Source: Gemmatimonadota bacterium
GTDB lineage: Bacteria > Gemmatimonadota > Gemmatimonadetes > Longimicrobiales > Gaopeijiaceae
Assembly: GCA_009692205.1 (NCBI GenBank)
Contig: SHZR01000002.1
Span: 1 to 64,000 of the forward strand
Length of the DNA stretch: 64,000 bases
Direction: 5' to 3'
Under the pieces are notes generated by a model. It did not search any database. It saw only the letters and a list, made by a program, of their open reading frames with translations, and had not been told where the DNA came from. The translations under genes were made by a program, and so were the position numbers. This document shows, in pieces, positions 1 to 64,000 of the stretch; position 1 is the first letter of the stretch, and every line of letters begins with the position of its first letter.

Positions 1-121
1 GACAGCAGACGAGATGTCGCACGCCTGGATCGCGGTGACCCACCTCGACGAGGAGGGTTACCAGGAGTTGCTCGAGGAGCGCGAAGCGAACCAGGAGCGC
101 AGGATCACGGACCAGGACTGA
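1..121 (+). CDS. C-terminal end of a third PHM-like cytochrome (partial)
   Basis: Only the last 39 codons are inside the window, read from base 2 to the TGA at 119-121. They match the ends of the proteins at 302-1657 and 2987-4345 almost residue for residue, including the D-E-M triplet whose Met is the predicted copper ligand. This is therefore the downstream end of a third tandem copy. A hairpin follows 34 bases after the stop, as it does after the other copies. The heme and first copper site lie outside the window and cannot be judged. Confidence 0.85.
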   Translation, partial: TADEMSHAWIAVTHLDEEGYQELLEEREANQERRITDQD

Positions 122-154
122 TCCGGACTCGACGGTAACGCGCGCGGTGAGTCG

Positions 155-197
155 ATGGGGATCGAGGGACGCTCTGCGGAGCTCCTTCGGTCCCCAT
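155..197 (+). terminator. Hairpin after the first array gene
   Basis: The arms 155-169 and 183-197 pair with two G-T wobbles, and an inner GCTC/GAGC stem closes a TGCG loop. One base (170) is bulged. The T tract after it is weak. The same arm sequence recurs after the gene at 302-1657, so the hairpin was probably duplicated with the gene. Confidence 0.6.
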
Positions 198-301
198 TTG
201 CTTCACTGACGCCGGACGGGCGGTCCCCCTTTCGCTTTTTTGCCCGCCCGCCGTAGATTGGACTTACCTGTCAACCCCTAGTGTAGCGGGAGGATACCCA
301 C

Positions 302-1657
302 ATGCACCTGCCCAATTGGCGTGCCGGCGTTGTCGCGTTCGTGGCGACGCTCGCGATCCAGAGTGGCGTGGCCGCCCAGGTCACGTTCGCGTCGAACGAC
401 GCCGCGGAAGTAACCTACGCGAAGCATGTCGCGACCATCATCCAGAACAACTGCATGGTCTGCCACCGTCCGGGTGGGATCGGGCCAATGGACCTGTTGA
501 GCTACGAGGACGCGCGCCGGTACGCTCGGCGCATCCGTGAGCAGGTGTCCAACCGATTGATGCCTCCTTACTACTACGACAACGACATCGGCATCCAGCA
601 GTTGGAGCACGATATGCGGCTGTCGCAGGAGCAGATCAACACGGTGGTGGCGTGGGTGGACCAGGGCGCGCCGCTGGGTGATCCGGCGGACATGCCGCCC
701 ATGCCCAACCTCGTGGACACCGAAGAGTTCATGTTCACCGCCGAGTTCGGTGAGCCCGACGTGATCGTGAGCTCGACGGCGATCGACATTCCGGCTAACG
801 GTCTGGACATGTGGCACCGTCCGATCGTGCCTGTGGGCGTGCCCGAGGACCGCTGCATCCGCGCGATCCAGGTGAGGCCGGTCGGGGCCGCGAAGGGTGT
901 GGTGCACCACGCGAACTCGACGTTCCAGCGTCCGAACGACTCAGGCGGCTTCGAGGCGACGGGTGACCGCGCGAGCGAGTACGCGATGGGCAAGCTCGGC
1001 GAGCTGATTCCGGAGGGCGTGTGCCGGATCCTCCCCGCGAATTCCTATGTCGCGTGGGACATCCACATGTTCCCGGGTGGTCTGGGCGCGGCGGCCCCGA
1101 ACGCAGTGATCGAGGACAACGTCGTGGACATGGGCATCTGGTTGTGGCCCGCGGACTATCAGTACGAGTACAAGCAGGACCTGGCCCTCTACGGCATCCG
1201 CGAGGGCGAGCTGGTCATGAAGCCCCACGGCACGGCGATGACGCAGGGCTTCCAGACGTTCGACCATCCGGTGCGTATCGACAGCTTCCAGCCGCACGGG
1301 CACCTGCGCCTGCGGACTGCATCGCTGGAGATCCTGTACCCGGAGACGGGACGCATCGAGGTCATCAGCATGGTCTCGAACTGGAGCGCGGTCTGGCACC
1401 AGAGCCACACCTATCAGTCCGACGTGGCGCCGCTGGTACCCGCGGGTGCGGTTCTCATCATCAAGCAGTGGTACGACAACACGGACCACAATCCGAACGT
1501 CGTGGACCCCGACATGTGGGTCGACGGCGGCAGCCGGACGGCGGACGAGATGTCGCACGCCTGGATCGCGGTGACCCACCTCGACGAGGAAGGTTACCAA
1601 GAGCTAGTCGAGGAACGGCAGGCGAACCAGGAGCGCAGGATCACAGATCAGGACTAA
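302..1657 (+). CDS. Secreted c-type cytochrome fused to PHM-like copper monooxygenase
   Basis: 451 residues. A signal peptide (about 1-25, ending A-A-Q) precedes one heme c site, CMVCH at 51-55. The rest resembles the two-domain type II copper monooxygenases (peptidylglycine alpha-hydroxylating / dopamine beta families). The candidate copper ligands are all present: His pair 202-203 and His255 for the first site; His332, His334 and Met417 (T-A-D-E-M, as in animal PHM) for the second. The predicted role is periplasmic hydroxylation of an unknown substrate, with the heme feeding electrons in place of ascorbate; the electron route is my inference. The start is supported by GGGAGGA about 8 bases upstream. 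It is a near-duplicate of 2987-4345. Many databases would call it simply a cytochrome c. Confidence 0.75.
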   Translation: MHLPNWRAGVVAFVATLAIQSGVAAQVTFASNDAAEVTYAKHVATIIQNNCMVCHRPGGIGPMDLLSYEDARRYARRIREQVSNRLMPPYYYDNDIGIQQLEHDMRLSQEQINTVVAWVDQGAPLGDPADMPPMPNLVDTEEFMFTAEFGEPDVIVSSTAIDIPANGLDMWHRPIVPVGVPEDRCIRAIQVRPVGAAKGVVHHANSTFQRPNDSGGFEATGDRASEYAMGKLGELIPEGVCRILPANSYVAWDIHMFPGGLGAAAPNAVIEDNVVDMGIWLWPADYQYEYKQDLALYGIREGELVMKPHGTAMTQGFQTFDHPVRIDSFQPHGHLRLRTASLEILYPETGRIEVISMVSNWSAVWHQSHTYQSDVAPLVPAGAVLIIKQWYDNTDHNPNVVDPDMWVDGGSRTADEMSHAWIAVTHLDEEGYQELVEERQANQERRITDQD

Positions 1658-1688
1658 CCTGAACCTGCGGTAACCAATGCTGTACTAT

Positions 1689-1735
1689 TGATGGGGATCG
1701 GAGGACGCCTTCGGGTGCTCCTTCGGTCCCCATCA
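1689..1735 (+). terminator. Hairpin terminator after the second array gene
   Basis: TGATGGGG at 1689-1696 pairs with CCCCATCA at 1728-1735, and the stem continues inward through about nine more pairs with G-T wobbles. The downstream sequence is pyrimidine-rich (CTTCTTAATCTTC) but has no clean T run. It shares arm sequence with the hairpin at 155-197. Confidence 0.7.
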
Positions 1736-1799
1736 TCTTCTTAATCTTCACGACAACCTGCCTGACCCGACGCACGAAGATTCACTGAAGGAGCACACA

Positions 1800-2855
1800 A
1801 TGAAGGCACGCATGACCGCAAGCGGGGTGGCCCTCGGGCTGATCCTGGCGGGCGCCGCGATGGTTCCGGCGCGTCTCCAGGCCCAGGGACCGGATGGGCG
1901 GTGGCCGCTTCAGCCCACATCCGAGATCGGCCGAGTCGTCGCGCCGTTTCTGGAGGGCTGGTATACGAACGCGGACGGGACGTTCACTTACTCGTTCGGC
2001 TACCTGAACCTCAACGGGGACACCGTCGAGATCGCGCTTGGTGAGCACAACATCATCGAGCCCGCCGAGTTCAACGGCCTACAGCCTTCGGTGTTCCTGC
2101 CCGGCCGGCATCGCGGCATGTTCACGTTGACCGTTCCGGCATCCATGCGGGACGCCTCCGTGTGGTGGACGATCACAAACGCGAACGGCGAGGTGACCAA
2201 GGTGCCAGGGCGCACGATGTGGAGCGCCTACATGCTGGACCACGGCCCGCGGCCTCATGGCGCCCAGCCGCCCGTCGTCAAGTTCGACGGGACTCCGGGC
2301 CAGGGGGTTGGACCTCAGGGGATCATGGCGCAGCGCGCGCTGACGGGTTCTGTGGGGACGCCGGTCGAGGTCGTCATCGACGTGAGCGACCCATCCGTTC
2401 GGGACCTGACCGACGCGCGTTTCCGCGATCCGATCTCGGTGCGCGTCGTGTGGACGAAGCACCAGGGGCCGGTCGACGGCAGGGTCGAGTTCACTCGGCA
2501 TCCGTCCACGCCGATTCCGGAGCCACCGGCGGCGGGTAGAGGAGGTCGCGGTCGAGGTGCGGCGGCCCCCGATAGCACGGGTGCTGCTGCTGCTGCTGCT
2601 GGTGCTGGTGCTACCGCAATGGGTGGTGGCGCCGCTGCCGGTGGTGGCGGCGGTGGTGGCAGGGGCGGCGCCCCCGCGGGCCCGAACGAGATCATGGTTC
2701 CCTCGGGAGCCGGGACGGTTCGCGTGCTCGCCACGTTCTCTGCGCCCGGCGAATACCTGCTGCTCGGGCAGGTCGACAACTGGCGTACTCCCGACAGTGG
2801 CTCGAGCGATCAGTGCTGCTGGACGAATGGCTACGTGCGGGTGACGGTCCGCTAG
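1800..2855 (+). CDS. Exported protein of unknown function with Gly/Ala-rich insert
   Basis: 351 residues with a signal peptide (about 1-29, cleavage after Q-A-Q). The mature part looks all-beta: an N-terminal domain to about residue 125, a second domain to about 245, then a low-complexity Ala/Gly insert (about 250-300) encoded by runs of GCT, GGT and GGC, then a final beta segment containing two adjacent Cys (S-D-Q-C-C-W). I do not recognise a named family. It sits between two copies of the PHM-like cytochrome and ends in its own terminator, so an accessory role in that system is possible but unproven. The start has GGAG about 9 bases upstream. Confidence 0.75.
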   Translation: MKARMTASGVALGLILAGAAMVPARLQAQGPDGRWPLQPTSEIGRVVAPFLEGWYTNADGTFTYSFGYLNLNGDTVEIALGEHNIIEPAEFNGLQPSVFLPGRHRGMFTLTVPASMRDASVWWTITNANGEVTKVPGRTMWSAYMLDHGPRPHGAQPPVVKFDGTPGQGVGPQGIMAQRALTGSVGTPVEVVIDVSDPSVRDLTDARFRDPISVRVVWTKHQGPVDGRVEFTRHPSTPIPEPPAAGRGGRGRGAAAPDSTGAAAAAAGAGATAMGGGAAAGGGGGGGRGGAPAGPNEIMVPSGAGTVRVLATFSAPGEYLLLGQVDNWRTPDSGSSDQCCWTNGYVRVTVR

Positions 2856-2885
2856 ACGGCCCACCCTTCGGGTTTCGGGGGTTTC

Positions 2886-2927
2886 GGGGGATCTGGGCGT
2901 TGCCCAGATCCCCCTCTTGGCTTTTTT
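2886..2927 (+). terminator. Strong intrinsic terminator
   Basis: A perfect 13-bp stem (2886-2898 with 2902-2914) has a GTT loop and is followed by CTTGGC and six T at 2922-2927. It ends the gene at 1800-2855 and insulates it from the next PHM-like gene. Confidence 0.9.
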
Positions 2928-2986
2928 GACCTGCCCGGTGTACCTTCGACAGATCCTGGTCCCCTACAGTACGGGAGAAAACCGTA

Positions 2987-4345
2987 ATGTCCCTGCCCAA
3001 GTGGTCTGTGAGCGCCGTTGCCCTGGTCGCGACTTTCGCGATCCACGGTGCCGTGGACGCTCAGGTCAGCTTCGCGTCGAACGACGCCGCGGAGGTGACG
3101 TACGCGAAGGATGTCGCGTCCATCATCCAGAACAACTGCATGGTCTGTCACCGGCCGGGCGGGATCGGACCGATGGATCTGTTGACGTACGAGGATGCGC
3201 GCCGGTATGCGCGTCGCATCCGCGAGCAGGTGGCCAACCGCATCATGCCTCCGTACTACTACGACAACGATGTCGGCATCCAGCAGTTGGAGCACGATAT
3301 GCGTCTGTCGCAGGACGACATCAACACGGTGGTGGCGTGGGTGGACCAGGGCGCGCCGCTGGGTGACCCGGCGGATATGCCGCCCATGCCCAACCTCATC
3401 GACACCGACGAATGGGACTTCACACCTGAGTTCGGCCAGCCGGACGTGATCGTGAGTTCTACACCGATCGACGTCCCGGCGAACGGACTCGACATGTGGC
3501 ACCGTCCGATCGTGCCAGTAGGGGTGACCGAGGACCGCTGCATCCGGGCCATCCAGGTGAAGCCGACCGGGGATGCGAAGGGCGTGGTGCACCATGCGAA
3601 CTCGACTTTCTCGCGTCCGAACGACTCAGGCGGCTTCGAGGCGACGGGCGACCGCGCGAGCGAGTACGCGATGGGCAAGCTCGGTGAGTTGATCCCCGAT
3701 GGCGTGTGCCGGATTCTTCCGGCGAACTCATATGTCTCTTGGGACATCCACCTCTTCCCGGGTGGACTCGGTGCCGCGGCCCCGAACGCCGTGGTCGAGG
3801 ACAACGTCGTCGCCATGGGCATCTGGCTGTGGCCCGCGGACTACCAGTACGAGTATAAGCAGGACCTGGCGCTCTACGGTATCCGCGCCGGTGGCGAGTT
3901 GGTCTTGAAGCCGCATGGCACGACGATGATGCAGGGCTTCAAGACGTTCGATCATCCGGTGCGTATCGACAGCTTCCAGCCGCACGGGCACCTGCGCCTG
4001 CGGTCTGCGTCGCTGGAGATCCTGTATCCGGAGACGGGGCGCATCGAGGTCATCAGCATGGTCTCGAACTGGAGCGCGGTCTGGCACCAGAGCCATATCT
4101 ATCAGTCCGACGTGGCGCCGTTGGTACCGGCGGGTGGGGTTCTCATCATCAAGCAGTGGTACGACAACACCGAGAACAACCCGAACGTCGTGGACCCGGA
4201 AATGTGGGTCGATGACGGCAGCCGGACGGCGGACGAGATGTCGCACGCCTGGATCGCGGTGACCCACCTCGACGAGGAAGGTTACCAGGAGCTGCTCGAC
4301 GAGCGGACGGCGAACCAGGAGCGCAGGATCACGGACCAGGACTAA
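2987..4345 (+). CDS. Secreted c-type cytochrome fused to PHM-like copper monooxygenase (paralogue)
   Basis: 452 residues, collinear with the protein at 302-1657 apart from one inserted residue near 301. All predicted functional residues are kept: CMVCH 51-55, His pair 202-203, His255, HxH 333/335 and Met418. Changes cluster in the signal peptide and at surface-like positions. DNA similarity is high, and long stretches in the 3' third are identical, which suggests recent duplication or gene conversion. A short TTTTTTG motif shared with the upstream region of the 302 gene lies about 60 bases before the start and may be a common promoter element. The predicted role is the same periplasmic copper-dependent hydroxylation. 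Confidence 0.75.
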   Translation: MSLPKWSVSAVALVATFAIHGAVDAQVSFASNDAAEVTYAKDVASIIQNNCMVCHRPGGIGPMDLLTYEDARRYARRIREQVANRIMPPYYYDNDVGIQQLEHDMRLSQDDINTVVAWVDQGAPLGDPADMPPMPNLIDTDEWDFTPEFGQPDVIVSSTPIDVPANGLDMWHRPIVPVGVTEDRCIRAIQVKPTGDAKGVVHHANSTFSRPNDSGGFEATGDRASEYAMGKLGELIPDGVCRILPANSYVSWDIHLFPGGLGAAAPNAVVEDNVVAMGIWLWPADYQYEYKQDLALYGIRAGGELVLKPHGTTMMQGFKTFDHPVRIDSFQPHGHLRLRSASLEILYPETGRIEVISMVSNWSAVWHQSHIYQSDVAPLVPAGGVLIIKQWYDNTENNPNVVDPEMWVDDGSRTADEMSHAWIAVTHLDEEGYQELLDERTANQERRITDQD

Positions 4346-4374
4346 ACCGCCTCGCGCGGCAACAGTCTCGGTAC

Positions 4375-4408
4375 GAGGGGACCGAGGGCTTCGGCTCTCG
4401 GTCCCCTC
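4375..4408 (+). terminator. Intrinsic terminator
   Basis: GAGGGGACCGAG at 4375-4386 pairs perfectly with 4397-4408 around an inner GC-TTCG-GC cap. TTGTCT follows. It closes the PHM-like array before the cyclase gene. Confidence 0.8.
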
Positions 4409-4440
4409 TTGTCTAGTGGGGCCCAATAGGAGGAAGTGCG

Positions 4441-5484
4441 ATGAAGCGCATGGCAGCTGTGGGAATGTCCATCCTGGTGCTCGTCTTCTCGGCCGGATGG
4501 AGACCCGCGGGCGCGCAAGAGACGTTCAGCGTGCACCCCGCGACGCAGGATCCGGCGGTGCGAGTGACGTTGGACGTACTCGCACGGTGGGAGCGTGAGC
4601 TCTCCAACTGGGGCCGCTGGGGCCCCACCGACCAGCATGGCGCGCTCAACCTCATCACGCCCGAGAAGACGGCCCAGGCGGCGCGGTTGGTCCGGGATGG
4701 AGTCACCGTCACGCTCTCTCACTTCGTGAGCGAGGAAGAGGCGATGGACAGCCAGACCTTCGGTCCCACCGAGCACTGGATGACGTCGGTCGATCCAGCG
4801 ACGGGGCTTCCGCGCTTCGCGCTGGACGCCATCAGCTTCTCCCTGCACGACGGCCAACTCTCCCATCTCGACGCTCTCTGTCACTACCGCACCGAGGTGG
4901 ATGGTCAGTTCCGCATCTTCAATGGGTATCCCCAGAACCTCGATGCGGACGGCTGCAAGGACCTCGCGATCGACCGCATGGGACCCGGCTACGTGACGCG
5001 CGGCATCCTCATCGACGTTCCTCTAATGCGGGGCGTGGACTGGCTCGAGCCGAGCACGCCGATCTTCGTTTCGGACCTGGAGGAATGGGAGCGTTTCGCG
5101 GGGGTCCGCGTCGAAGCCGGAGACGTCCTCCTGGTCCGCACCGGCCGCTGGGCCAAGCGGGAGCAAGAGGGGCCATGGGCCTACGGGCAGGGTGGTGCGG
5201 GCCTGCATGCGTCGGTGTTGCCCTGGCTCCATGCGCGCGGCGTGTCGCTGCTCGTGGGCGACGCGGTCAACGATGTCCAACCGTCAGGTGTCGAGGGGAT
5301 CAACCGGCCGGTCCATCAACTCACGCAGGTCACCATCGGGTTGCCCATCGTGGACAACGGGTACCTCGAGGACGTGGCCCGGGAGGCGGCGACTCGGCGC
5401 CGGTGGGAGTTCATGGTCTCGTGGCAGATCCCTCGGATCGTCGGGGGCACCGCCGCGCCTTTCAACGCGATCGCCACGTTCTAG
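4441..5484 (+). CDS. Exported cyclase-family metal hydrolase (kynurenine formamidase-like)
   Basis: 347 residues with a signal peptide (about 1-25, ending A-G-A-Q). The family's metal-binding signature appears as S-H-L-D-A-L-C-H at 141-148 (His142, Asp144, His148), and a conserved G-D-A-V-N-D-V-Q segment lies further on. Cytoplasmic relatives hydrolyse N-formylkynurenine or similar amides; exported, longer versions like this one have unknown substrates. AGGAGG lies about 9 bases before the ATG. It is followed by the DUF5916 gene after 40 bases and may be cotranscribed with it. Confidence 0.8.
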   Translation: MKRMAAVGMSILVLVFSAGWRPAGAQETFSVHPATQDPAVRVTLDVLARWERELSNWGRWGPTDQHGALNLITPEKTAQAARLVRDGVTVTLSHFVSEEEAMDSQTFGPTEHWMTSVDPATGLPRFALDAISFSLHDGQLSHLDALCHYRTEVDGQFRIFNGYPQNLDADGCKDLAIDRMGPGYVTRGILIDVPLMRGVDWLEPSTPIFVSDLEEWERFAGVRVEAGDVLLVRTGRWAKREQEGPWAYGQGGAGLHASVLPWLHARGVSLLVGDAVNDVQPSGVEGINRPVHQLTQVTIGLPIVDNGYLEDVAREAATRRRWEFMVSWQIPRIVGGTAAPFNAIATF

Positions 5485-5524
5485 TGCAGCATCCTCATTC
5501 CTTATTCCTTCGTCGCCCGGCCTG

Positions 5525-8248
5525 ATGCGTCTCCTTCTCTCTGCAGTTGCACTCACGCTCCTCTGGCTTTCGTCTGCGGCCGCGCAGGTCACGGGCGATC
5601 CGGGCGGTGGCTACAACCATGAACTGGCACCGACGGCGAGTGCCGCTCGGTTGACGGGCACGATCTCCGTCGATGGCGTGCTCTCGGAGGCGGCGTGGGG
5701 TTCGGCACCGTCGATCACTGCGCTCCGGCAGACCGTGCCGGTCGAGGGCTCGCCGGTCTCGGAGGCCACAGACGTGCGCATCGTCTACGACGACGCCGCG
5801 ATCTACGTGGCGGCCCGCCTCGACGACCGCGGTGGGGTGACCACGCGCCTCGCGCGTCGGGACGCAGGACTCGGCGACTCGGATCGCTTTGTCGTGCTGC
5901 TCGACAGCTACCACGATCACGAGACGGCCTATCGCTTCTGGACGAATCCGTCCGGAGTGAAGGGCGACGCGCTCGTGAGCGGCAACGCTGGCGGCGGTGG
6001 GGGTGGGGATTCCTCCTGGGACCCGGTGTGGGATCTGGCGACCGCGGTCACGGAGACAGGGTGGATCGTCGAGATGCGGATCCCCTTCAGCCAGCTTCGG
6101 TTCGGCCGAGAGGAAGCGCAGACGTGGGGCTTCCAGGTGGAGCGGACGATCAACCGCCACCAAGAGAACGCGACGTTCCCCTTCACTCCGGTCCTCGAGC
6201 GCTCGGGCGTCTCGCGCTTCGCGCACCTCGGGGGCATTCAGGGCATCGAGCCCGGTCGGCGGCTGGAGTTCCTTCCGTACGTCGTCGCGAGGGGCGAGTA
6301 CCTGCAGTTGCAGGCCCCGGCCGGGGTCACCTTCGCGAACCCGTACCGGAGCGGCTCGGATCACTTCGGCGGCGTCGGGCTCGACCTCAAGTACGGGATC
6401 GCATCGAACGTCACGCTCGACGCCACGGTGAACCCCGACTTCGGTCAAGTCGAGGTGGATCCCTCGGTCATCAACCTGACCGCCTTCGAGACACGCTACG
6501 AGGAGCGCAGGCCGTTCTTCGTCGAAGGAGCCGACATCTTCGCCTTCGGGGAGGCTGGCCCCATGGGAAGCGTCGGGCGGCCGCCGGAGATGTTCTACTC
6601 GAGGCGCATCGGTCGGGCGCCGACGGGATCGGCGCCGTCGGCGGCGGTCTTTGCCGACGTGCCGACCCAGACGACGATCCTGGGGGCCGCCAAAGTGACG
6701 GGGCGGGTGGGGTCGGGGTGGTCGCTCGGCTTGCTGGAGGCGGTGACGGGCGGCGAGTCCGCCGCCTACGTGGACGCGGGCCAGGCGGTCGGTGAGGTCG
6801 AGGTCGAGCCTGCGGCGAATCACCTGGTGGGTCGACTGCGCCGCCAGATCCGCGGCGGGCGAACCCGATTCGGAGTCATGGGAACGGCGCTGAATCGTGA
6901 CGTCGCGGGAACCCCGCTCGAGACCCGGCTACACTCGTCGGCCTACCTCGGCGGCTTGGACTTCGGGTACGACTCCAACGACCGCGTCTGGCTCTTCACC
7001 GGGGCGCTGTCGGGGAGTCGCGTGGCGGGGAACGCGAGTGCCATCAAGCGGACGCAGCAGACGTCCGCTCGCTACTACCAGCGTCCCGACGCCGACCACG
7101 TCGATGTCGATGCGACCGCGACGTCACTGACCGGCGTCTACGCCATGGCGTACGTCGGCAAGCAGGCGGGTCGCTTCACCATGCGGAACGGCTTCGCCTA
7201 CGTGAGCCCGGGCTTCGAGGTCAACGACGGCGGCTTCCAGTCGGAGGCGGACCGGATCCTGGTCGACACGCACTACCAGTACAATCAGCCTCGCCCCGGG
7301 CGCCTCCTGCGCTCCTGGAGCGTGAACGCCAGCCCGGACGGCAAGTTCAACACGGCCGGCGACTTGATCTTTGCGAACGTGAATTCCCAACTCAGCGTCG
7401 AGCTGCTGAACTATTGGCGCTCGAGCTTGAGGCTGCAGTTCGATCCATGGACGGATGACGACCAGCTGACGCGCGGTGGGCCGATGGCCCGCAACCCCGG
7501 GGCCTTCGACGCGCGCTTCAATCTCAACTCCGATGGGCGCCGCCCCATGGCCCTGAGGGGCACGTACGGCTGGTCCAACGACAAGAGTGGCGCGTGGGCC
7601 CGGAACATCGATGTCGGAGTGAGCGCTCGCTTCCGCGAGACACTTCAGCTCAGCATAGGGCCCTCGTACGTACGCTCGCACACGACGGCGCAGTACGTCA
7701 CGCGTATTCCGGATCGGCTCGCGACCGCGACGTACGACTCGCGGTACGTGTTCGCGAACCTCGACCGCACGACCGTCTCGCTGGATACGCGCGTGGATGT
7801 GACGCTCTCGCCGGCGCTGTCGCTCCAGCTCTACCTCGAGCCCTTCATCTCCGTCGGGGACTACCGGTCGCTCAAGGAGTTCCGTGCGCCGAACACCTAC
7901 GACTTCCTCGAGTACGGCGTGGACGCGGGCACACTCGTGCCGAATGCGTCGGGCGGCTTCGACGTGGATCCCGACGGCGCCGGGGCGGCGCCCGGCTTCA
8001 CGCTCTCTGACCGCGACTTCAGCTACCGGAGCCTGATCGGCAACGCCGTGCTGCGGTGGGAGTGGCGGCCGGGCTCGACGCTGTTCCTGGTGTGGCAGCA
8101 GCGGCGCATCAACAGCGTGACTGGCCAAGAGTCGGGCACGCGCCCGTGGGTCGGCAACTTCGACCTCGGGCGAGACGCCGACGACATGTTCGACGTCTCG
8201 CCCGACAACATCCTCATGGTCAAGGTGAACTACTGGCTGAACCCGTGA
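5525..8248 (+). CDS. DUF5916 outer-membrane protein with CBM9-like N-terminal domain
   Basis: 907 residues from the ATG at 5525, chosen because it opens a clean signal peptide (M-R-L-L-L-S-A-V... ending A-A-A-Q). The open frame extends upstream, but that part overlaps the cyclase gene. Residues about 35-225 resemble the family 9 carbohydrate-binding fold that starts these proteins. The remainder is the DUF5916 region, rich in alternating hydrophobic, aromatic and Gly strands and ending in an aromatic-containing segment, consistent with an outer-membrane barrel. The function of the family is unknown; it is common in Gemmatimonadota and Bacteroidota. Confidence 0.85.
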   Translation: MRLLLSAVALTLLWLSSAAAQVTGDPGGGYNHELAPTASAARLTGTISVDGVLSEAAWGSAPSITALRQTVPVEGSPVSEATDVRIVYDDAAIYVAARLDDRGGVTTRLARRDAGLGDSDRFVVLLDSYHDHETAYRFWTNPSGVKGDALVSGNAGGGGGGDSSWDPVWDLATAVTETGWIVEMRIPFSQLRFGREEAQTWGFQVERTINRHQENATFPFTPVLERSGVSRFAHLGGIQGIEPGRRLEFLPYVVARGEYLQLQAPAGVTFANPYRSGSDHFGGVGLDLKYGIASNVTLDATVNPDFGQVEVDPSVINLTAFETRYEERRPFFVEGADIFAFGEAGPMGSVGRPPEMFYSRRIGRAPTGSAPSAAVFADVPTQTTILGAAKVTGRVGSGWSLGLLEAVTGGESAAYVDAGQAVGEVEVEPAANHLVGRLRRQIRGGRTRFGVMGTALNRDVAGTPLETRLHSSAYLGGLDFGYDSNDRVWLFTGALSGSRVAGNASAIKRTQQTSARYYQRPDADHVDVDATATSLTGVYAMAYVGKQAGRFTMRNGFAYVSPGFEVNDGGFQSEADRILVDTHYQYNQPRPGRLLRSWSVNASPDGKFNTAGDLIFANVNSQLSVELLNYWRSSLRLQFDPWTDDDQLTRGGPMARNPGAFDARFNLNSDGRRPMALRGTYGWSNDKSGAWARNIDVGVSARFRETLQLSIGPSYVRSHTTAQYVTRIPDRLATATYDSRYVFANLDRTTVSLDTRVDVTLSPALSLQLYLEPFISVGDYRSLKEFRAPNTYDFLEYGVDAGTLVPNASGGFDVDPDGAGAAPGFTLSDRDFSYRSLIGNAVLRWEWRPGSTLFLVWQQRRINSVTGQESGTRPWVGNFDLGRDADDMFDVSPDNILMVKVNYWLNP

Positions 8249-8266
8249 GGCACGGGGCCCGGCCGA

Positions 8267-9427
8267 TTACACCCTGATCGTGCGCGTGAAGAGTTCGTTG
8301 TTCTCCCAACGCGTGCGCTTCATGGAGAGCTCTTCGGGCTGGGTATGCCCGTCGCGGTCCGTGACCCGCGACACGAGCGTGTGGTCGCCAGCGGCGAGCG
8401 CCGGCACCTCGAGTGTGAACCACGTCCACGTGTGGTCGTCTCCGCGGCGGTCGAGCGTGGCCGACTGCCATGCGCCGCCATCCACGCGTACCTCGACGCG
8501 GTCGAGCGGGGTGCCGTCCCCGTACGCGACGCCGAAGATCCGGAACCGATTGCCCTGGCGCGTCACGCGCGCGATGGCCGACGTCGGGCGTATCCGAGTC
8601 ACGGAGGTCTGGATCCACTCGGTGCGGCCGTCCGCCTCGCGACCCATGAGCGTGACGTAGTCTCTGGCCATGAAACGGGTCATGAGCCGGTCGGGGCTGA
8701 ACTCGATCCGGGTGAGCCACTTCACCTGGGCGACGCCGTACCAGCCTGGGACGATCAGCCGCAGCGGGGACCCGTGCACGACGGTGAGGGGCTCTCCGTT
8801 CATCTCGTAGGCGAGGATCGGGTTCCTCTCCCGAATCGCCTGGAGCGACATCGAGCGCGCAAAGTTCTGCTCATAGGACGCCCCGCCGAGCTCTTCGGTG
8901 CCCGAGTCGGCTGCCCAGAAGTGCACCTCGCGGACCTCGTCCGCCCACCCTGCCTCCTCGAGCAGGGGCAGGAGCGGCGTTCCGGTCCACTCGGCGTTCC
9001 CCACCATGCCGCGGAAGAGGCGAGCCGAGTTGCCGCCGCACTCGAAGACCGTCGTGCGCGTAACGCGCGGGCGGGCCCGGAGCTGATCCAACGAAAGCTC
9101 CAGGGGCCTGCGGGCGAGGCCGCCGACGCTCAGGCTATACGTGCGCGGGTCCACCTCCTTGTAGCCGTAGTGCGCCACGGCGAAGAAGTCCTCGACCGGC
9201 GTGACCCACGACTCGAGCCGGCGCAGGTCCTGGGCGGAGCGGTTCATCCCCGCGAACTGCTCCTCGCCCGCCCGCATGCCCGTGAAGTCGTCCGGGACAT
9301 CGGTGAAGGGGATCACCGCCTCCTGGAGGAACCACGCTTCGGGCCAACCGCTCACGGGCGCCGCCGAGAGTCCGACGGTGACGAGGCCCATCCGGCTGAG
9401 GGCGTCCCTGCGGGTGATGTCGTTCAT
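8267..9427 (-). CDS. Sulfite-oxidase-family molybdoenzyme, exported
   Basis: 386 residues. The N-terminus I-T-R-R-D-A-L is a twin-arginine-like signal, expected for a folded molybdenum protein. The molybdopterin domain carries the Mo-ligating Cys130 in the F-E-C-G-G-N-S-A-R motif. The C-terminal part (from about 270) fits the beta-sandwich dimerisation domain of sulfite oxidases. There is no heme domain, so electrons would pass to a separate cytochrome. It lies 16 bases downstream of the NHL gene on the same strand. The substrate could be sulfite or another oxyanion; the sequence does not settle this. Confidence 0.85.
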   Translation of the reverse strand: MNDITRRDALSRMGLVTVGLSAAPVSGWPEAWFLQEAVIPFTDVPDDFTGMRAGEEQFAGMNRSAQDLRRLESWVTPVEDFFAVAHYGYKEVDPRTYSLSVGGLARRPLELSLDQLRARPRVTRTTVFECGGNSARLFRGMVGNAEWTGTPLLPLLEEAGWADEVREVHFWAADSGTEELGGASYEQNFARSMSLQAIRERNPILAYEMNGEPLTVVHGSPLRLIVPGWYGVAQVKWLTRIEFSPDRLMTRFMARDYVTLMGREADGRTEWIQTSVTRIRPTSAIARVTRQGNRFRIFGVAYGDGTPLDRVEVRVDGGAWQSATLDRRGDDHTWTWFTLEVPALAAGDHTLVSRVTDRDGHTQPEELSMKRTRWENNELFTRTIRV

Positions 9428-9443
9428 GGGTTCTCCAGTGGGG

Positions 9444-10565
9444 TCAAAGCAGGCCCTCGAGGGCCCGCACGCGGTGGTTTTCGCTGTCGGTCACGTAGAC
9501 GACGCCTTCGTGGACGAAGACTCCGTGGGGGCGAGCCATTCGGCAAGCGAGGGGGTCCCCGTCCGGGCCATCTCCGCGCTCGCCGGTTCCGAGGACCGTG
9601 TCGATGATGCCCGTGTCGAGGCGCACGCGGCGGATCACGTGGTTCTCCGTATCGACGACGTAGAGGCTCCGATCGGACGCCGAGTAGACGATGCCCTTCG
9701 GGCCATTGAACGTGGCGGCGAGCGCCGGGCCTCCGTCGCCCGTGTAGCCGGTCTCGCCCGTACCGGCGATGCGGGCTAGGCGCCCCGCACGCAGGTCGAG
9801 GCGGAAGACGGCGTTGCCCTCGCGCAGCACGAGGTAGGCGTTCCCCTCGGCGTCGGTGTCGATCGAGCGCGGCCCGCGCAGCGGTGTGCCCGCGAGCGGC
9901 GCGTCGTCCGGAGTAGGCGCGCGCTCCCCGGTTCCCGAGAGCGTCGAGATCGTCCCGGAACGCATGTCCACGGTGCGCACGCGTCCGTTGCCGATGTCGC
10001 AGACGAGCAGATTCCCGCGCGCGTCGAACGCGATGCTGTGCGGTTGCCGGAACTGGGCGCGCGCGGCTGGGCCGTCGTCGCCGGAGAAGCCCGCCTCGCC
10101 GGTGCCCGCGACGGTGGAGACCACGCCTGTTCGCGCATCCACGCGGCGGACGACGTGCGCGTCGCGCTCCACCACGAACAGGTTGGCGTCCGCGTCGAAG
10201 CGGATCTCGTGCGGGGCCGAGAACGAAGCCTCGGTGGCCGGACCGCCGTCCCCGGAGTAGGCTTTCGTCCCGTTGCCGGCGAGCGTGGTCAGGCGGCCGG
10301 TGCCGAGATCGAGCCTGCGCGTCCGGCCCGTGTCGACCTCGCAGAAGTAGAGCGCACGGTCGGGACCGACCACCACGCCATAGGGATTGTTCACGGGCGT
10401 CCGAGTCGCCGGCAGGCCGGTCGCGCCCTCGGGCTCGTACCCCGCGACGCCTGTGCCCGCGATCGTGCGCACCACGCCGGCTCTCGCGAGAGCCCGGCGG
10501 GGGCGGAGTCCGGCGGTGACGACGAACGCCGTGCGCAGGAAGCCGCGGCGGTTGAGGTCGTGCAT
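9444..10565 (-). CDS. Exported NHL-repeat beta-propeller protein
   Basis: 373 residues from the ATG at 10563-10565, chosen because it starts a twin-arginine-type signal (N-R-R-G-F-L-R-T-A-F). Repeats of the type A-G-T-G-x-x-G-(Y/F)-x-G-D-x-G-P-A followed by P-x-(G/S)-I/V occur about six times, giving a six-bladed propeller. It differs from the PAL-like propellers elsewhere in the window and lacks their Arg/His/Tyr pattern. It is upstream of, and probably cotranscribed with, the sulfite-oxidase-type gene, so it could be a partner or substrate-binding protein for that enzyme. No enzymatic activity can be assigned. Confidence 0.75.
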   Translation of the reverse strand: MHDLNRRGFLRTAFVVTAGLRPRRALARAGVVRTIAGTGVAGYEPEGATGLPATRTPVNNPYGVVVGPDRALYFCEVDTGRTRRLDLGTGRLTTLAGNGTKAYSGDGGPATEASFSAPHEIRFDADANLFVVERDAHVVRRVDARTGVVSTVAGTGEAGFSGDDGPAARAQFRQPHSIAFDARGNLLVCDIGNGRVRTVDMRSGTISTLSGTGERAPTPDDAPLAGTPLRGPRSIDTDAEGNAYLVLREGNAVFRLDLRAGRLARIAGTGETGYTGDGGPALAATFNGPKGIVYSASDRSLYVVDTENHVIRRVRLDTGIIDTVLGTGERGDGPDGDPLACRMARPHGVFVHEGVVYVTDSENHRVRALEGLL

Positions 10566-10692
10566 GCCTGAACGTGCGGCGGGCCTCCCGAGCCCGCAAG
10601 CGACGTCTATCCGGCGCGGCGCGGCCTCCTTTCGCTGGCATGGCGACGCGCCCATCATGACCAGCCACGCCCGCGATCTCGGAGCCCCAGCC

Positions 10693-12027
10693 ATGCGATT
10701 TCCCAACGTTTGTCGCCCCCTGCTCGGGCTCCTGTTCTTGGGCGCGGCGACCGCCGCGACGGCCCAGGAGCGGCCTGCGCCGCCGCGCGCGCGCGCGCCT
10801 GCGGCGGTCATGAGCTTCCGGGGTGCCGACTGGCTCGAGCGCCCCCAGCGGCTGCAGGAAGAGCGTCCCGCCGAAGTGCTTCGGGTCATGGATCTGCAGC
10901 CTGGCGACGTCGTCGCGGACATTGGCGCGGGCTCGGGCTACTTCACGCGTCGGATGGCGCCCCTCGTGGCGCCCACGGGGACCGTCTACGCGGTCGACGT
11001 GCAGCCGGAGATGCTTGATCTCCTCGCGGAGAGCGTGGAAGAAGCGGGACTCACGGGAGTCGTTCCCGTGCTCTCCACCGCCGACGATCCCGCACTGCCC
11101 GAGGGGTCCGTCGACTGGATGCTGCTCGTCGACGTGTACCACGAGTTCGCCAACCCCACGACGATGCTCGAGAAGATGCGTCAGGCGCTCAAGCCGACAG
11201 GGCGGGTCGCGCTCGTCGAGTATCGTGTCGAGGACGGCTCGGCGGCCCAAATCCGGTCCGAGCATCGGATGTCGGTCCTCCAGGTGTTGTTGGAGTGGGA
11301 GGCGGCCGGCTTCGAGCTCGTCGAGTTGCACGAGTTCCTGCCGAGTCAGCATCTGTTCATTCTGCAGCCGACCTCGGCGTCCGGCGCTCCCCGCGCCGCG
11401 GCTCGGCCGATGGTCGCGCACTACGACCTCGTGGAAGCCATCGCGGAAGGGCGCGTCGAGGTGGTGGGCACGGGCGCGGGGGAGGAAGGGGTGAGCCTCA
11501 CGATTCGCCGGACGAGACCCGAGAACATGGTCGTCACGCTCCCGGTCGGCACGTACTTCGAGGCTCCTGGCGAGCCCGGCGACATGATTGCCCGGCGCGA
11601 CGGCGTGATGCTGCTCGTCGAGGATGGCGCGCGGCCCTGGTCGATCCCCGCGCGCAGGGTGAACCAGACCGCGCCCGTGCCGGGGCCGTCCGACCGGCTG
11701 GAGGTCCGCTCGGCGGACGAGCGCGCCGAGCTCCGTGACCTGGCGTGGCTCTTCCAAGGACTCGACATCTTTCCCGCGATCGCACCCACGGTGGAGCAAA
11801 TCGCCATCTGGATCGCGGTGGAGGACCGCGGGTGGGCGGAGCTCTCGGCCCACGCGTCGGCGAATTCGATCCACTCGGCGAACGCGGTGGGCTTGGCCGC
11901 CGCGCACGTGAACGCGATCGGCATCGACATCAAGCAGAAGCGGATCTGGGCGGAGCGCTCGAGCTTCGTTCCCGCCCTGACGGATGAAGGGCTGAAGCGC
12001 CTCTTCGCGGATCTGGAGGGCAATTGA
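10693..12027 (+). CDS. Exported class I SAM methyltransferase with extra C-terminal domain
   Basis: 444 residues from the ATG at 10693, chosen because it begins a signal peptide (about 1-25, ending A-T-A-Q); the frame is open further upstream. Residues about 45-240 are a Rossmann methyltransferase, with the SAM loop V-A-D-I-G-A-G-S-G at 74-82 and D-V-Q-P-E-M after strand 2. Residues about 255-444 form a second domain I do not recognise, with a helical C-terminal half. A secreted SAM-dependent methyltransferase is odd because SAM is not expected in the periplasm; the fold may be used for another purpose. Its stop overlaps the TTG start of the PQQ dehydrogenase. Confidence 0.75.
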   Translation: MRFPNVCRPLLGLLFLGAATAATAQERPAPPRARAPAAVMSFRGADWLERPQRLQEERPAEVLRVMDLQPGDVVADIGAGSGYFTRRMAPLVAPTGTVYAVDVQPEMLDLLAESVEEAGLTGVVPVLSTADDPALPEGSVDWMLLVDVYHEFANPTTMLEKMRQALKPTGRVALVEYRVEDGSAAQIRSEHRMSVLQVLLEWEAAGFELVELHEFLPSQHLFILQPTSASGAPRAAARPMVAHYDLVEAIAEGRVEVVGTGAGEEGVSLTIRRTRPENMVVTLPVGTYFEAPGEPGDMIARRDGVMLLVEDGARPWSIPARRVNQTAPVPGPSDRLEVRSADERAELRDLAWLFQGLDIFPAIAPTVEQIAIWIAVEDRGWAELSAHASANSIHSANAVGLAAAHVNAIGIDIKQKRIWAERSSFVPALTDEGLKRLFADLEGN

Positions 12028-13760
12028 GGCACATCGTCGGGCTGGCGGTGCTCGTCGCTTGGGTGCCCTCGCTCGCGGTCGCCCAGTCGCCTCTCGAACG
12101 CTACACCCCCGTGACGGACGCGATGCTCCTCGATCCGCCCGCCGGGGAATGGTTGATGTGGCGCCGGACGTACGATGCCTGGGGGTACAGCCCGCTCGAC
12201 CAGATCGGTATCACCAACGTCGGCTCGCTGCGCCTCGCGTGGGCGTGGACCATGGAGGGGGGCCTCCAGGAGACCACGCCGCTGGTGCACGACGGCGTGA
12301 TGTTCCTGCCGCAGGCGTGCGACTTCATCGAGGCGGTGGACGCCCGCGACGGGACGCTGCTGTGGGAATACCGGCGGCCACGTATGGAGCACGCGGCCGT
12401 GCTGGCGTGCGCGAACCGCAACGCGACGCTGTATCGGGACCGACTCTACATCGCCACCCACGACGCGTTCCTCGTGGCGCTCGACGCGCGCACCGGGGCA
12501 GTGGTTTGGGAGCAGAAGGTCGGGGACTGGGAGATCGGTCAGCACTATTCCGGCGGCCCCATGATCATCAAGGGCCGTGTGGTAGCCGGTATGTCCGGGT
12601 GCTACTACATCAACACGCGATGCTGGATCTCCGCACACGATGCCGACACGGGCCAGGAGATCTGGCGCACGTACACGATTCCTGGGGAAGGGGAGCCGGG
12701 ATCGGAAACCTGGGGGGGCGCCCCGGCCGAGGAGCGGCGCGGCGGCTCGGCGTGGATGCCGCCGAGCTTCGACCCCGAGCTCAACCTCATCTTCTCGGGC
12801 GTAGGCGTGCCCATCCAATGGGGATCCGTCCAACGGGGGACCGAAGACGGGGCCGTCCTGTACACGAACTCGACGATCGCGCTCGACGCGGACACCGGTG
12901 AACTCGTCTGGTACTTCCAGCACCTGCCGGGCGACGAGTGGGACCAGGATCATCCCTTCGCGCGGCTGGTGGTGGAGACCGAGGTTACGCCCGCCGCGGA
13001 CGAGGTGGAGTGGATCAATCCGGATCTCGTGCCCGGGGAGCGTCGCAAGGTGATCACCGGGCTTCCGGGGAAGCCCGCGCTCGTGTGGACCCTCGACGCG
13101 GCGACAGGGGACTTCCTCTGGGCGCGCCAGACCAGCTATCAGAACGTGATCGTGGGGGTGGACGCGCGGAATCGGCACGGCATCGCGAATCCGGCTCTCC
13201 GGTTTCCTGCCATCGGGCAGGAGTTGCTCGTCTGCCCCACCTTGAACGGCGGTGGGATCAACTGGCAGGCGATCGCTTACAGCCCCCAGACCAACGCACT
13301 CTACGCGCCGACCAACAACACGTGCATGACGTATGCCTTGAATCCCACCCCGGCGACCCTGGGCGGCTATCATGACTCCGCGGAGTATCAGCGCGTGTCG
13401 GTGCCAGGCTCGGACGGGCAGGTCGGGCTGTTCTCCGCGGTCGACGTGCGGACCGGGCGCACCCTATGGGAGCGCCGTCAGCGCGCCGGCTTCGGAGGCT
13501 CCGTGCTCACGACCGGTGGCGGACTCGTGTTCGCGACCGACGACGCCCGCCGCTTCCGCGCGTTCGACGCCAGGACCGGCGAGGTGCTCTGGGAGCAGAT
13601 TCTCAACTCGAGCGCCGGCGGTTTCCCGGTCAGCTACATGCTGGATGGGGTCCAATACATCGCCATCGCGGCCGGCGGAGGCCCCAACGCCCGCAACCTC
13701 ACGCCCGAGATTCGGCAGCGCCCGGGCGGAAACATGCTGTTCGTGTTCAGGCTGCCCTGA
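12024..13760 (+). CDS. PQQ-dependent dehydrogenase, possible lanthanide type
   Basis: 578 residues, starting with TTG overlapping the previous stop. The signal peptide is about 1-20. W-motif repeats of an eight-bladed quinoprotein propeller run through the chain. The catalytic Asp is Asp307 in D-E-W-D-Q-D, with a second Asp two places later (Asp309). That D-x-D pattern marks lanthanide-using alcohol dehydrogenases such as XoxF; calcium enzymes lack the second Asp. The vicinal Cys pair common in alcohol dehydrogenases of this fold is absent, and there is no heme domain. The substrate is unknown. It is translationally coupled to the methyltransferase. Confidence 0.8.
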   Translation: MRHIVGLAVLVAWVPSLAVAQSPLERYTPVTDAMLLDPPAGEWLMWRRTYDAWGYSPLDQIGITNVGSLRLAWAWTMEGGLQETTPLVHDGVMFLPQACDFIEAVDARDGTLLWEYRRPRMEHAAVLACANRNATLYRDRLYIATHDAFLVALDARTGAVVWEQKVGDWEIGQHYSGGPMIIKGRVVAGMSGCYYINTRCWISAHDADTGQEIWRTYTIPGEGEPGSETWGGAPAEERRGGSAWMPPSFDPELNLIFSGVGVPIQWGSVQRGTEDGAVLYTNSTIALDADTGELVWYFQHLPGDEWDQDHPFARLVVETEVTPAADEVEWINPDLVPGERRKVITGLPGKPALVWTLDAATGDFLWARQTSYQNVIVGVDARNRHGIANPALRFPAIGQELLVCPTLNGGGINWQAIAYSPQTNALYAPTNNTCMTYALNPTPATLGGYHDSAEYQRVSVPGSDGQVGLFSAVDVRTGRTLWERRQRAGFGGSVLTTGGGLVFATDDARRFRAFDARTGEVLWEQILNSSAGGFPVSYMLDGVQYIAIAAGGGPNARNLTPEIRQRPGGNMLFVFRLP

Positions 13761-13836
13761 GGCGCCAGCATTGCCGGATTCGCCCGCGGCCCTTAGATCC
13801 ATGCGCTGCACGAACCCTTTTTCGGAGATGCTTCCG

Positions 13837-14898
13837 ATGAGCCGACGGTCGAAGTGGACTTCATTCCTCACGGCGCCAGTGCTGGCGCTCGCCTTGGTCG
13901 GGCCTCTGCAGGCCCAGAGCCGAGCCACCGCCACCAACGTTCCTGAGATCCCCATCCAGGCCGTCGAGGGCTTCTTCAAGCTCCCGGATGGTCTGTACTT
14001 CGGAGAAGGCATCGGCATCGCCACCAACTCCCAAGGCCACATCTTCGTCTACCACCGCAGCGGCGACACGCGCCTCTTCGAGTTCGACGCTGATGGCAAC
14101 TTCGTGCGCGAGCTCGGCGTCGGCATTTACGGCTTCGAGATGGCCCATAAGGTACGCGTCGACAGCCAGGACAACATCTGGGTGGTCGACGAGGGCACCA
14201 ACATGGTCATCAAGATGAACCCTGAGGGCAGGGTCATGATGGTGATCGGCCGGCGCCCCGAGCCCACCGCTCCGGGGGCGGGGACCGCGGTGATTCCTAC
14301 CGACGGCTCGGGCCCGAACCACAAGTACTTGCTCGCTCGCCCCACGGACGTCACGTGGGACCAGCAGGGCAACATCTTCGTCACCGACGGCTACTTCAAT
14401 CACCGCGTCGTGAAGTACTCGCCCGATGGCATCTACATGGGGCAGCACGGGAATGGGCAGAACGGGAGCGGTCCGGATCAGATGAGCACGCCGCACACGA
14501 TGGCGTCGGACTCGCAGGGCAACATCTACGTGGGCGACCGCGGCAATGCGCGCGTGAAGGTCTTCGACAGCAACCTCAACCTGCTGCGCATGTACACGAA
14601 CGTCGGCAACCCGTGGGAGATCTGCATCTCGCCCGGGCCGCACCAGTACCTGTTCGTGTCGAATTCCAACCCGGACTCGAACCCAGCGGCGTCGTGGAAC
14701 CAGTCGGGCGAGGTCTACAAGATGGAGCTCGACGGGACGATCATCGGCCGATTCGGACGGGCCGGTAAAGAGCCCGGCGAGTTCCAGACGATCCACGGCA
14801 TGGACTGCCGGAATCCCAATGAGATCTACACGTCCGAGATCTCGGCGTGGCGGGCCCAGAAGATCCTAGTGGGCCCTCGGCCCGTATCTCAAGACTGA
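13837..14898 (+). CDS. PAL-like NHL propeller lyase, all catalytic ligands present
   Basis: 353 residues from the ATG at 13837 (GGAG about 9 bases upstream; in-frame ATGs also at 13801 and 13828). The signal peptide ends near L-Q-A-Q. Recalled against animal peptidyl-alpha-hydroxyglycine alpha-amidating lyase, blade after blade aligns: Arg74 in V-Y-H-R-S-G-D, zinc His104, catalytic Tyr186 in S/T-D-G-Y-x-N-x-R, zinc His220 in T-P-H-T, zinc His320 in I-H-G-M. All five are kept. The predicted role is a periplasmic zinc lyase cleaving a carbinolamide-type product; the partner would be a PHM-like monooxygenase such as 302-1657. The substrate is unknown. The next gene is a degenerate paralogue. Confidence 0.75.
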   Translation: MSRRSKWTSFLTAPVLALALVGPLQAQSRATATNVPEIPIQAVEGFFKLPDGLYFGEGIGIATNSQGHIFVYHRSGDTRLFEFDADGNFVRELGVGIYGFEMAHKVRVDSQDNIWVVDEGTNMVIKMNPEGRVMMVIGRRPEPTAPGAGTAVIPTDGSGPNHKYLLARPTDVTWDQQGNIFVTDGYFNHRVVKYSPDGIYMGQHGNGQNGSGPDQMSTPHTMASDSQGNIYVGDRGNARVKVFDSNLNLLRMYTNVGNPWEICISPGPHQYLFVSNSNPDSNPAASWNQSGEVYKMELDGTIIGRFGRAGKEPGEFQTIHGMDCRNPNEIYTSEISAWRAQKILVGPRPVSQD

Positions 14899-14916
14899 GC
14901 GCGAGGAGAAATCGCA

Positions 14917-15999
14917 ATGAATCGGTCAGTGAAGCTCCTTGCCGTGGCGGCGCTCGTCGCTGTCCCGTCGCTCTCGGCGCAGGCACGCGCGCCCGAGATC
15001 CAGTACACCGCGGTGGACGCCCTAGGCGGCTTCCCCGCCGACATCCACCTCGGCGAAGTCGCCGGCGTGGCCCGCAACTCACGCAACGAGATCTACGTGT
15101 ATACGCGCACGGGGAATCCGTTGATGACGATGGGCACCTCCCGGTACATCGCGGTCTCGAGCTCCCGGGTGTTCAAGTTCGATGCGCGCGGCCGCTACGA
15201 GCGCGAGATCGGTCAGGACATTTACGGGTCGCTCTTCGCCCAGCAGGCCCGCGTCGATCGTGACGATAACGTCTGGATCGTGGACCGTATGTCCGGTCAG
15301 GTGATCAGGTTCAATCCGCAGGGCCGGATCGACTTGGTGCTGTCCCGTAAGCCCGAGGTCCTGGGTGGCGCGGTGGCGGCGCCTCGGGGCGGTGGGCCGG
15401 GTGGCGGCGGTGGTGGCGGTGGCGCGCCTGCCGCGGGCGGTGGTGGACGTGGCGGGGCCCCCACAATGCCGGAGGGCGAGTCGTTCAACGGCCCAACCGA
15501 CGTCGTGTGGGACTCCCAGGGCAACATCTACGTGGCCGATGGAGTCGCCCGGACGCGCATCGCGAAGTATGACTCCGAGGGGCGATTCATCACGAACTTC
15601 GCCGCACCGGGAGCCGCTAACATCTCCGGCATGCAGATCGACGCGCAGAACAACCTGTATGTCGCCGATTACGGCAATCAGCGCATCGTGGTGGTGAACT
15701 CACAGAACGGCCAGCAGATTCGCGAGATGCGGGGCTTCGGCTCGCCGATGGCGATCTGCATTTCGCCGGCACCGAACCAGTTCCTGTACGTGTCGAACTC
15801 GAACCCGCCTGACAACCTCGAGGTCGGGGGCGAGATCTACAAAGTGCGGCTCGACGGCACGATCGTCGGGCGCTTCGGCACGGTCGGGAAGCGTGTCGGC
15901 CAGTTCGGCACGGTGAACGCGATCGACTGCCGGGTCGAGAACGACCTGCTGGTGGGAGAGGTAGGCAACTGGAGGGTGCAGCGGGTCACGCTCCGGTAG
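14917..15999 (+). CDS. PAL-like NHL propeller without the zinc ligands
   Basis: 360 residues with a signal peptide (about 1-23). It is clearly a paralogue of the preceding protein, but every zinc His and the catalytic Tyr are replaced: Q, S and N stand at the three His positions (A-Q-Q-A, I-S-G-M, V-N-A-I) and Val-Ala at the Tyr position (D-G-V-A). The Arg of Y-T-R-T-G-N remains. A Gly-rich linker (about residues 155-180) interrupts one blade. It is therefore probably a non-catalytic binding or scaffold propeller. AGGAG lies 8 bases before the ATG, and 18 bases separate it from the catalytic paralogue, indicating one operon. Confidence 0.8.
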   Translation: MNRSVKLLAVAALVAVPSLSAQARAPEIQYTAVDALGGFPADIHLGEVAGVARNSRNEIYVYTRTGNPLMTMGTSRYIAVSSSRVFKFDARGRYEREIGQDIYGSLFAQQARVDRDDNVWIVDRMSGQVIRFNPQGRIDLVLSRKPEVLGGAVAAPRGGGPGGGGGGGGAPAAGGGGRGGAPTMPEGESFNGPTDVVWDSQGNIYVADGVARTRIAKYDSEGRFITNFAAPGAANISGMQIDAQNNLYVADYGNQRIVVVNSQNGQQIREMRGFGSPMAICISPAPNQFLYVSNSNPPDNLEVGGEIYKVRLDGTIVGRFGTVGKRVGQFGTVNAIDCRVENDLLVGEVGNWRVQRVTLR

Positions 16000-16035
16000 G
16001 AGTAGCCCGAGTCGGTAGGCAAGGCGGCGGCGAGC

Positions 16036-16401
16036 TTGGCAACGATCCTGATCGTCGATGACGACGAGAACGATCGGGTCGGGCTCGCCGCCGCTCTGCG
16101 TTCGGAAGGTTACGAGATCCTGCTGGCGCGCGACGGGGACGAGGCGCTCGACCTCTACCTCGCGCGGCGCGTGCATGTCGTGGTCACGGACATGGTGATG
16201 CCGGGTAGGGACGGGCTCAGCCTCATCTCCGCGATCCGGGACGTCGATCCGGACGCATCGATCGTGGCCGTCTCCGGGAAGAGCCAGAGCCAACTCGAGG
16301 CCTCGAAGATCTACGGGGCCCACAGCATGCTCGAGAAGCCGATCGACCCCAAGGCCCTAGTGACCGCGGTGCGGGAGGCTGTGGCCGCGCGCGGAACGTG
16401 A
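16036..16401 (+). CDS. Single-domain response regulator (receiver only)
   Basis: 121 residues, TTG start. Receiver-domain hallmarks are present: acidic triad D-D-D at 8-10, phospho-acceptor Asp52 in V-V-T-D-M-V-M-P, the Ser switch in V-A-V-S-G-K and Lys in E-K-P-I. No output domain follows; the stop overlaps the GTG of the epoxide hydrolase gene. It may act by protein contact or shuttle phosphate. No kinase adjoins it. Confidence 0.85.
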   Translation: MATILIVDDDENDRVGLAAALRSEGYEILLARDGDEALDLYLARRVHVVVTDMVMPGRDGLSLISAIRDVDPDASIVAVSGKSQSQLEASKIYGAHSMLEKPIDPKALVTAVREAVAARGT

Positions 16402-17648
16402 GGCCCGGCGCGCACGGACCCTTCGCGATGTGCGTCGCGCTGTGCGGTTTCGCCGCGTGCGCCGGTGAGCCTGCCGCAGAGGGCACACCCTCCGATCCCG
16501 ATGCCGTGCGTCCGTTCACCATCGCTGTGTCCGATGCCGTGCTCTCCGACCTCGAGGAGCGGCTCGCGCGCACGCGGCTGCCCGATGCCGGTCCGGGCGC
16601 GGCATGGGAGATGGGTACCGACCGCGCCTACCTCGATGGGCTGCTGGAGTATTGGCGCGAGGGGTTCGACTGGCGGGCGCAGGAGCGAGCGCTCAACGAG
16701 CTCGATCACTTCACGACGACGATCGACGGCGTGGATGTGCACTTCATCCACCAGCGCTCACCGAACCCCGACGCTGTGCCGCTCCTGCTCGTGCACGGAT
16801 GGCCGGGCTCCTTCGTCGAGTTCGTCGGTCTCGTAGGCCCGCTGACCGACCCCGCGGCGCACGGGGGCGTCGGCGCCGACGCCTTCCACGTGGTCATCCC
16901 GTCCTTGCCGGGGTTCGGCTTCTCAGGCAAGCCGACCGAGCGGGGGTATGGCCCGGAGAAGATGGGGGACATGCTCGCCGCTCTCATGGAGCGTCTCGGG
17001 TACGATCGGTACGGCGTTCAGGGCGGGGACTGGGGCGCGATCATCGGGCGGTCGCTCGCGGGGAACTACCCGGACCACGTGATCGGCCTGCACAGCAACT
17101 TCATGACGGGCGGGCCGCCCGCCGGCGTGGCCGACCCGAACGAGGGGGTGCCGGCGGTCGAGCTCGAGCTCCGGGCGGAGCGCACGGAGGCGTTCGCGGA
17201 AGGAAGCGCCTACCAAGAGATCCAGGGCACCAAGCCCCAGACGCTCGGCTACGGCCTGAACGACTCGCCTGCGGGCCTCGCGGCATGGATCGTCGAGAAG
17301 TTCCAGGGCTGGAGTGACAACGACGGAGACCCGGAGACGGCGTTCACGAGGGACCAGATCCTCACGAACGTCACGCTCTACTGGGTGACGGAGACCATCA
17401 CGTCTTCGACGCGCATCTACTACGAGTCCCGCCACACGCCTGCGACACGCCCCGTGCGCTACGTGGAGGTCCCGACGGGAGTGGCCGTCTTCCCGAAGGA
17501 GATCTACTTCGTCCCGCGTCGTTGGGCCGAGGCTCGCTACAACATCGTGCGTTGGACGGTGATGCCGCGCGGCGGCCACTTCGCCGCGCTCGAGGAGCCC
17601 GAGCTGCTGGTCGAGGACGTGCGCGCGTTCTTCAGAGACCTGCGTTAG
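16398..17648 (+). CDS. Epoxide hydrolase family alpha/beta hydrolase, likely lipoprotein
   Basis: 416 residues, GTG start overlapping the receiver gene stop. A short hydrophobic N-terminus ends in F-A-A-C (Cys21), a near-lipobox. Residues 36-110 fit the epoxide hydrolase N-terminal domain. The hydrolase core follows, with the oxyanion motif H-G-W-P-G at 133-137, nucleophile Asp211 in G-G-D-W-G, and the catalytic His near the end in G-G-H-F-A-A. An Asp nucleophile rather than Ser supports epoxide hydrolase over esterase. Tyr residues in the cap are plausible proton donors. It converges with metZ across 10 bases. Confidence 0.85.
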   Translation: MRPGAHGPFAMCVALCGFAACAGEPAAEGTPSDPDAVRPFTIAVSDAVLSDLEERLARTRLPDAGPGAAWEMGTDRAYLDGLLEYWREGFDWRAQERALNELDHFTTTIDGVDVHFIHQRSPNPDAVPLLLVHGWPGSFVEFVGLVGPLTDPAAHGGVGADAFHVVIPSLPGFGFSGKPTERGYGPEKMGDMLAALMERLGYDRYGVQGGDWGAIIGRSLAGNYPDHVIGLHSNFMTGGPPAGVADPNEGVPAVELELRAERTEAFAEGSAYQEIQGTKPQTLGYGLNDSPAGLAAWIVEKFQGWSDNDGDPETAFTRDQILTNVTLYWVTETITSSTRIYYESRHTPATRPVRYVEVPTGVAVFPKEIYFVPRRWAEARYNIVRWTVMPRGGHFAALEEPELLVEDVRAFFRDLR

Positions 17649-17658
17649 GCCCAGATCT

Positions 17659-18834
17659 CTACGCCGAGCGCTCCAGCGCCTGGCGTAGGTCGTCGATCAC
17701 GTCCGTCGGGGCTTCGAGTCCGACCGATATGCGCACGAGGCCCGGAGTGATGACCACCGCCAGGCGCTCCTCCTCGGTGAGCTTGGCGTGCGTCGTCGAG
17801 GCAGGGTGACTCGCGATCGTGCGCGTGTCCCCGAGGTTCGCGGTGAGCGAACACATTTGGAGGGCGTCGAGGAAGCGCTTCCCATGCTCGAGACCGCCCA
17901 CGAGCCGAAACGAGAGCACCGCGCCGCCGCCGGTCATCTGGCGCTTGGCCAGGTCGTACTGCGGGTGTGACGCCAGGAACGGGTACTTCACGTCCGCGAC
18001 ACCCTTCTGCCCCTCGAGCCAGCGCGCCACGAGCATCGCGTTCTCGGAGTGCTTCTCCATGCGGAGCTCGAGCGTCTCCACGCTCTTCGACAGGATCCAG
18101 GCGTTGAAGGGCGAGAGCGCGGGGCCCGTCGTGCGCGCGAAGTCGAAGATCTTCTTGACCAGGTCGGCTCGCCCGACCACGACGCCACCCATCACGCGCC
18201 CCTGCCCGTCGATGAACTTGGTGGCCGAATGGATCACGAGGTGCGCGCCGAACTCGAGGGGGCGCTGGTGGATCGGCGTCGCGAAGGCGTTGTCGACCGC
18301 CAGGATCAGATTCCGCTTCGCCGCGAGCGCACCCAAGCGCTGCAGGTCGACGAGATCCACCGCGGGATTCGTCGGCGTCTCGGCGAAGATGAGGCGGGTG
18401 TTCTCCTGGACCTGGGCGTCCCAGGAATCCGGATCCCACGCGTCGAAGTACGAGTGCGAGATCCCCCAGCGGGGCAGGATCTTGGTCAGCATCGTGTGCG
18501 TCGCCCCGAAGATCGAGCGGCAGCACAGGAGGTGGTCGCCGGCCGAGAGCAGCGCGCCGAACGTCGCGAACACGGCCGCCATGCCGGTCGCGGTCGCGTG
18601 TCCGGCCTCGGCTCCCTCTAGGATCCGGATCTTCTCCGCGAGCTCGGCCACGTTGGGGTTCGTGAACCGGCTGTAGATGTTGCGATCGATCTCGTCCGCG
18701 AAGGCTGCCCGCATCTCCTCGCTGTCGTCGAACACGAAGCTCGACGTCGCGAAGATGGGGACCGAGTGCTCCCGGTGCGACGTAACCGGAGCTTGAGTCC
18801 GGACGGCGGAGGTCTGCGGCTTCGGGTCCGTCAT
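17659..18834 (-). CDS. metZ: O-succinylhomoserine sulfhydrylase (PLP)
   Basis: 391 residues from the ATG at 18832-18834. The frame is open upstream, but that part is an Arg-rich run overlapping ilvC. This is a Cys/Met metabolism PLP enzyme: substrate and PLP motifs Y-S-R-F-T-N-P-N, A-T-G-M-A-A, and the Schiff-base Lys in S-A-T-K-F-I-D-G-Q-G-R. That last motif is typical of MetZ, which makes homocysteine from O-succinylhomoserine and sulfide. It lies 13 bases downstream of ilvC on the same strand, so it is probably transcribed with ilvN-ilvC. Cystathionine gamma-synthase is the main alternative. Confidence 0.85.
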   Translation of the reverse strand: MTDPKPQTSAVRTQAPVTSHREHSVPIFATSSFVFDDSEEMRAAFADEIDRNIYSRFTNPNVAELAEKIRILEGAEAGHATATGMAAVFATFGALLSAGDHLLCCRSIFGATHTMLTKILPRWGISHSYFDAWDPDSWDAQVQENTRLIFAETPTNPAVDLVDLQRLGALAAKRNLILAVDNAFATPIHQRPLEFGAHLVIHSATKFIDGQGRVMGGVVVGRADLVKKIFDFARTTGPALSPFNAWILSKSVETLELRMEKHSENAMLVARWLEGQKGVADVKYPFLASHPQYDLAKRQMTGGGAVLSFRLVGGLEHGKRFLDALQMCSLTANLGDTRTIASHPASTTHAKLTEEERLAVVITPGLVRISVGLEAPTDVIDDLRQALERSA

Positions 18835-18847
18835 CGCTCGAGCGTGC

Positions 18848-20017
18848 CTATCTGCGGGATCCCCGCTTCTTGCGAGGCGCGGCCCGCTTGGCGGCCTTCC
18901 GCTTCGCCGGCGCCGCGCGCTTGGCCGACGCCTTCTTCTTGGACGCCTTCTTCTTCGCCGGCGCATCCTTGCCGGACGCTACGGGCCGGAGGGCACGCAC
19001 GGCCTTGCCGGCCCGCCAGATCTCTTCGTTGCCGAGAGCCGCAAGCTCCTTTTCGAGCCGCTCGCGATAGTCGGGACGGCTGCACGTGGTGATGACGATG
19101 CGCGCCTCGTTCCCCGACTCGACGCTCTTGTAGAGCTCCTCGTAGACGGGCGCCACGGCCTCGCGGAATTTGTGCCGCCAGTCGAGCGCGCCCCGCTGTG
19201 CCGTGGTCGAGCAGTTGGCGTACATCCAGTCCATGCCGTTCTCGGCGACCAGCGGCATGAGGCTCTGCGTGAGCTCCTCTACGGTCTCGTTGAATGCCTC
19301 CGACGGCGAGTGGCCGTGTTTCCTCAAGCACTTGAACTGCGCCTCGAAGATGCCGGCGATGGCACCCATCAGGACGCCGCGCTCTCCGGTCAGGTCGGAG
19401 AGCACTTCCTTCCGGAAGTCGGTCTCGAACAGGTAGCCGGACCCGACGCCGATGCCGAGCGAGATCACCCGCTCTTTGGCGCGACCGGTCGCGTCCTGGA
19501 AGATGGCGTAGCTCGAGTTGAGGCCCTTCCCCTGGAGGAAGAGGCGGCGGAGCGACGTGCCCGAGCCCTTGGGCGCCACGAGCACCACGTCGATGTCCTT
19601 CGGCGGGATGACCCCGGTGTCCTCCTTGAACGTGATCGCGAAGCCGTGCGAGAAGTAGAGGCACTTCCCCTTGGTGAGGTGCGGCTTGATGGTGGGCCAC
19701 AAGGCGATCTGGCCGGCGTCGGAGAGCAGGTACTGGATGATCGTGCCGCGCTTCGCGGCCTCCTCGATGTCGAAGAGCGTCTTCCCGGGGACCCAGCCGT
19801 CCTCGACAGCCTTGTCCCACGTCTTCGTGCCCTTCCGCTGGCCCACGATGACCTTGAAGCCGTTGTCGCGCAGGTTGAGCGCCTGGCCGGGGCCCTGCAC
19901 GCCGTATCCGAGGATCGCGATGGTCTCGCTCTTGAGGGCCGCCTTGGCCTTCTTGAGGGGCCATTCCCCACGCGTGACCACGTTCTCTTTCTCGTCACCA
20001 AACTGAATCTGCGCCAT
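18848..20017 (-). CDS. ilvC: Ketol-acid reductoisomerase, Ilv5 type, with basic tail
   Basis: 389 residues. It catalyses the NADPH-dependent isomeroreduction of acetolactate in valine and isoleucine synthesis. The Rossmann motif G-Y-G-V-Q-G-P-G-Q-A-L-N-L-R-D-N-G is followed by the all-helical domain with C-S-T-T-A-x-R-G-A-L-D-W. Wording throughout is much closer to the mitochondrial fungal enzyme (for example G-W-V-P-G-K, L-T-K-G-K-x-L-Y-F-S-H-G-F, N-G-H-S-P-S-E-A-F-N-E-T-V-E-E) than to enterobacterial IlvC. After the normal end (about residue 346) comes a tail of roughly 35 residues made almost only of Lys, Arg, Ala, Pro and Ser, like histone H1. That tail is not needed for catalysis. Confidence 0.95.
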   Translation of the reverse strand: MAQIQFGDEKENVVTRGEWPLKKAKAALKSETIAILGYGVQGPGQALNLRDNGFKVIVGQRKGTKTWDKAVEDGWVPGKTLFDIEEAAKRGTIIQYLLSDAGQIALWPTIKPHLTKGKCLYFSHGFAITFKEDTGVIPPKDIDVVLVAPKGSGTSLRRLFLQGKGLNSSYAIFQDATGRAKERVISLGIGVGSGYLFETDFRKEVLSDLTGERGVLMGAIAGIFEAQFKCLRKHGHSPSEAFNETVEELTQSLMPLVAENGMDWMYANCSTTAQRGALDWRHKFREAVAPVYEELYKSVESGNEARIVITTCSRPDYRERLEKELAALGNEEIWRAGKAVRALRPVASGKDAPAKKKASKKKASAKRAAPAKRKAAKRAAPRKKRGSRR

Positions 20018-20037
20018 GTGTCGTCCTTTGAGGTGAA

Positions 20038-20523
20038 TCAGTGCTTAACGCCCCTCGCCATCGCCATGGCGCCACTGCGCACCACGGTTTCGATTTCGGC
20101 GAGGTCGGCTACCGTGTCCATGAACCGATCGATCTCGGGCCCATTGCCCACCAACTCCAACGTCCCGTGCCCTTCGTCGTACCCGAGGACGTGCCCGCCG
20201 AAGCCCTTCAGGAGGGTAGCGAGCTTCGCGCGCGAACTCTCAGGAGCCCGGATCTTGAAGAGCGCCAGCTCACGCTCGATGTGGTCGACCCCCGTCATGT
20301 CCACGATGCTCACCACGTCCACGAGCTTGCCGACCTGCTTGCAGATCTGGTGGATGACCTCGTCCGAGCCCGTCGTGACCACGGTCAGCCGCGACACGGA
20401 GTCGTTGTCCGTGGGGGCGACATTCAGGCTCTCGATGTTGTATCCACGCGACGAAAACAGGCTGGCGACCCGTGCCAGGGCGCCTGCCTGATTCTCCAGT
20501 AGAATCGCGATGATATGACGCAT
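20038..20523 (-). CDS. ilvN: Acetolactate synthase small (regulatory) subunit
   Basis: 161 residues, the usual length. The N-terminal ACT domain begins R-H-I-I-A-I-L-L-E-N-Q-A-G-A-L-A-R-V and includes the R-G-Y-N-I-E-S-L motif that binds valine between subunits. The C-terminal domain follows from about residue 80. It activates the catalytic subunit and confers feedback inhibition. It leads the minus-strand run ilvN-ilvC-metZ (20 bases to ilvC). Its catalytic partner ilvB is transcribed the other way from the same 100-base intergenic gap. The symbol ilvH would be equally valid. Confidence 0.92.
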   Translation of the reverse strand: MRHIIAILLENQAGALARVASLFSSRGYNIESLNVAPTDNDSVSRLTVVTTGSDEVIHQICKQVGKLVDVVSIVDMTGVDHIERELALFKIRAPESSRAKLATLLKGFGGHVLGYDEGHGTLELVGNGPEIDRFMDTVADLAEIETVVRSGAMAMARGVKH

Positions 20524-20626
20524 GGGGGTGTCCTTGGGGGCCTTCCGACCTCGCCTCCGTAAGGGGGCAAGTTCGCCCCGGACGCGCGACTATTGCAATG
20601 GGCCGAATCCCCTTCGACTTTGTAGC
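20524..20626. promoter_or_regulatory. Divergent control region ilvN / ilvB
   Basis: About 100 bases separate the ilvN start from the GTG of ilvB, so both promoters must lie here unless they sit inside the genes. I see no convincing -35/-10 pair and no leader peptide rich in branched-chain codons. A GGGGGC/GCCCCC-type inverted pair around 20565-20580 (GGGGGCAAGTTCGCCCC) could form a small hairpin on either strand. Co-regulation of the two subunits through a shared operator is an inference. Confidence 0.4.
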
Positions 20627-22480
20627 GTGACGCAAACCCAAGTCAAAGACAAGCCGATCCGCTCAGGCACGCGCCCGGGCCGGGTCCTGAGCGGCGCCGA
20701 CATGATCGTCGAGGTCCTCGCATCCGAGGGCGTCGACACGATCTTCGGCTATAGCGGCGGCGCCATTCTGCCCACGTACGACGCGGTGTTTCGCTACAAC
20801 GCCGAGCACGCCGCGGGCGGCAAAGAGCCGATGCCGCTGATCGTTCCCGCGAACGAGCAGGGCGCGGGCTTCATGGCCGCCGGATACGCGCGGGCCAGCG
20901 GGAAGCCAGGCGTGGTGCTCGTGACGTCCGGCCCCGGTGCCACCAACTGCGTGACCCCGGTCAGGGACTGCATGGCCGACTCGGTTCCCATCGTGGTCCT
21001 CTGCGGGCAGGTGCCCACGGGTGCCGTGGGTACCGATGCGTTCCAGGAGGCTCCGGTGACCACCATCATGGGCACCGCCGCCAAGCACGTGTTCCTGGTC
21101 ACCGACCCCGAGAAGCTCGAGGCCACGGTGCGCACCGCGTTCGAGATCGCCCGCACGGGTCGGCCCGGTCCGGTCGTCGTCGATATTCCCAAGGACGTGC
21201 AGAACTGGGAGGGAGCGTTCCGCGGCGAGGGACGGCTTCCGATTCCTGGGTACCGGCAGCGTCTGGAGCTCGTCGACAGCCAGACGATGGGCGAGGACGG
21301 TTGTCGCGAGTTCTTCGAGATGCTCGCCGAGAGCCGCCGGCCTCTGATCTACGCCGGCGGAGGGGTGATCAAGGCGAACGCGAGCGAGGGGCTACGCGCC
21401 CTCGCGGAGACGTTCGGCATCCCGGTCGTCACGACGCTGATGGGACTCGGCGCGATGGATACCACGCGCCCGCTCGCTCTGCACATGCTCGGCATGCACG
21501 GTGCCGCGTACGCCAATTACGCGGTGGACGACTGCGACCTGCTCATCGCCGTGGGCGCGCGCTTCGACGACCGCGTCGCGGCCGCTCCACTGAAGTTCGC
21601 TCCCAAGGCGCGGCGCGTAGTGCACCTGGACATCGATCCCTCCGAGATCGGCAAGGTCAAGCGCGCGGACTGGCACTACGTCGGCCGTCTGCGTGAGGCG
21701 CTCGATGCTCTGGTCGCGTACGGAAACCACACGGCGTTCAAGGGCGAGTTCGCGACGTGGCACGCCGAGGTCGGCGCGCTCAAGACCACGTACGCGATGA
21801 ACTACGACCGGCAGAGCGCGCTCATCCAGCCCCACCACGTGCTCGAGACGATGAACCGCATCACACGCGGCGACGCCATCGTCTCCACGGGCGTGGGCCA
21901 GCATCAGATGTGGGCCGCCCAGTACTGCGACTTCCGTGAGCCGAATCTCTGGCTCACGTCCGGCAGCATGGGCACGATGGGCTTCGGCCTGCCCGCCGCG
22001 ATCGGCGCACAGTTCGCGCGCCCCGACCGGCTGGTCATCGACGTGGACGGCGACGCGAGTATCCGCATGAACCTGGGCGAGCTCGAGACCGTCACTACGT
22101 ACAACCTGCCCATCAAGGTCATGGTGCTGAATAACTTCGGTGACGGCATGGTGATGCAGTGGCAGCGACTCTTCTTCAAGGGTCGGCTGTCGGGGAGCGA
22201 CAAGTCGCTCCGCAAGAAGGACTTCGTGAAGGCGGCGGAGGCGGACGGATTCGGATACGCGAAGCGGCTGGACCGGAAAGAGGACGTGCCTCGCGTCATG
22301 GAGGAGTTCCTGAGCGCCGACGGGCCGGCCTTCCTCGACGTGATCATCGACCCGGGGGCGAGTGTGTACCCGATGGTGGGACCGGGGCTCTCGTATCGGG
22401 AGATGATCACGGGGGACTTCATACCGAATCGGTATGAGGGACATAAGCCGGTCGAGCCGGAGTCCTCCGAAATGTTCTAG
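20627..22480 (+). CDS. ilvB: Acetolactate synthase large (catalytic) subunit
   Basis: 617 residues from GTG at 20627; the frame is open back to 20522, but that stretch has no recognisable content. ThDP enzyme with three domains: the catalytic Glu lies in A-N-E-Q-G-A-G-F, the FAD/quinone-binding middle domain about 220-370, and the ThDP motif G-D-A-S-I-R-M-N near residue 475. It condenses two pyruvates, or pyruvate with 2-oxobutyrate. The residue before the catalytic Glu is Asn where His is usual (R/K-H-E-Q). F-x-G-Y-x-G-G-A and T-S-G-P-G-A-T-N are standard. The regulatory subunit ilvN is divergent. Confidence 0.93.
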   Translation: MTQTQVKDKPIRSGTRPGRVLSGADMIVEVLASEGVDTIFGYSGGAILPTYDAVFRYNAEHAAGGKEPMPLIVPANEQGAGFMAAGYARASGKPGVVLVTSGPGATNCVTPVRDCMADSVPIVVLCGQVPTGAVGTDAFQEAPVTTIMGTAAKHVFLVTDPEKLEATVRTAFEIARTGRPGPVVVDIPKDVQNWEGAFRGEGRLPIPGYRQRLELVDSQTMGEDGCREFFEMLAESRRPLIYAGGGVIKANASEGLRALAETFGIPVVTTLMGLGAMDTTRPLALHMLGMHGAAYANYAVDDCDLLIAVGARFDDRVAAAPLKFAPKARRVVHLDIDPSEIGKVKRADWHYVGRLREALDALVAYGNHTAFKGEFATWHAEVGALKTTYAMNYDRQSALIQPHHVLETMNRITRGDAIVSTGVGQHQMWAAQYCDFREPNLWLTSGSMGTMGFGLPAAIGAQFARPDRLVIDVDGDASIRMNLGELETVTTYNLPIKVMVLNNFGDGMVMQWQRLFFKGRLSGSDKSLRKKDFVKAAEADGFGYAKRLDRKEDVPRVMEEFLSADGPAFLDVIIDPGASVYPMVGPGLSYREMITGDFIPNRYEGHKPVEPESSEMF

Positions 22481-22612
22481 GGTTAGCGACACCGCCGTCC
22501 TGCAGGTTGCCTGCGTAAAGGGTCGGGGGCGACGTCGCTAACCCAGCCGACGGGTTTCCGACATCGAGTGTCGGAAACCCGCCTCGAGAGGCGACATGCT
22601 TCGCACGTCGCC
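22480..22612. repeat. Cluster of nested inverted repeats after ilvB
   Basis: Three hairpins follow each other. First, GGGTTAGCGAC (22480-22490) pairs perfectly with 22534-22544, enclosing a smaller GCAGG-TTG-CCTGC hairpin. Second, CGGGTTTCCGACA (22551-22563) pairs perfectly with 22569-22581 across TCGAG. Third, GGCGAC (22590-22595) pairs with GTCGCC (22607-22612), with an inner TGC/GCA. The first arm starts inside the ilvB stop codon. No T run follows, so this is not a simple terminator. It may be a REP/MITE-like palindromic element or a structured RNA. Confidence 0.7.
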
Positions 22613-22923
22613 CACGGGAGTCGGCCGTGCGAATGCGTCGAGGTGGTTGGGGGAGGGACGGGTAGGGTGGTGCAGTTCAATTGAGGGTGACACGTGCCTA
22701 GGGCACGGTCGTGTGCTCCTCTCGATTGCGGTTACCGCGAATACAATGCGGCCACGAGCTGAAGCAGCAGCTCCTCGCCATTCGCGAGTGGCGGGTTGGC
22801 GGGCAGGCCGGGAAGCGCGAAGCGCGACTTCTCGATGCACTCCTGGATCTGGGAGAACTGGACGTTGAGTCTACGCATGGGTCGCGTGGCCGCACGCGGT
22901 CAGGAGCTTGCAAGAGTGGATGG
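22613..22923. other. Intergenic stretch, no gene recognised
   Basis: The short frames here on both strands have no family resemblance and shadow each other. Base composition is visibly less GC-rich than the ilv region. It marks the edge of the accessory island that carries the helicase operon. Confidence 0.5.
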
Positions 22924-23358
22924 TCATCGGAGGAAGCTCATCCCCAGCACCAGGACACCGAGCAGCACAAGGAGTCCCACAAGCAAGTAGTGCCGCCGCG
23001 TCTGCTTAACGAGCTCTTGGTTGACGATGCCCTGCAACCGCGTTTGTCCCTCTTGAAGCCCGGAGATTGATTGCTCCAGCCGCTTGACCGACTCCACGAG
23101 CTTGCCGATGGCGCGGATATCATCGTGCAACTCTACGAAACCGAGCTCCCTAAGGGACAGGAGGAGCTCCTTCATCCTGACGGAGATCGGAACCAGCCCG
23201 TTCGCGGCCGCCTGGGTCGCGTCCACTGCTCCCTCGAGAGACTCGCGAACGTCGCGGTACCCACCCATCTCCGTTCGCAGTTGGTTCAGAGCCTCGATGA
23301 GCTCGGACGCTTCTTCTTCAGCCTGGAGGAAGCGGTCACGCACGCTGTCTTCAGTCAT
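22924..23358 (-). CDS. Tail-anchored coiled-coil protein
   Basis: 144 residues. There is no signal peptide. Residues about 5-115 are amphipathic helix with heptad-like spacing (coiled coil), and a single hydrophobic segment near 124-141 (L-L-V-G-L-L-V-L-L-G-V-L-V-L-G) sits almost at the C-terminus with Arg/His on its inner side. This predicts a cytoplasmic protein anchored by its tail in the inner membrane. Its start overlaps the end of the helicase gene by 8 bases, so the two are translationally coupled. The function is unknown; a membrane-linked effector or tether for the helicase is one possibility. Confidence 0.65.
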   Translation of the reverse strand: MTEDSVRDRFLQAEEEASELIEALNQLRTEMGGYRDVRESLEGAVDATQAAANGLVPISVRMKELLLSLRELGFVELHDDIRAIGKLVESVKRLEQSISGLQEGQTRLQGIVNQELVKQTRRHYLLVGLLVLLGVLVLGMSFLR

Positions 23359-24889
23359 GTCTGGTTACGCCGGAATGAGGATGAGCGATCGCCGTTCGCC
23401 GCAGACGCGTCATCAACGGCGCGACCAGCTCGACGGCCAGATGAGGAGGGAGGCGACCACATAGCTCTCGCTGAAACGGGCGACCGGCTCCTGAAGCCAG
23501 AATCGCACTTTGGACGAGCCGCTGACCAGGGCGCCCACGCGATTCGACGAACGACGTGAGGTCCGCCACGACCGTCGCGAGATCCTGCTCCGAGGCGCCG
23601 TACTTCTCCCGCCCGAACGCCAGCGCCGCACGCACGTCCTCCGTGACCCTTTCCCAATCTGGATCCGTCACGCAGGCTTCCGCAAATGCTCTGAGGAATA
23701 GGAAAGCGGGCTGATCCGGATAGGAATTCAGTTGCCGCGCTGCGGCTCCGCGGAGCTCCTCCGCGTGCCGGCTCGATACGACCTCTTCCAGTACCAGCCT
23801 GAGGGCATCCGCTCCCAGCCCTCCCTTGGCCCCGATCTCTTCGAGTCGAACGTCCCAGTCGGTTTGCGTGAGATACTGGAGGACCCTCTTCTTGAGAACC
23901 TCCGAACCGTTGATCGCCGTCACGGCCTGGGACGCTGCCTGGAGCATTTCGCTGAGTCCACGCCGACGCGCGAGCTCCACTGTCTCGTAGATGAACTCGA
24001 TCAGAAGCTTGGCGCCGTGCACGATCCGCAGAGTGGGGTCGGCGGGTGCGTTGCGGGCGAACTCCTGCTGGAGAATATCTCCCCGGCGCACCTGATATGC
24101 CCGACCGTAATTCCCAAGTGCGACCGCCATCGAATCGCCCTCTTGATCGCCGAGCACGAGCTGGAGTTCTCGCTTCGCCCAGTCGAGCGTGTAATCGCGA
24201 ACTACACCCAATGTGACTAAGTGGTAGACGGCCTTCTCGGAGGCTTGCTTCTCGGCGTCGCCCTCGTGCTTTCCGTGCGAAAGACCGACCCAGCTGAATG
24301 CTACCGCCTTGTCCGGCACGATCGAGCCCAGCCGGCCCAGGACGTGCTTGACCATTTGAAGATCCTCGTCGAGGCCCGCAAAGGCACGCGTGTGAAAGTA
24401 GAGCGCACGTGTGACATCGTCGGCCTCATCCCACTCCACGTCATCGACGAGCTCAATGACTGTTTCGATCGGAGTATTGGGATCCAACAGTTGCCGAGCA
24501 CGACGAGGGTGGTCGACGGAAAGAACGATGTCGCAATGGGCGGTGTGTTGGTCCCTCCCGGCGCGACCTGCCTGCTGATAGAAGGCCTCCACGGTCTGTG
24601 GAAGTCCCAAGTGCGCGGTGAAACGAATGTTCGGCTTGTCGATGCCCATGCCGAACGCGTTTGTGCATGCCAGGACGCTGATGCGATTGCGCTTGAAGTC
24701 CCGAGCCACTCGCATGTTGTGCTCTTCCCAATCGCCCGAGATCCCTTTGGGCGCCGAGCCGCTGTAGGTCTCGACCCTCATGCGGAGCGTTTCAGCAAGC
24801 CCCTGGGCAACGGCCAGCGTCCCAAACTGCCGATTCACGTGAGGGCAAAACACGAGTCCTGCCCCCCCCGTTTCCGCCGCCCGTCGCAT
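23351..24889 (-). CDS. RecQ-type helicase, C-terminal half (after frameshift)
   Basis: 512 codons open, but the true reading probably enters this frame at the G8 run (24862-24869 on the plus strand) rather than at the ATG at 24889. It supplies the missing second RecA-like domain: V-F-C-P-H-V-N, then A-C-T-N-A-F-G-M-G-I-D-K-P (motif V) and Q-Q-A-G-R-A-G-R-D (motif VI), as in RecQ helicases. About 330 further residues form a helical region without a recognised HRDC domain. With one G fewer the two halves join into a single 1288-residue protein. The coiled-coil gene overlaps its end. Confidence 0.75.
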   Translation of the reverse strand: MRRAAETGGAGLVFCPHVNRQFGTLAVAQGLAETLRMRVETYSGSAPKGISGDWEEHNMRVARDFKRNRISVLACTNAFGMGIDKPNIRFTAHLGLPQTVEAFYQQAGRAGRDQHTAHCDIVLSVDHPRRARQLLDPNTPIETVIELVDDVEWDEADDVTRALYFHTRAFAGLDEDLQMVKHVLGRLGSIVPDKAVAFSWVGLSHGKHEGDAEKQASEKAVYHLVTLGVVRDYTLDWAKRELQLVLGDQEGDSMAVALGNYGRAYQVRRGDILQQEFARNAPADPTLRIVHGAKLLIEFIYETVELARRRGLSEMLQAASQAVTAINGSEVLKKRVLQYLTQTDWDVRLEEIGAKGGLGADALRLVLEEVVSSRHAEELRGAAARQLNSYPDQPAFLFLRAFAEACVTDPDWERVTEDVRAALAFGREKYGASEQDLATVVADLTSFVESRGRPGQRLVQSAILASGAGRPFQRELCGRLPPHLAVELVAPLMTRLRRTAIAHPHSGVTRHD

Positions 24890-27218
24890 AGAAGGAGCCG
24901 TGCGTAAGCCCGAAACGCTGCGGCATCCCCTGCACGAGGCCCGATAGACGGGCGGCTTTCTCGTCGGAACGGCACGCCACGACTCCGAACGTGAGCTCCG
25001 GCCGATCGAAATCCTTGGGCGTCACGATTGCGTCTACGCCGCGGATGACCAGTGCTCGCTGTACATCCTTGAGGACTACCCGGCTGGCGGTTCCGGTCAA
25101 CCCCACCAGTGGAGGAGCGGGTTCTCCAGATCGCGTGCAATAGTCTCGAGTTGTTCTGCCAAGGTTCAGGTAGGCAGTGCGGAAGTCATGACCCCACTCC
25201 GAGACACAATGGGCCTCGTCGATGGCAATCAGCGAGATCGGGCTGTTCACCGTGAGGCGCCTCAGGGTCTCCCGGAATGGGATCGACTGGAAACGCTCCG
25301 GTGAAACGAAACAGAATTTGTAGTGCCCCGACGCGAACGCGCTCAGGAGTTCGTCCCGTTCTTGAACGCGTTGCCGGCTGCTGAACCCCAGCGTGCGGTC
25401 CAGACCCGTCGTTCGAAGGTTATCCATCTGATCCTCCATCAACGAGATGATGGGATCGACAACCAGGCACGGCCCGGGCCGTAGTAGAGCGGCAAGCTGA
25501 AAGGCAATGGACTTGCCACGGCCCGTGGGCAGGAGCACCAGCGTGTCCCTTCCCTGGAGCGCCCTCGAGATGCACTCCCACTGGCCCTCCCAGAACGCTC
25601 CCTTTCGGAAGATCCACTTCAGGAACCACTCACCGTCTGCGCTATCGAGATCTGCGGCGGCGCTGGGTTGACCTGCCCACGCTGGCAGATCGAGCGGCCG
25701 CACCGGCAGCACCACGTCGGAGATGAAGTAACGCCCAGCGGACTCCGGGCAAATCAACTCGAAGGGCCCTCCTTCCACTGATCGGCCTAACCGCAGGACT
25801 TCGAGCTGCACGTCAGGCCTGGGAATGGGCTCGACAGCCCAGAGCCGACTCAGACGATGCAGCACCTCACCGACCTGACCGATCGCATCCCGAATCAGTT
25901 CCGGAGAAAGACCGTGCGCGGTAGGGACCTGCACTGCCCAGGAGCCTCTTAGTGGGAGATGGCCCGAGATAACGGCGGTCAGGCATGCAACTTGGAGCTG
26001 GTGCAGGAGTCGGTGATGCGTGAGCGCGAGGTGCTCAGGCGTGATCGCGGGGATGGATCCCGGCCGACCAAGGAGCTCGGTCAGCCGTCCCCACGGCGCG
26101 CCCGAACGCTGGCGGAGCATCTCCGTGGTGACTCGAATCACCTCGTAGCCGGCCCGGCTCAAGCCTTCGGTGAATACTCGATCCGCATCGGTATGCGGAC
26201 CGTGACCGGCCCCGTCGAGCTCCACCACAACTCGCGAGCCAGCAGGGTGAGTGAGGAGGACGTCGGCGCGTGAGGCGGGTGGCATTCCCGCGGCCAAAGA
26301 CTCGACGTGCACCTGCGCCTGCACCGACCATCCCGACGAGTACTTCCGAATCTCTCCTTGGATCCAATTCACCAACTCGCGCTCCTCCGGAGAATCGAAG
26401 GCCCCGGGCGAATGCGGCGAAGGTGGATGAGCGGCCTGGATCGCGAGTAGCTCCGCCAGGGCGGAGGCCGACAGCTCCCGCCAACGTGGCGCGCAGCGTG
26501 CTTCGACTCCCGCCTCGATCTCACCGAACGCGATCGGAGTGGCACCCCGAAGCAGCAGGTCCCTCGCGAGAGAGACCACGGTCCGATCAACGCCTAACGG
26601 GCGCCTAGCGCTCGGAAGCGGGAAGTCGAGTCGCCATCCGGCGAAGCTCCGTACCACTCGTGGGTCGATATCTCCCAGATTGATCAATGCGACCAGGGCC
26701 TGCGGAAGAGCCACGGACTCGAAGGCTTCTACCTGGTAGCCCGCCTCCACCGGTTCTGCGACGTAGACGACAGGCACCTCGAGCCGGACGGAGGTTGTGT
26801 CGGGACTCGCCTGGCTCGGCCTCGTCTGCTGCGCCTCACGGGCATCCGGCTGGCCAACGGCCCTCGTGCCCTCGCACTGCGGATAAGTGGTGCAGCCCCA
26901 GAACTGTCCACCCGCGTTCTTCCCTTTCCTAGCCGTCCGCATCATCATCGGGGCCCCACATTCGGGACAGGCAAGGCCCTTGTCCGGAATGTTGCTCCCA
27001 GAGTCGGACACAGCTCCCGTAGCCGGCGGGGCGGCGCGCCCGAGGGCAAGTCCCTGGGTCAGCTCTTGATGCAGGCGCTTCGCTCGTCGCGTGCTTCTGA
27101 ACGAGAGCTCATGCGCGATCGCGGCGAGCGTCGCCTGGTCGCCGGAGGTGGTTGCCTTTTCGGCGGCCGCGGCGAGCTGCTCGGAGCTGTGTGCCTGGTA
27201 CGGCCGTCCGCTCGTCAT
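24792..27218 (-). CDS. RecQ-type helicase with zinc ribbon and endonuclease-like domain, N-terminal half
   Basis: 808 codons open; authentic protein to about residue 785, after which the frame is shifted. Order of parts: a helical N-terminus; a topoisomerase-type C4 zinc ribbon (Cys84, Cys87, Cys109, Cys115); a DUF559/Vsr-like endonuclease fold around 315-370 with Asp319 and E-L-D at 333-335; then RecQ helicase domain 1 with Walker A P-T-G-R-G-K-S at 564-570, D-E-A-H at 667-670, and the Q-W-E x helicase entry motif near 547. This DNA-processing layout suggests defence or repair. No Shine-Dalgarno sequence is visible, and a TATATC box lies close to the ATG, so the mRNA may be nearly leaderless. 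Lower GC suggests acquisition. Confidence 0.8.
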   Translation of the reverse strand: MTSGRPYQAHSSEQLAAAAEKATTSGDQATLAAIAHELSFRSTRRAKRLHQELTQGLALGRAAPPATGAVSDSGSNIPDKGLACPECGAPMMMRTARKGKNAGGQFWGCTTYPQCEGTRAVGQPDAREAQQTRPSQASPDTTSVRLEVPVVYVAEPVEAGYQVEAFESVALPQALVALINLGDIDPRVVRSFAGWRLDFPLPSARRPLGVDRTVVSLARDLLLRGATPIAFGEIEAGVEARCAPRWRELSASALAELLAIQAAHPPSPHSPGAFDSPEERELVNWIQGEIRKYSSGWSVQAQVHVESLAAGMPPASRADVLLTHPAGSRVVVELDGAGHGPHTDADRVFTEGLSRAGYEVIRVTTEMLRQRSGAPWGRLTELLGRPGSIPAITPEHLALTHHRLLHQLQVACLTAVISGHLPLRGSWAVQVPTAHGLSPELIRDAIGQVGEVLHRLSRLWAVEPIPRPDVQLEVLRLGRSVEGGPFELICPESAGRYFISDVVLPVRPLDLPAWAGQPSAAADLDSADGEWFLKWIFRKGAFWEGQWECISRALQGRDTLVLLPTGRGKSIAFQLAALLRPGPCLVVDPIISLMEDQMDNLRTTGLDRTLGFSSRQRVQERDELLSAFASGHYKFCFVSPERFQSIPFRETLRRLTVNSPISLIAIDEAHCVSEWGHDFRTAYLNLGRTTRDYCTRSGEPAPPLVGLTGTASRVVLKDVQRALVIRGVDAIVTPKDFDRPELTFGVVACRSDEKAARLSGLVQGMPQRFGLTHGSFYATGGGNGGGRTRVLPSRESAVWDAGRCPGAC
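24862..24869. other. C8/G8 homopolymer that breaks the helicase gene
   Basis: Eight C on the plus strand (eight G in the mRNA). With seven, A-T-G-G-G-N-G-G would run straight into A-G-L-V-F-C-P-H, restoring one 1288-residue helicase. Possible explanations are a sequencing or assembly error, a phase-variable tract, transcriptional slippage, or a true null mutation. Confidence 0.85.
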
Positions 27219-27235
27219 TGGCTAGATATACGCTA

Positions 27236-27255
27236 GGTGTGCGTTAAACCACACC
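27236..27255. promoter_or_regulatory. Inverted repeat upstream of the helicase operon
   Basis: GGTGTG (27236-27241) and CACACC (27250-27255) flank an AT-rich 8-base centre. The centre of the repeat lies about 27 bases before the helicase ATG, and a TATATC box lies between them. The position suits an operator for a regulator not encoded nearby. No regulator gene is present in the island. Confidence 0.35.
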
Positions 27256-27726
27256 GGCTCGCCCCAAACCATACGTCGGCCTCGTGCCTCAGTTAGGAGT
27301 CAGAGGATACACCCTCTACGCGCAACTGATTCAAGCCCTTCGTCCAGCCGCCCAAGCTTCGTGGGCCGCGGCGTCGACGTTAGGGATATGACCCCCAGGC
27401 GGGGGAGCTCGGTAGGTCCGTGCAGGGCACGTCAAACCGTTCCTGGCTCGGCACCTAACCCTCCCTGGCCACGCCGGGGCAACTTCCAGTCGAGAGGTAT
27501 GGCTTGCATCTGGCGGGCCTCTTGGGAACCCCGGGACTCAGGCGATAGTCGACCCGGCTTCTCTTGCAACCGCGCCCACCGCTTCAGGTCGATCCGTACC
27601 GGCTGATCTACTCCGTGGGGGATTCCGGTGTCCACGTTCTGGGGGTACTTCACGGACGCCGTGACTTCGATCGCAGGGGTCGATCGGATCTAGGCTGAAG
27701 GCACACGTGAGCGGTACATCGCTCGC
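27256..27726. other. Intergenic stretch between helicase island and lysAC
   Basis: No convincing gene. A minus-strand frame from a GTG at 27653 to 27432 could encode 73 residues (starting M-K-Y-P-Q-N-V-D-T-G), basic and without relatives I recognise; the frame stays open for some codons upstream of the GTG. Its codon use is irregular and no ribosome site is clear, so it may be the remnant of a lost gene. The lower GC matches the island. Confidence 0.4.
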
Positions 27727-30324
27727 TCACAGATACCGCTGCGGCGGGGGCTCCCTGAGGTTGTAGTGCGACGACATGGCGAAGCCGTAGGCGCCCGTGT
27801 TCGCGATCAGAAGCACGTCGCCCTCGCTGGTCGGAGGGAGTAGCCGGTCGAGCCCGAGCGTGTCGCCGGTCTCGCAGATGGGCCCGACGACGTTGGCGCG
27901 TTCGGTGGGCTCTTCGGCCAGACGGGTCAGGTTCACGATCTCGTGGTACGATCCGTAGAGCGCCGGCCGGATGAGCGCGTTCATGCCGGTGGCGACGCCG
28001 ATGTACCGCACGGCGCCCTTGCCCTTGGTCTGCGTGACCCGCGCGAGGATCACGCCGGATTCGGCGACTACGAAGCGGCCGGGCTCGAGCCAGATGGCCT
28101 TGCCGGGGTTGGCCGCCTTGAGGTGCGTGAGGCCCGCCGCGACGGCACCGAGGTCGAGCGGATCCTGGCCGGGCTTCTCGGGAACGCCGAGCCCGCCGCC
28201 GACGTCGAGGAACACGACATCGGGGAAGAGGCGCGCGGCTTGGGCGAGCGTCTCGCCGAGGTGCGCCCAGTGGTCGGGGGTGAGGATGCCGCTACCGGAG
28301 TGCGCGTGGAGCCCTACGACGCGCACTTTTTCGATCGCGGCGAGCTTCGCCACGTCCTCGAGCTCGAAGAGCGGCACGCCGAACTTGGCTTGCTGGCCCG
28401 CGGTGCGAACCTTGTCGTGGTGCCCTTTGCCCACGCCGGGGTCGATGCGCAGGAAGACGTCGGCGCCGCGGAAGAGCTGCGGCCAGCTCCGCAGCGGGTA
28501 GATCGAGTCGAGCGTGGTGTGGACGCCGAGTTCGAGCGCGGCGCGGTATTCGTCGCGCGGCGCGAAGTTCGGCGTGAAGAGGATCTCGGAGGGATCGATG
28601 CCGGGGAAGAGCTCGCGGACGCGCTGGATCTCTCCCGGCGACACGCACTCGAACGCGGCCCCGGCGGCGCGGACGCGCTCGAGAATCTCGGGGTTCGAGT
28701 TCGCCTTCATGGAGTAGAGGACGCGATCGACCGATTCGAATCCCTTCAATGCTTTCAGGCGCTCGTCGACCGTCTCGAGGTCGTAGACGTAGGCCGCGAG
28801 GTCGTCGCCTAGGCACTCGAGGAGCGCGTCACGCTTGCGCTCCCACCACCGCAGCGGGCGGGTCGTCGAAGCGTCACGCCCGCCGGGCTGCAGCTCTTCC
28901 CAGCTCGGGCCGAACACATCGGGGCTTTCGGCCTGCGCGATCAGCTGTGCGTGCAGCAGGCGCACGAGCTTGTCCGCCTGATCCTCGTCGACGACGACCG
29001 TCAGGTTCAGGTCGCTCGCGGCCTGCGAGAGCAGGTGGATGCGCTGCTGCTCGAACAGCTGCAGCGCGGGTCCGAGCCGGTACAGCAGCCCGCGGATGCG
29101 GCGTCCCACGAGGCTCACCGCGGCGCACGTGTGGATGATGGTGACGCGGCAGATCTTGCTGAGCTCGTCCTCGACGCGCTCGAGCATGCCCGCCTCGAGT
29201 AGGTTGGCCTCCTCATCGAGCGAGACCGTCACGTTGGTCTCGGACGTCGACACCAGGTCGATGGACAGGCCGCACCGGCCGAAGGCCGCGAACGCCTTCG
29301 CGAGGAAGCCGACCTCCTGCCACATGCCGACGGTCTCCATGGAGACGAGCACGATGCTCTTCTTGCAGGATATCGCCTTCAGCTGGGCCGGGCCTTCCGC
29401 CGCGCCCCGGCGGATGACGGTGCCCTCGACGTCGGGCATCGCGGTGCTGTGCACATGGATCGGGATGCCCCGCTCGCGCAGCGCGGGGATGCAGCGCGGG
29501 TGGAGGACCTTGCTGCCGGTCGTCGCGATCTCCTGGGCTTCGCGGTAGTCGAGCTGGCGGAGCAGCCGCGCGGACGGCACGACGCGGGGGTCGGCGGTGA
29601 ACATGCCGGGGACGTCGGTCCAGATCTCCAGGTGCTCCGCCGACAGCTTGCCTGCCAGATACGCCGCGGCCGTGTCGGAGCCGCCGCGTCCGAGCACTAC
29701 GGTCTCACCCGCGGCGTTGCGGGCGGTGAACCCCTGCGTGAGCGGCACGCCGTCCACCTGGCCGAGCCGCGCGACCAGCCCCGGGTCGGCCGCGGCGTCG
29801 CACTCGGCCGACAGGTAGGTCGCGGCCTCCGAGCCGTTGCCTCGGTCCACGCTCATCAGGAGGTCGCGGGCGTCGAGCCACGTGACCGGGATTCCCGCAC
29901 GACGGAGCGACTCGGCGCCCAATCGCGTGGCCATCCGCTCGCCGAAGGCGAGTAGGCGCGCGCGCGTCCTGGGCGTGAGCTCATTCACCAGCGCCACGCC
30001 CTCCACGAGCGCGCGCAGCTCCCTGCGGTCGGGCCCGATGGCTGCCTCGGACTCGTCCAGCGTGAAGCCCAGGTCAGCCGCCAACGACTGGTGACGGGCT
30101 TCGATGTCCGAGAAGACCTCTGCGTGCTTGCGCGTGAGCGCACGGGACGCGAGGGTCTCGAGGCCCTGCGTGACTCCGCTCAGCGCGGAGTGCACGATGA
30201 GGGGGCGGTACCCGGCCGCGAGGCGTGCGCGCACGACGTTCGCGATCGTGACCCAGTTCGCGGCGGTCGAGACGGAGGTGCCGCCGAACTTCAGGACGAT
30301 CCAGCGTGGGTGTTCGTGGGCCAT
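27727..30324 (-). CDS. lysAC: Bifunctional aspartate kinase / diaminopimelate decarboxylase
   Basis: 865 residues joining the first and last steps of lysine synthesis. The N-terminal half (about 1-470) is aspartokinase: K-F-G-G-T-S at 12-17, a G-R-G-G-S-D-T-A-A motif, then two ACT domains. The C-terminal half (about 490-865) is the PLP decarboxylase LysA: Y-S-M-K-A-N with the Schiff-base Lys, H-A-H-S-G-S-G, G-G-G-L-G, E-P-G-R, and C-E-T-G-D near the end, the substrate-binding signature. Such fusions are known in Xanthomonadales. Fusion ties the entry kinase to the terminal enzyme, so lysine feedback on the kinase is expected. It appears monocistronic. Confidence 0.95.
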   Translation of the reverse strand: MAHEHPRWIVLKFGGTSVSTAANWVTIANVVRARLAAGYRPLIVHSALSGVTQGLETLASRALTRKHAEVFSDIEARHQSLAADLGFTLDESEAAIGPDRRELRALVEGVALVNELTPRTRARLLAFGERMATRLGAESLRRAGIPVTWLDARDLLMSVDRGNGSEAATYLSAECDAAADPGLVARLGQVDGVPLTQGFTARNAAGETVVLGRGGSDTAAAYLAGKLSAEHLEIWTDVPGMFTADPRVVPSARLLRQLDYREAQEIATTGSKVLHPRCIPALRERGIPIHVHSTAMPDVEGTVIRRGAAEGPAQLKAISCKKSIVLVSMETVGMWQEVGFLAKAFAAFGRCGLSIDLVSTSETNVTVSLDEEANLLEAGMLERVEDELSKICRVTIIHTCAAVSLVGRRIRGLLYRLGPALQLFEQQRIHLLSQAASDLNLTVVVDEDQADKLVRLLHAQLIAQAESPDVFGPSWEELQPGGRDASTTRPLRWWERKRDALLECLGDDLAAYVYDLETVDERLKALKGFESVDRVLYSMKANSNPEILERVRAAGAAFECVSPGEIQRVRELFPGIDPSEILFTPNFAPRDEYRAALELGVHTTLDSIYPLRSWPQLFRGADVFLRIDPGVGKGHHDKVRTAGQQAKFGVPLFELEDVAKLAAIEKVRVVGLHAHSGSGILTPDHWAHLGETLAQAARLFPDVVFLDVGGGLGVPEKPGQDPLDLGAVAAGLTHLKAANPGKAIWLEPGRFVVAESGVILARVTQTKGKGAVRYIGVATGMNALIRPALYGSYHEIVNLTRLAEEPTERANVVGPICETGDTLGLDRLLPPTSEGDVLLIANTGAYGFAMSSHYNLREPPPQRYL

Positions 30325-30414
30325 GAGGTCGCTAGTACGCAGGCTGGGAGCGGCGCGGATCGGAAAAGCGCCCCGAGCCGGGCTCCCGTCAAGCGCGCGC
30401 GGTCACGCCGCCGA

Positions 30415-31749
30415 TCAATCTGCTGGGTCCAGCGTTCCCGCCGCGCGCCTCCGCCGGGCCTCTGCGTCGCGCGCGCGCTGCAGGACCTCCGGCGGAATCT
30501 CGTCTCCGACGACGAGGCCCTGCGGGGTGGCCGGCGCGAAGTAGATGCGCGCGTTGGCCATCTCCTGCGTGGTCTCCTCGCCGTACGTCACGTCGATGGT
30601 CGGGTCGGGGTTCCACCGATTGCCGGACGAGTTGTCGAACCACCACGTCATGTGGAGCGTCGAGCCCGCGGGTACGAAGCGCGGCTCGAGGTACTCGTAG
30701 AGGAACTGCCAGTCGAAGTGGTAGTTCGGGACCGAGAGCAGCGTCTCCATCCGGCCGTCCGGGTACTCGAGCTCGTACTTCATCGCCTTGCCGCGGTAGT
30801 GCATGTGCGGCCCCATGGAGAGGAGGTAGGTGTCCTCCGGGATCGGCCGCTCCTTGGTCACCACGTAGTTGGCGTCACCCGCCGGGATGCGAAACTCGCG
30901 CTGCATGTTGATGTCGGTGTCGACCACGTAGTCGATGACGTCGCCCGGCTCGTAGAACGAGAACCCGGCTCGAGTGTTGTCGACGATCGCGGTGCCCGGC
31001 CCGGTGTCCTTGTGGTAGTGCATGTTGACCGTGATGAAGGGATCCTCGGGCAACAGGATGCCCCACCCCTCGGGGAACGAGAACGGTCCGCGACCCGGCA
31101 CCCCGACGCCCATGTGGCTCGACACGATGTGGTGGACCCACGGACCTCCGGGCTGGAGCTCCGCCTGCGACACCCAGCGGGCCTCGGTGTGTGCGCCCTC
31201 GGGGACGGGCATGTTGAACGTCGGCTGCCAGTCCTCGACGTCGTCACCAAGGGGCACGGGCTCCTCGAGCTCCACGACGAGGTCGGGCTCGCCGATCCAC
31301 CAGCCGGACTCCGGCACAGCCGATCCGGACGCTGCGATCTCCGCGAGCTCCGCGGCGGACGGGGCGTCGTGGGGGTCGCCCGCGGGCGCTCCCGCGTCCA
31401 CCCAGGCGATCAGCGTCGCGCGCTCGGCGGGCTCCAGGTAGCGCTCGCTCTTGAACTCACCCTTGTGCTGCTCGTGGGCACCCCAGGGCGGCATGTATCC
31501 GCTCTCGATCGCGCTCTTGATCCTCGGCGCCCACCTGCGCGCTTCTTCGTAGGACATCAGCGACATCGGGGCGGTGAGCCCGCCGACGTTCGGACCCGCC
31601 GGCTGATGACACGCGACGCAGTTCCGGTAGAAGACCGGGAGCGCGTCGGCGTAGAAGGTGGGCGCCGGGCCCGACTGGGCGGCCGCTTCGACGGCGACGC
31701 CGAGTGCGACGGCCAGGGGAAGAATCACTCTTACGGTCGCGATGCTCAT
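30415..31749 (-). CDS. Secreted c-type cytochrome fused to PHM-like copper monooxygenase (distant copy)
   Basis: 444 residues with a signal peptide (about 1-24). Heme site C-V-A-C-H at 44-48. It is a distant relative of the array at 302-4345. The copper ligands are recognisable: His pair 206-207 (W-V-H-H), M-H-Y-H at 243-246, HxH at 315/317 in G-P-H-M-H-Y-R-G, and Met397 in T-Q-E-M. The H-x-H-Y-R-G form is the commoner one among bacterial copper type II monooxygenase homologues. It lies about 2 kb from a PAL-like propeller, repeating the pairing seen at the other locus. The start is upstream-flanked by GGAGG about 8 bases away. The substrate is unknown. Confidence 0.78.
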   Translation of the reverse strand: MSIATVRVILPLAVALGVAVEAAAQSGPAPTFYADALPVFYRNCVACHQPAGPNVGGLTAPMSLMSYEEARRWAPRIKSAIESGYMPPWGAHEQHKGEFKSERYLEPAERATLIAWVDAGAPAGDPHDAPSAAELAEIAASGSAVPESGWWIGEPDLVVELEEPVPLGDDVEDWQPTFNMPVPEGAHTEARWVSQAELQPGGPWVHHIVSSHMGVGVPGRGPFSFPEGWGILLPEDPFITVNMHYHKDTGPGTAIVDNTRAGFSFYEPGDVIDYVVDTDINMQREFRIPAGDANYVVTKERPIPEDTYLLSMGPHMHYRGKAMKYELEYPDGRMETLLSVPNYHFDWQFLYEYLEPRFVPAGSTLHMTWWFDNSSGNRWNPDPTIDVTYGEETTQEMANARIYFAPATPQGLVVGDEIPPEVLQRARDAEARRRRAAGTLDPAD

Positions 31750-31884
31750 CGGACCCTCCTACGAGGGGCAGTCGTCCGGAGTCTGGATCGATCTGCGTCC
31801 CACGGTAGCCGCGGCGGCCGGCGCCCGCCAGATTAGCCGGCGCGGTGCCCCGGTCGCCGCCCACAAACCTGGAGGAACGTGAAG

Positions 31885-32700
31885 ATGAGGCTCCTGACTC
31901 TAGCCGCCCTGGCGCTCTTGGCGGCAGCTGCCCCCGCGAGCGCGCAGCTCGCCCGCCCGAACGCCGACGGCGTGAACTTCGCCCATGTCCACCTGAACGT
32001 TGCCGACATGGAGCTGCACAAGCGCCTCTGGGTCGAGCATTTCGACGGGGTGGTGGTCACGAAGGGGCCCCTCACCGTCGTGAAGGTCCCGAACATGCTG
32101 ATCGCGCTCACGCAGCGCGCCCCGACCGGCCCGTCGCAGGGGACGGCCATGGACCACTTCGGGTTCAAGGTCCGCAGCGTGGCCGAGTTCGTGGCGGAAT
32201 GGCGCGCCGCGGGCTACGAGGTGCAGTCCGAGTTCACGGGCTCCGAGGGATTCCCCAACGCGTACCTGCTCGCTCCCGACGGCGTCCGCTTCGAGATCCA
32301 AGAAGAGGCCACGCTTCCGGTGAAGGTGTCCGCCTACCACATCCACTTCTGGGTGCCTGAGGCGCAGATCCAGCCGCTCATGGCGTGGTACGCGGAGAAC
32401 TTCGGCATGGTGATCCAGTCGCGCGGCACGATCCAGACTGCAGGTGATGTGCCCGGCATGAACCTGAGCTTCGCCCCGTGTCCGGCGAACGCGGAGTGCG
32501 GGCCGACCCAGGGCCGCGCCATCGACCACATCGGCTTCGAGGCTGTCGGCCTCGTCCAATTCGCGGAGCGGCTCAAGGCTCGCGGGATCGTCTACCAGAC
32601 GGAGCCGAGGACGATCGACGCGATCGGGCTCACGATCTCGTATCTCGTGGATCCGGCCGGCGTACGCATCGAGGTGACCGAGGGGTACCACCTGTACTGA
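31885..32700 (+). CDS. Exported VOC (glyoxalase-fold) protein, two modules
   Basis: 271 residues from the ATG at 31885, preferred over the GTG six bases earlier because GGAGG (31871-31875) is then 9 bases away. The signal peptide ends A-S-A-Q. Two vicinal-oxygen-chelate modules (about 30-145 and 150-271) each show H-x-H near the start (A-H-V-H-L-N-V, Y-H-I-H-F-W-V) and an Asp-His (M-D-H-F-G, I-D-H-I-G) plus C-terminal Glu. Such residues usually bind a divalent metal. An extradiol dioxygenase, lyase or resistance-type binding role are all possible. It diverges from the PHM-like gene. Confidence 0.8.
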   Translation: MRLLTLAALALLAAAAPASAQLARPNADGVNFAHVHLNVADMELHKRLWVEHFDGVVVTKGPLTVVKVPNMLIALTQRAPTGPSQGTAMDHFGFKVRSVAEFVAEWRAAGYEVQSEFTGSEGFPNAYLLAPDGVRFEIQEEATLPVKVSAYHIHFWVPEAQIQPLMAWYAENFGMVIQSRGTIQTAGDVPGMNLSFAPCPANAECGPTQGRAIDHIGFEAVGLVQFAERLKARGIVYQTEPRTIDAIGLTISYLVDPAGVRIEVTEGYHLY

Positions 32701-32728
32701 GTCCCTGTCACTCCTTCCGCGAAACACC

Positions 32729-32762
32729 GCGGCCCCGTCCCTTCCGGGACGGGGCCGCTTTG
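32729..32762. terminator. Bidirectional terminator between convergent VOC genes
   Basis: A perfect 13-bp stem (32729-32741 with 32746-32758) around TTCC has TTT on one side and AAA on the other. It serves both the plus-strand gene ending at 32700 and the minus-strand gene ending at 32767. Confidence 0.9.
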
Positions 32763-32766
32763 CTGA

Positions 32767-33786
32767 TCAGCCGTTGCAGATCTCGCCGAGGTACCCACCG
32801 CCGCCGCAGTAGGTCGGGTCCTGCAGCTGGATGGAGAGGCCGTCCGGGTCGCTGAAGTAGAGCTCGGGCGTTCCTTCCGGGGCGCCGCCACGATTCGGCA
32901 TGCGCATCGACACCCAGTGGAGCAGGGGGCCGGTCGCGCTGGGCTCTGGGCGGGGCCGGATGCCGTGCGCCTCGATCGCGCTCTGGACGCCCGCAACGCT
33001 GAATCCGGGCGACGCGAGGCTCACGTGGTTGACGCGCGCCGCACCGGGTCCGGCTGCGGCTCCGCGGCCGCCGCCCGCTGCGATGAACATCAGGAAGTCG
33101 GGGCCGGGGCCGACGCCGAGCAGCGGCGAGGCGGCCTGGTACTCCTGGATATCGAACCCGAAGACGCGGCGGTAGAACCCGTTCGTAGCGTCGGGGTCCG
33201 GCACGTTGATCGTGAGGTGGCTCAGGCCGGACAGCGAGAGCGGCGCGCCGCGGGGCGCGGGCTCGACCGTGCAGCCGTCCCCGAGGGGCCCGCCTCCGCC
33301 GCAGTACGCCGTATGCTGCAGCTGCGCGACGAGACCGTCGGCGTCGCCCATGTGCAGCTCGGGGGTGTCGCCGCGCGTCGAGACGCGCACGCGCATCGAA
33401 CCGCCCGAGAGGCCCTGGCCGCCGATCGCTCGGCTCACGCCGTGCGCGCCGAGCATGTCGACGACGCGGCTCACCTCGAAGTCCTCCACGGCGAGTCCCC
33501 AGTGGTCGATGCGCGGGCCGGCGCCGTCCGCCGGCATGAGGGCCAGGAAGTACGGTCCGCTCCCGAGGCGCAGCAGCACCTTGGAGCCGTGTCGCGCCTG
33601 GATGGGGAGCCCGAAGATCTCCTGGTAGAACGCGACCGAGCGGGCCACGTCCGACACCGCGAGCGTGACCGAGCTGAGGCCGCGGACGCGGAGCGCCGGC
33701 GGGCCGGCCTGCGCCCCCAGCAGTCGACTCGCGACCGCGAGACCGGGGACTGTGAGCAGCATTTCGCGACGTGTGATGAAGCTCAC
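32767..33786 (-). CDS. Exported two-module VOC protein with repeated Cys/Gly motif
   Basis: 339 residues. The N-terminus I-T-R-R-E-M-L-L is twin-arginine-like and the hydrophobic segment ends in G-A-Q-A. There are two VOC modules (about 32-165 and 185-330). Each ends in a near-identical segment: Q-L-Q-x-x-x-Y-C-G-G-G-G followed by L-G and another Cys a few residues on, suggesting internal duplication and paired cysteines or a metal site. The first module has diverged at the usual metal His positions, while the second keeps H-L-T-I-N-V and N-H-V-S-L. It lies 5 bases after the PAL-like gene on the same strand and is probably in one operon with it. Confidence 0.8.
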   Translation of the reverse strand: MSFITRREMLLTVPGLAVASRLLGAQAGPPALRVRGLSSVTLAVSDVARSVAFYQEIFGLPIQARHGSKVLLRLGSGPYFLALMPADGAGPRIDHWGLAVEDFEVSRVVDMLGAHGVSRAIGGQGLSGGSMRVRVSTRGDTPELHMGDADGLVAQLQHTAYCGGGGPLGDGCTVEPAPRGAPLSLSGLSHLTINVPDPDATNGFYRRVFGFDIQEYQAASPLLGVGPGPDFLMFIAAGGGRGAAAGPGAARVNHVSLASPGFSVAGVQSAIEAHGIRPRPEPSATGPLLHWVSMRMPNRGGAPEGTPELYFSDPDGLSIQLQDPTYCGGGGYLGEICNG

Positions 33787-33791
33787 GACGG

Positions 33792-34718
33792 CTATCTCCT
33801 CTCGAACTTCTTCAGGTTCTGGTAGACCACCTCACCCGCGTAGATGCTCCCGTGCGAGTCCATCGAGACCCCCTCGGGCAGTGCCTCGTCGATCACGGTG
33901 ATCTCGGAGAAGTCGCTGGCGTTCGCGATGATGATGCCTTTGCGGAGCTGGTAATCCGCCACGAGCACGACGTCGTCGTCGGTGATGTGGATGCCACTCG
34001 CCATGATGGCGGGCCACACCGCGAGGAAGCGGCCGCTCTGGTCGAAGACTTGGATGCGCTGGTTGATGCGATCCCCGACGAAGAGCCGGCCCTGCGAGTC
34101 GAAGGCGAGCGTGTGGGGCTCGTTGAACTGGCCGAGGAGCGTGCCCTCCTGCCCCCACTGCATGATGAACTCGCCGGTGGGCGAGAACTTCACGATGCGG
34201 TCGTTGCCGTGCCCGTCGGCCACGAAGATGTCGCCGTTGGGAGCGATCGCCACGTCGGCGGGGCCGTCGAAGGTGGTCTCGGTGGCTCCGGCCACGCCGG
34301 GCTGGCCGAGCGTCATCAGCAGGCGGCCCTGCGGGGTGAACTTCTGGACCGTATGGCCCTTGCCGTTCGCGCCGCGCGCGTCCGTGAGCCAGAGGTTGCC
34401 GTCGGCGTCCAGCGTCGAGCCGTGCGGCCACACGAACAGGCCCGCGCCCCAGAGCGCCGTGATCGTCCCGGCCTGGTTGTAGCGGAGCACGGGCATGGCG
34501 TTCTCGCGCCCGCCCTGAATGCAGTCGCCCGCGAAGCAGCGGTGGAAGACCCAGAGGTTGTCCTGGGCGTCGATCTCGATCCCGATGGTCTGGCCCCACC
34601 CCGCGACCCCTCCGGGGAGAGGCGGCCAGCCTTCCACGAGTCGATACGACGGCGCCTGACCTGCGGCGGACGTCGCCGCGACCCCGGCGACCAAGAGCGT
34701 GATTCCCAACCGGTACAT
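33792..34718 (-). CDS. PAL-like NHL propeller, one zinc ligand altered
   Basis: 308 residues from the ATG at 34716-34718, which opens a signal peptide ending S-A-A-G-Q; the frame is open upstream. The blade sequences track animal PAL closely: V-F-H-R (Arg60), W-P-H-G (His99), A-D-V-A-I-A-P-N-G and V-A-D-G-H-G-N-D-R-I-V, E-P-H-T-L-A-F (His202). The catalytic Tyr position is His170 and the third zinc position is Glu282 (L-P-E-G-V). Glu can bind zinc, so activity is not excluded. It is transcribed with the two-module VOC gene and lies 2 kb from the PHM-like gene at 30415. Confidence 0.75.
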   Translation of the reverse strand: MYRLGITLLVAGVAATSAAGQAPSYRLVEGWPPLPGGVAGWGQTIGIEIDAQDNLWVFHRCFAGDCIQGGRENAMPVLRYNQAGTITALWGAGLFVWPHGSTLDADGNLWLTDARGANGKGHTVQKFTPQGRLLMTLGQPGVAGATETTFDGPADVAIAPNGDIFVADGHGNDRIVKFSPTGEFIMQWGQEGTLLGQFNEPHTLAFDSQGRLFVGDRINQRIQVFDQSGRFLAVWPAIMASGIHITDDDVVLVADYQLRKGIIIANASDFSEITVIDEALPEGVSMDSHGSIYAGEVVYQNLKKFERR

Positions 34719-34852
34719 GTAGACCCCCAGCGGTGTAGATTCGGCCGACGTCCGTAACCTGCGACCCTCCCGGCGCCGCCGCAAACACCAACTCGGCGCG
34801 GCCCTGGAGTGTCGTACGGGCAGGTCTACAGCACCCCATAGGAGTCGATGAC

Positions 34853-36250
34853 ATGACGATCCGCCGCGCGCTCTTGGCTTTCGCCGCGCTCACGTCGCCA
34901 TTCGCAGCTTCGCTGTCCGCCCAGACGACCAACGATCCGTTCCCCGACCCCATCGGCGACGACTGGGCGCCGCTCGTGGTGGACTACACCGAGTTCGCGA
35001 CCATCCCGGGGGTGGGCGGCGCGGCACCCCGCATGACGAACGTGACCGACGAGCCCGGCACGCGCCGCATCTTCGTCAACGACATGGTGGGGCCGATCAC
35101 GAGCATGAGCTACGACGGAAGAACGGTCACGCCGTACGTGAACACGGACGACCCGCGCTGGGGATTCCGGGTCCAGTCGCAGGGCAGCGAGCGCGGCCTG
35201 CAGAGCTTCGCGTTCCACCCGCAGTTCGGTCAGCAGGGCGCGCCCGGGTACGGCAAGTTCTATACGTGGGTGGACGTGGTCGACACCGCTCCGCCGGCCG
35301 ACTTCACACCGCTCGGTGGTGGCGACACGCACGACACGGTCCTGCTCGAGTGGACGGCGCGCAGCGCAGCCGCCGCGACGTACGACGGTGGGCCGCCGCG
35401 CGAACTCATGCGCCTCCAACAGCCCTACCCGAACCACAACGCCGGCCAGCTCTCGTTCCATCCGACCGCGGCGCCCGGGAGCCCCGACTTCGGCAAGCTC
35501 TACGTCGGCGTGGCCGACGGCGGCAGTGGCGGCGACCCGCACAACATGGCGCAGAACCTCGGTTCGATCTTCGGGAAGATCCTGCGCATCGATCCGCTCG
35601 CGTCGAACAGCCGGAACGGGAAGTACGGCATTCCTGCCGACAATCCGTTCGTGAGCCGGAGCGGCGCGCTCGGCGAGATCTACGCGTATGGTGTGCGCAA
35701 CCCGCAGAAGTTCGCGTGGGATCCGACCAACGGGAACTTCTTCATGAGCGACATCGGCCAGAACACGGTCGAGGAGCTCACGCTCGTGCCCCGCGGCGCC
35801 AACCTCGGCTGGAACGTCTGGGAGGGGAGCTACCGGTATGTCGGGCGTGACGGCGTCGACATGAGCAATCCACGCGGCGACGCCTCCGTGACCTTCCCGG
35901 TCGCCGAATACGCGCAGCCCGATTCTCTCCTTCTGGGGCAGTCCGCCGCGGTCGGCCTGGCGGTCTACCGTGCCAATCGAGTTGCGGCGATCTCGAACAT
36001 GGTCATCTGGGGCGACAACCCGACCGGCGAGGTCTTCGCCACGCCCGCCGATAATCTGCCGAGTGGGGGGCAGGCATCGATTCGGCGGGTGCTGTTCAGC
36101 GACGAAGGCCAGGCCAAGACGCTGCTCCAGCTCATTCAGAAGGACGTTCCGAGCGCGACCAATGCGGACCTGCGCCTCGGGCTCGGGCCGGAGGGCGCGG
36201 TGTTCGTGCTCAACAAGGCGGACGGCATCGTCCGGCGCCTCGGCCGCTGA
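34853..36250 (+). CDS. PQQ-dependent soluble sugar dehydrogenase family protein
   Basis: 465 residues, signal peptide about 1-23 (ending S-A-Q). Six-bladed glucose/sorbosone dehydrogenase fold: F-A-F-H-P-Q-F near 120, P-N-H-N-A-G-Q-L-S-F (the active-site His region), G-K-I-L-R-I-D, Y-G-V-R-N-P-Q-K-F-A-W-D and G-x-N-L-G-W-N-V-W-E-G. These motifs bind PQQ and calcium in soluble glucose dehydrogenase. It oxidises a sugar or related alcohol in the periplasm; the exact substrate is unclear. It diverges from the PAL-like gene and is 46 bases ahead of the esterase. Confidence 0.85.
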   Translation: MTIRRALLAFAALTSPFAASLSAQTTNDPFPDPIGDDWAPLVVDYTEFATIPGVGGAAPRMTNVTDEPGTRRIFVNDMVGPITSMSYDGRTVTPYVNTDDPRWGFRVQSQGSERGLQSFAFHPQFGQQGAPGYGKFYTWVDVVDTAPPADFTPLGGGDTHDTVLLEWTARSAAAATYDGGPPRELMRLQQPYPNHNAGQLSFHPTAAPGSPDFGKLYVGVADGGSGGDPHNMAQNLGSIFGKILRIDPLASNSRNGKYGIPADNPFVSRSGALGEIYAYGVRNPQKFAWDPTNGNFFMSDIGQNTVEELTLVPRGANLGWNVWEGSYRYVGRDGVDMSNPRGDASVTFPVAEYAQPDSLLLGQSAAVGLAVYRANRVAAISNMVIWGDNPTGEVFATPADNLPSGGQASIRRVLFSDEGQAKTLLQLIQKDVPSATNADLRLGLGPEGAVFVLNKADGIVRRLGR

Positions 36251-36296
36251 GGGCGGGCGTACGTCGCCGACGATGAAGCCCGGAGGGCAGCGACGT

Positions 36297-37244
36297 ATGG
36301 TGGGCGCCACCCTGCTGTGGACGCTGGCGCTCGCGCTGCGAGTCACGGGCGCGGCCGCCCAGCAGCCGGCCAACCTCATCACCGTCGAGTTCTTCAGCCC
36401 CGCCGTCGATCGCACGATGAAGTTCAACATCGTGTTGCCACCGGACTACGCGACCAGCGACGAGCGCTACCCGGTGCTCTACCTGCTGCACGGCGCCGGC
36501 CAGAACTACACGTCGTGGAGCCGCATGGGCGTGCCGTTCTACGCGGCGGAGATCGGCGAACTCATTGTGGTCATGCCCGACGGGGGCAACTCCTGGTACG
36601 TGAACTACGCGGACAGCGCCGAGGGCCAGAAGAACGCCTGGGAAGACCACATCGTGAAGGACGTGGTCGGCCACGTCGATGCCAACTACCGCACCCTCGC
36701 GCGTCGTGAGGGCCGAGCGATCGCCGGGCTCTCCATGGGCGGGTATGGCGCGCTGACGCTCGGCCTGCGCAACTCGCCGATGTTCATCTCGATCGGGAGC
36801 ACGAGCGGCGCGCTCGACCACGGCCGCGTCGCCGCGGCGCTTCTGCGTGCAGGAAGCCCGCCCGTGGCCGTCGATGGCTCGCGGCGTTCGGGAGAGGTCA
36901 ACCCGGTCATCGGCATTCCGGGCTTCAGCAGCCAGGCCGAGCGCACCCCGAGCGGCATCGAGTTCCTGACGGAGGAGCAGGCCAACGGCTACGACCCGTT
37001 CCATCTCGTGAACACGATTCCCCGGCACCGCTTCCCGCACATCTATCTCGACTCGGGCACCGAGGACGGCCTCATCCAGGGCGCGCGCGAACTCGCGATG
37101 ATCCTCATGGAGAAGGACTTCCCCTTCGACCTGATGCAGATGTCGGGCGACCACAACACCGCGTACTGGGCTCAGTCGATCGGGCACCTCATGAACATCC
37201 AGTACGAGGTGATGCGCAGGGCGCTCGGGGAGCGGCCGCGGTAG
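36297..37244 (+). CDS. Exported esterase of the esterase D / antigen 85 type
   Basis: 315 residues from the ATG at 36297 (GGAGGG 9 bases upstream; an earlier ATG at 36273 is possible). The signal peptide ends A-A-A-Q-Q. Alpha/beta hydrolase: Y-L-L-H-G-A-G near 55, nucleophile Ser in G-L-S-M-G-G-Y-G, Asp in S-G-T-E-D-G, His in G-D-H-N-T. The substrate may be an acyl ester of sugar or siderophore type; the family is broad. It follows the sugar dehydrogenase on the same strand. Confidence 0.85.
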   Translation: MVGATLLWTLALALRVTGAAAQQPANLITVEFFSPAVDRTMKFNIVLPPDYATSDERYPVLYLLHGAGQNYTSWSRMGVPFYAAEIGELIVVMPDGGNSWYVNYADSAEGQKNAWEDHIVKDVVGHVDANYRTLARREGRAIAGLSMGGYGALTLGLRNSPMFISIGSTSGALDHGRVAAALLRAGSPPVAVDGSRRSGEVNPVIGIPGFSSQAERTPSGIEFLTEEQANGYDPFHLVNTIPRHRFPHIYLDSGTEDGLIQGARELAMILMEKDFPFDLMQMSGDHNTAYWAQSIGHLMNIQYEVMRRALGERPR

Positions 37245-37260
37245 AGTAGACCGTCAGAGC

Positions 37261-38028
37261 GCCGCGAGCCGCAGGCCCATCGCGCGCGAGCTCGGCGAGG
37301 GCGGCATGGCCACGGTCTACCTGGCCGACGACGTCCGGCACGGACGCAAGGTAGCGGTCAAGGTGCTCAAGCCGGATCTCGCGGCGATCGTCGGTGCCGA
37401 GCGCTTCCTCCCCGAGATCAAGACGACGGCGAATCTGCAGCATCCGCACATTCTGCCGCTCTTCGATTCGGGCGAGGCGGACAAGTTCCTCTTCTACGTG
37501 ATGCCCTACGTGGGGGGCGAGAGCCTGAGGGAGCGTCTCGACCGCGAGAAGCAGTTCTCCGTGGCGGACGCGGTGGCGCTGGCTCGGAAGATCTCCGACG
37601 CGCTCGACTACGCGCATGAGCTGGGCGTGATGCACCGCGACATCAAGCCGGCGAACATCCTGCTGAGCGAGCGCGGCGAGCCGCTGGTGGCGGACTTCGG
37701 CATCGCGCTCGCGGTGGCGCAGGCGGGGGGCGGGCGCCTCACGGAGACCGACCTCGCGGGCGGCGCGCTCTGGCGCGCAGACCTCGGGGCCGGGACGGTC
37801 CGCGCGCGGCGAAGGCTTTTCGAAGGCAGCTGCGTCACCCGGCCGGGCGGTGCCCCCGTCACCAACTGGGACGTGCACCCGGACGGGCGGTCGTTCGTCT
37901 TCGTGAAGAACCCCGCGGCAGCCGTCGACAGCACGGACGCCGGCCCGCCCCTCCTCCGGCTCGCGGTCATCGTGAACTGGTTCGAGGAGCTGCGCCAGCG
38001 CGTCGGCGCCGCGCAGCCTGCCCGCTAA
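37261..38028 (+). pseudogene. Remnant of a Ser/Thr protein kinase with internal deletion
   Basis: The Gly-rich loop E-L-G-E-G-G-M-A-T-V-Y-L-A begins before the only ATG (37306), so the 5' end is truncated and no start precedes it. Kinase landmarks follow: V-A-V-K, H-R-D-I-K-P-A-N and D-F-G-I-A. Soon after D-F-G the sequence jumps into a different segment ending W-D-V-H-P-D-G-R-S-F-V-F-V and V-N-W-F-E-E-L, which resembles the far C-terminus of kinases fused to WD40/TolB propellers. Activation segment, substrate lobe, membrane helix and propeller are gone. I read it as a deletion remnant. Confidence 0.7.
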
Positions 38029-38069
38029 CCCGCGCTAGCTACCCCGGCGCCCGCGTCGGCCGCCGGGCT

Positions 38070-38303
38070 CTACGGCAGCCTGAACGTCCACACCTTCGGT
38101 CCCGTGGGCCCCGTGCCCACTCCGCCCATGACCGTCACGTACTGGCGACCGTCGAGCTCGTAGCTGACCGGGGTCGGCCAGCCCTTGCCCGACCTGGTGC
38201 CCCCAGAGCTCGGCGCCGCTGCGGGCGTCCAGCGCGATCAGCCGATCACCCGAGCCCCAGAACACGAGGTTGCCCCCCGTGGAGAGCGTGCCGCCGTTGC
38301 CGG
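38070..38303 (-). pseudogene. Duplicated 3' end of the PQQ dehydrogenase gene
   Basis: This is a copy of the last 233 bases of the gene at 39198-40886, including its stop. One extra base (near 38173) breaks the frame, so it encodes only a fragment starting [10 protein letters not shown] before shifting. Together with the intact copy it forms direct repeats flanking the toxin-antitoxin pair. Confidence 0.85.
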
Positions 38304-38393
38304 ACCTCGTTCCACGGGATGTGTCTTGGGAGCCTCGCCTGCCGGTGACCCGCCAAGGCGGGCGCCGCCAGATGGCGCCGACGCCGTCTGCCT

Positions 38394-38834
38394 TCACAAA
38401 TGGTCGCGAAGCTGTACGACGGGCAGGTTGGGGAGGTGAGGCAGGCGGCGGTCGTTCGTCACGAAGGAGCCGCACCGCCGGGAAAGGGCCGCTGCCAGCT
38501 GCAGCGCATCGGGCGTGCGAACACCGTGCGTGGCTCGCAGATGTGACGCGGCGCGAAGGATGGGGCGCTCCAACTCGACCATGGTAAGGCCGCGACTGCG
38601 CGTAAGTAGTGCCTCGTAGCGAGCAGCAAGGGCCGTGTCGCCTGCTCGGTACGGGACGACGAGGACTTCGAGAAGCGTGACAGTCGACGTGACGAGCTCG
38701 ATCTGGCCTTGGTCGGCGTGCTGGAAGAGCGGTCGGACGAGGAACGAAAACTCCGGTTGCCGCTCGATCAGGTAGATCACGACCGAGGTATCGATCGCGA
38801 CGGGACCATCGGGAAGCGAGTCGATCAAGCCCAC
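38394..38834 (-). CDS. vapC: PIN-domain toxin of a VapBC-type pair
   Basis: 146 residues. The acidic PIN residues are visible: Asp in V-A-I-D-T-S-V-V-I-Y-L, Glu in L-L-E-V-L, Asp in R-T-P-D-A-L-Q-L, and Asp in V-T-N-D-R-R-L. These bind Mg or Mn for RNA cleavage. The start overlaps the antitoxin stop by 10 bases, so translation is coupled. Such toxins usually cut tRNA or rRNA. It sits in a patch of decayed genes and looks recently inserted. Confidence 0.9.
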   Translation of the reverse strand: MGLIDSLPDGPVAIDTSVVIYLIERQPEFSFLVRPLFQHADQGQIELVTSTVTLLEVLVVPYRAGDTALAARYEALLTRSRGLTMVELERPILRAASHLRATHGVRTPDALQLAAALSRRCGSFVTNDRRLPHLPNLPVVQLRDHL

Positions 38835-39055
38835 GAAGAGCGCTCGCGCTCCACGTGCTCGACGGCATCACTGTCGGTCCACAGCTCGGCGCCGAGGCCC
38901 TCGAGGCCGAGAATCGAAAGCGCCTCAGGCTCTTCGAGCACCTGCTCGAGGATGTGGGTCACCTCCTGCGCCATGGATCGGTGCTCGCGGCCCGCGCGCT
39001 GCTTCAGGCGTCGGTACAGCGAAGCGGGAAAGTTCTTGATGTTGAGCGTCGGCAT
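38825..39055 (-). CDS. vapB: FitA-type ribbon-helix-helix antitoxin
   Basis: 76 residues. The N-terminal strand T-L-N-I-K-N-F-P and helices with L-Y-R-R-L-K-Q-R-A-x-x-x-x-R-S-M-A-Q-E-V fit the FitA/Arc DNA-binding family. The C-terminal tail (about 45-76) would wrap the toxin. GGAGG lies 6 bases before the ATG and overlaps the operator palindrome, allowing tight autorepression. Confidence 0.88.
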   Translation of the reverse strand: MPTLNIKNFPASLYRRLKQRAGREHRSMAQEVTHILEQVLEEPEALSILGLEGLGAELWTDSDAVEHVERERSSWA

Positions 39056-39061
39056 GGGTGT

Positions 39062-39076
39062 CCTCCATTATGGAGG
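39062..39076. promoter_or_regulatory. Operator palindrome of the toxin-antitoxin pair
   Basis: CCTCCAT-T-ATGGAGG is a perfect 7-bp inverted repeat with one central base, 6 bases before the antitoxin start. Its position suits binding by the VapB dimer, and it contains the antitoxin ribosome site. Confidence 0.7.
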
Positions 39077-39197
39077 CAAATTGCATCCCCGGGATCAGAT
39101 CGAGCAAGATCGTTCTCGAAGAGGGCGCAATCCTACGGTATGATCGACGGTGGATCGGGGCGCTACGATGGTGCGATCGGACTGAGCAGCGGCCAGC

Positions 39198-39430
39198 CTA
39201 CGGCAGCCTGAACGTCCACACCTTCGGCCCCGTGGGCCCGGTGCCCACGCCGCCCATGACGGTCACGTATTGCCGCCCGTCGAGCTCGTAGCTGACCGGG
39301 GTCGCCAGCCCTTGCCCGACCTGATGAGACCAGAGCTCGGCACCGCTGCTCGCGTTCAGCGCGATCATGCGGTCACCCGAGCCCCAGAAGACCAGGTTGC
39401 CGCCGGTCGAGAGGGTGCCGCCGTTGCCGG
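39198..39430. repeat. Intact copy of the 233-base direct repeat
   Basis: 3' end of the PQQ dehydrogenase gene, matching 38070-38303 at roughly 85-90% by eye. The two copies flank an 894-base segment holding the toxin-antitoxin pair. Confidence 0.85.
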
Positions 39431-40886
39431 CCGTCGCCGGCACAACCCAGGCCTGCGTGTTGGTCGCGGGGTTCCATGCCTTGAGCGCCGCACGCGGGCC
39501 GATGAGCTCGGGCCGCTCCACGCCCGCCGCGCCGCGGCCGGTGCCGGTGTTCCACTGGCCACGCCGGTACTGAACGGGCGCCTGCACGTAATAGAAGCTG
39601 GTGTTCTGCATCGGGAGGTAGACGAGGCCGGTGCTCGGATTCCACGACATGGGCCACCAGTTGTGTGCGCCGGTCGGCCCGGGAGAGAGGTACACGCCGC
39701 GACCCGTCTGACCGTAGCGCGCCTGGGGCGTCTCGATCGGTCGACCGGTCTCCTGATCCACGCCGGTCGCCCAGGTGATCTGGTCCGCGAAGCCCTCCGC
39801 GGAGATGAACTCGCCGGTGATGCGATCGATCACGTAGAAGAAGCCGTTCTTGGGGGCCTGCGTGATCACGGCGCGCTGGCGGCCGTCGATGACGAGGTCG
39901 AGCAGCATGAGCGGCTGGACCGCGGTGAAGTCCCAGTCGTCCCCGGGCGTGGTCTGGTAGTGCCAAACGTACTCGCCGGTGTCTCCGCGCAGCGCCACGA
40001 TCGACGACAGGTAGAGGTTGTCGCCGCCGCCCGGGCTCCGCTGGTCTCGGTTCCACGGCGCGCCGTTCCCGGTTCCGATGTAGATCAGATCGAGGATCGG
40101 ATCGTACGCCATGCCGTCCCACACCGTGCCGCCGCCCCCGACCACCCACCACTCGCCCGTCCACGTTGCCGCCGCCACGCGCATGGCATCGTTCTCGAAG
40201 CCGTCCGCCGGGTTGCCGGGCACCGTGTACCAGCGCCACTTCATGTCGCCGGTCTCGGCGTCGTACGCGCTCACGTAGCCGCGCACGCCGTACTCGGCGC
40301 CGCTGTTGCCGATGATGACGTTTCCCTTCACGACGCGCGGGGCCATGGTGATGCTGTAGTCGGTGCCGGTCGGGGTCGTCTGCACGGTCCACGCGACGAC
40401 GCCGCTCGCGCGATCCAGCGCGACGAGCTTCCCGTCGAGCAGGCCCACGAAGACCTTGTCGCCGTAGACCGCCACGCCGCGGTTCACGTCGCCGCAGCAG
40501 ACGCTCGGGCCGCCCTCGGCCTCGTCCGGAATCGCCGGGTCCCAGTGCCAGAGCTTCTCACCCGTGCGCGCGTCGAGCGCGAAGACGAAGCTGCGCGCGC
40601 CGGTCGCGTAGATCACGCCATCGGCTACGATCGGGGTGGCCTCGAGCCGCGAGCCCGACTTCGGAATGTCCCACGTCCACGCCACGCCGAGCGTCGCCAC
40701 GTTGCCCGCGTTGATCTGCGTCAGCGGGCTGTAGTGGGTCTCCGCGTAGTCGCGCCCGTAGCCGAGCCACTCCGCGGGAGCCGCCTGCACGAGTCGGGCG
40801 TCATCGACCGCCTGCGCCGCCACGGGGGCGCCGAGGCCGAGGGCCCCGATAGAAAGGACTGCGACGAGGGAAGCGCGCGAGGACAT
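39198..40886 (-). CDS. PQQ-dependent dehydrogenase, calcium-type signature
   Basis: 562 residues with a signal peptide (about 1-24, ending V-A-A-Q). Eight W-motif blades are present. The vicinal Cys130-Cys131 pair (S-V-C-C-G-D) is present, as in alcohol dehydrogenases of this fold. The catalytic Asp319 lies in G-D-D-W-D-F-T; Thr321 at the position that would hold a second Asp argues for calcium, unlike the enzyme at 12024. There is no fused cytochrome. Periplasmic alcohol or aldehyde oxidation is expected. The 3' end was duplicated at 38070-38303. Confidence 0.88.
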
Positions 40887-41104
40887 CTGACCTCCGTAGG
40901 CGTTGGGTCCAGATGGATTATCCTCACGCGGCCGCGCCGACGCTACCCCTCCGGGACGGGTATGGGTGGGTTTGACCCATCATCCGCAGAGGGCGTCGGG
41001 CGTGGCCAGGCTCCAGGGATCGGCGTAGCTTTGGTCTCCCCCAGGTCAACCCGTCGGCTGCGCTTGCCGGCGCTTTCCGGCAAGTTCGTGACACTCGCGG
41101 CGAG

Positions 41105-41935
41105 ATGACCGAAACTAAGTACAGAATCCTCATCGCCGACGACGATGAGATGATCCGCACGCTCCACGCCGAGTTCGTGCGTGGATTCGGCTATGACGTC
41201 GAGCTGGCGGCCGACGGTATCGAGGCGATCGCCAAGGTCGGGCTGGGCGTCGACCTCCTGCTGACCGATGGGCACATGCCCAACATGGACGGCTTCGCCG
41301 TCGCGCGCCGCATCCGCCAGACGAAGCGCTCGGACGAGCTTCCCATCGTCATGGTCACCAGCCTCGAGGCGCGGCAGGATGGGCTGCGCGCCTACGAGGT
41401 CGGCATCAATGACTTCATCAACAAGCCTGTCGACCCCACGGAGCTACGCCTTCGGCTCAAGTGGTTGCTCGAGCTCAAGTCCGCCCAGGATCAGTTGCGG
41501 ACCCACAGGAGGACGCTCGAGGACACCGTCGAGCGGCGCACCACGGACCTCCGACACGCGCTCGAGGAGGTCACGCGGGCCCAGCGGATGGTACAGGAAG
41601 GCCACCTCGACACGATTCGCCGGCTGACGGTCGCCGCCGAGTACGAAGGACCACGACACCGCGGGGCACATCGAGCGCATCGGTCGCTACTCCCAGGTGG
41701 TGGGGCAGACGATGCACCTGGCGCCGGGCATGGTCGACCTGCTGTTGCACGCGGCGCCGATGCACGACGTGGGCAAGCTCGGCATCTCGGACAACATCCT
41801 CCTCAAGCCGGGACCGTTGAGCGCCGAGGAGCGACAGGTCATGAACACCCACGCGAGCATCGGCGCACAGATCCTGGCGGGGTCCACGTCTCCGGTCATC
41901 CAGATGGGGGAGCGCGTCGCTCTCGCGCATCATGA
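41105..41935 (+). CDS. Response regulator, receiver half of a frameshifted HD-GYP protein
   Basis: The receiver domain is clear: A-D-D-D-E at 11-15, phospho-acceptor Asp55 in L-L-L-T-D-G-H-M-P, Lys in I-N-K-P-V-D. A coiled linker follows to L-T-V-A-A-E-Y at base 41644. After that an extra G at 41645 throws the frame off, and the remaining 95 or so codons are nonsense. Without that base the protein would be 360 residues, running into the HD-GYP domain. Confidence 0.8.
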   Translation: MTETKYRILIADDDEMIRTLHAEFVRGFGYDVELAADGIEAIAKVGLGVDLLLTDGHMPNMDGFAVARRIRQTKRSDELPIVMVTSLEARQDGLRAYEVGINDFINKPVDPTELRLRLKWLLELKSAQDQLRTHRRTLEDTVERRTTDLRHALEEVTRAQRMVQEGHLDTIRRLTVAAEYEGPRHRGAHRAHRSLLPGGGADDAPGAGHGRPAVARGADARRGQARHLGQHPPQAGTVERRGATGHEHPREHRRTDPGGVHVSGHPDGGARRSRAS

Positions 41936-42188
41936 GAAGTGGGACGGCACGGGCTACCCGCATCGGCTCACTCGGGAAGAGATCCCGATCGAGGCGAGAA
42001 TCTGCTCCGTGGTCGACTTCTTCGATGCGTTGGCCATGGACCGCCCGTACCGAAAGGCGGTGCCCAAGGACGAGGTCGTGCGGATGATCCTCGACGCGGC
42101 GGACGCCCACTTCGACCCTTCGGTCGTAGAGATCTTCGTCGACGTCCGCGGGGACATCGAGGCGATCCACGCCGAGTATTTCCATTGA
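41697..42188 (+). CDS. HD-GYP phosphodiesterase half of the same protein
   Basis: The domain really begins at 41646 (K-D-H-D-T-A-G-H), in the frame that ends at 42188. Metal site H-D-V-G-K-L-G and H-H-E-K-W-D-G-T-G-Y-P are intact, so an active cyclic-di-GMP phosphodiesterase is encoded once the frame is restored. Otherwise it would need internal initiation. Its stop overlaps the TTG proposed for fdhD. Confidence 0.8.
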   Translation: MVGQTMHLAPGMVDLLLHAAPMHDVGKLGISDNILLKPGPLSAEERQVMNTHASIGAQILAGSTSPVIQMGERVALAHHEKWDGTGYPHRLTREEIPIEARICSVVDFFDALAMDRPYRKAVPKDEVVRMILDAADAHFDPSVVEIFVDVRGDIEAIHAEYFH

Positions 42189-43030
42189 TCGGTGTGCGCG
42201 GCGGCGCCCGCACCGTGACGGTGACGCGGCGGCGCGGCGGAGACTCGACCCGCGCGAAGGACTCGCTCGCGGTGGAGGAGCCGCTCGAGATCCGGTTGGC
42301 CTGGAAGGACGCCGATGGCCGAGCCCGGATGGAGCCGCTCGCGGTGACGATGCGAACCCCCGGGGACGACTTCGAGTTGGTGGCCGGTTTCCTGCACGGC
42401 GAGGGCGTGGTGACCGATACCGCACAGCTCGCTGAGATGACATACTGCCGGGGTGGCGAGGCGCAGGAGTACAACATCGTCGAGGCTCGGCTGTCCTCGG
42501 GCGTCGCTCCCGACATGGAGCGGCTGCGGCGGAATTTCTACACGACGTCCAGTTGCGGCGTGTGCGGGAAGGCTTCCCTCGACGCGGTCGCGGCGCGCGG
42601 GTGCCGAGTGCTTCCTCCCGGCCCACGCGTCGACTCCGCCCTTCTGCCCGAGCTCCCCGAGCGGCTGCGTGAAGCCCAGGCCGTGTTCGCGAAGACAGGG
42701 GGTTTGCATGGCGCCGGTCTCTTCACCCCGGACGGCGACGCGGTCGGGGTCCGAGAGGACGTCGGGCGCCACAACGCCGTAGACAAGGTGCTCGGCCGCG
42801 CCTTCTTGGACCGTGCGCTCCCGGCCACCGAACGCATCTTGGTCGTGAGCGGCCGGGCCTCCTTCGAACTGGTGCAGAAGGCCGTGACGGCCGGGGTGCC
42901 CATGCTCGTGGCCGTCGGTGCTCCATCGACCCTGGCCGTGGACCTGGCGTCGCGCTTCCAGCAGACGCTCGTCGGCTTCGCCCGCAACGGCGGGTTCAAC
43001 GTGTACTGCGGCGAGGAGCGTGTAGCCTGA
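42185..43030 (+). CDS. fdhD: Formate dehydrogenase accessory sulfurtransferase
   Basis: 281 residues if started at the TTG overlapping the previous stop; GTG at 42194 or 42215 are alternatives, since the family core starts near V-E-E-P-L-E-I. It carries the sulfur-handling C-G-V-C-G motif, plus G-G-L-H-G-A-G and R-E-D-V-G-R-H-N-A-V-D-K, all FdhD signatures. It passes sulfur from a cysteine desulfurase to the molybdenum cofactor of formate dehydrogenases. No formate dehydrogenase gene is in the window. It is translationally coupled to mobA. Confidence 0.9.
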   Translation: MIGVRGGARTVTVTRRRGGDSTRAKDSLAVEEPLEIRLAWKDADGRARMEPLAVTMRTPGDDFELVAGFLHGEGVVTDTAQLAEMTYCRGGEAQEYNIVEARLSSGVAPDMERLRRNFYTTSSCGVCGKASLDAVAARGCRVLPPGPRVDSALLPELPERLREAQAVFAKTGGLHGAGLFTPDGDAVGVREDVGRHNAVDKVLGRAFLDRALPATERILVVSGRASFELVQKAVTAGVPMLVAVGAPSTLAVDLASRFQQTLVGFARNGGFNVYCGEERVA

Positions 43031-43617
43031 AGGAAATCGATCTCCTCGGCGCCGTGCTCGCCGGCGGGGAGAGCCGCCGCTACGGGTCGGACAAGGCGGG
43101 GGAGCATCTCGCGGGGAAACCGCTCGCGGTGCGCGCGGCTGAGACGTTGGCTCGCGTGTTCAAGCAGGTGGTCATCGTGTCGTCGCGCGAGCCCACGACC
43201 ACCGAGTGGTTGCACGTGCCGGACGCCCGGGAGGGCTGCGGACCCCTCGCGGGGATTGAGGCGGCGCTGCTGCGCGCGCGCGAGTTGCGCCGGGACGGGG
43301 TGTTCGTCCTCGCGTGCGACTTGCCTCTGGTCGACGACGCCACCGTGCGCGCCGTGGTCGGGTCGCTCAAGAGCCGCCTGACCGCCGCGCCCGTCCGCGA
43401 GGGAGCCCCGGGGATGGAGCCGCTCTGCGCGGCCTATCGACTGGAGTGCCTCCCGTTCGTGAGCCGCGCGCTCGACCGCGGGGAGCTGGCGGCCCATGCG
43501 CTCTTCGAGTCGGTCGGCGGCGTCACGATCCGTCTTCCCATGGGCCTATTCCTGAACGTGAACACGCCCGAGGACCACGAGCGGGCCGCCGCGGTACTAA
43601 AGGATGGAGCCGGCTGA
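43027..43617 (+). CDS. mobA: Molybdenum cofactor guanylyltransferase
   Basis: Nucleotide-binding signature L-A-G-G-E-S-R-R-Y-G-S-D-K, then C-G-P-L-A-G-I, A-C-D-L-P-L-V and N-V-N-T-P-E-D, all MobA. The first standard start codon (GTG 43054) falls inside the nucleotide-binding strand, too late for a folded protein. A CTG at 43027 overlaps the fdhD stop, has GAGGAG 8 bases upstream and gives L-K-E-I-D-L-L-G-A-V-L-A-G-G; I take it as the likely start (196 residues). It converts Mo-molybdopterin to the guanine dinucleotide form used by FdhD clients. Confidence 0.82.
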   Translation: MKEIDLLGAVLAGGESRRYGSDKAGEHLAGKPLAVRAAETLARVFKQVVIVSSREPTTTEWLHVPDAREGCGPLAGIEAALLRARELRRDGVFVLACDLPLVDDATVRAVVGSLKSRLTAAPVREGAPGMEPLCAAYRLECLPFVSRALDRGELAAHALFESVGGVTIRLPMGLFLNVNTPEDHERAAAVLKDGAG

Positions 43618-43714
43618 GCGCGGGCGGGTTGCCCAATCGCGGAGGTCCGGCACATGTTTGTCACCGTCTTCACTACTCCCGCCTCACTTCTCCTCACTCC
43701 GTGACTGCCGACCG

Positions 43715-44227
43715 ATGAGCGCAATCTCGAGAACCCTCAGTGTCTTCGCCGTGCTGGGCTTGGCCGCCTGCGCATCCTCCGGTAGCCCCGAGGCCGCACC
43801 GGCCCCGGCACCCGCAGCGGCCCCGGCTCCGGCCCGGCCAGCCGCGGCACCCGCACCTGCCCCCGCACCGGCCGCGGCCGCGCCCGCTGCTGCGGCCGCT
43901 GGCGGCGCCCTCCAGGGCATCTACTCGGTGGCCCAGGCCAATCGCGGGCGGGACCAGTTCCGCTCGATGTGCGCCGAGTGCCATACGTCGGGCGAGTTCG
44001 GCGATCCGGCGTTCAAGGCCAAGTGGGCTAGGCGGTCCGTGGGTGACCTCTTCTCGTTCATCCATACCAACATGCCCGACAGCGCCCCTGGCATCCTCAC
44101 GGAGCAGCAGGCTGTCGACCTCGTGGCGTATATCCTGCAGCTGAACGGCGTCACGCCCGGGAGCGCCCAGCTCCCGCCGGATGCTGCCCGCCTCGGCGCG
44201 ATCAGCCTCGCGTCGCTGCGCAGCTAG
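43715..44227 (+). CDS. Cytochrome c lipoprotein with Ala-Pro tether
   Basis: 170 residues from the ATG at 43715. Lipobox L-A-A-C (Cys18) follows a hydrophobic helix, then an Ala/Pro-rich linker (about 25-65) lifts the domain off the membrane. One heme site, C-A-E-C-H, has a distal Met in N-M-P. A class I cytochrome of this type is a good electron acceptor for periplasmic dehydrogenases; which one is unknown. It ends with a short Ser/Leu tail. Confidence 0.85.
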   Translation: MSAISRTLSVFAVLGLAACASSGSPEAAPAPAPAAAPAPARPAAAPAPAPAPAAAAPAAAAAGGALQGIYSVAQANRGRDQFRSMCAECHTSGEFGDPAFKAKWARRSVGDLFSFIHTNMPDSAPGILTEQQAVDLVAYILQLNGVTPGSAQLPPDAARLGAISLASLRS

Positions 44228-44308
44228 TCGGCGGGCGTTCGCCCCTCGAGGCCGGGGCCGGTGTCGTCTGGGATCCCGGTGGCGCCCGACCGGTAGCGGA
44301 CCCTTCGC

Positions 44309-46036
44309 ATGAGCGCACCAGAGCGTCAGTCGCCGCGTGGTCTTTGGGCCGTTTGGTTCGTCATTGCGGCCCTAGTCGCGCTCGCGGCGGTACCCGCCTA
44401 TCTGGGCGGCCGCGTCGGGGATATGCAGGCGCGCATCACCGACGTGCTGGAGGTAGCGAGTAGCCTGAGCTCGCGCATGGAGCTGCTGAAGACTCAGCAG
44501 ATGACGCGCTTCGAGATGTTCGCCCTCACCGGCGACCGGGCCTACCAGGGCGAGTACGTCGAAGTGATCGCGGAGGAGGACTCGCTGTTCGCCCACCTGG
44601 CCGTTCTCGCCCGAGATCTCGACTTCGATGTGCGCGAGCAGCTCGCGCGGCTCCGCGCCGAGTCGACGCCTTGGCACTTCGAGAACACGCGCCTCTTCGA
44701 GGCGGACTCGGTCGGCGAGGAGCTGCAGACGATCCGTCGGCGTCACGGCGTTCTCCAGCAAGCGACGCGTGAGTTGGATCGCGCGATCCAGAGCGAGGTC
44801 GCCGAGGGGCGACGCGAGATGGAGCGGGCGCAGTCTCTGCAAGTGCGGCTCACGTTCGGACTCGTGCTCCTCGCCCTGGGGGCCACGATCGTGGTGGCGC
44901 GCGTGGGCTTTCGGCTCCGAGATCTCAGCGACGAGGCGGAGAGTGGGCGCAGCGACGCCGTGCTCGCGCGGCGCGAGGTGGACGCGGTTCTGGCGGCCAC
45001 GGAAGACGGGGTCTTGGGCATCGACCTGATAGGGCGGTGCACCTCGCTCAACCGAGCGGGCGTCGAACTGCTGGCATGCCCCGAGCGCGAGATCATGGGG
45101 CGCAACGTCCACGACATGTTCTTCCACACGTCCGCTGACGGCTCGGCGTGTCCGCGTGAGGCATCACCCGTCCTCGGCGCGCTCGCGGAAGGCCGCGCGG
45201 TGGACGCGTCGGAGGGGGCGATCTTGTGGAAGAAGCCGGGGCTCTCGTTTCCTGCGCGCTGGTCGCTGAGGCCCCTAGTCGACGGGTCCGAGCTTCGCGG
45301 CGCGGTGTTGACGTTTACAGACATGACCGCGATCCGCGAGCACGAGGACGCGCTGCGGCGGGCGATCGGGCAGCGGGAGGACGTCGTATCCATCGTCTCG
45401 CACGACCTGAGGAACCCGCTGGGCGTCGTGCTCGCGGCCTCCGATCTCCTGCTCGACCTTCCCCTCGACGAGGACGAGCGCCGCCAACAAGCGGAGATCA
45501 TTCAGCGTTCGGGCAAGCGCATGCAGAACCTCATCGAGGACCTGCTGGACGTCGCCCGCATCGAGGCCGGGGCCTTCGTCGTCCGCCCGTCGCTCGAGGA
45601 CATCGGCCCGATCGTGGAAGAGGCCGGGGTGCTCTTCGCGGATCAGGCCGAGCATCGGGGCATCGAGCTGCGCGTGGAAGCTCTAGCGGTATATCTCCGA
45701 GCGCGCGTGGACCGAGACCGCCTGCTGCAAGCGCTCGCCAACCTCCTCGACAACGCGCTGCGGGCCACGCCTGAAGGCGGGAGCGTTGTCGTCGGGGTCC
45801 ACGAAGACGAGGACGCCGTCAGCCTGACCGTGTCCGACACGGGCCCCGGCATCGAGGCGTCACTGCTCGAGCATCTGTTCGAGCGATTCTCCCGGGCCAA
45901 GTCGGAGCGGGGAGGCGGGGCGGGGCTCGGCCTGGCCATCGTGAAGGGCGTGGCCGACGCCCATGGCGGTCAGGTTGTGGTCAGGACTGAGCTCGGTGTA
46001 GGGACCACCTTCGAGATCCGCCTTCCTCGCGGCTGA
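44309..46036 (+). CDS. Membrane sensor histidine kinase with PAS domain
   Basis: 575 residues. Membrane helices at about 12-32 and 180-198 enclose a helical periplasmic sensor of CHASE3 type. A PAS domain (about 222-345) follows, then HisKA with phospho-acceptor His365 in S-I-V-S-H-D-L-R-N-P, and the ATPase with N-L-L-D-N-A (N box), D-T-G-P-G-I (G1) and G-A-G-L-G-L-A-I-V (G2). No response regulator is adjacent; the receiver-only protein at 16036 and the HD-GYP regulator at 41105 are possible partners. It abuts glpD, which converges on it with no gap. Confidence 0.92.
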   Translation: MSAPERQSPRGLWAVWFVIAALVALAAVPAYLGGRVGDMQARITDVLEVASSLSSRMELLKTQQMTRFEMFALTGDRAYQGEYVEVIAEEDSLFAHLAVLARDLDFDVREQLARLRAESTPWHFENTRLFEADSVGEELQTIRRRHGVLQQATRELDRAIQSEVAEGRREMERAQSLQVRLTFGLVLLALGATIVVARVGFRLRDLSDEAESGRSDAVLARREVDAVLAATEDGVLGIDLIGRCTSLNRAGVELLACPEREIMGRNVHDMFFHTSADGSACPREASPVLGALAEGRAVDASEGAILWKKPGLSFPARWSLRPLVDGSELRGAVLTFTDMTAIREHEDALRRAIGQREDVVSIVSHDLRNPLGVVLAASDLLLDLPLDEDERRQQAEIIQRSGKRMQNLIEDLLDVARIEAGAFVVRPSLEDIGPIVEEAGVLFADQAEHRGIELRVEALAVYLRARVDRDRLLQALANLLDNALRATPEGGSVVVGVHEDEDAVSLTVSDTGPGIEASLLEHLFERFSRAKSERGGGAGLGLAIVKGVADAHGGQVVVRTELGVGTTFEIRLPRG

Positions 46037-47692
46037 TCACTGCGCGGGGACGCCGTGCTCCGCCGCGAGGCGCTGATAGGATGCGAGCTCCTCGGCCCTG
46101 CGCGCGGCGTCCCATCCCAGGAGGCCGCCCATGATGGCCGCGGCCTCGACGGCACCCGCCAGGCCGAAGTTGGGCGAGAAGAGCAGCAGCGCCGAGCGGC
46201 GGTCCATGAAGTCGGCGAGCGTGCACGCCATCTCGGTCTCGACGGCCAGCTTGACCTCCCCGCGCACCGCGGGCACACCGGGGCCGAGCGGCGCGAGCCA
46301 TGCCGCGTCCTGGGAGCCCAGCTCGAGCAGGCCGTCGAGCTGGCGCCCGTAGAGCCAGCACAGACGCTCGATTGTCGGCTGGGGCACGCCCGCGGCGCGC
46401 AACCTGCGGGCGCGGTCCTCGCTGAACGCCACCACGTCGCCCGCGGGAGCGCCGGGCAGCAGGACGTCGGCGGTCCGGTCCGTGTCGTTCGGAGGAGCGC
46501 CGAGGTCGTCGCGGAGCGCGTCGATCACCCGGCCCGCCATCCTGCGGTACGTCGTCAGTTTGCCGCCCGCGATGGTGACGAGTCCGGGAGGGGTCGTCCA
46601 CACCTCGTCCTCACGAGACGTGTCCCGCGTGGACTTGCCCTCCTCGGCGATCAACGGCCGGATGCCCGCCCAGGTGGCGAGGACGTCGTCGATCCCGAGG
46701 CCCGCGTCGGGGAAGGAGTCCTGGGTCATCGCGAGCACGTCGAGCACCTCGGCGCGCGTGGCGCGCGGCGTGTCGAGCGAGCCGCTGTACTCGTCGTCGG
46801 TCGTGCCGACGTAGACGTAGTTGAGGCGCCGCATGGCGAGGCCGCGGCGCCCGGCTGCTGTCTTCAGGAACGTGGCGCCGCGCAGCGGGAGCCGCTCGGC
46901 GGGCAGCAGGATGTGAATGCCCTTGCTCGGCCGGATCTGCTTGGGCGCCGGTAGGCCGGACTCTTCGAGGATGCTCTGCGCCCAGGGTCCGCCCGCGTTC
47001 ACGACGGCTCTCGCCTGCACTTCGTAGACGCTTCCATCGAGGGTGTCGCGAACGCGAGCGCCCTGGATGCGTCCCGAGCCGTCGCGGAAGAGTGCCTCCG
47101 CCCGCGCGCGGTTCGCCACGAGCGCGCCGTGCTCCGCGGCGGACACGACGTTCTCGAGCGTGAGGCGCGCGTCGTCGGTGATGTACTCGGGGTAGAGCAC
47201 CGCGCCGCGGAGCGGGTCGCGCAGCCCAGGCAGCTGCTCGCGCACCTGCTTGGGCTCGAGCGTCGAGTGCTTCTCCCCGCCTTCCGCAGTGGCGAGCCAG
47301 TCGAATACCGCCAGCCCCGCGCGGATCTTCATGAGCGAGTCGGGCTCGAACACCGGGTAGAGGAAGTCGAGGCGGTGGACGAGGTGCGGCGCGATGGACT
47401 GCACGACGCGTCGCTCGCGCGCGGACTCGCGCACGAGCAGGAAGTGCCCGTACTCGAGGTATCGCACGCCGCCGTGCACGATCTTTGAGGAACGGCTCGA
47501 CGTCCCGAAGCCGAAGTCCTCCTTCTCGACGAGCGCCACCCTCCACCCCCGGAGTGCGGCGTCGCGCGCGATCCCCGCGCCGGTGATGCCGCCGCCGATG
47601 ACGAGAACGTCGAGCTCGCTCGTGGCCATGTCCTGGAGCGCCCGGAGGCGTCCAGCTGGGGAGAACGCGTGCGGGGCGGCTGATGCGCTCAC
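46037..47692 (-). CDS. glpD: Glycerol-3-phosphate dehydrogenase (FAD)
   Basis: 551 residues from a GTG that overlaps the upstream stop (GTGA). FAD dinucleotide motif V-I-G-G-G-I-T-G-A-G-I-A, then S-S-R-S-S-K-I-V-H-G-G-V-R-Y-L and G-G-K-L-T-T-Y-R, all GlpD signatures. It oxidises glycerol 3-phosphate to dihydroxyacetone phosphate and feeds quinones. It is translationally coupled to a glycerophosphodiesterase, so the pair turns lipid-derived glycerophosphodiesters into central metabolites. Confidence 0.93.
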   Translation of the reverse strand: MSASAAPHAFSPAGRLRALQDMATSELDVLVIGGGITGAGIARDAALRGWRVALVEKEDFGFGTSSRSSKIVHGGVRYLEYGHFLLVRESARERRVVQSIAPHLVHRLDFLYPVFEPDSLMKIRAGLAVFDWLATAEGGEKHSTLEPKQVREQLPGLRDPLRGAVLYPEYITDDARLTLENVVSAAEHGALVANRARAEALFRDGSGRIQGARVRDTLDGSVYEVQARAVVNAGGPWAQSILEESGLPAPKQIRPSKGIHILLPAERLPLRGATFLKTAAGRRGLAMRRLNYVYVGTTDDEYSGSLDTPRATRAEVLDVLAMTQDSFPDAGLGIDDVLATWAGIRPLIAEEGKSTRDTSREDEVWTTPPGLVTIAGGKLTTYRRMAGRVIDALRDDLGAPPNDTDRTADVLLPGAPAGDVVAFSEDRARRLRAAGVPQPTIERLCWLYGRQLDGLLELGSQDAAWLAPLGPGVPAVRGEVKLAVETEMACTLADFMDRRSALLLFSPNFGLAGAVEAAAIMGGLLGWDAARRAEELASYQRLAAEHGVPAQ

Positions 47693-48471
47693 AGGGTCGC
47701 TTTCCAGGCGGTCAGTTCCGCCACTCGGTTGGTGGTGATGCGGGGTACGCCGAGGTCGAGGAGGCGAGCGGCGTCGGCGGGATCGTCCACCGTCCACACC
47801 GCGAGCTCGACGCCACGCCGACCGGCCTCCTCCGCGAGCGAGGGATCGTCCAGCAGCAAAGTCGCCTTGAAGTCGACGAGCGCGTGGGCGTCACCCGCCG
47901 CACGCGCGATCGCGTCTCGAGCGCGGGAGGCCTTCTCCACGATATAACCCACGCCGAGGTCGGCCCGGAGCGCGCGCATCCGCTCGAGCGCGCTCCAGTC
48001 CATCGAGATGAACACCGCGCGCTCCGAGAGCCCCTGCTCGACGACGAGGTCCACCATGCGGCTCAGGTCGTCGGGGCTGCGGTATCCCTTCACCTCGGGA
48101 TACAGACGGCTGACGCGCCCGCGGAGCAGGGTGAGCGCCTCCTCGAATGTGGGGATCGGCTCACCAGCGAACGCGGGGGCGAACCACGAGCCGGCGTCGA
48201 GGTCGCGGAGCTCCGCGAGCGTCCTGTCGCGTAACGCGCCCTCGCCATCGGTCGTCCGGCCGAGCGTCTCGTCATGGAAGAGCACCGGCGTTCCGTCGGC
48301 GGTCACGTGCAGGTCGAATTCGACGGCATCCCCTCCGGCGGCGATCCCCGCCTCGATCGCCGCGAGCGTGTTCTCGGGTGCGCGTGCGCTGTAGCCGCGG
48401 TGCGCGATGATCTCGGCCGCGCCCGCGAATCCGAACCGGCGCGCCGACACGTCCGGAGCCCGCGGGCTCAA
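47689..48471 (-). CDS. ugpQ: Glycerophosphodiester phosphodiesterase, cytoplasmic
   Basis: 260 residues, no signal peptide. Catalytic motif A-H-R-G-Y-S-x-x-A-P-E-N-T, metal site E-F-D-L-H-V-T-A-D-G and H-D-E-T-L-G-R-T-T are standard for the GDPD family. It releases glycerol 3-phosphate for GlpD, encoded immediately downstream with overlapping stop and start. The start overlaps the small membrane protein gene (ATGA). Confidence 0.92.
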   Translation of the reverse strand: MSPRAPDVSARRFGFAGAAEIIAHRGYSARAPENTLAAIEAGIAAGGDAVEFDLHVTADGTPVLFHDETLGRTTDGEGALRDRTLAELRDLDAGSWFAPAFAGEPIPTFEEALTLLRGRVSRLYPEVKGYRSPDDLSRMVDLVVEQGLSERAVFISMDWSALERMRALRADLGVGYIVEKASRARDAIARAAGDAHALVDFKATLLLDDPSLAEEAGRRGVELAVWTVDDPADAARLLDLGVPRITTNRVAELTAWKATL

Positions 48472-48770
48472 CGGCGCGCGGCGGGATCTGCGGTGGAGGG
48501 GGCCGCGAGCTGCCGATCGAAGTCCTGCGTGTCGGCGATCTGCTTGAGGGAGGCTTGCAGCGTCTCGATCTGCTGTTCCTGCAGTTCCACGCGCCGCTCC
48601 AGAATCCGCACGGTCTCATCCACCGAGCGGCTCTCGAAGACGCGCGCGAGCGCCTCGACGACCGGCTTGAGCGCGAAGCGCGCAGTGAGCCCGATCACCG
48701 GAACCAGCACAACCGAGATGCCGAGGATCACGGCGGCGAGTGCGACGATGTCGACGGGAAGGACTTCCAT
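48468..48770 (-). CDS. Small membrane protein with coiled-coil tail
   Basis: 100 residues: one membrane helix (about 8-28) followed by a heptad-patterned helix (about 50-82, V-R-I-L-E-R-R-V-E-L-Q-E-Q-Q-I) and a short disordered end. I recognise no family. Its stop overlaps the start of ugpQ, which makes it the first gene of a three-gene unit with ugpQ and glpD. Confidence 0.7.
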   Translation of the reverse strand: MEVLPVDIVALAAVILGISVVLVPVIGLTARFALKPVVEALARVFESRSVDETVRILERRVELQEQQIETLQASLKQIADTQDFDRQLAAPSTADPAARR

Positions 48771-48810
48771 GGGAGAGTCTCGGGCTGGGTGCGGGTGGGA
48801 AGGGGACGGC

Positions 48811-49401
48811 TCAGCGATGTGCCAGCGGGATCGTGAGTGCCGTTCGCTCCCACGTATAGATGAGGGAGCCCTCGCCGGGACCCTTGGCCTCGAAGCGGAA
48901 GGTCAGGCGGTCCACGTACTCCGAAAGAGACGACGGGATGAGGGCGAAGCTCCCGAGGTCGGCGGCGCGCACGTCGGCGTCGATCGGGAGTCCCCAACGG
49001 CTGGGATTGGCGTTGACGACCACCGTCCAGGTACCCGCCTCGGGTATGACGTACAGGCTATACGATCCCGGCTCCAGGCTCACCGACCCTAGGGTGGCCG
49101 AGAAATCCACGTGCAGGGTTGTCGGCTCGTTCGCGCCCAGCTGCCACGGTGCTCCAAAAGGGAACTCGCCGCCCACCTTGGGCGCACCGCCGGCCGCTGG
49201 CCGGCCGCAGCAGAGCTTCGCCTCCCCGTCCCCGAGGCGGAACATGACCGAATCCGGCGGGCTCGGTCGCCCGCGGAGCGCGTCGGGCGCCCCCCTGAAC
49301 TGGCACGCGGGCACTTGCGCGACGACCGCGAGGGGGGCGAGAACCAGCCATGCCATCACGCCCACGACGTGTCGCGTCATTCCACGAATTCGGCGGGGCA
49401 T
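48811..49401 (-). CDS. DUF2911 exported protein
   Basis: 196 residues from the ATG at 49399-49401; an in-frame ATG at 49380 is possible. Hydrophobic signal ending V-V-A-Q. The DUF2911 pattern is clear: a Gly/Pro-rich strand (F-P-F-G-A-P-W), A-N-E-P-T-T-L, L-E-P-G-S-Y-S-L-Y-V-I-P, W-T-V-V-V-N and a late R-F-E-A-K strand. The function of the family is unknown. Two adjacent Cys (L-C-C-G-R) are unusual for it. The start follows the preceding gene's stop by two bases. Confidence 0.8.
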   Translation of the reverse strand: MPRRIRGMTRHVVGVMAWLVLAPLAVVAQVPACQFRGAPDALRGRPSPPDSVMFRLGDGEAKLCCGRPAAGGAPKVGGEFPFGAPWQLGANEPTTLHVDFSATLGSVSLEPGSYSLYVIPEAGTWTVVVNANPSRWGLPIDADVRAADLGSFALIPSSLSEYVDRLTFRFEAKGPGEGSLIYTWERTALTIPLAHR

Positions 49402-49403
49402 TC

Positions 49404-50063
49404 CTAGTTCTCTCCCAACGTTCCTCCGAGGCGGAGCCGCGCGGTGCGCGTGAGCGCCGTGCTCGCTTCGAAAAATCCTACACTGTTCGCGGCCGCCTGG
49501 TACGCCTCGCGCGCGCTCTCCCATCTCCAGGACTCTTCTGCCGCGAGCCCCGCCGCGAAGTCCTCCAAGGCGCGCTGGGATACCCCGGACGGGACGAAAG
49601 TGGAAGGGGCGGCCCCCGAGATCGGGTCGCTCCACACGGGAAGGCGACCGAGCTCGCCGAGGCTCGCGAGGAGCGCGGCCACGGCCTGACGGGCCACCCC
49701 CACCGGGTCGGCGTCGCTCGGCAGGAGCACGCGCCGTGTCGCTACCACGTCACCCCGCGTGGCGTCCGAGAGGCGCACCTCGAGCGAAGCCTGGCCGGCG
49801 GCCAGCGGCACCCAAACGATGGAGGCCACGACCTCCGCGCCCGCCGATACTCCGGCCGCGGGGGCTCCCGCAGGGCGGCGGGAACCCATTCGCTCGGCTT
49901 CGACGGCGGCCGCGAAGCGCCGCCGCTCCACGAAGCGCACGTCCGGCCGCCGTAGGAGTCCCGCGACCACGAGCTCCGACAGCGCGAGCGACGTGGGCAC
50001 GGGTGCCGCGAACGACCATCCCGGATCGCCGAGCAGTTCGACCCCCGTGAGAGAAAGCCTCAC
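49404..50063 (-). CDS. Hypothetical protein, probably 5'-incomplete lipoprotein
   Basis: 219 residues from a GTG. The N-terminal alpha/beta part resembles proteins that assemble a TolB/CsgG-like domain (L-A-L-S-E-L-V-V-A, D-V-R-F-V-E-R-R-R-F), ending in a helical hairpin like a TPR. The frame stays open 58 codons upstream and contains L-A-A-G-C, a lipobox, with the Cys at 50157-50159, but no usable start or hydrophobic run precedes it before the stop at 50238-50240. Either the true N-terminus is lost to a small indel or the GTG is used. It is cotranscribed with the DUF2911 gene. Confidence 0.5.
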   Translation of the reverse strand: MRLSLTGVELLGDPGWSFAAPVPTSLALSELVVAGLLRRPDVRFVERRRFAAAVEAERMGSRRPAGAPAAGVSAGAEVVASIVWVPLAAGQASLEVRLSDATRGDVVATRRVLLPSDADPVGVARQAVAALLASLGELGRLPVWSDPISGAAPSTFVPSGVSQRALEDFAAGLAAEESWRWESAREAYQAAANSVGFFEASTALTRTARLRLGGTLGEN

Positions 50064-50448
50064 CGCTCCGGGTAAGGGCGCGGGCCGCGGCGCTGCCAGA
50101 GCGCGCCACTCGGGTTCCGTCGCGGGAGGCGAGTCGACGACCGGGCCACGGGTGGCGCAGCCCGCCGCCAGCCCGGCGGCGGGAGACGGGCAGTCTCGAA
50201 GGGGTTCGGGGCATTCGTCAGGTCGTCGATCCCGTGGTCAAACCGCTCGGGTGGAAGGTAGTGCCGCGCGGCCGCGTCAGGGCGGGGTCGAGCAAGGTTG
50301 ACCCCCGTGGGGCCGAGCCCGTAGCTTGTCGCGCTTTCCAAACCGGGGAGCCGCGCCTGCCGGACCTCCGGTGATCTGCCGGGTTATTTCATGTAGGTGC
50401 GACTTGGGCCGACAGCACATCAGGGATCGCCCCCTCAGGAGACTTGCC
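50064..50448. other. Divergent intergenic region
   Basis: It lies between the minus-strand hypothetical gene and the TPR gene. It contains the in-frame lipobox remnant described for the former (50157-50171) and the ribosome site CAGGAGA (about 50436-50442) of the latter. I see no clear promoter pair or repeat. Confidence 0.5.
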
Positions 50449-52188
50449 ATGTTCGGACGGCTGAAGCTGACTCAGGTTGCCGCGGCGGTTGCGCTGCTCG
50501 TTGTGCCCGCCCTGGCCGACGCCCAAGAAGGCGGGCGGTTCAGAGTTCTCGTTCCCTACTTCGAGCCCCGTGAGGGCGCGGACCGAGGCTTCGGACGCCA
50601 GGCGTCGGAGGACCTCCGCGAGATGATGGCCACGCTGCCCACGCACACGGCGATCACCGAGGACGAGATCGAGGAGCAGGCCGACAAGTTCAACATGGAC
50701 ATCGAGGAGCTGAATTGCCTCTACTCGATCCAGCTCGCCTCCCAGATCAACATTCCGGTCTTGATTTGCGCCAGCTACACGGCGGACGCGGAACGGAACT
50801 TCACGATCAGTTCCTCGATTCGGACGGTCCAGACGAGTGACGTGTTCGAGCTCCCCTCCATCACGGTGCCGCGCAACGGGCGCGAACAGGCTGCCCAGCA
50901 GATCTTCGAGCAGTTCCAGCGCTACAACACGCTGATCCGCTCGGCCGCCATCTGCACCGACTACGCGGCCAGCCAGCAGTGGGAGAGCGCGCTCCGTAAC
51001 TGCGACGAGTCCCTCGCGATCAACCCGAACGCGATGAGCATGCGCTTCCTGCGCGCGCGCATCCTGTTCGAGATGGAGCGCTATGACGAGTCGCTCGTGG
51101 ACTTCGACCGCGTGCTGGAGCAGGATCCGCTCAACGAGGACGCGCTGCAGACGGCGGGCTACATCGCCACCAGGATGGGCAACGACGAGCAGGGCCGCAC
51201 CTACTACCGCCGGTATCTGGAGGTCAACCCGGGCAACGTGAACGTCCGGATTCGCATCGCCTCTCAAATGGCGGAAGCGGGCGACCCGACGGGGGCGATG
51301 GAGTTCATCCAGCCTGGGCTCGACGTCGATCCCAACAACGTCGAACTGCTCGACCTCTACGGCACCTTCGCGTTCCTCGGGGCCATCGACGCACAGGGGC
51401 AGTACAGGGCGGCGGACGCGAACGCGCCGGGCCTCGCGCCCGCCGCGGCCGACTTCTACCGCGAGGCCATCCAGGCGTACATGAGGGTGTTCGAGGTGCG
51501 GGGCAACGAGACCCCCATCGACCGCCTCCGGAACATCGTCATCGCGCACTCGCAGCTCGAGGACTTCGCGTCCGTGATCAGCATGAGTGAGCGGGTCTTG
51601 CAGATCCAGGCCGATGAGCTGACGGTCATGAGCCTGTACGCAGATGCGCTCCATCAGTCCGACCGGCTGGAGCTGGAAGACGCCCTCGTGGCGATCGACC
51701 GGCTGATTGCGCTCCAGCCCGACCATCCTACCGCCACGCTCCGTAAGGCGACCTGGCTGATCGCCGTGCAGCGCATCGAGGATGCGGTTGCTGCGTTGAT
51801 CCCGATCGCCAAGGACCAGCCGTCGGCCGACAACGCGGCGAACATGATCTTCAACGAAGGCTACACCAACGGCTTCAACAAGCAGGACTGGGCCTACTCC
51901 ATCCGCGGCATGGTCGGGGCGAAGAGGATCCCGAATGTCAGCAGAGGCATAGCGGAGCAGCTCAACTTCTGGCACGGGTTCAGCGTCTTCCAGCGGACGA
52001 TGCCGCAGGCGGCGGCGCAGGATATCGCGGCCGCGCGCGCATCGCTGCCTGGGTTCCAAGAGGCGCAGACGCTGCTCAATCAGGCGGGCGCGTACCCCGC
52101 TTCGGTGAACATGGACATGGCGACCCTCATGGGCGGGCTCGCGCAGTTCATCGAGATCCAAGAGGCGATCATCCGCCGCGGCTACTAG
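50449..52188 (+). CDS. Exported tetratricopeptide-repeat protein
   Basis: 579 residues from the ATG at 50449, which opens a signal peptide ending A-D-A-Q-E; AGGAG is 7 bases upstream. Residues about 30-165 form an alpha/beta domain of TolB/CsgG style (R-V-L-V-P-Y-F-E-P). From about 170 there are at least eight TPR-like helical pairs with N-P-N-A / D-P-L-N-type turns. It probably organises protein contacts in the periplasm. It is followed by a strong terminator that separates it from the dcw cluster. Confidence 0.82.
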   Translation: MFGRLKLTQVAAAVALLVVPALADAQEGGRFRVLVPYFEPREGADRGFGRQASEDLREMMATLPTHTAITEDEIEEQADKFNMDIEELNCLYSIQLASQINIPVLICASYTADAERNFTISSSIRTVQTSDVFELPSITVPRNGREQAAQQIFEQFQRYNTLIRSAAICTDYAASQQWESALRNCDESLAINPNAMSMRFLRARILFEMERYDESLVDFDRVLEQDPLNEDALQTAGYIATRMGNDEQGRTYYRRYLEVNPGNVNVRIRIASQMAEAGDPTGAMEFIQPGLDVDPNNVELLDLYGTFAFLGAIDAQGQYRAADANAPGLAPAAADFYREAIQAYMRVFEVRGNETPIDRLRNIVIAHSQLEDFASVISMSERVLQIQADELTVMSLYADALHQSDRLELEDALVAIDRLIALQPDHPTATLRKATWLIAVQRIEDAVAALIPIAKDQPSADNAANMIFNEGYTNGFNKQDWAYSIRGMVGAKRIPNVSRGIAEQLNFWHGFSVFQRTMPQAAAQDIAAARASLPGFQEAQTLLNQAGAYPASVNMDMATLMGGLAQFIEIQEAIIRRGY

Positions 52189-52211
52189 CAGCGCGCTAGT
52201 CGTCGTTCCCA

Positions 52212-52247
52212 GAGGCGCCGCGGGGGCTTAGGCCCTCGCGGCGCCTC
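52212..52247 (+). terminator. Intrinsic terminator after the TPR gene
   Basis: GAGGCGCCGCG (52212-52222) pairs perfectly with 52237-52247 around a GGGGC-TTA-GCCC cap and is followed by TTCTTATT. It insulates the dcw promoter. Confidence 0.88.
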
Positions 52248-52416
52248 TTCTTATTCTCCCCACTCCGCCCCACCGCCGCCGGCCCGACTTTCGGGTTTCC
52301 TTCGGATTTGCGCGGAATTGGGTTTTGGGGTGATCCGGCGATTGTCGGCACGGGAAGGCCCGTTTCGCGTCCTCGAGCCCCCCCCCGGCAGGCCCAAGAA
52401 TTGGGAAAAGTCTCCC

Positions 52417-52446
52417 TTGACGCTCGTGCCCATCAGATCGTATTAT
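52417..52446 (+). promoter_or_regulatory. Housekeeping promoter of the dcw cluster
   Basis: TTGACG (52417-52422), an 18-base spacer and TATTAT (52441-52446) form the clearest sigma-70-type promoter in the window. Initiation would fall within the MraZ boxes just downstream. Confidence 0.75.
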
Positions 52447-52448
52447 CT

Positions 52449-52472
52449 CCCACCTCTCCCCACTATTACCCA
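52449..52472. promoter_or_regulatory. MraZ operator: three CCCA boxes at 10-base spacing
   Basis: CCCA at 52449, 52459 and 52469 gives exactly one helical turn between boxes (TGGG on the other strand). MraZ is known to repress its own cluster by binding TGGG repeats spaced this way. The boxes overlap the predicted transcription start, fitting autorepression by the first gene product. Confidence 0.8.
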
Positions 52473-52495
52473 CCCCATGCCACCCCGGGTGTTGC

Positions 52496-52927
52496 TTGAG
52501 CGGATTCGTCGGGCAATACGAGCACCAGATGGACGAGAAGGGGCGGGTCAGCCTCCCCTCCGCGTTCCGTCGGGAGGCGGACAGCGAGCGCTTCGTCCTC
52601 CTCCAATGGGAGCCCGAATACCTGTCGCTCTTCACCGCGTCCAAGTGGGTCGAGATCCAGGGTAGGCTCCTGCAGTTCCGCGGGGGCGACCCGCAGGCGT
52701 GGAACCAAGTCCGGTTGATCGTCGCGAACGCGGTCGAGGTGAGCCCGGACAGGCAGGGCAGGATCCTCGTGCCGGCGACGCTACAGGAAGCGGCCGGGCT
52801 CTCCGGGACCGTGCTGCTCAGCGGCAACATCGACCGTGTGGAGCTGTGGGATCCGACCAGGTACAAGAAGACGGTGCTCGCCAACGCCGGCGACCTGCAG
52901 AACCTGGCTCACCGGCTCTTCGGGTAG
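52496..52927 (+). CDS. mraZ: Transcriptional regulator MraZ
   Basis: 143 residues, TTG start. Two AbrB-like SpoVT modules: F-V-G-Q-Y-E-H-Q-M-D-E-K-G-R-V-S-L-P-S-A-F-R near the start and D-R-Q-G-R-I-L-V-P-A-T-L in the second half. The D-x-K/Q-G-R motifs are the DNA-binding signature. It should form a ring that binds the three boxes upstream. It is first gene of the cluster, 6 bases before rsmH. Confidence 0.95.
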   Translation: MSGFVGQYEHQMDEKGRVSLPSAFRREADSERFVLLQWEPEYLSLFTASKWVEIQGRLLQFRGGDPQAWNQVRLIVANAVEVSPDRQGRILVPATLQEAAGLSGTVLLSGNIDRVELWDPTRYKKTVLANAGDLQNLAHRLFG

Positions 52928-52933
52928 CCGAGC

Positions 52934-53857
52934 GTGCATACCTACCACGAGCCCGTGCTCGCCGACGAGGTGATGCAACTTCTCGGTCCGCAGCGGGCGG
53001 GGCTCTATCTGGACGGCACGGTGGGCGGGGGAGGACACACCCGCCGGATCCTCGAGCGCTGCTCCGACTGCCGGGTTCTCGCGGTCGATCGTGACCCGGA
53101 CGCGATCGAGCACGCGCGCCTCTCTCTCGCCGAGTTCGGCGACCGCGTCCGGTTCCTGCAGGCGCGCTTCGACGACGCTCCCCTGGATTCCGAGGCGCGC
53201 GCCAGCGGACTCGACGGTGCGCTGCTCGATCTAGGCGTGAGCTCCTACCAGATCGAGACCGAGTCACGCGGCTTCACGTTCCGGCGGGGCGTGGCACTGG
53301 ATATGCGGATGGACGTGTCGGGTTCTTCCGACGCGCGGAGCTTCCTGGCCGAGGCCAGCGAGGAGCGGCTTGCGCAGGTCTTCCGCGATTTCGGAGAGGA
53401 GCCGAGGGCTCGTTGTCTCGCGCGTGAGGTCGTGAAGCGGCGTGCCACGGCGCCGCTCGCGTCGAGCGACGACCTGGTCGCCGCCCTGGCTGTCACGCTG
53501 GGCCGTGCGCCCACGGCGCAGGACAAGGCGCGGATCTTCCAAGCGGTGCGGATCGCGGTGAACGAGGAGTTGGAGGCGCTGGAGCAGGGGCTGCCGGCGA
53601 TTCGAGAGGTGATGAACGACGGGGCTGTGATGGTGGTGATCTCGTATCACTCCCTCGAGGACCGCGTGGTCAAGAACGCCTTCCGCGAGTGGAGCCGCTC
53701 GTGCGTGTGCCCGCCGGTGCTGATGAAGTGCGTCTGCCGGGGACGCCCGTTGGGCGAGACGCTCACGAAGAAGCCCGTGCGTCCGTCGGAGAGCGAGACG
53801 CGCAACAACCCGCGGGCGCGTAGCGCGCGGCTGCGCGCGTGGCGGAGGGCCGCCTGA
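52934..53857 (+). CDS. rsmH: 16S rRNA (cytosine-1402-N4) methyltransferase
   Basis: 307 residues, GTG start. H-E-P-V-L near the start, SAM loop Y-L-D-G-T-V-G-G-G-G-H, D-L-G-V-S-S-Y-Q and S-Y-H-S-L-E-D-R-V-V-K near the end are RsmH signatures. It modifies the ribosomal P site. The stop overlaps the ATG of ftsL (TGATG). Confidence 0.96.
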   Translation: MHTYHEPVLADEVMQLLGPQRAGLYLDGTVGGGGHTRRILERCSDCRVLAVDRDPDAIEHARLSLAEFGDRVRFLQARFDDAPLDSEARASGLDGALLDLGVSSYQIETESRGFTFRRGVALDMRMDVSGSSDARSFLAEASEERLAQVFRDFGEEPRARCLAREVVKRRATAPLASSDDLVAALAVTLGRAPTAQDKARIFQAVRIAVNEELEALEQGLPAIREVMNDGAVMVVISYHSLEDRVVKNAFREWSRSCVCPPVLMKCVCRGRPLGETLTKKPVRPSESETRNNPRARSARLRAWRRAA

Positions 53858-54141
53858 TGGATGCAGCCGTTCTCGGACGTGCCGCCGTGACGATCGCCGT
53901 CCTGCTCGGCTCGCTCGGGTACGTGACCTGGAGACAGAGCCGTGCGCTCGAGACCCTCTCCGAGTGGGATGATCTTCGCCGGAGCACGGCGGTGGCGCGC
54001 GCGCAGGTGGTCGAGATCGAGCGCGAGATCCAGGTGCTCACGAGCCGCGCGCGGGTCGTGCCCGAAGCACGCGCCCAGTTGGGCATGCACACGCCGGACG
54101 CGACCGAGCTCGTGATCCTCGCCGCGGAGCCCGCGCAATGA
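53857..54141 (+). CDS. ftsL: FtsL-like division protein
   Basis: 94 residues from the ATG overlapping the rsmH stop. One membrane helix (about 7-25) then a coiled coil (about 30-75). Sequence identity in FtsL is always low; the call rests on size, topology and position between rsmH and ftsI. It would link FtsB and FtsQ to the FtsWI synthase. Its stop overlaps ftsI (ATGA). Confidence 0.85.
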   Translation: MDAAVLGRAAVTIAVLLGSLGYVTWRQSRALETLSEWDDLRRSTAVARAQVVEIEREIQVLTSRARVVPEARAQLGMHTPDATELVILAAEPAQ

Positions 54142-56102
54142 CGCGCCGCAAGTCTGCTGGCCGACTGCCGGTATGGCGTCGTCGCCTCGTGCTCGCGTCC
54201 TGGCTGCTCGCGGCGTTCACGATCTGTGTGCGCGCCGGGCAGATCCAGGTGCTGCAGGCGTCCCACTGGCGCGACCTCGCCGAGGCGCAACACAGCCGGG
54301 ATGTCGTGGTCCCGGCGACCCGGGGCTCGATCCTCGATCGTGACGGCACGCCCCTCGCCGTGTCGCGTGAGCGGGTCCGCGTGAGCATCGCCCCGAAGGA
54401 GATCGCGGACATGCAGGCCACGCGCGCCCTGCTCCGTGAGGAGCTCGGGCTCTCGCGCACGCAGGTCGAGCGGCTCACGTCGCGGGAGCGAGTGTGGGCG
54501 GTGGCCCCCGATCTCTACGCGCCGACCGTGCGCGAGCGGCTGCGCTCGGTGCCCGGTCTACACCTGGAGCGCGTGCTGCAGCGGCACCATCCCCACGGTG
54601 ACCTCGCGCGGAGCGTGCTCGGGGCCATCGTGGACGCCGAAGGCAGCGGCGGTGTCGAGCAGGCGTACGAGCGGCTGCTCGGTGGCACGTCCGGGCGCGA
54701 AGTCGTGGCACGGGACAACGCGGGTCGGGAGATCCCCGGCGAGCGCGTGACGATGGTGCCGCCGCGCTCGGGCGGTGAGGTCGTGCTGACGATCGACATG
54801 GATCTCCAGGAGATCGCGCAGCAGGCCCTCGAAGAGGCCATGGAAGAGACCGAGGCCCGTGGGGGCGACGTGGTGGTGACGGACCCCATGACCGGAGAGG
54901 TGCTGGCGCTCGTCTCCATCCGGGACGGAACGGCGAACGCGCTGTCTGCGCTCAGCACGCCTTACGAGCCTGGATCGACGCTGAAGCCCTTCACCGTGGC
55001 TGCTCTGCTCGAGCGCGGGCTCGCGTCGCTGGACGACACGATCGACATCGGGAACGGGACGTGGACGATCGAAGGCCGCACGCTCCACGACACGCACACG
55101 AAGGGGCGCATCTCCCTCGGAGAGGCGCTGCGTGAGTCCTCGAACGTCGGTGTGGCGAAGGCCGCCCAGGCGCTCACCCCCGGTGTCCAGTACGAGAACC
55201 TGCGCGACTTCGGCTTCGGAGGAAACACGGGGATCGAGCTTCCCGGAGAGGTCGCGGGTACGCTGCGCCGTCCTTCAGGCTGGACTCCGCAGTCTCCGGC
55301 CTCGCTCGCGATCGGTTACGAGATGTCGGTGACGCCGCTCCAGATGGCGATGGCGTACGGCGCCCTCGCCAACGGCGGGCTCCTGATGCAGCCGCGTCTG
55401 GTCCGCGAGGTCCGGAGTTCGGATGGCGCCGTCCTCGAGCGCTTCGAGGCGCGCGTGATCCGCAGGGTGATCGAGGAAGATGTGGCGGCGACGGTGGGGA
55501 CGGCGCTCGTCGGCGTCGTCGAGGACGGCACCGGAGGGTCCGCGCGTCTCGGCTCGTTCGCGGTGGCCGGCAAGAGCGGCACGGCGCGACTGAACTCCGG
55601 GGACGGGTACGAAGAGGGCGCCTACTACTCGTCGTTCGTGGGATTCTTCCCGGCGGACGCTCCTCAGTTGGTCGTGTTCGTCGGGCTCGACCGCCCCCAG
55701 GGCGCCTACTACGGGGGTGCGGTCGCTGCCCCGGTCACCCGCACGACCATGGAAGCGGCGCTGGCGGCACGCACGACGCCCCTCGACCGCGGCGCGCTCC
55801 TGCGGTCCACTCGGCGTGACGATCGCGACGGCGGCGTTCCCGCGAACGTCCCGCCCGCGCGCTTCGCTTTGCGTCCGGCCGAGCCCGAGGCTCCCATTCG
55901 CCGCGAGGCGATCGACCGCGCCGCGCGTGTGACGCTGCCGAACGTGACCGGCCTCCCGTCGCGGGTGGCGGTCCGCCGCCTGCACGCGCTCGGCCTTCGC
56001 GTCTCATCGGTCGGTGTCGGCAACATCGCGGGCACCACTCCGAGGGCCGGAGAGCGCGTCCTTCCGGGCGACACCGTCCGCCTACGGTTGGGCGCCGAAT
56101 GA
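54138..56102 (+). CDS. ftsI: Division transpeptidase FtsI (PBP) with C-terminal PASTA domain
   Basis: 654 residues. A membrane helix near 15-32, the dimerisation domain to about 200, then the transpeptidase: S-T-L-K with the acyl Ser280, S-S-N in L-R-E-S-S-N-V-G, and K-S-G in G-K-S-G-T-A. Residues about 590-654 form one PASTA domain (L-P-N-V-T-G ... G-x-x-R-A-G-E). PASTA on a division PBP is usual in Gram-positives and less so in diderms. It cross-links septal peptidoglycan with FtsW. Confidence 0.95.
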   Translation: MTRRKSAGRLPVWRRRLVLASWLLAAFTICVRAGQIQVLQASHWRDLAEAQHSRDVVVPATRGSILDRDGTPLAVSRERVRVSIAPKEIADMQATRALLREELGLSRTQVERLTSRERVWAVAPDLYAPTVRERLRSVPGLHLERVLQRHHPHGDLARSVLGAIVDAEGSGGVEQAYERLLGGTSGREVVARDNAGREIPGERVTMVPPRSGGEVVLTIDMDLQEIAQQALEEAMEETEARGGDVVVTDPMTGEVLALVSIRDGTANALSALSTPYEPGSTLKPFTVAALLERGLASLDDTIDIGNGTWTIEGRTLHDTHTKGRISLGEALRESSNVGVAKAAQALTPGVQYENLRDFGFGGNTGIELPGEVAGTLRRPSGWTPQSPASLAIGYEMSVTPLQMAMAYGALANGGLLMQPRLVREVRSSDGAVLERFEARVIRRVIEEDVAATVGTALVGVVEDGTGGSARLGSFAVAGKSGTARLNSGDGYEEGAYYSSFVGFFPADAPQLVVFVGLDRPQGAYYGGAVAAPVTRTTMEAALAARTTPLDRGALLRSTRRDDRDGGVPANVPPARFALRPAEPEAPIRREAIDRAARVTLPNVTGLPSRVAVRRLHALGLRVSSVGVGNIAGTTPRAGERVLPGDTVRLRLGAE

Positions 56103-57580
56103 GTGGAGCCCCGGCGCGGATCAGACTCCGCGAGGTGAGCGACGTCCTCCGCTCGGCCGGCCTCCTGACGGAGGAACGCGCCACGGGGGACGTGGCCGTT
56201 CAGGGGGTGAGTCAGGACTCCCGCTCGACTCGCCCGGGAGACCTCTTCCTCGCGTGGGCGGGCAGCGCGGCGGACGCGCACGACTTCGTCGCCGACGCGA
56301 TGCGGCACGGGGCGGTCGCGACGGTCGTGGAGCGGCCCCTCGAGGTGCGCATCCCGCAGCTCGTCGTGAGTGACGGCAGGCGTGCCGCCGCGCTCGCGGC
56401 GGACGTGGTCATGGGGTCCCCGAGCAGAGCGCTCCGGACCCTCGCGGTGACCGGCACCAACGGAAAGACGACGACGGCGATCCTGATTCGCCACCTGATG
56501 GGCCCGGACGTGCCGACCGCCGTCATCGGGACCCTCGGACTGATCGACCGCGCGGGCGTTCGACCCGGCAGCGAGAAGCTGACCACCCCGGGTCCGGTCC
56601 AGGTGGCGGTGTGGCTGCGGGAACTCGTGGACGGCGGCATGAGCGCCGTCGTCTTCGAGGCCTCCTCACACGCACTGGCACAGCACAGGCTCGACGCGCT
56701 CCGCTTCGAAGTGGTCGTGTTCACGAACCTGTCCCAGGACCACCTCGACTACCACGCCGACCTCGCGGACTACTTCGCGGCGAAGGCGCGGCTCGTGGAG
56801 CTGACGGGGGAGGGCGGCACGGTGGTCGTGAACCGTGGCGATGCCGCGTGGGACCGCCTCGATCCCAAGGGTCGGGCGCTCCGCACCTACGCGGTGGAGC
56901 GCGCTGCGGACGTGTCCGCACACGACGTCCGCCTCGACGCGCGCGGCGCGAGCTTCTCGCTTCGCGTCGACGGAGAAGAACGGCAGGTCCGCACACCGCT
57001 GCTGGGCCGCTACAACGTCGAGAACGCTCTGGCCGCCACGGCCGCGGCGCTTGCCGCGGGCATCTCGCTCGACGCAGTGGTCGAGCGCCTAGGTGCCGTT
57101 CCCCAGGTGAGCGGTCGCCTCGAGGCCGTCGTCACGTCGCCGTTCACGGTCCTGATCGACTTCGCCCACACGCCGGCGGCGCTCGCGAGCGCGCTGGCCG
57201 CCGTGAAGCCGCTGACCCGCGGACGCCTGATCGTCCTGTTCGGCGCCGGCGGCGACCGTGATCGCGCCAAGCGCCGGCCCATGGCCGAGGCCGTCGCAGG
57301 GATCGCGGACCTGGTCGTGCTCACGTCGGACAACCCGCGCACGGAAGATCCGGAGCGCATCCTCGACGACCTGGCCACCGGGCTCGCGGGCATCGAGTAC
57401 GAGCGCGTGGCGGACCGGCGCGACGCGATCGAAGTCGCGCTGCGTGCCGCGCGCCCGGGCGACACCGTCGTCCTCGCGGGCAAGGGCCACGAGACCTACC
57501 AGGTGATCGGTAAGGAGAAGCGTCCGTTCGACGAGCGCGAGATCGTGGCGGCATGCCTCGCCCGGCTGGAGCGCCGATGA
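56099..57580 (+). CDS. murE: UDP-MurNAc-tripeptide synthetase, meso-DAP type
   Basis: 493 residues. ATP loop T-G-T-N-G-K-T-T-T, G-x-L-G motifs, and D-N-P-R in T-S-D-N-P-R-T-E-D-P, which recognises meso-diaminopimelate. That fits the lysAC gene in this window, which makes and consumes the same intermediate. Start and stop both overlap neighbours (ATGA). Confidence 0.96.
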   Translation: MSGAPARIRLREVSDVLRSAGLLTEERATGDVAVQGVSQDSRSTRPGDLFLAWAGSAADAHDFVADAMRHGAVATVVERPLEVRIPQLVVSDGRRAAALAADVVMGSPSRALRTLAVTGTNGKTTTAILIRHLMGPDVPTAVIGTLGLIDRAGVRPGSEKLTTPGPVQVAVWLRELVDGGMSAVVFEASSHALAQHRLDALRFEVVVFTNLSQDHLDYHADLADYFAAKARLVELTGEGGTVVVNRGDAAWDRLDPKGRALRTYAVERAADVSAHDVRLDARGASFSLRVDGEERQVRTPLLGRYNVENALAATAAALAAGISLDAVVERLGAVPQVSGRLEAVVTSPFTVLIDFAHTPAALASALAAVKPLTRGRLIVLFGAGGDRDRAKRRPMAEAVAGIADLVVLTSDNPRTEDPERILDDLATGLAGIEYERVADRRDAIEVALRAARPGDTVVLAGKGHETYQVIGKEKRPFDEREIVAACLARLERR

Positions 57581-58941
57581 GCACGGCCGTCTGGACCGAC
57601 GCCGACGTGCGCGGCGCGCTCGGCCTCGCTGCGGTCACGGGCACGGAGCGCGTCAGATACACGGGCGTCTCGACCGACTCCCGCCAGATCGAGGAAGGGC
57701 AGCTCTACATCGCGCTGACGGGTGAGCACTTCGACGGCCACGACTTCGTCGTCGCCGCGCTCGCCAAGGGCGCGCGGGGCGCCGTGGTGTCGCGACCCCA
57801 GGATGCCTCCGTTCGCGGCCCGCTCTATCAGGTGGACGACACGCTCGTCGCGCTGGGTGCGCTCGCCGCGCACCGCCGCCGGAGCCTCCGGGCGCCGGTC
57901 GTCGCGATCACGGGCTCCTCGGGCAAGACGACCACGAAGGACCTCACGGCAGCGGCGATCGGTGAGGGCAAGCGCGTGCACGCGACGCGTGGCAACAAGA
58001 ACAACCGCATCGGCATGCCGCTCACGCTGCTGGCCACTCCGGTCGATGCAGAGGCCGTGGTGCTCGAGCTCGGGACGAACGAGCCGGGCGAGATCCGCAC
58101 GCTGGCGCAGATCGCGCGGCCCGACATCGGCGTCGTCACCACGGTCGGTGAGGCTCACCTGGAGAAGCTTGGCTCGTTCGAGGGCGTCCTCGACGAGAAG
58201 CTCGACCTGCTCCGCGGGCTCGCCGAGGGTGGGCGCTGCGTGGTCGGCGACGAGCCGTCGGTGCTTGCGGCCCGTGCGCGCGCTCTCTGTCCGCACCTGC
58301 GCGTGGCTGGCTGGACCCACCGCGCGGACGCCGACCTCCGCATCGAGAGCGCGCTCGTCGACGTCTTCGGTCACTACGAGTTCGAGTGGCGCGGCGAGAC
58401 CGTGACGGTGCCTCTGGTCGGTCGCCACGCGGCCACCGACGCCATGCTCGCGCTCGCGATCGCCGACCTGGTGGGTGTGTCACCGGCCGACGCGGCGCGC
58501 GGCATCGCCAAGGCGGACACGAACCCGCTCCGCGGTGAGGTCCGGCGCCTCGGCACCCTGACGCTGATCGTGGACTGCTACAACGCGAACCCGCAGAGCG
58601 TGCGTGCGGCCCTGGACGTCCTGGAGGGGCAGGTCGCCAAGCGTCGCGTCGCGGTGCTCGGCAGCATGCTCGAACTGGGCACGCAGTCGGACCGCCTGCA
58701 CCGCGAGGTCCTCGCGAACGCGCTGGAGCGCGACATCGACCTCATCGTCGCGACGGGCGCGTTCGGACGCGCCGCGGAAGCGTTGGGCACGCGGGCCGCG
58801 GGTGTGATCACCGCGCCGGACTGGCAGGAGGCCTATCCGCGACTGCGCGAGCGTCTCGAGGGCGACGAGATCGTGCTGCTGAAGGCGTCCCGCGGGATCG
58901 CTCTGGAGGGCATCCTGCCCCTTCTGGAGCGGGACTTCTGA
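57577..58941 (+). CDS. murF: UDP-MurNAc-tripeptide D-Ala-D-Ala ligase
   Basis: 454 residues from the ATG overlapping the murE stop. ATP loop I-T-G-S-S-G-K-T-T-T-K, then N-K-N-N-R-I-G-M-P and E-L-G-T-N-E-P-G-E-I, then D-C-Y-N-A-N-P-Q-S, all MurF signatures. It adds the D-Ala-D-Ala dipeptide. It ends in a TGATG overlap with mraY. Confidence 0.96.
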   Translation: MSTAVWTDADVRGALGLAAVTGTERVRYTGVSTDSRQIEEGQLYIALTGEHFDGHDFVVAALAKGARGAVVSRPQDASVRGPLYQVDDTLVALGALAAHRRRSLRAPVVAITGSSGKTTTKDLTAAAIGEGKRVHATRGNKNNRIGMPLTLLATPVDAEAVVLELGTNEPGEIRTLAQIARPDIGVVTTVGEAHLEKLGSFEGVLDEKLDLLRGLAEGGRCVVGDEPSVLAARARALCPHLRVAGWTHRADADLRIESALVDVFGHYEFEWRGETVTVPLVGRHAATDAMLALAIADLVGVSPADAARGIAKADTNPLRGEVRRLGTLTLIVDCYNANPQSVRAALDVLEGQVAKRRVAVLGSMLELGTQSDRLHREVLANALERDIDLIVATGAFGRAAEALGTRAAGVITAPDWQEAYPRLRERLEGDEIVLLKASRGIALEGILPLLERDF

Positions 58942-60047
58942 TGCTGTACCATCTGCTCCCCGGCCTCGCCGACGTGTACGGCGCATTCAACGTGTTCGTC
59001 TACATCACGTTCCGCGCCGCGGGAGCGGTGGTCACGTCGCTGCTCATCGCGTTCGCGTTGGGACCGATCGTGATTCGCCGGCTGGCGGGCGCGAAGGTGG
59101 GCCAGGTCGTGCGCGAGAGCGGGCCGGCGACGCACCACGGCAAGGCCGGCACGCCGACCATGGGCGGCCTCATCATGATTGCCGCCACGGCGATCTCCAC
59201 GCTCCTCTGGGCCGAGCTGACGAACTGGTACACGATCGTCGCGCTGGTCTCGTTCGTGTGGATGGGCGCGATCGGGTTCCTCGACGACTACCTCAAGGTC
59301 GTGCAGGGGAAGACGCGGGGGCTGGTCGCTCGTTACAAGATGATCGGGCAGTGGACCTTCGGGCTCGCGCTCGGCGCGTTTCTGGTGTGGCATCCGATCT
59401 CGCCGCACCCGACGACCTGGACGTCGGTGCCGTTCTTCTCGGACATGGCGGCGGTCTTTTCGCCGCCCGTGTTCATCCTCTTCACGGGCTGGGTCGTCTC
59501 GGGATCGGCCAACGCGGTCAACCTCACCGACGGGCTCGACGGGTTGGCGGCGGGGCTGGTCGCGATCTCGGCGGCTACGCTGGGCGTATTCGCGTACATC
59601 GCGGGCCGCACGGACACCTCGGCCTATCTCGGCTTCTTCTACCTGCCGGGTGCGGGTGAGCTCACGATTTTCGCGGTCGCGCTCGCCGGTGCCGCGATCG
59701 GCTTCCTGTGGTTCAACGCGCACCCCGCGCAGGTCTTCATGGGCGACACCGGGTCGCTCGCGCTCGGCGGCGCGCTGGGCGTGATGGCGATCCTGCTGAA
59801 GGCCGAGTTCCTGCTCGCGATCGTCGGTGGCGTCTTCGTGCTCGAGACGGTTTCGGTCGCGATGCAGATGGGCTGGTTCAAGTACACCCGCCGCCGCTTC
59901 GGCGAGGGTCGGCGGATTTTCCGGATGGCCCCGATCCACCACCACTTCGAGCAGTGCGGGTGGCCCGAGACCAAGGTGGTCGTCCGATTCTGGATCCTCG
60001 GTGTGCTGTTCGCGATGCTCGCGATCAGCACCCTTAAGATTCGGTGA
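58941..60047 (+). CDS. mraY: Phospho-MurNAc-pentapeptide transferase
   Basis: 368 residues, about ten membrane helices. Motifs G-T-P-T-M-G-G, the Asp pair in F-L-D-D-Y-L-K, N-A-V-N-L-T-D-G-L-D-G-L and M-G-D-T-G-S-L-A-L-G, and H-H-H-F-E near the end. It makes lipid I on the cytoplasmic face. Confidence 0.97.
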   Translation: MLYHLLPGLADVYGAFNVFVYITFRAAGAVVTSLLIAFALGPIVIRRLAGAKVGQVVRESGPATHHGKAGTPTMGGLIMIAATAISTLLWAELTNWYTIVALVSFVWMGAIGFLDDYLKVVQGKTRGLVARYKMIGQWTFGLALGAFLVWHPISPHPTTWTSVPFFSDMAAVFSPPVFILFTGWVVSGSANAVNLTDGLDGLAAGLVAISAATLGVFAYIAGRTDTSAYLGFFYLPGAGELTIFAVALAGAAIGFLWFNAHPAQVFMGDTGSLALGGALGVMAILLKAEFLLAIVGGVFVLETVSVAMQMGWFKYTRRRFGEGRRIFRMAPIHHHFEQCGWPETKVVVRFWILGVLFAMLAISTLKIR

Positions 60048-60083
60048 GCGAATATGATGCGCTCATGCGACCGGTAAGGCAGC

Positions 60084-61460
60084 ATGCAGCGCTTGCAGGG
60101 AAGTGTGGCAGTCCTAGGCCTCGGTGCCAGCGGAGTAGCCGCTGCGCGCCTGGCCCTCGCTAAGGGAGGAAACGTCTATGTCTCGGATTCGAGCTCTGAT
60201 GCCGCAACTTCAGGTCGTGGAGCCCAGCTCCGCGCCGCAGGAGCTAGGGTCGACGTGGGAGGGCACGACATCGCCCTGGTGGCAGGCGCCGGGCTCGTCG
60301 TGGTCAGCCCCGGCATCGCCCCGGACGCTCCGGTCCTCCGAGCGCTCGCAGAGCGTGGGGTCCGCTGGATCAGCGAGCCCGAGTTCGCCGTTCGGTTCTA
60401 TGCTGGTCAACTGATCGCAGTCACCGGGACGAATGGGAAGACCACGACCACTCTGCTTATCGCGCACCTGCTCACGCAGGCGGGCATCCGCGCGGCTGCC
60501 GGCGGCAACGTGGGCGGCGGGCTCGCGCCCGCGGCCTCGGAGCTCGCGCTGCTCGACGAGCCTCCGGACTGGTACGTGCTCGAGATGAGCTCCTTCCAAC
60601 TCGCCGGCGTGGAGTCCTTCCGACCCGACATCGGCGTCGTCACGAACCTTTCGCCCGATCACCTCGACCGTTACGCGACGGTCGCGGAGTACTACGCGGA
60701 CAAGGTACGGCTCTTCGACAACGCGGACGACGCGAGCCGGTGGGTCCTGCCTGCAGGGGACGGGGACGTGGCCGAGCTCGCGGGTGACGCGCGCGGGCGG
60801 CGCTTCTTCTTCGGTGGCGACTCGTCCTCGGCGACGCACGCGTTCACGCAGGACGGCATGCTGCTCGTCCGCCTCGACGGGACGGTCGAGCCGCTCCTCC
60901 ACCGTGACGAGATCCCGCTGATCGGTCGTCACAACGTCGACAACGCGCTCGCGGCGGCGCTCGTCGCCCGCCTCGCCGGGGCCGAGCCCGTACGCATCGC
61001 CGACGGGCTGCGTTCGGCGCGCCCGCTCGCGCACCGCCTGGAGCCCGTGGCCGATTACGGCGGTGTGCTCTGGGTCAACGACTCGAAGGCGACCAACGTC
61101 GCCGCGACCAAGAGCGCGCTCGCGAGCCTGGACCGCCCGGTGGTGATCCTGCTCGGCGGCAAGGACAAAGGCGAGCCCTTCGCACCGCTCGGGCCCGCGC
61201 TCTCGGGCCGCGCACGCGCCGTGCTGGCCTACGGCGCGGTCGGCCCGCGCATCCAGCGCGAGCTGCGGGACTTCGTGCCGGTCGAGCTCATGGCCTCGGA
61301 CTTCGTCGCGGTGGTGGCCCGGGCGGCCAGCCTGGCGCAGGCCGGCGACGTCGTGCTTCTGTCCCCGGCCTGCTCGAGCTACGACATGTTCGACAGCTAC
61401 GCGCACCGCGGTCGCCGCTTCTCCGAGTTGGCGACCGAGTTGGCGAGGGAGACGACATGA
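60084..61460 (+). CDS. murD: UDP-MurNAc-L-Ala D-Glu ligase
   Basis: 458 residues. N-terminal Rossmann L-G-L-G-A-S-G, ATP loop V-T-G-T-N-G-K-T-T-T-T, L-E-M-S-S-F-Q-L, N-D-S-K-A-T-N. It is the only gene of the cluster preceded by a visible gap (36 bases after mraY), without a promoter I can point to. The stop overlaps ftsW. Confidence 0.96.
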   Translation: MQRLQGSVAVLGLGASGVAAARLALAKGGNVYVSDSSSDAATSGRGAQLRAAGARVDVGGHDIALVAGAGLVVVSPGIAPDAPVLRALAERGVRWISEPEFAVRFYAGQLIAVTGTNGKTTTTLLIAHLLTQAGIRAAAGGNVGGGLAPAASELALLDEPPDWYVLEMSSFQLAGVESFRPDIGVVTNLSPDHLDRYATVAEYYADKVRLFDNADDASRWVLPAGDGDVAELAGDARGRRFFFGGDSSSATHAFTQDGMLLVRLDGTVEPLLHRDEIPLIGRHNVDNALAAALVARLAGAEPVRIADGLRSARPLAHRLEPVADYGGVLWVNDSKATNVAATKSALASLDRPVVILLGGKDKGEPFAPLGPALSGRARAVLAYGAVGPRIQRELRDFVPVELMASDFVAVVARAASLAQAGDVVLLSPACSSYDMFDSYAHRGRRFSELATELARETT

Positions 61461-62632
61461 GGCCGCGACCGATGGACATCGCGCCGATCGGGCCCATCCG
61501 GCTGCCCGACTCCGGGCTCGGGCGCGGCTGGGAGGCCGCTGCGGTCCTCGGCCTCACGCTGCTCCTGCTCTCCTTCGGGCTCGTCGCGCTCTACTCGGCG
61601 TCGTCCGTGTACGCGCTTCGTCAGGGGCTTCCCGATACGTACTACGTGATCCGGCAGGCGGCCGGGGCAGGGGTGGGGATGGCGGGCTTGATGCTCTGCG
61701 CCTTGCTCCCGTACAAGCTCTGGGAGAAGGGAGCCTGGGCGCTCCTCTTCATCAGTATCATGGGCTTGGTCGTGGTGGTGCTCCCCTTCACGACCTCGAT
61801 CGCGCCGGAGATCAACGGCGCCCGCCGCTGGCTGCGTGTGGGGGTCACGGTGCAGCCCTCGGAACTCGCCAAGATCGCGGTCATCGTCTGGACCGCTTCC
61901 CTGGCCGTGAAGAAGGCGCCGATGTTCCGGTCGCTCGGGCGGGGACTTGGCCCATTTCTCGCCGTCTGGGGCGTGGTCCTGCTGCTCATCTTGGTTGAGC
62001 CGCACCTCTCGACCGCGCTGGTGATCGGCCTGCTCGGGCCGCTCATCGTGTTCGCGGCGGGCGCGCGCATCTCCCACTTCGTTCTGCTCGGCGTCCTCGC
62101 GGCTCCCGTTCTCTGGCTCCAGCTCTCGGTCGGGTTCCGCGCCGCGCGCATCGCGTCGTTCCTGAACCCGGCGTCGGATCCAGGCGGCGCGGGCTTCCAG
62201 GTCCACCAGTCGCTGGTGGCGCTGGGCTCGGGTGGGATCTCGGGCGTGGGGATCGGGCAGGGGCGCCAGAAGTTCGGCTTCCTCCCCGAGGCCCACAACG
62301 ACTTCGTCTTCGCGATGATCGGCGAGGAGTGGGGCTTCCTCGGCGTGGTCATCCTGGTGGCGCTCTACACGGCGATCGTGCTCGTGGGCTTCCGCATCGC
62401 CCGTCGTGCTCCGGACGCGTTCGGCGAACTCGTGGCGATCGGGTGCGCGAGCCTCATCGCGGTGCAAGCGTTCCTCCACATGGCCGTCGGCCTCGCGCTC
62501 GCGCCGCCGACGGGGCTCCCGCTGCCGCTGGTCTCCTACGGCAGGTCGAACCTCATCGTGACGCTCGTCGTGCTCGGCATCCTGATTTCGGTGGCCCGCT
62601 CGGCGCCGGGCGGAAAGGCGGCCCGTGCATGA
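61457..62632 (+). CDS. ftsW: Septal peptidoglycan polymerase FtsW
   Basis: 391 residues, about ten membrane helices. SEDS motifs Y-S-A-S-S-V-Y, N-G-A-R-R-W-L, Q-P-S-E-L-A-K and E-E-W-G-F-L-G; the catalytic Asp region N-D-F-V-F-A is present. It polymerises lipid II with FtsI. Its stop overlaps the GTG of murG. Confidence 0.95.
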   Translation: MRPRPMDIAPIGPIRLPDSGLGRGWEAAAVLGLTLLLLSFGLVALYSASSVYALRQGLPDTYYVIRQAAGAGVGMAGLMLCALLPYKLWEKGAWALLFISIMGLVVVVLPFTTSIAPEINGARRWLRVGVTVQPSELAKIAVIVWTASLAVKKAPMFRSLGRGLGPFLAVWGVVLLLILVEPHLSTALVIGLLGPLIVFAAGARISHFVLLGVLAAPVLWLQLSVGFRAARIASFLNPASDPGGAGFQVHQSLVALGSGGISGVGIGQGRQKFGFLPEAHNDFVFAMIGEEWGFLGVVILVALYTAIVLVGFRIARRAPDAFGELVAIGCASLIAVQAFLHMAVGLALAPPTGLPLPLVSYGRSNLIVTLVVLGILISVARSAPGGKAARA

Positions 62633-63767
62633 CGGCCCCGTCGTCGTGGTCGCGGGGGGCGGGACCGGGGGCCACCTCTATCCGGCCCTCGCGATCGCCG
62701 ATGCGCTGCGCGCGCTTCGTCCCGACGTCCGCGTGCTCTTCGTGGGCGCGGAGCGCGGCCTGGAAGCGCGCGTGCTGCCCGAGCGCGGCGAGTGGCACCA
62801 GCTCCTCCCCGTGCACGGCGTCGATCGCTCGCGTCCCCTTCGCAGCTGGCGAGCGGTCACGAGCTTGCTCGTCTCGCTCGCGCGGGTCGCGCGTTTGTTC
62901 GCGCACCACCGGCCGGAGGTCGTCGTGCTGACCGGCGGCTACGCCGCGGCGCCCGCCGGCATCGTCGCCGGGCTGAGCGGCCTCCGGCTCGTCCTGCAGG
63001 AGCAGAACTCCATGCCCGGCGCGGTGACGAGCGCACTATCTCGCTGGGCGAGCCGGGCGTACGTCGCGTTTCCGGAAGTCGAGGCCCGCCTCCCCCTCAT
63101 GGCGGGGCGCACGCGCCTCACCGGCAACCCGGTGCGGTCGGCGACGGGACGCCCGCGCGCGGAGATGAGAGCCCACTTCGGGGTTCCGGCTGACGCCCGG
63201 CTCCTCCTGGTCGCCGGCGGCAGCCAAGGCTCGCTCGCGCTCAACACCGTGGTCGGCGACGCCGTGCGCGCGGTCGCGCGCGGCTCGCTCGCCCGCCCCC
63301 AGGACCTGCACGTCCTCTGGGTCACCGGACCGGCGCACGTCGAGACCGTCGCGAACGTGCTGACCGAGTGCGGGGCACCCGGCTGGGTTCACCCGGTCCC
63401 GTACCTCGACGACATGCCGAGCGCGCTCGCCGCCGCCGACCTGGCGGTGTCCCGGGCCGGGGCGATGTCGACGGCTGAGCTGCTCATCCAGGGGCTTCCG
63501 GCGATCCTGGTGCCGCTGCCCACCGCGGCGGCCGACCATCAGATGGCGAACGCCCGGTCTCTCGAGGCAGCGGGCGCCGCGCTGGTGGCGCCGCAGGCGG
63601 AGCTGACGCCCGAGTCGCTCTGGGACACCGTCGCGCTCCTGCTCGCGTCCCCCGAGCGGCTCGCACACATGCGGAAGTCGGCGCTCGCGCTCGCTCGCCC
63701 TTCGGCGGCCGACGACATCGCCGCCGACCTCGCGACGTTCCTCCCCGCTCAGCGAGCCTCGCGATGA
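62625..63767 (+). CDS. murG: UDP-GlcNAc:lipid I transferase
   Basis: 380 residues, GTG start inside the ftsW end. G-G-G-T-G-G-H-L-Y-P-A-L near the start, T-G-G-Y-A-A-A-P-A-G, Q-E-Q-N-S-M-P-G and G-G-S-Q-G-S are MurG motifs. It completes lipid II on the inner face. The stop overlaps murC (ATGA). Confidence 0.96.
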   Translation: MHDGPVVVVAGGGTGGHLYPALAIADALRALRPDVRVLFVGAERGLEARVLPERGEWHQLLPVHGVDRSRPLRSWRAVTSLLVSLARVARLFAHHRPEVVVLTGGYAAAPAGIVAGLSGLRLVLQEQNSMPGAVTSALSRWASRAYVAFPEVEARLPLMAGRTRLTGNPVRSATGRPRAEMRAHFGVPADARLLLVAGGSQGSLALNTVVGDAVRAVARGSLARPQDLHVLWVTGPAHVETVANVLTECGAPGWVHPVPYLDDMPSALAAADLAVSRAGAMSTAELLIQGLPAILVPLPTAAADHQMANARSLEAAGAALVAPQAELTPESLWDTVALLLASPERLAHMRKSALALARPSAADDIAADLATFLPAQRASR

Positions 63768-64000
63768 CGAGCGCCACGCCCGATCTGCGCGCGCTCGCGG
63801 GAGACCGCCCGGTGCACTTCATGGGCGTCGGCGGCGCGGGGATGTGCGGGCTCGCCGAGCTGCTCGTGCGGAGCGGTGGCCGCGTGAGCGGCTGCGACCA
63901 GAAGGAGAACGCGGCGTTGGCCGACCTGGCTCGTATCGGCGCTGCAGTGAGCCTAGGTCATGACGCGGCGCATGTGGCGTCCGCGTCCGCGCTCGTGATC
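63764..64000 (+). CDS. murC: UDP-MurNAc L-alanine ligase, N-terminal part (partial)
   Basis: 79 codons before the right edge of the window. The Rossmann motif F-M-G-V-G-G-A-G-M-C-G-L-A is diagnostic of MurC, as is G-C-D after the second strand. The ATP-grasp part lies outside. The overlap with murG is the usual ATGA. Confidence 0.93.
   Translation, partial: MTSATPDLRALAGDRPVHFMGVGGAGMCGLAELLVRSGGRVSGCDQKENAALADLARIGAAVSLGHDAAHVASASALVI

Follow-up and report, generated by a model that had tools for sequence, protein, structure and literature searches.

A PAL-like propeller and cytochrome-fused copper monooxygenases in a Gemmatimonadota genome: a possible periplasmic repertoire for two-step oxidative cleavage

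In animals, PHM and PAL act together to amidate peptide C-termini. In insects the two are separate proteins, and their separation as such is therefore not new. The type II copper monooxygenases, represented by PHM and DBH, bind copper at two sites, CuH (H107, H108 and H172) and CuM (H242, H244 and M314), and in rat PHM the substrate glycine carboxylate is bound by Arg240, Asn316 and Tyr318. Published work presents the PHM family as widespread among eukaryotes (PMC8812541), and Tyr651 and Arg703 of human PAM, equivalent to rat Y654 and R706, constitute a catalytic pair (PMC10303134). A search of the open literature found no earlier description of a bacterial PHM/PAL pair.

The window analysed here, 64 kb in length, comprises the first part of contig 7 of a genome of 2.72 Mb in 61 contigs (97.9% complete), and among named loci that share its gene order the closest is L030, from a Gemmatimonadetes metagenome genome, whose lyase is 87% identical. 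At 13837-14898, on the forward strand, the window encodes P0001, an exported PAL-like lyase propeller of 353 amino acids that has NHL repeats as well as a signal peptide. Alignment of P0001 by MAFFT with the chain sequence of rat PAL (PDB 3fvz, letters checked) recovered the complete catalytic signature of the rat enzyme. Arg74 (codon 14056-14058) corresponds to Arg533; His104 (14146-14148), His220 (14494-14496) and His320 (14794-14796) correspond to the zinc ligands His585, His690 and His786; and Tyr186 (14392-14394) and Arg235 (14539-14541) correspond to the catalytic Tyr654 and Arg706. These six residues are invariant in 50 orthologues from three phyla that are 51-87% identical. The first-pass annotation had credited the protein with every catalytic element of PAL, and the five residues that it named were all right; it missed Arg235. 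At two further positions P0001 departs from rat PAL, with T318 for M784 and G321 for the calcium ligand D787; in the second of these columns, relatives have Q (27), G (12), E (8), A (4) and M (1). Because of these two changes, the protein is named PAL-like, with the catalytic centre of PAL, and not PAL. Its predicted model (meb44d2fc4534, pLDDT 87.5) matches PAL in fold, and in a Foldseek search 3fvz ranked third (E 1.6e-21) with a query TM-score of 0.70, the highest among the matches listed; Thin NHL domains stood just above it by E-value, and PAL shared the best E-values with the top NHL matches. Taken together, the alignment and the orthologues support the view that an exported propeller, separate from the monooxygenase, carries the catalytic set of PAL; metal binding and lyase activity are predicted for it.

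The lyase gene is followed by that of a tandem paralogue, PAL2 (14917-15999, forward strand), which has the signature RQVSYN and is devoid of the zinc histidines and the tyrosine. Among 51 related loci of Acidobacteriota, Gemmatimonadota and Gammaproteobacteria, PAL2 comes after the 13837-type lyase in all 47 loci with enough contig, the other four contigs ending first, and besides PAL2 these loci have no other constant neighbour. In the tree, the PAL2 forms that have lost the zinc site constitute one clade (support 99), and seven basal PAL2 proteins retain all six catalytic residues; by this tree, the zinc site was lost once in PAL2 history, and it is usually, not always, absent. A second lyase group, read in 40 loci with one or two per genome, has the same six residues complete in the best match of 40/40 sampled. 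A degenerate copy directly adjoins the intact one in 3 of these 40 loci, and in another Gemmatimonadota genome a single frame of 884 residues joins a degenerate propeller to an intact one (L241:7624-10275, forward strand). Such degenerate copies, lying beside intact propellers or fused to them, suggest that live and dead propellers touch each other. The lyase/PAL2 pairs of the gammaproteobacterial loci L032, L033 and L035-L037, at 67-71% identity, are nested within Gemmatimonadota in the tree, which suggests that the pair has passed between phyla. Directly upstream of the lyase, a PQQ-dehydrogenase-like quinoprotein (12024-13760, forward strand) scores below the TIGR03075 and 'acido-empty-quinoprotein' cut-offs. 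An upstream PQQ dehydrogenase was considered as a conserved lyase partner and rejected, since same-strand adjacency is confined to the closest relative, apart from a weak match in L042. An epoxide hydrolase is encoded at 16398-17648 (forward strand).

The copper monooxygenases of the window are fused to a cytochrome c domain. Two tandem copies on the forward strand, at 302-1657 and 2987-4345, are 88% identical, and a diverged member lies at 30415-31749 on the reverse strand; all three carry CxxCH followed by the H, H, H, HxH, M series of copper ligands. A fragment reported earlier at 1-121 is indeed a PHM-like remnant; its extent is 2-121 (forward strand), and it preserves the final 39 codons of a third tandem copy, 95% identical, which is truncated by the contig start. 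Across 40 diverse members, invariance is limited to nine columns, six of which hold the copper ligands H202, H203, H255, H333, H335 and M418, assigned by the order of motifs rather than from measured geometry. CxxCH, which marks the N-terminal heme c domain, is present in 38 of the 40 members, and the combined heme and copper motif is complete in 60/60 monooxygenase loci. An AlphaFold2 model (pLDDT 86) matches PHM and DBH in fold, Foldseek ranks 1-31 all being DBH or PHM (E 2e-11 to 7e-9). The first-pass annotation had described PHM-like proteins in which both copper sites are present and a heme c domain is fused, and on each of these points it is borne out. Sequence profiles say far less: PF03712 is matched by 4/40 members with an E threshold of 0.1 (6.4e-4 for the strongest), 30415-31749 scores 11.1 against a Pfam cut-off of 23 (below gathering), 302-1657 and 2987-4345 have no match to PF01082 or PF03712, and the family profile retrieved no PHM from PDB sequences at E up to 10, so the likeness to PHM is visible by structure comparison only. 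By fold and copper sites the family is part of the PHM/DBH superfamily, yet it is not PHM, and it probably works like PHM/DBH. The fused heme c suggests an electron source other than ascorbate. Elsewhere in the same genome, two monooxygenase genes have a broken frame (C15:27105-28690 and C22:127843-129135; a frame shift and an internal TAG), reflecting either real decay or assembly error.

The monooxygenase has a partner of its own, here termed G. The G protein of the window (1800-2855, forward strand) is exported and consists of an N-terminal conserved domain and a C-terminal Ig-like domain with a CCWTN motif; it has no Pfam match, and comparison of the G family with Pfam, NCBIfam and PDB gave nothing beyond weak PKD/Ig-like matches in other members. 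A CCW motif is near-invariant in the C-terminal part of the family. In loci mainly from Gemmatimonadota, the G gene adjoins the monooxygenase in 66/80, although the diverged copy at 30415-31749 lacks an adjoining G protein; all 67 G copies lie on the monooxygenase strand, and 65 of the 67 overlap it or lie within 214 bases, as measured from stop-to-stop frames. Neighbouring genes encode a PF04199 cyclase-like amidohydrolase (4441-5484, forward strand), for which amide products could be substrates, and a DUF5916/CBM9 protein (about 5516-8248, forward strand).

The two enzymes are encoded as separate exported proteins, as had been claimed, the PAL catalytic set occupying a propeller of its own and the monooxygenase being fused to heme c instead. 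The further suggestion that PHM and PAL form one linked unit was not supported, the constant partners being PAL2 and G. A PHM-PAL operon as a general rule was rejected, a full-signature lyase lying within about 9 kb in only 1/60 monooxygenase loci and lyase-monooxygenase pairs within 2 kb across eight genomes numbering 5 observed against 4.8 expected. Within 5 kb, 22 pairs were observed against 9.3 expected in these genomes, with a loose 2.4-fold excess at 5-10 kb. Three direct PAL/PHM/G neighbourhoods occur in this genus, namely PHM-G-PAL on C18, G-PHM-PAL on C15, with a split frame for the monooxygenase, and PAL-PHM-G in genome G131.

Co-occurrence across genomes is strong. The monooxygenase is present in 48/49 genomes with the 13837-type lyase, against a background, from evenly drawn genomes, of 30/149 Acidobacteriota and 50/150 Gemmatimonadota (20-33%); the Fisher p-values of 5e-24 and 2e-17, respectively, overstate the certainty because genomes cannot be counted as independent samples. 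Few genomes hold the 13837-type lyase itself (7/150 Gemmatimonadota and 5/149 Acidobacteriota), and G225, one of the five Acidobacteriota that carry it, falls outside the 30 genomes positive for the monooxygenase. An appearance of weak co-occurrence in the 7/150 survey came from the 13837-type profile only and was altered by the second lyase group, which is found in 47/50 monooxygenase-positive and 23/100 monooxygenase-negative Gemmatimonadota (n=150; Fisher p 8e-18, to be read with the same reserve). Since the two families co-occur strongly, the proposal does not fall on a lack of genomic co-occurrence. Part of the association may come from shared ancestry or lifestyle.

The reading that we prefer, and to which we give an even chance, is a periplasmic repertoire for two-step oxidative cleavage that pairs every catalytic protein with a partner of its own and in which hydroxylation is followed by zinc-lyase cleavage of small N-substituted substrates. 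It builds on the folds, metal-site residues, partner genes, expansion and genome co-occurrence observed here, from which we infer metal binding, activity, substrate class, electron route, the order of the steps and the roles of PAL2 and G. The first module would be the two-copper monooxygenase of PHM/DBH fold with its N-terminal heme c, encoded beside the G protein. Electrons from a periplasmic donor would reach CuH through the fused heme c, not from ascorbate, and O2 would be activated at CuM, so that a small substrate is hydroxylated at a C-H bond adjacent to a heteroatom. The second module would consist of the zinc lyase with the PAL catalytic centre and its zinc-less paralogue PAL2, a putative stabilising or specificity subunit. 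Zinc and Tyr186/Arg235 would cleave the stable N-substituted (N-acyl) hemiaminal (carbinolamide) left by the first module, releasing an amide or amine together with an aldehyde, for example glyoxylate. With numerous paralogues of the two families in one genome, a wide range of substrates would be covered, mainly in catabolism. Oxidative N-dealkylation, one of the chemistries named by the first-pass annotation, may be involved. The invariant lyase set, the copper ligands, the folds, the co-occurrence, the three adjacent loci and the constancy of PAL2 and G all speak for the two-step reading; against it stand the rarity of adjacency between the modules, the second lyase group in 23/100 monooxygenase-negative Gemmatimonadota and the lack of conservation of Met784 and Asp787.

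Several of the same observations can be read differently. The two families might be real enzymes of separate pathways, with monooxygenase products that need no lyase and a lyase that acts on other compounds, co-expanded through a shared lifestyle of oligotrophic scavenging. Such an arrangement would account for the different constant partner of each family, for the looseness of clustering between families, for the genomes that hold the lyase signature without the monooxygenase, and for the abundance of other NHL propellers in this genome. It sits poorly with co-occurrence that is strong in both directions and with the direct PAL-PHM-G adjacency at three loci of the genus, and we regard it as a substantial possibility, though one that we would not expect to be right.

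More doubtful is the view that P0001 has no catalytic function and is an NHL binding protein whose histidines belong to the ordinary NHL consensus. By sequence, TRIM/Thin NHL domains score equal or better, and 'PHG' is common in NHL repeats. Several of the six residues are also present in variant propellers of the RHHHRE type, which have His for Tyr, Glu for the third zinc His and a Cys after the Arg. One such variant is encoded in the window at 33832-34953 (reverse strand), about 2 kb from the diverged monooxygenase. Others occur elsewhere in the genome (C15:142614-143795, C40:287-1438, C51:5669-7444 and C2:138-1598); the variants form one clade (support 99) and may have a different metal site. 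However, all six positions, His320 and Tyr186 included, are invariant not only in the 50 orthologues but also in 40 genomes of the distant second group, and the tandem paralogue lost the catalytic set in one step while its fold was kept, which makes a purely binding role improbable.

The number of paralogues bears on substrate. The genome has about 13-14 genes for monooxygenases, nine for propellers that bear the lyase signature and seven for those of the variant type, in addition to the dead PAL2, and related genomes have 11-21 monooxygenases each; such numbers fit a catabolic array serving many substrates better than one dedicated peptide modification. Furthermore, the residues that bind the peptide carboxylate in PHM are replaced in most of the 40 members, Arg240 by Q331 (31/40), Asn316 by H420 (34/40) and Tyr318 by W422 (33/40), with the local sequence of rat PHM checked, and this exchange for Gln, His and Trp makes peptidylglycine an unlikely substrate. 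True C-terminal amidation of peptides or N-acylglycines as in animals, split over two proteins, is consequently disfavoured (amidation was one of two chemistries that the first-pass annotation envisaged) and the least probable account, despite the complete PAL catalytic centre and the PHM fold with both copper sites, since conserved Gln, His and Trp take the place of the carboxylate-binding residues and some 10-20 paralogues per genome are more in keeping with catabolism.

Returning to the two-step repertoire, what is new is a heme-fused bacterial branch with a near-constant G partner, a lyase pair, one live and one dead, that three phyla retain, and the strong tendency of the two families to occur in the same genomes. 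If the reading is true, certain soil and freshwater bacteria that are uncultured and among the most abundant hold, in each genome, at least a dozen unstudied copper monooxygenases with matching zinc lyases, G gains a name as a new partner family, a catalytic propeller is kept beside a dead copy across phyla, one fusion included, and an experimental route opens to the origin of animal peptide amidation. A wider version, which we consider unlikely and put forward tentatively, would have bacteria of three phyla use amidation-type two-step chemistry as a broad periplasmic oxidative N-dealkylation, carried out by a heme-fed PHM-fold enzyme with G and a live/dead zinc-lyase pair, with the animal enzyme as a late specialised descendant.

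Compared with known systems, P0001 resembles the ScyE/ScyF family and the LIC_12708 NHL proteins of NCBIfam in being an exported bacterial NHL propeller, but these are distant, and it falls far below the curated cut-off for ScyF (72.5 against 350 bits). TRIM71, Thin, PknD and NHLRC2, NHL propellers that lack enzyme activity and of which the last was judged to be without catalytic residues (PMC6107167), share its fold and NHL repeats, whereas P0001 has the complete invariant catalytic set. PHM and DBH share with the bacterial monooxygenase a common predicted fold and the copper sites HH/H and HxH/M; the bacterial family differs in its N-terminal heme c domain, its G partner, an identity of 10-15%, a weak or absent Pfam match, and Q/H/W in place of the carboxylate-binding residues of PHM. 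Rat PAL (PAM residues 498-820, PDB 3fvz) is, like P0001, a six-bladed NHL propeller with all six catalytic residues. In contrast to it, P0001, about 21% identical over the Foldseek alignment, has not kept the calcium ligand Asp787 or Met784, is not fused to a monooxygenase, and is paired with a zinc-less paralogue.
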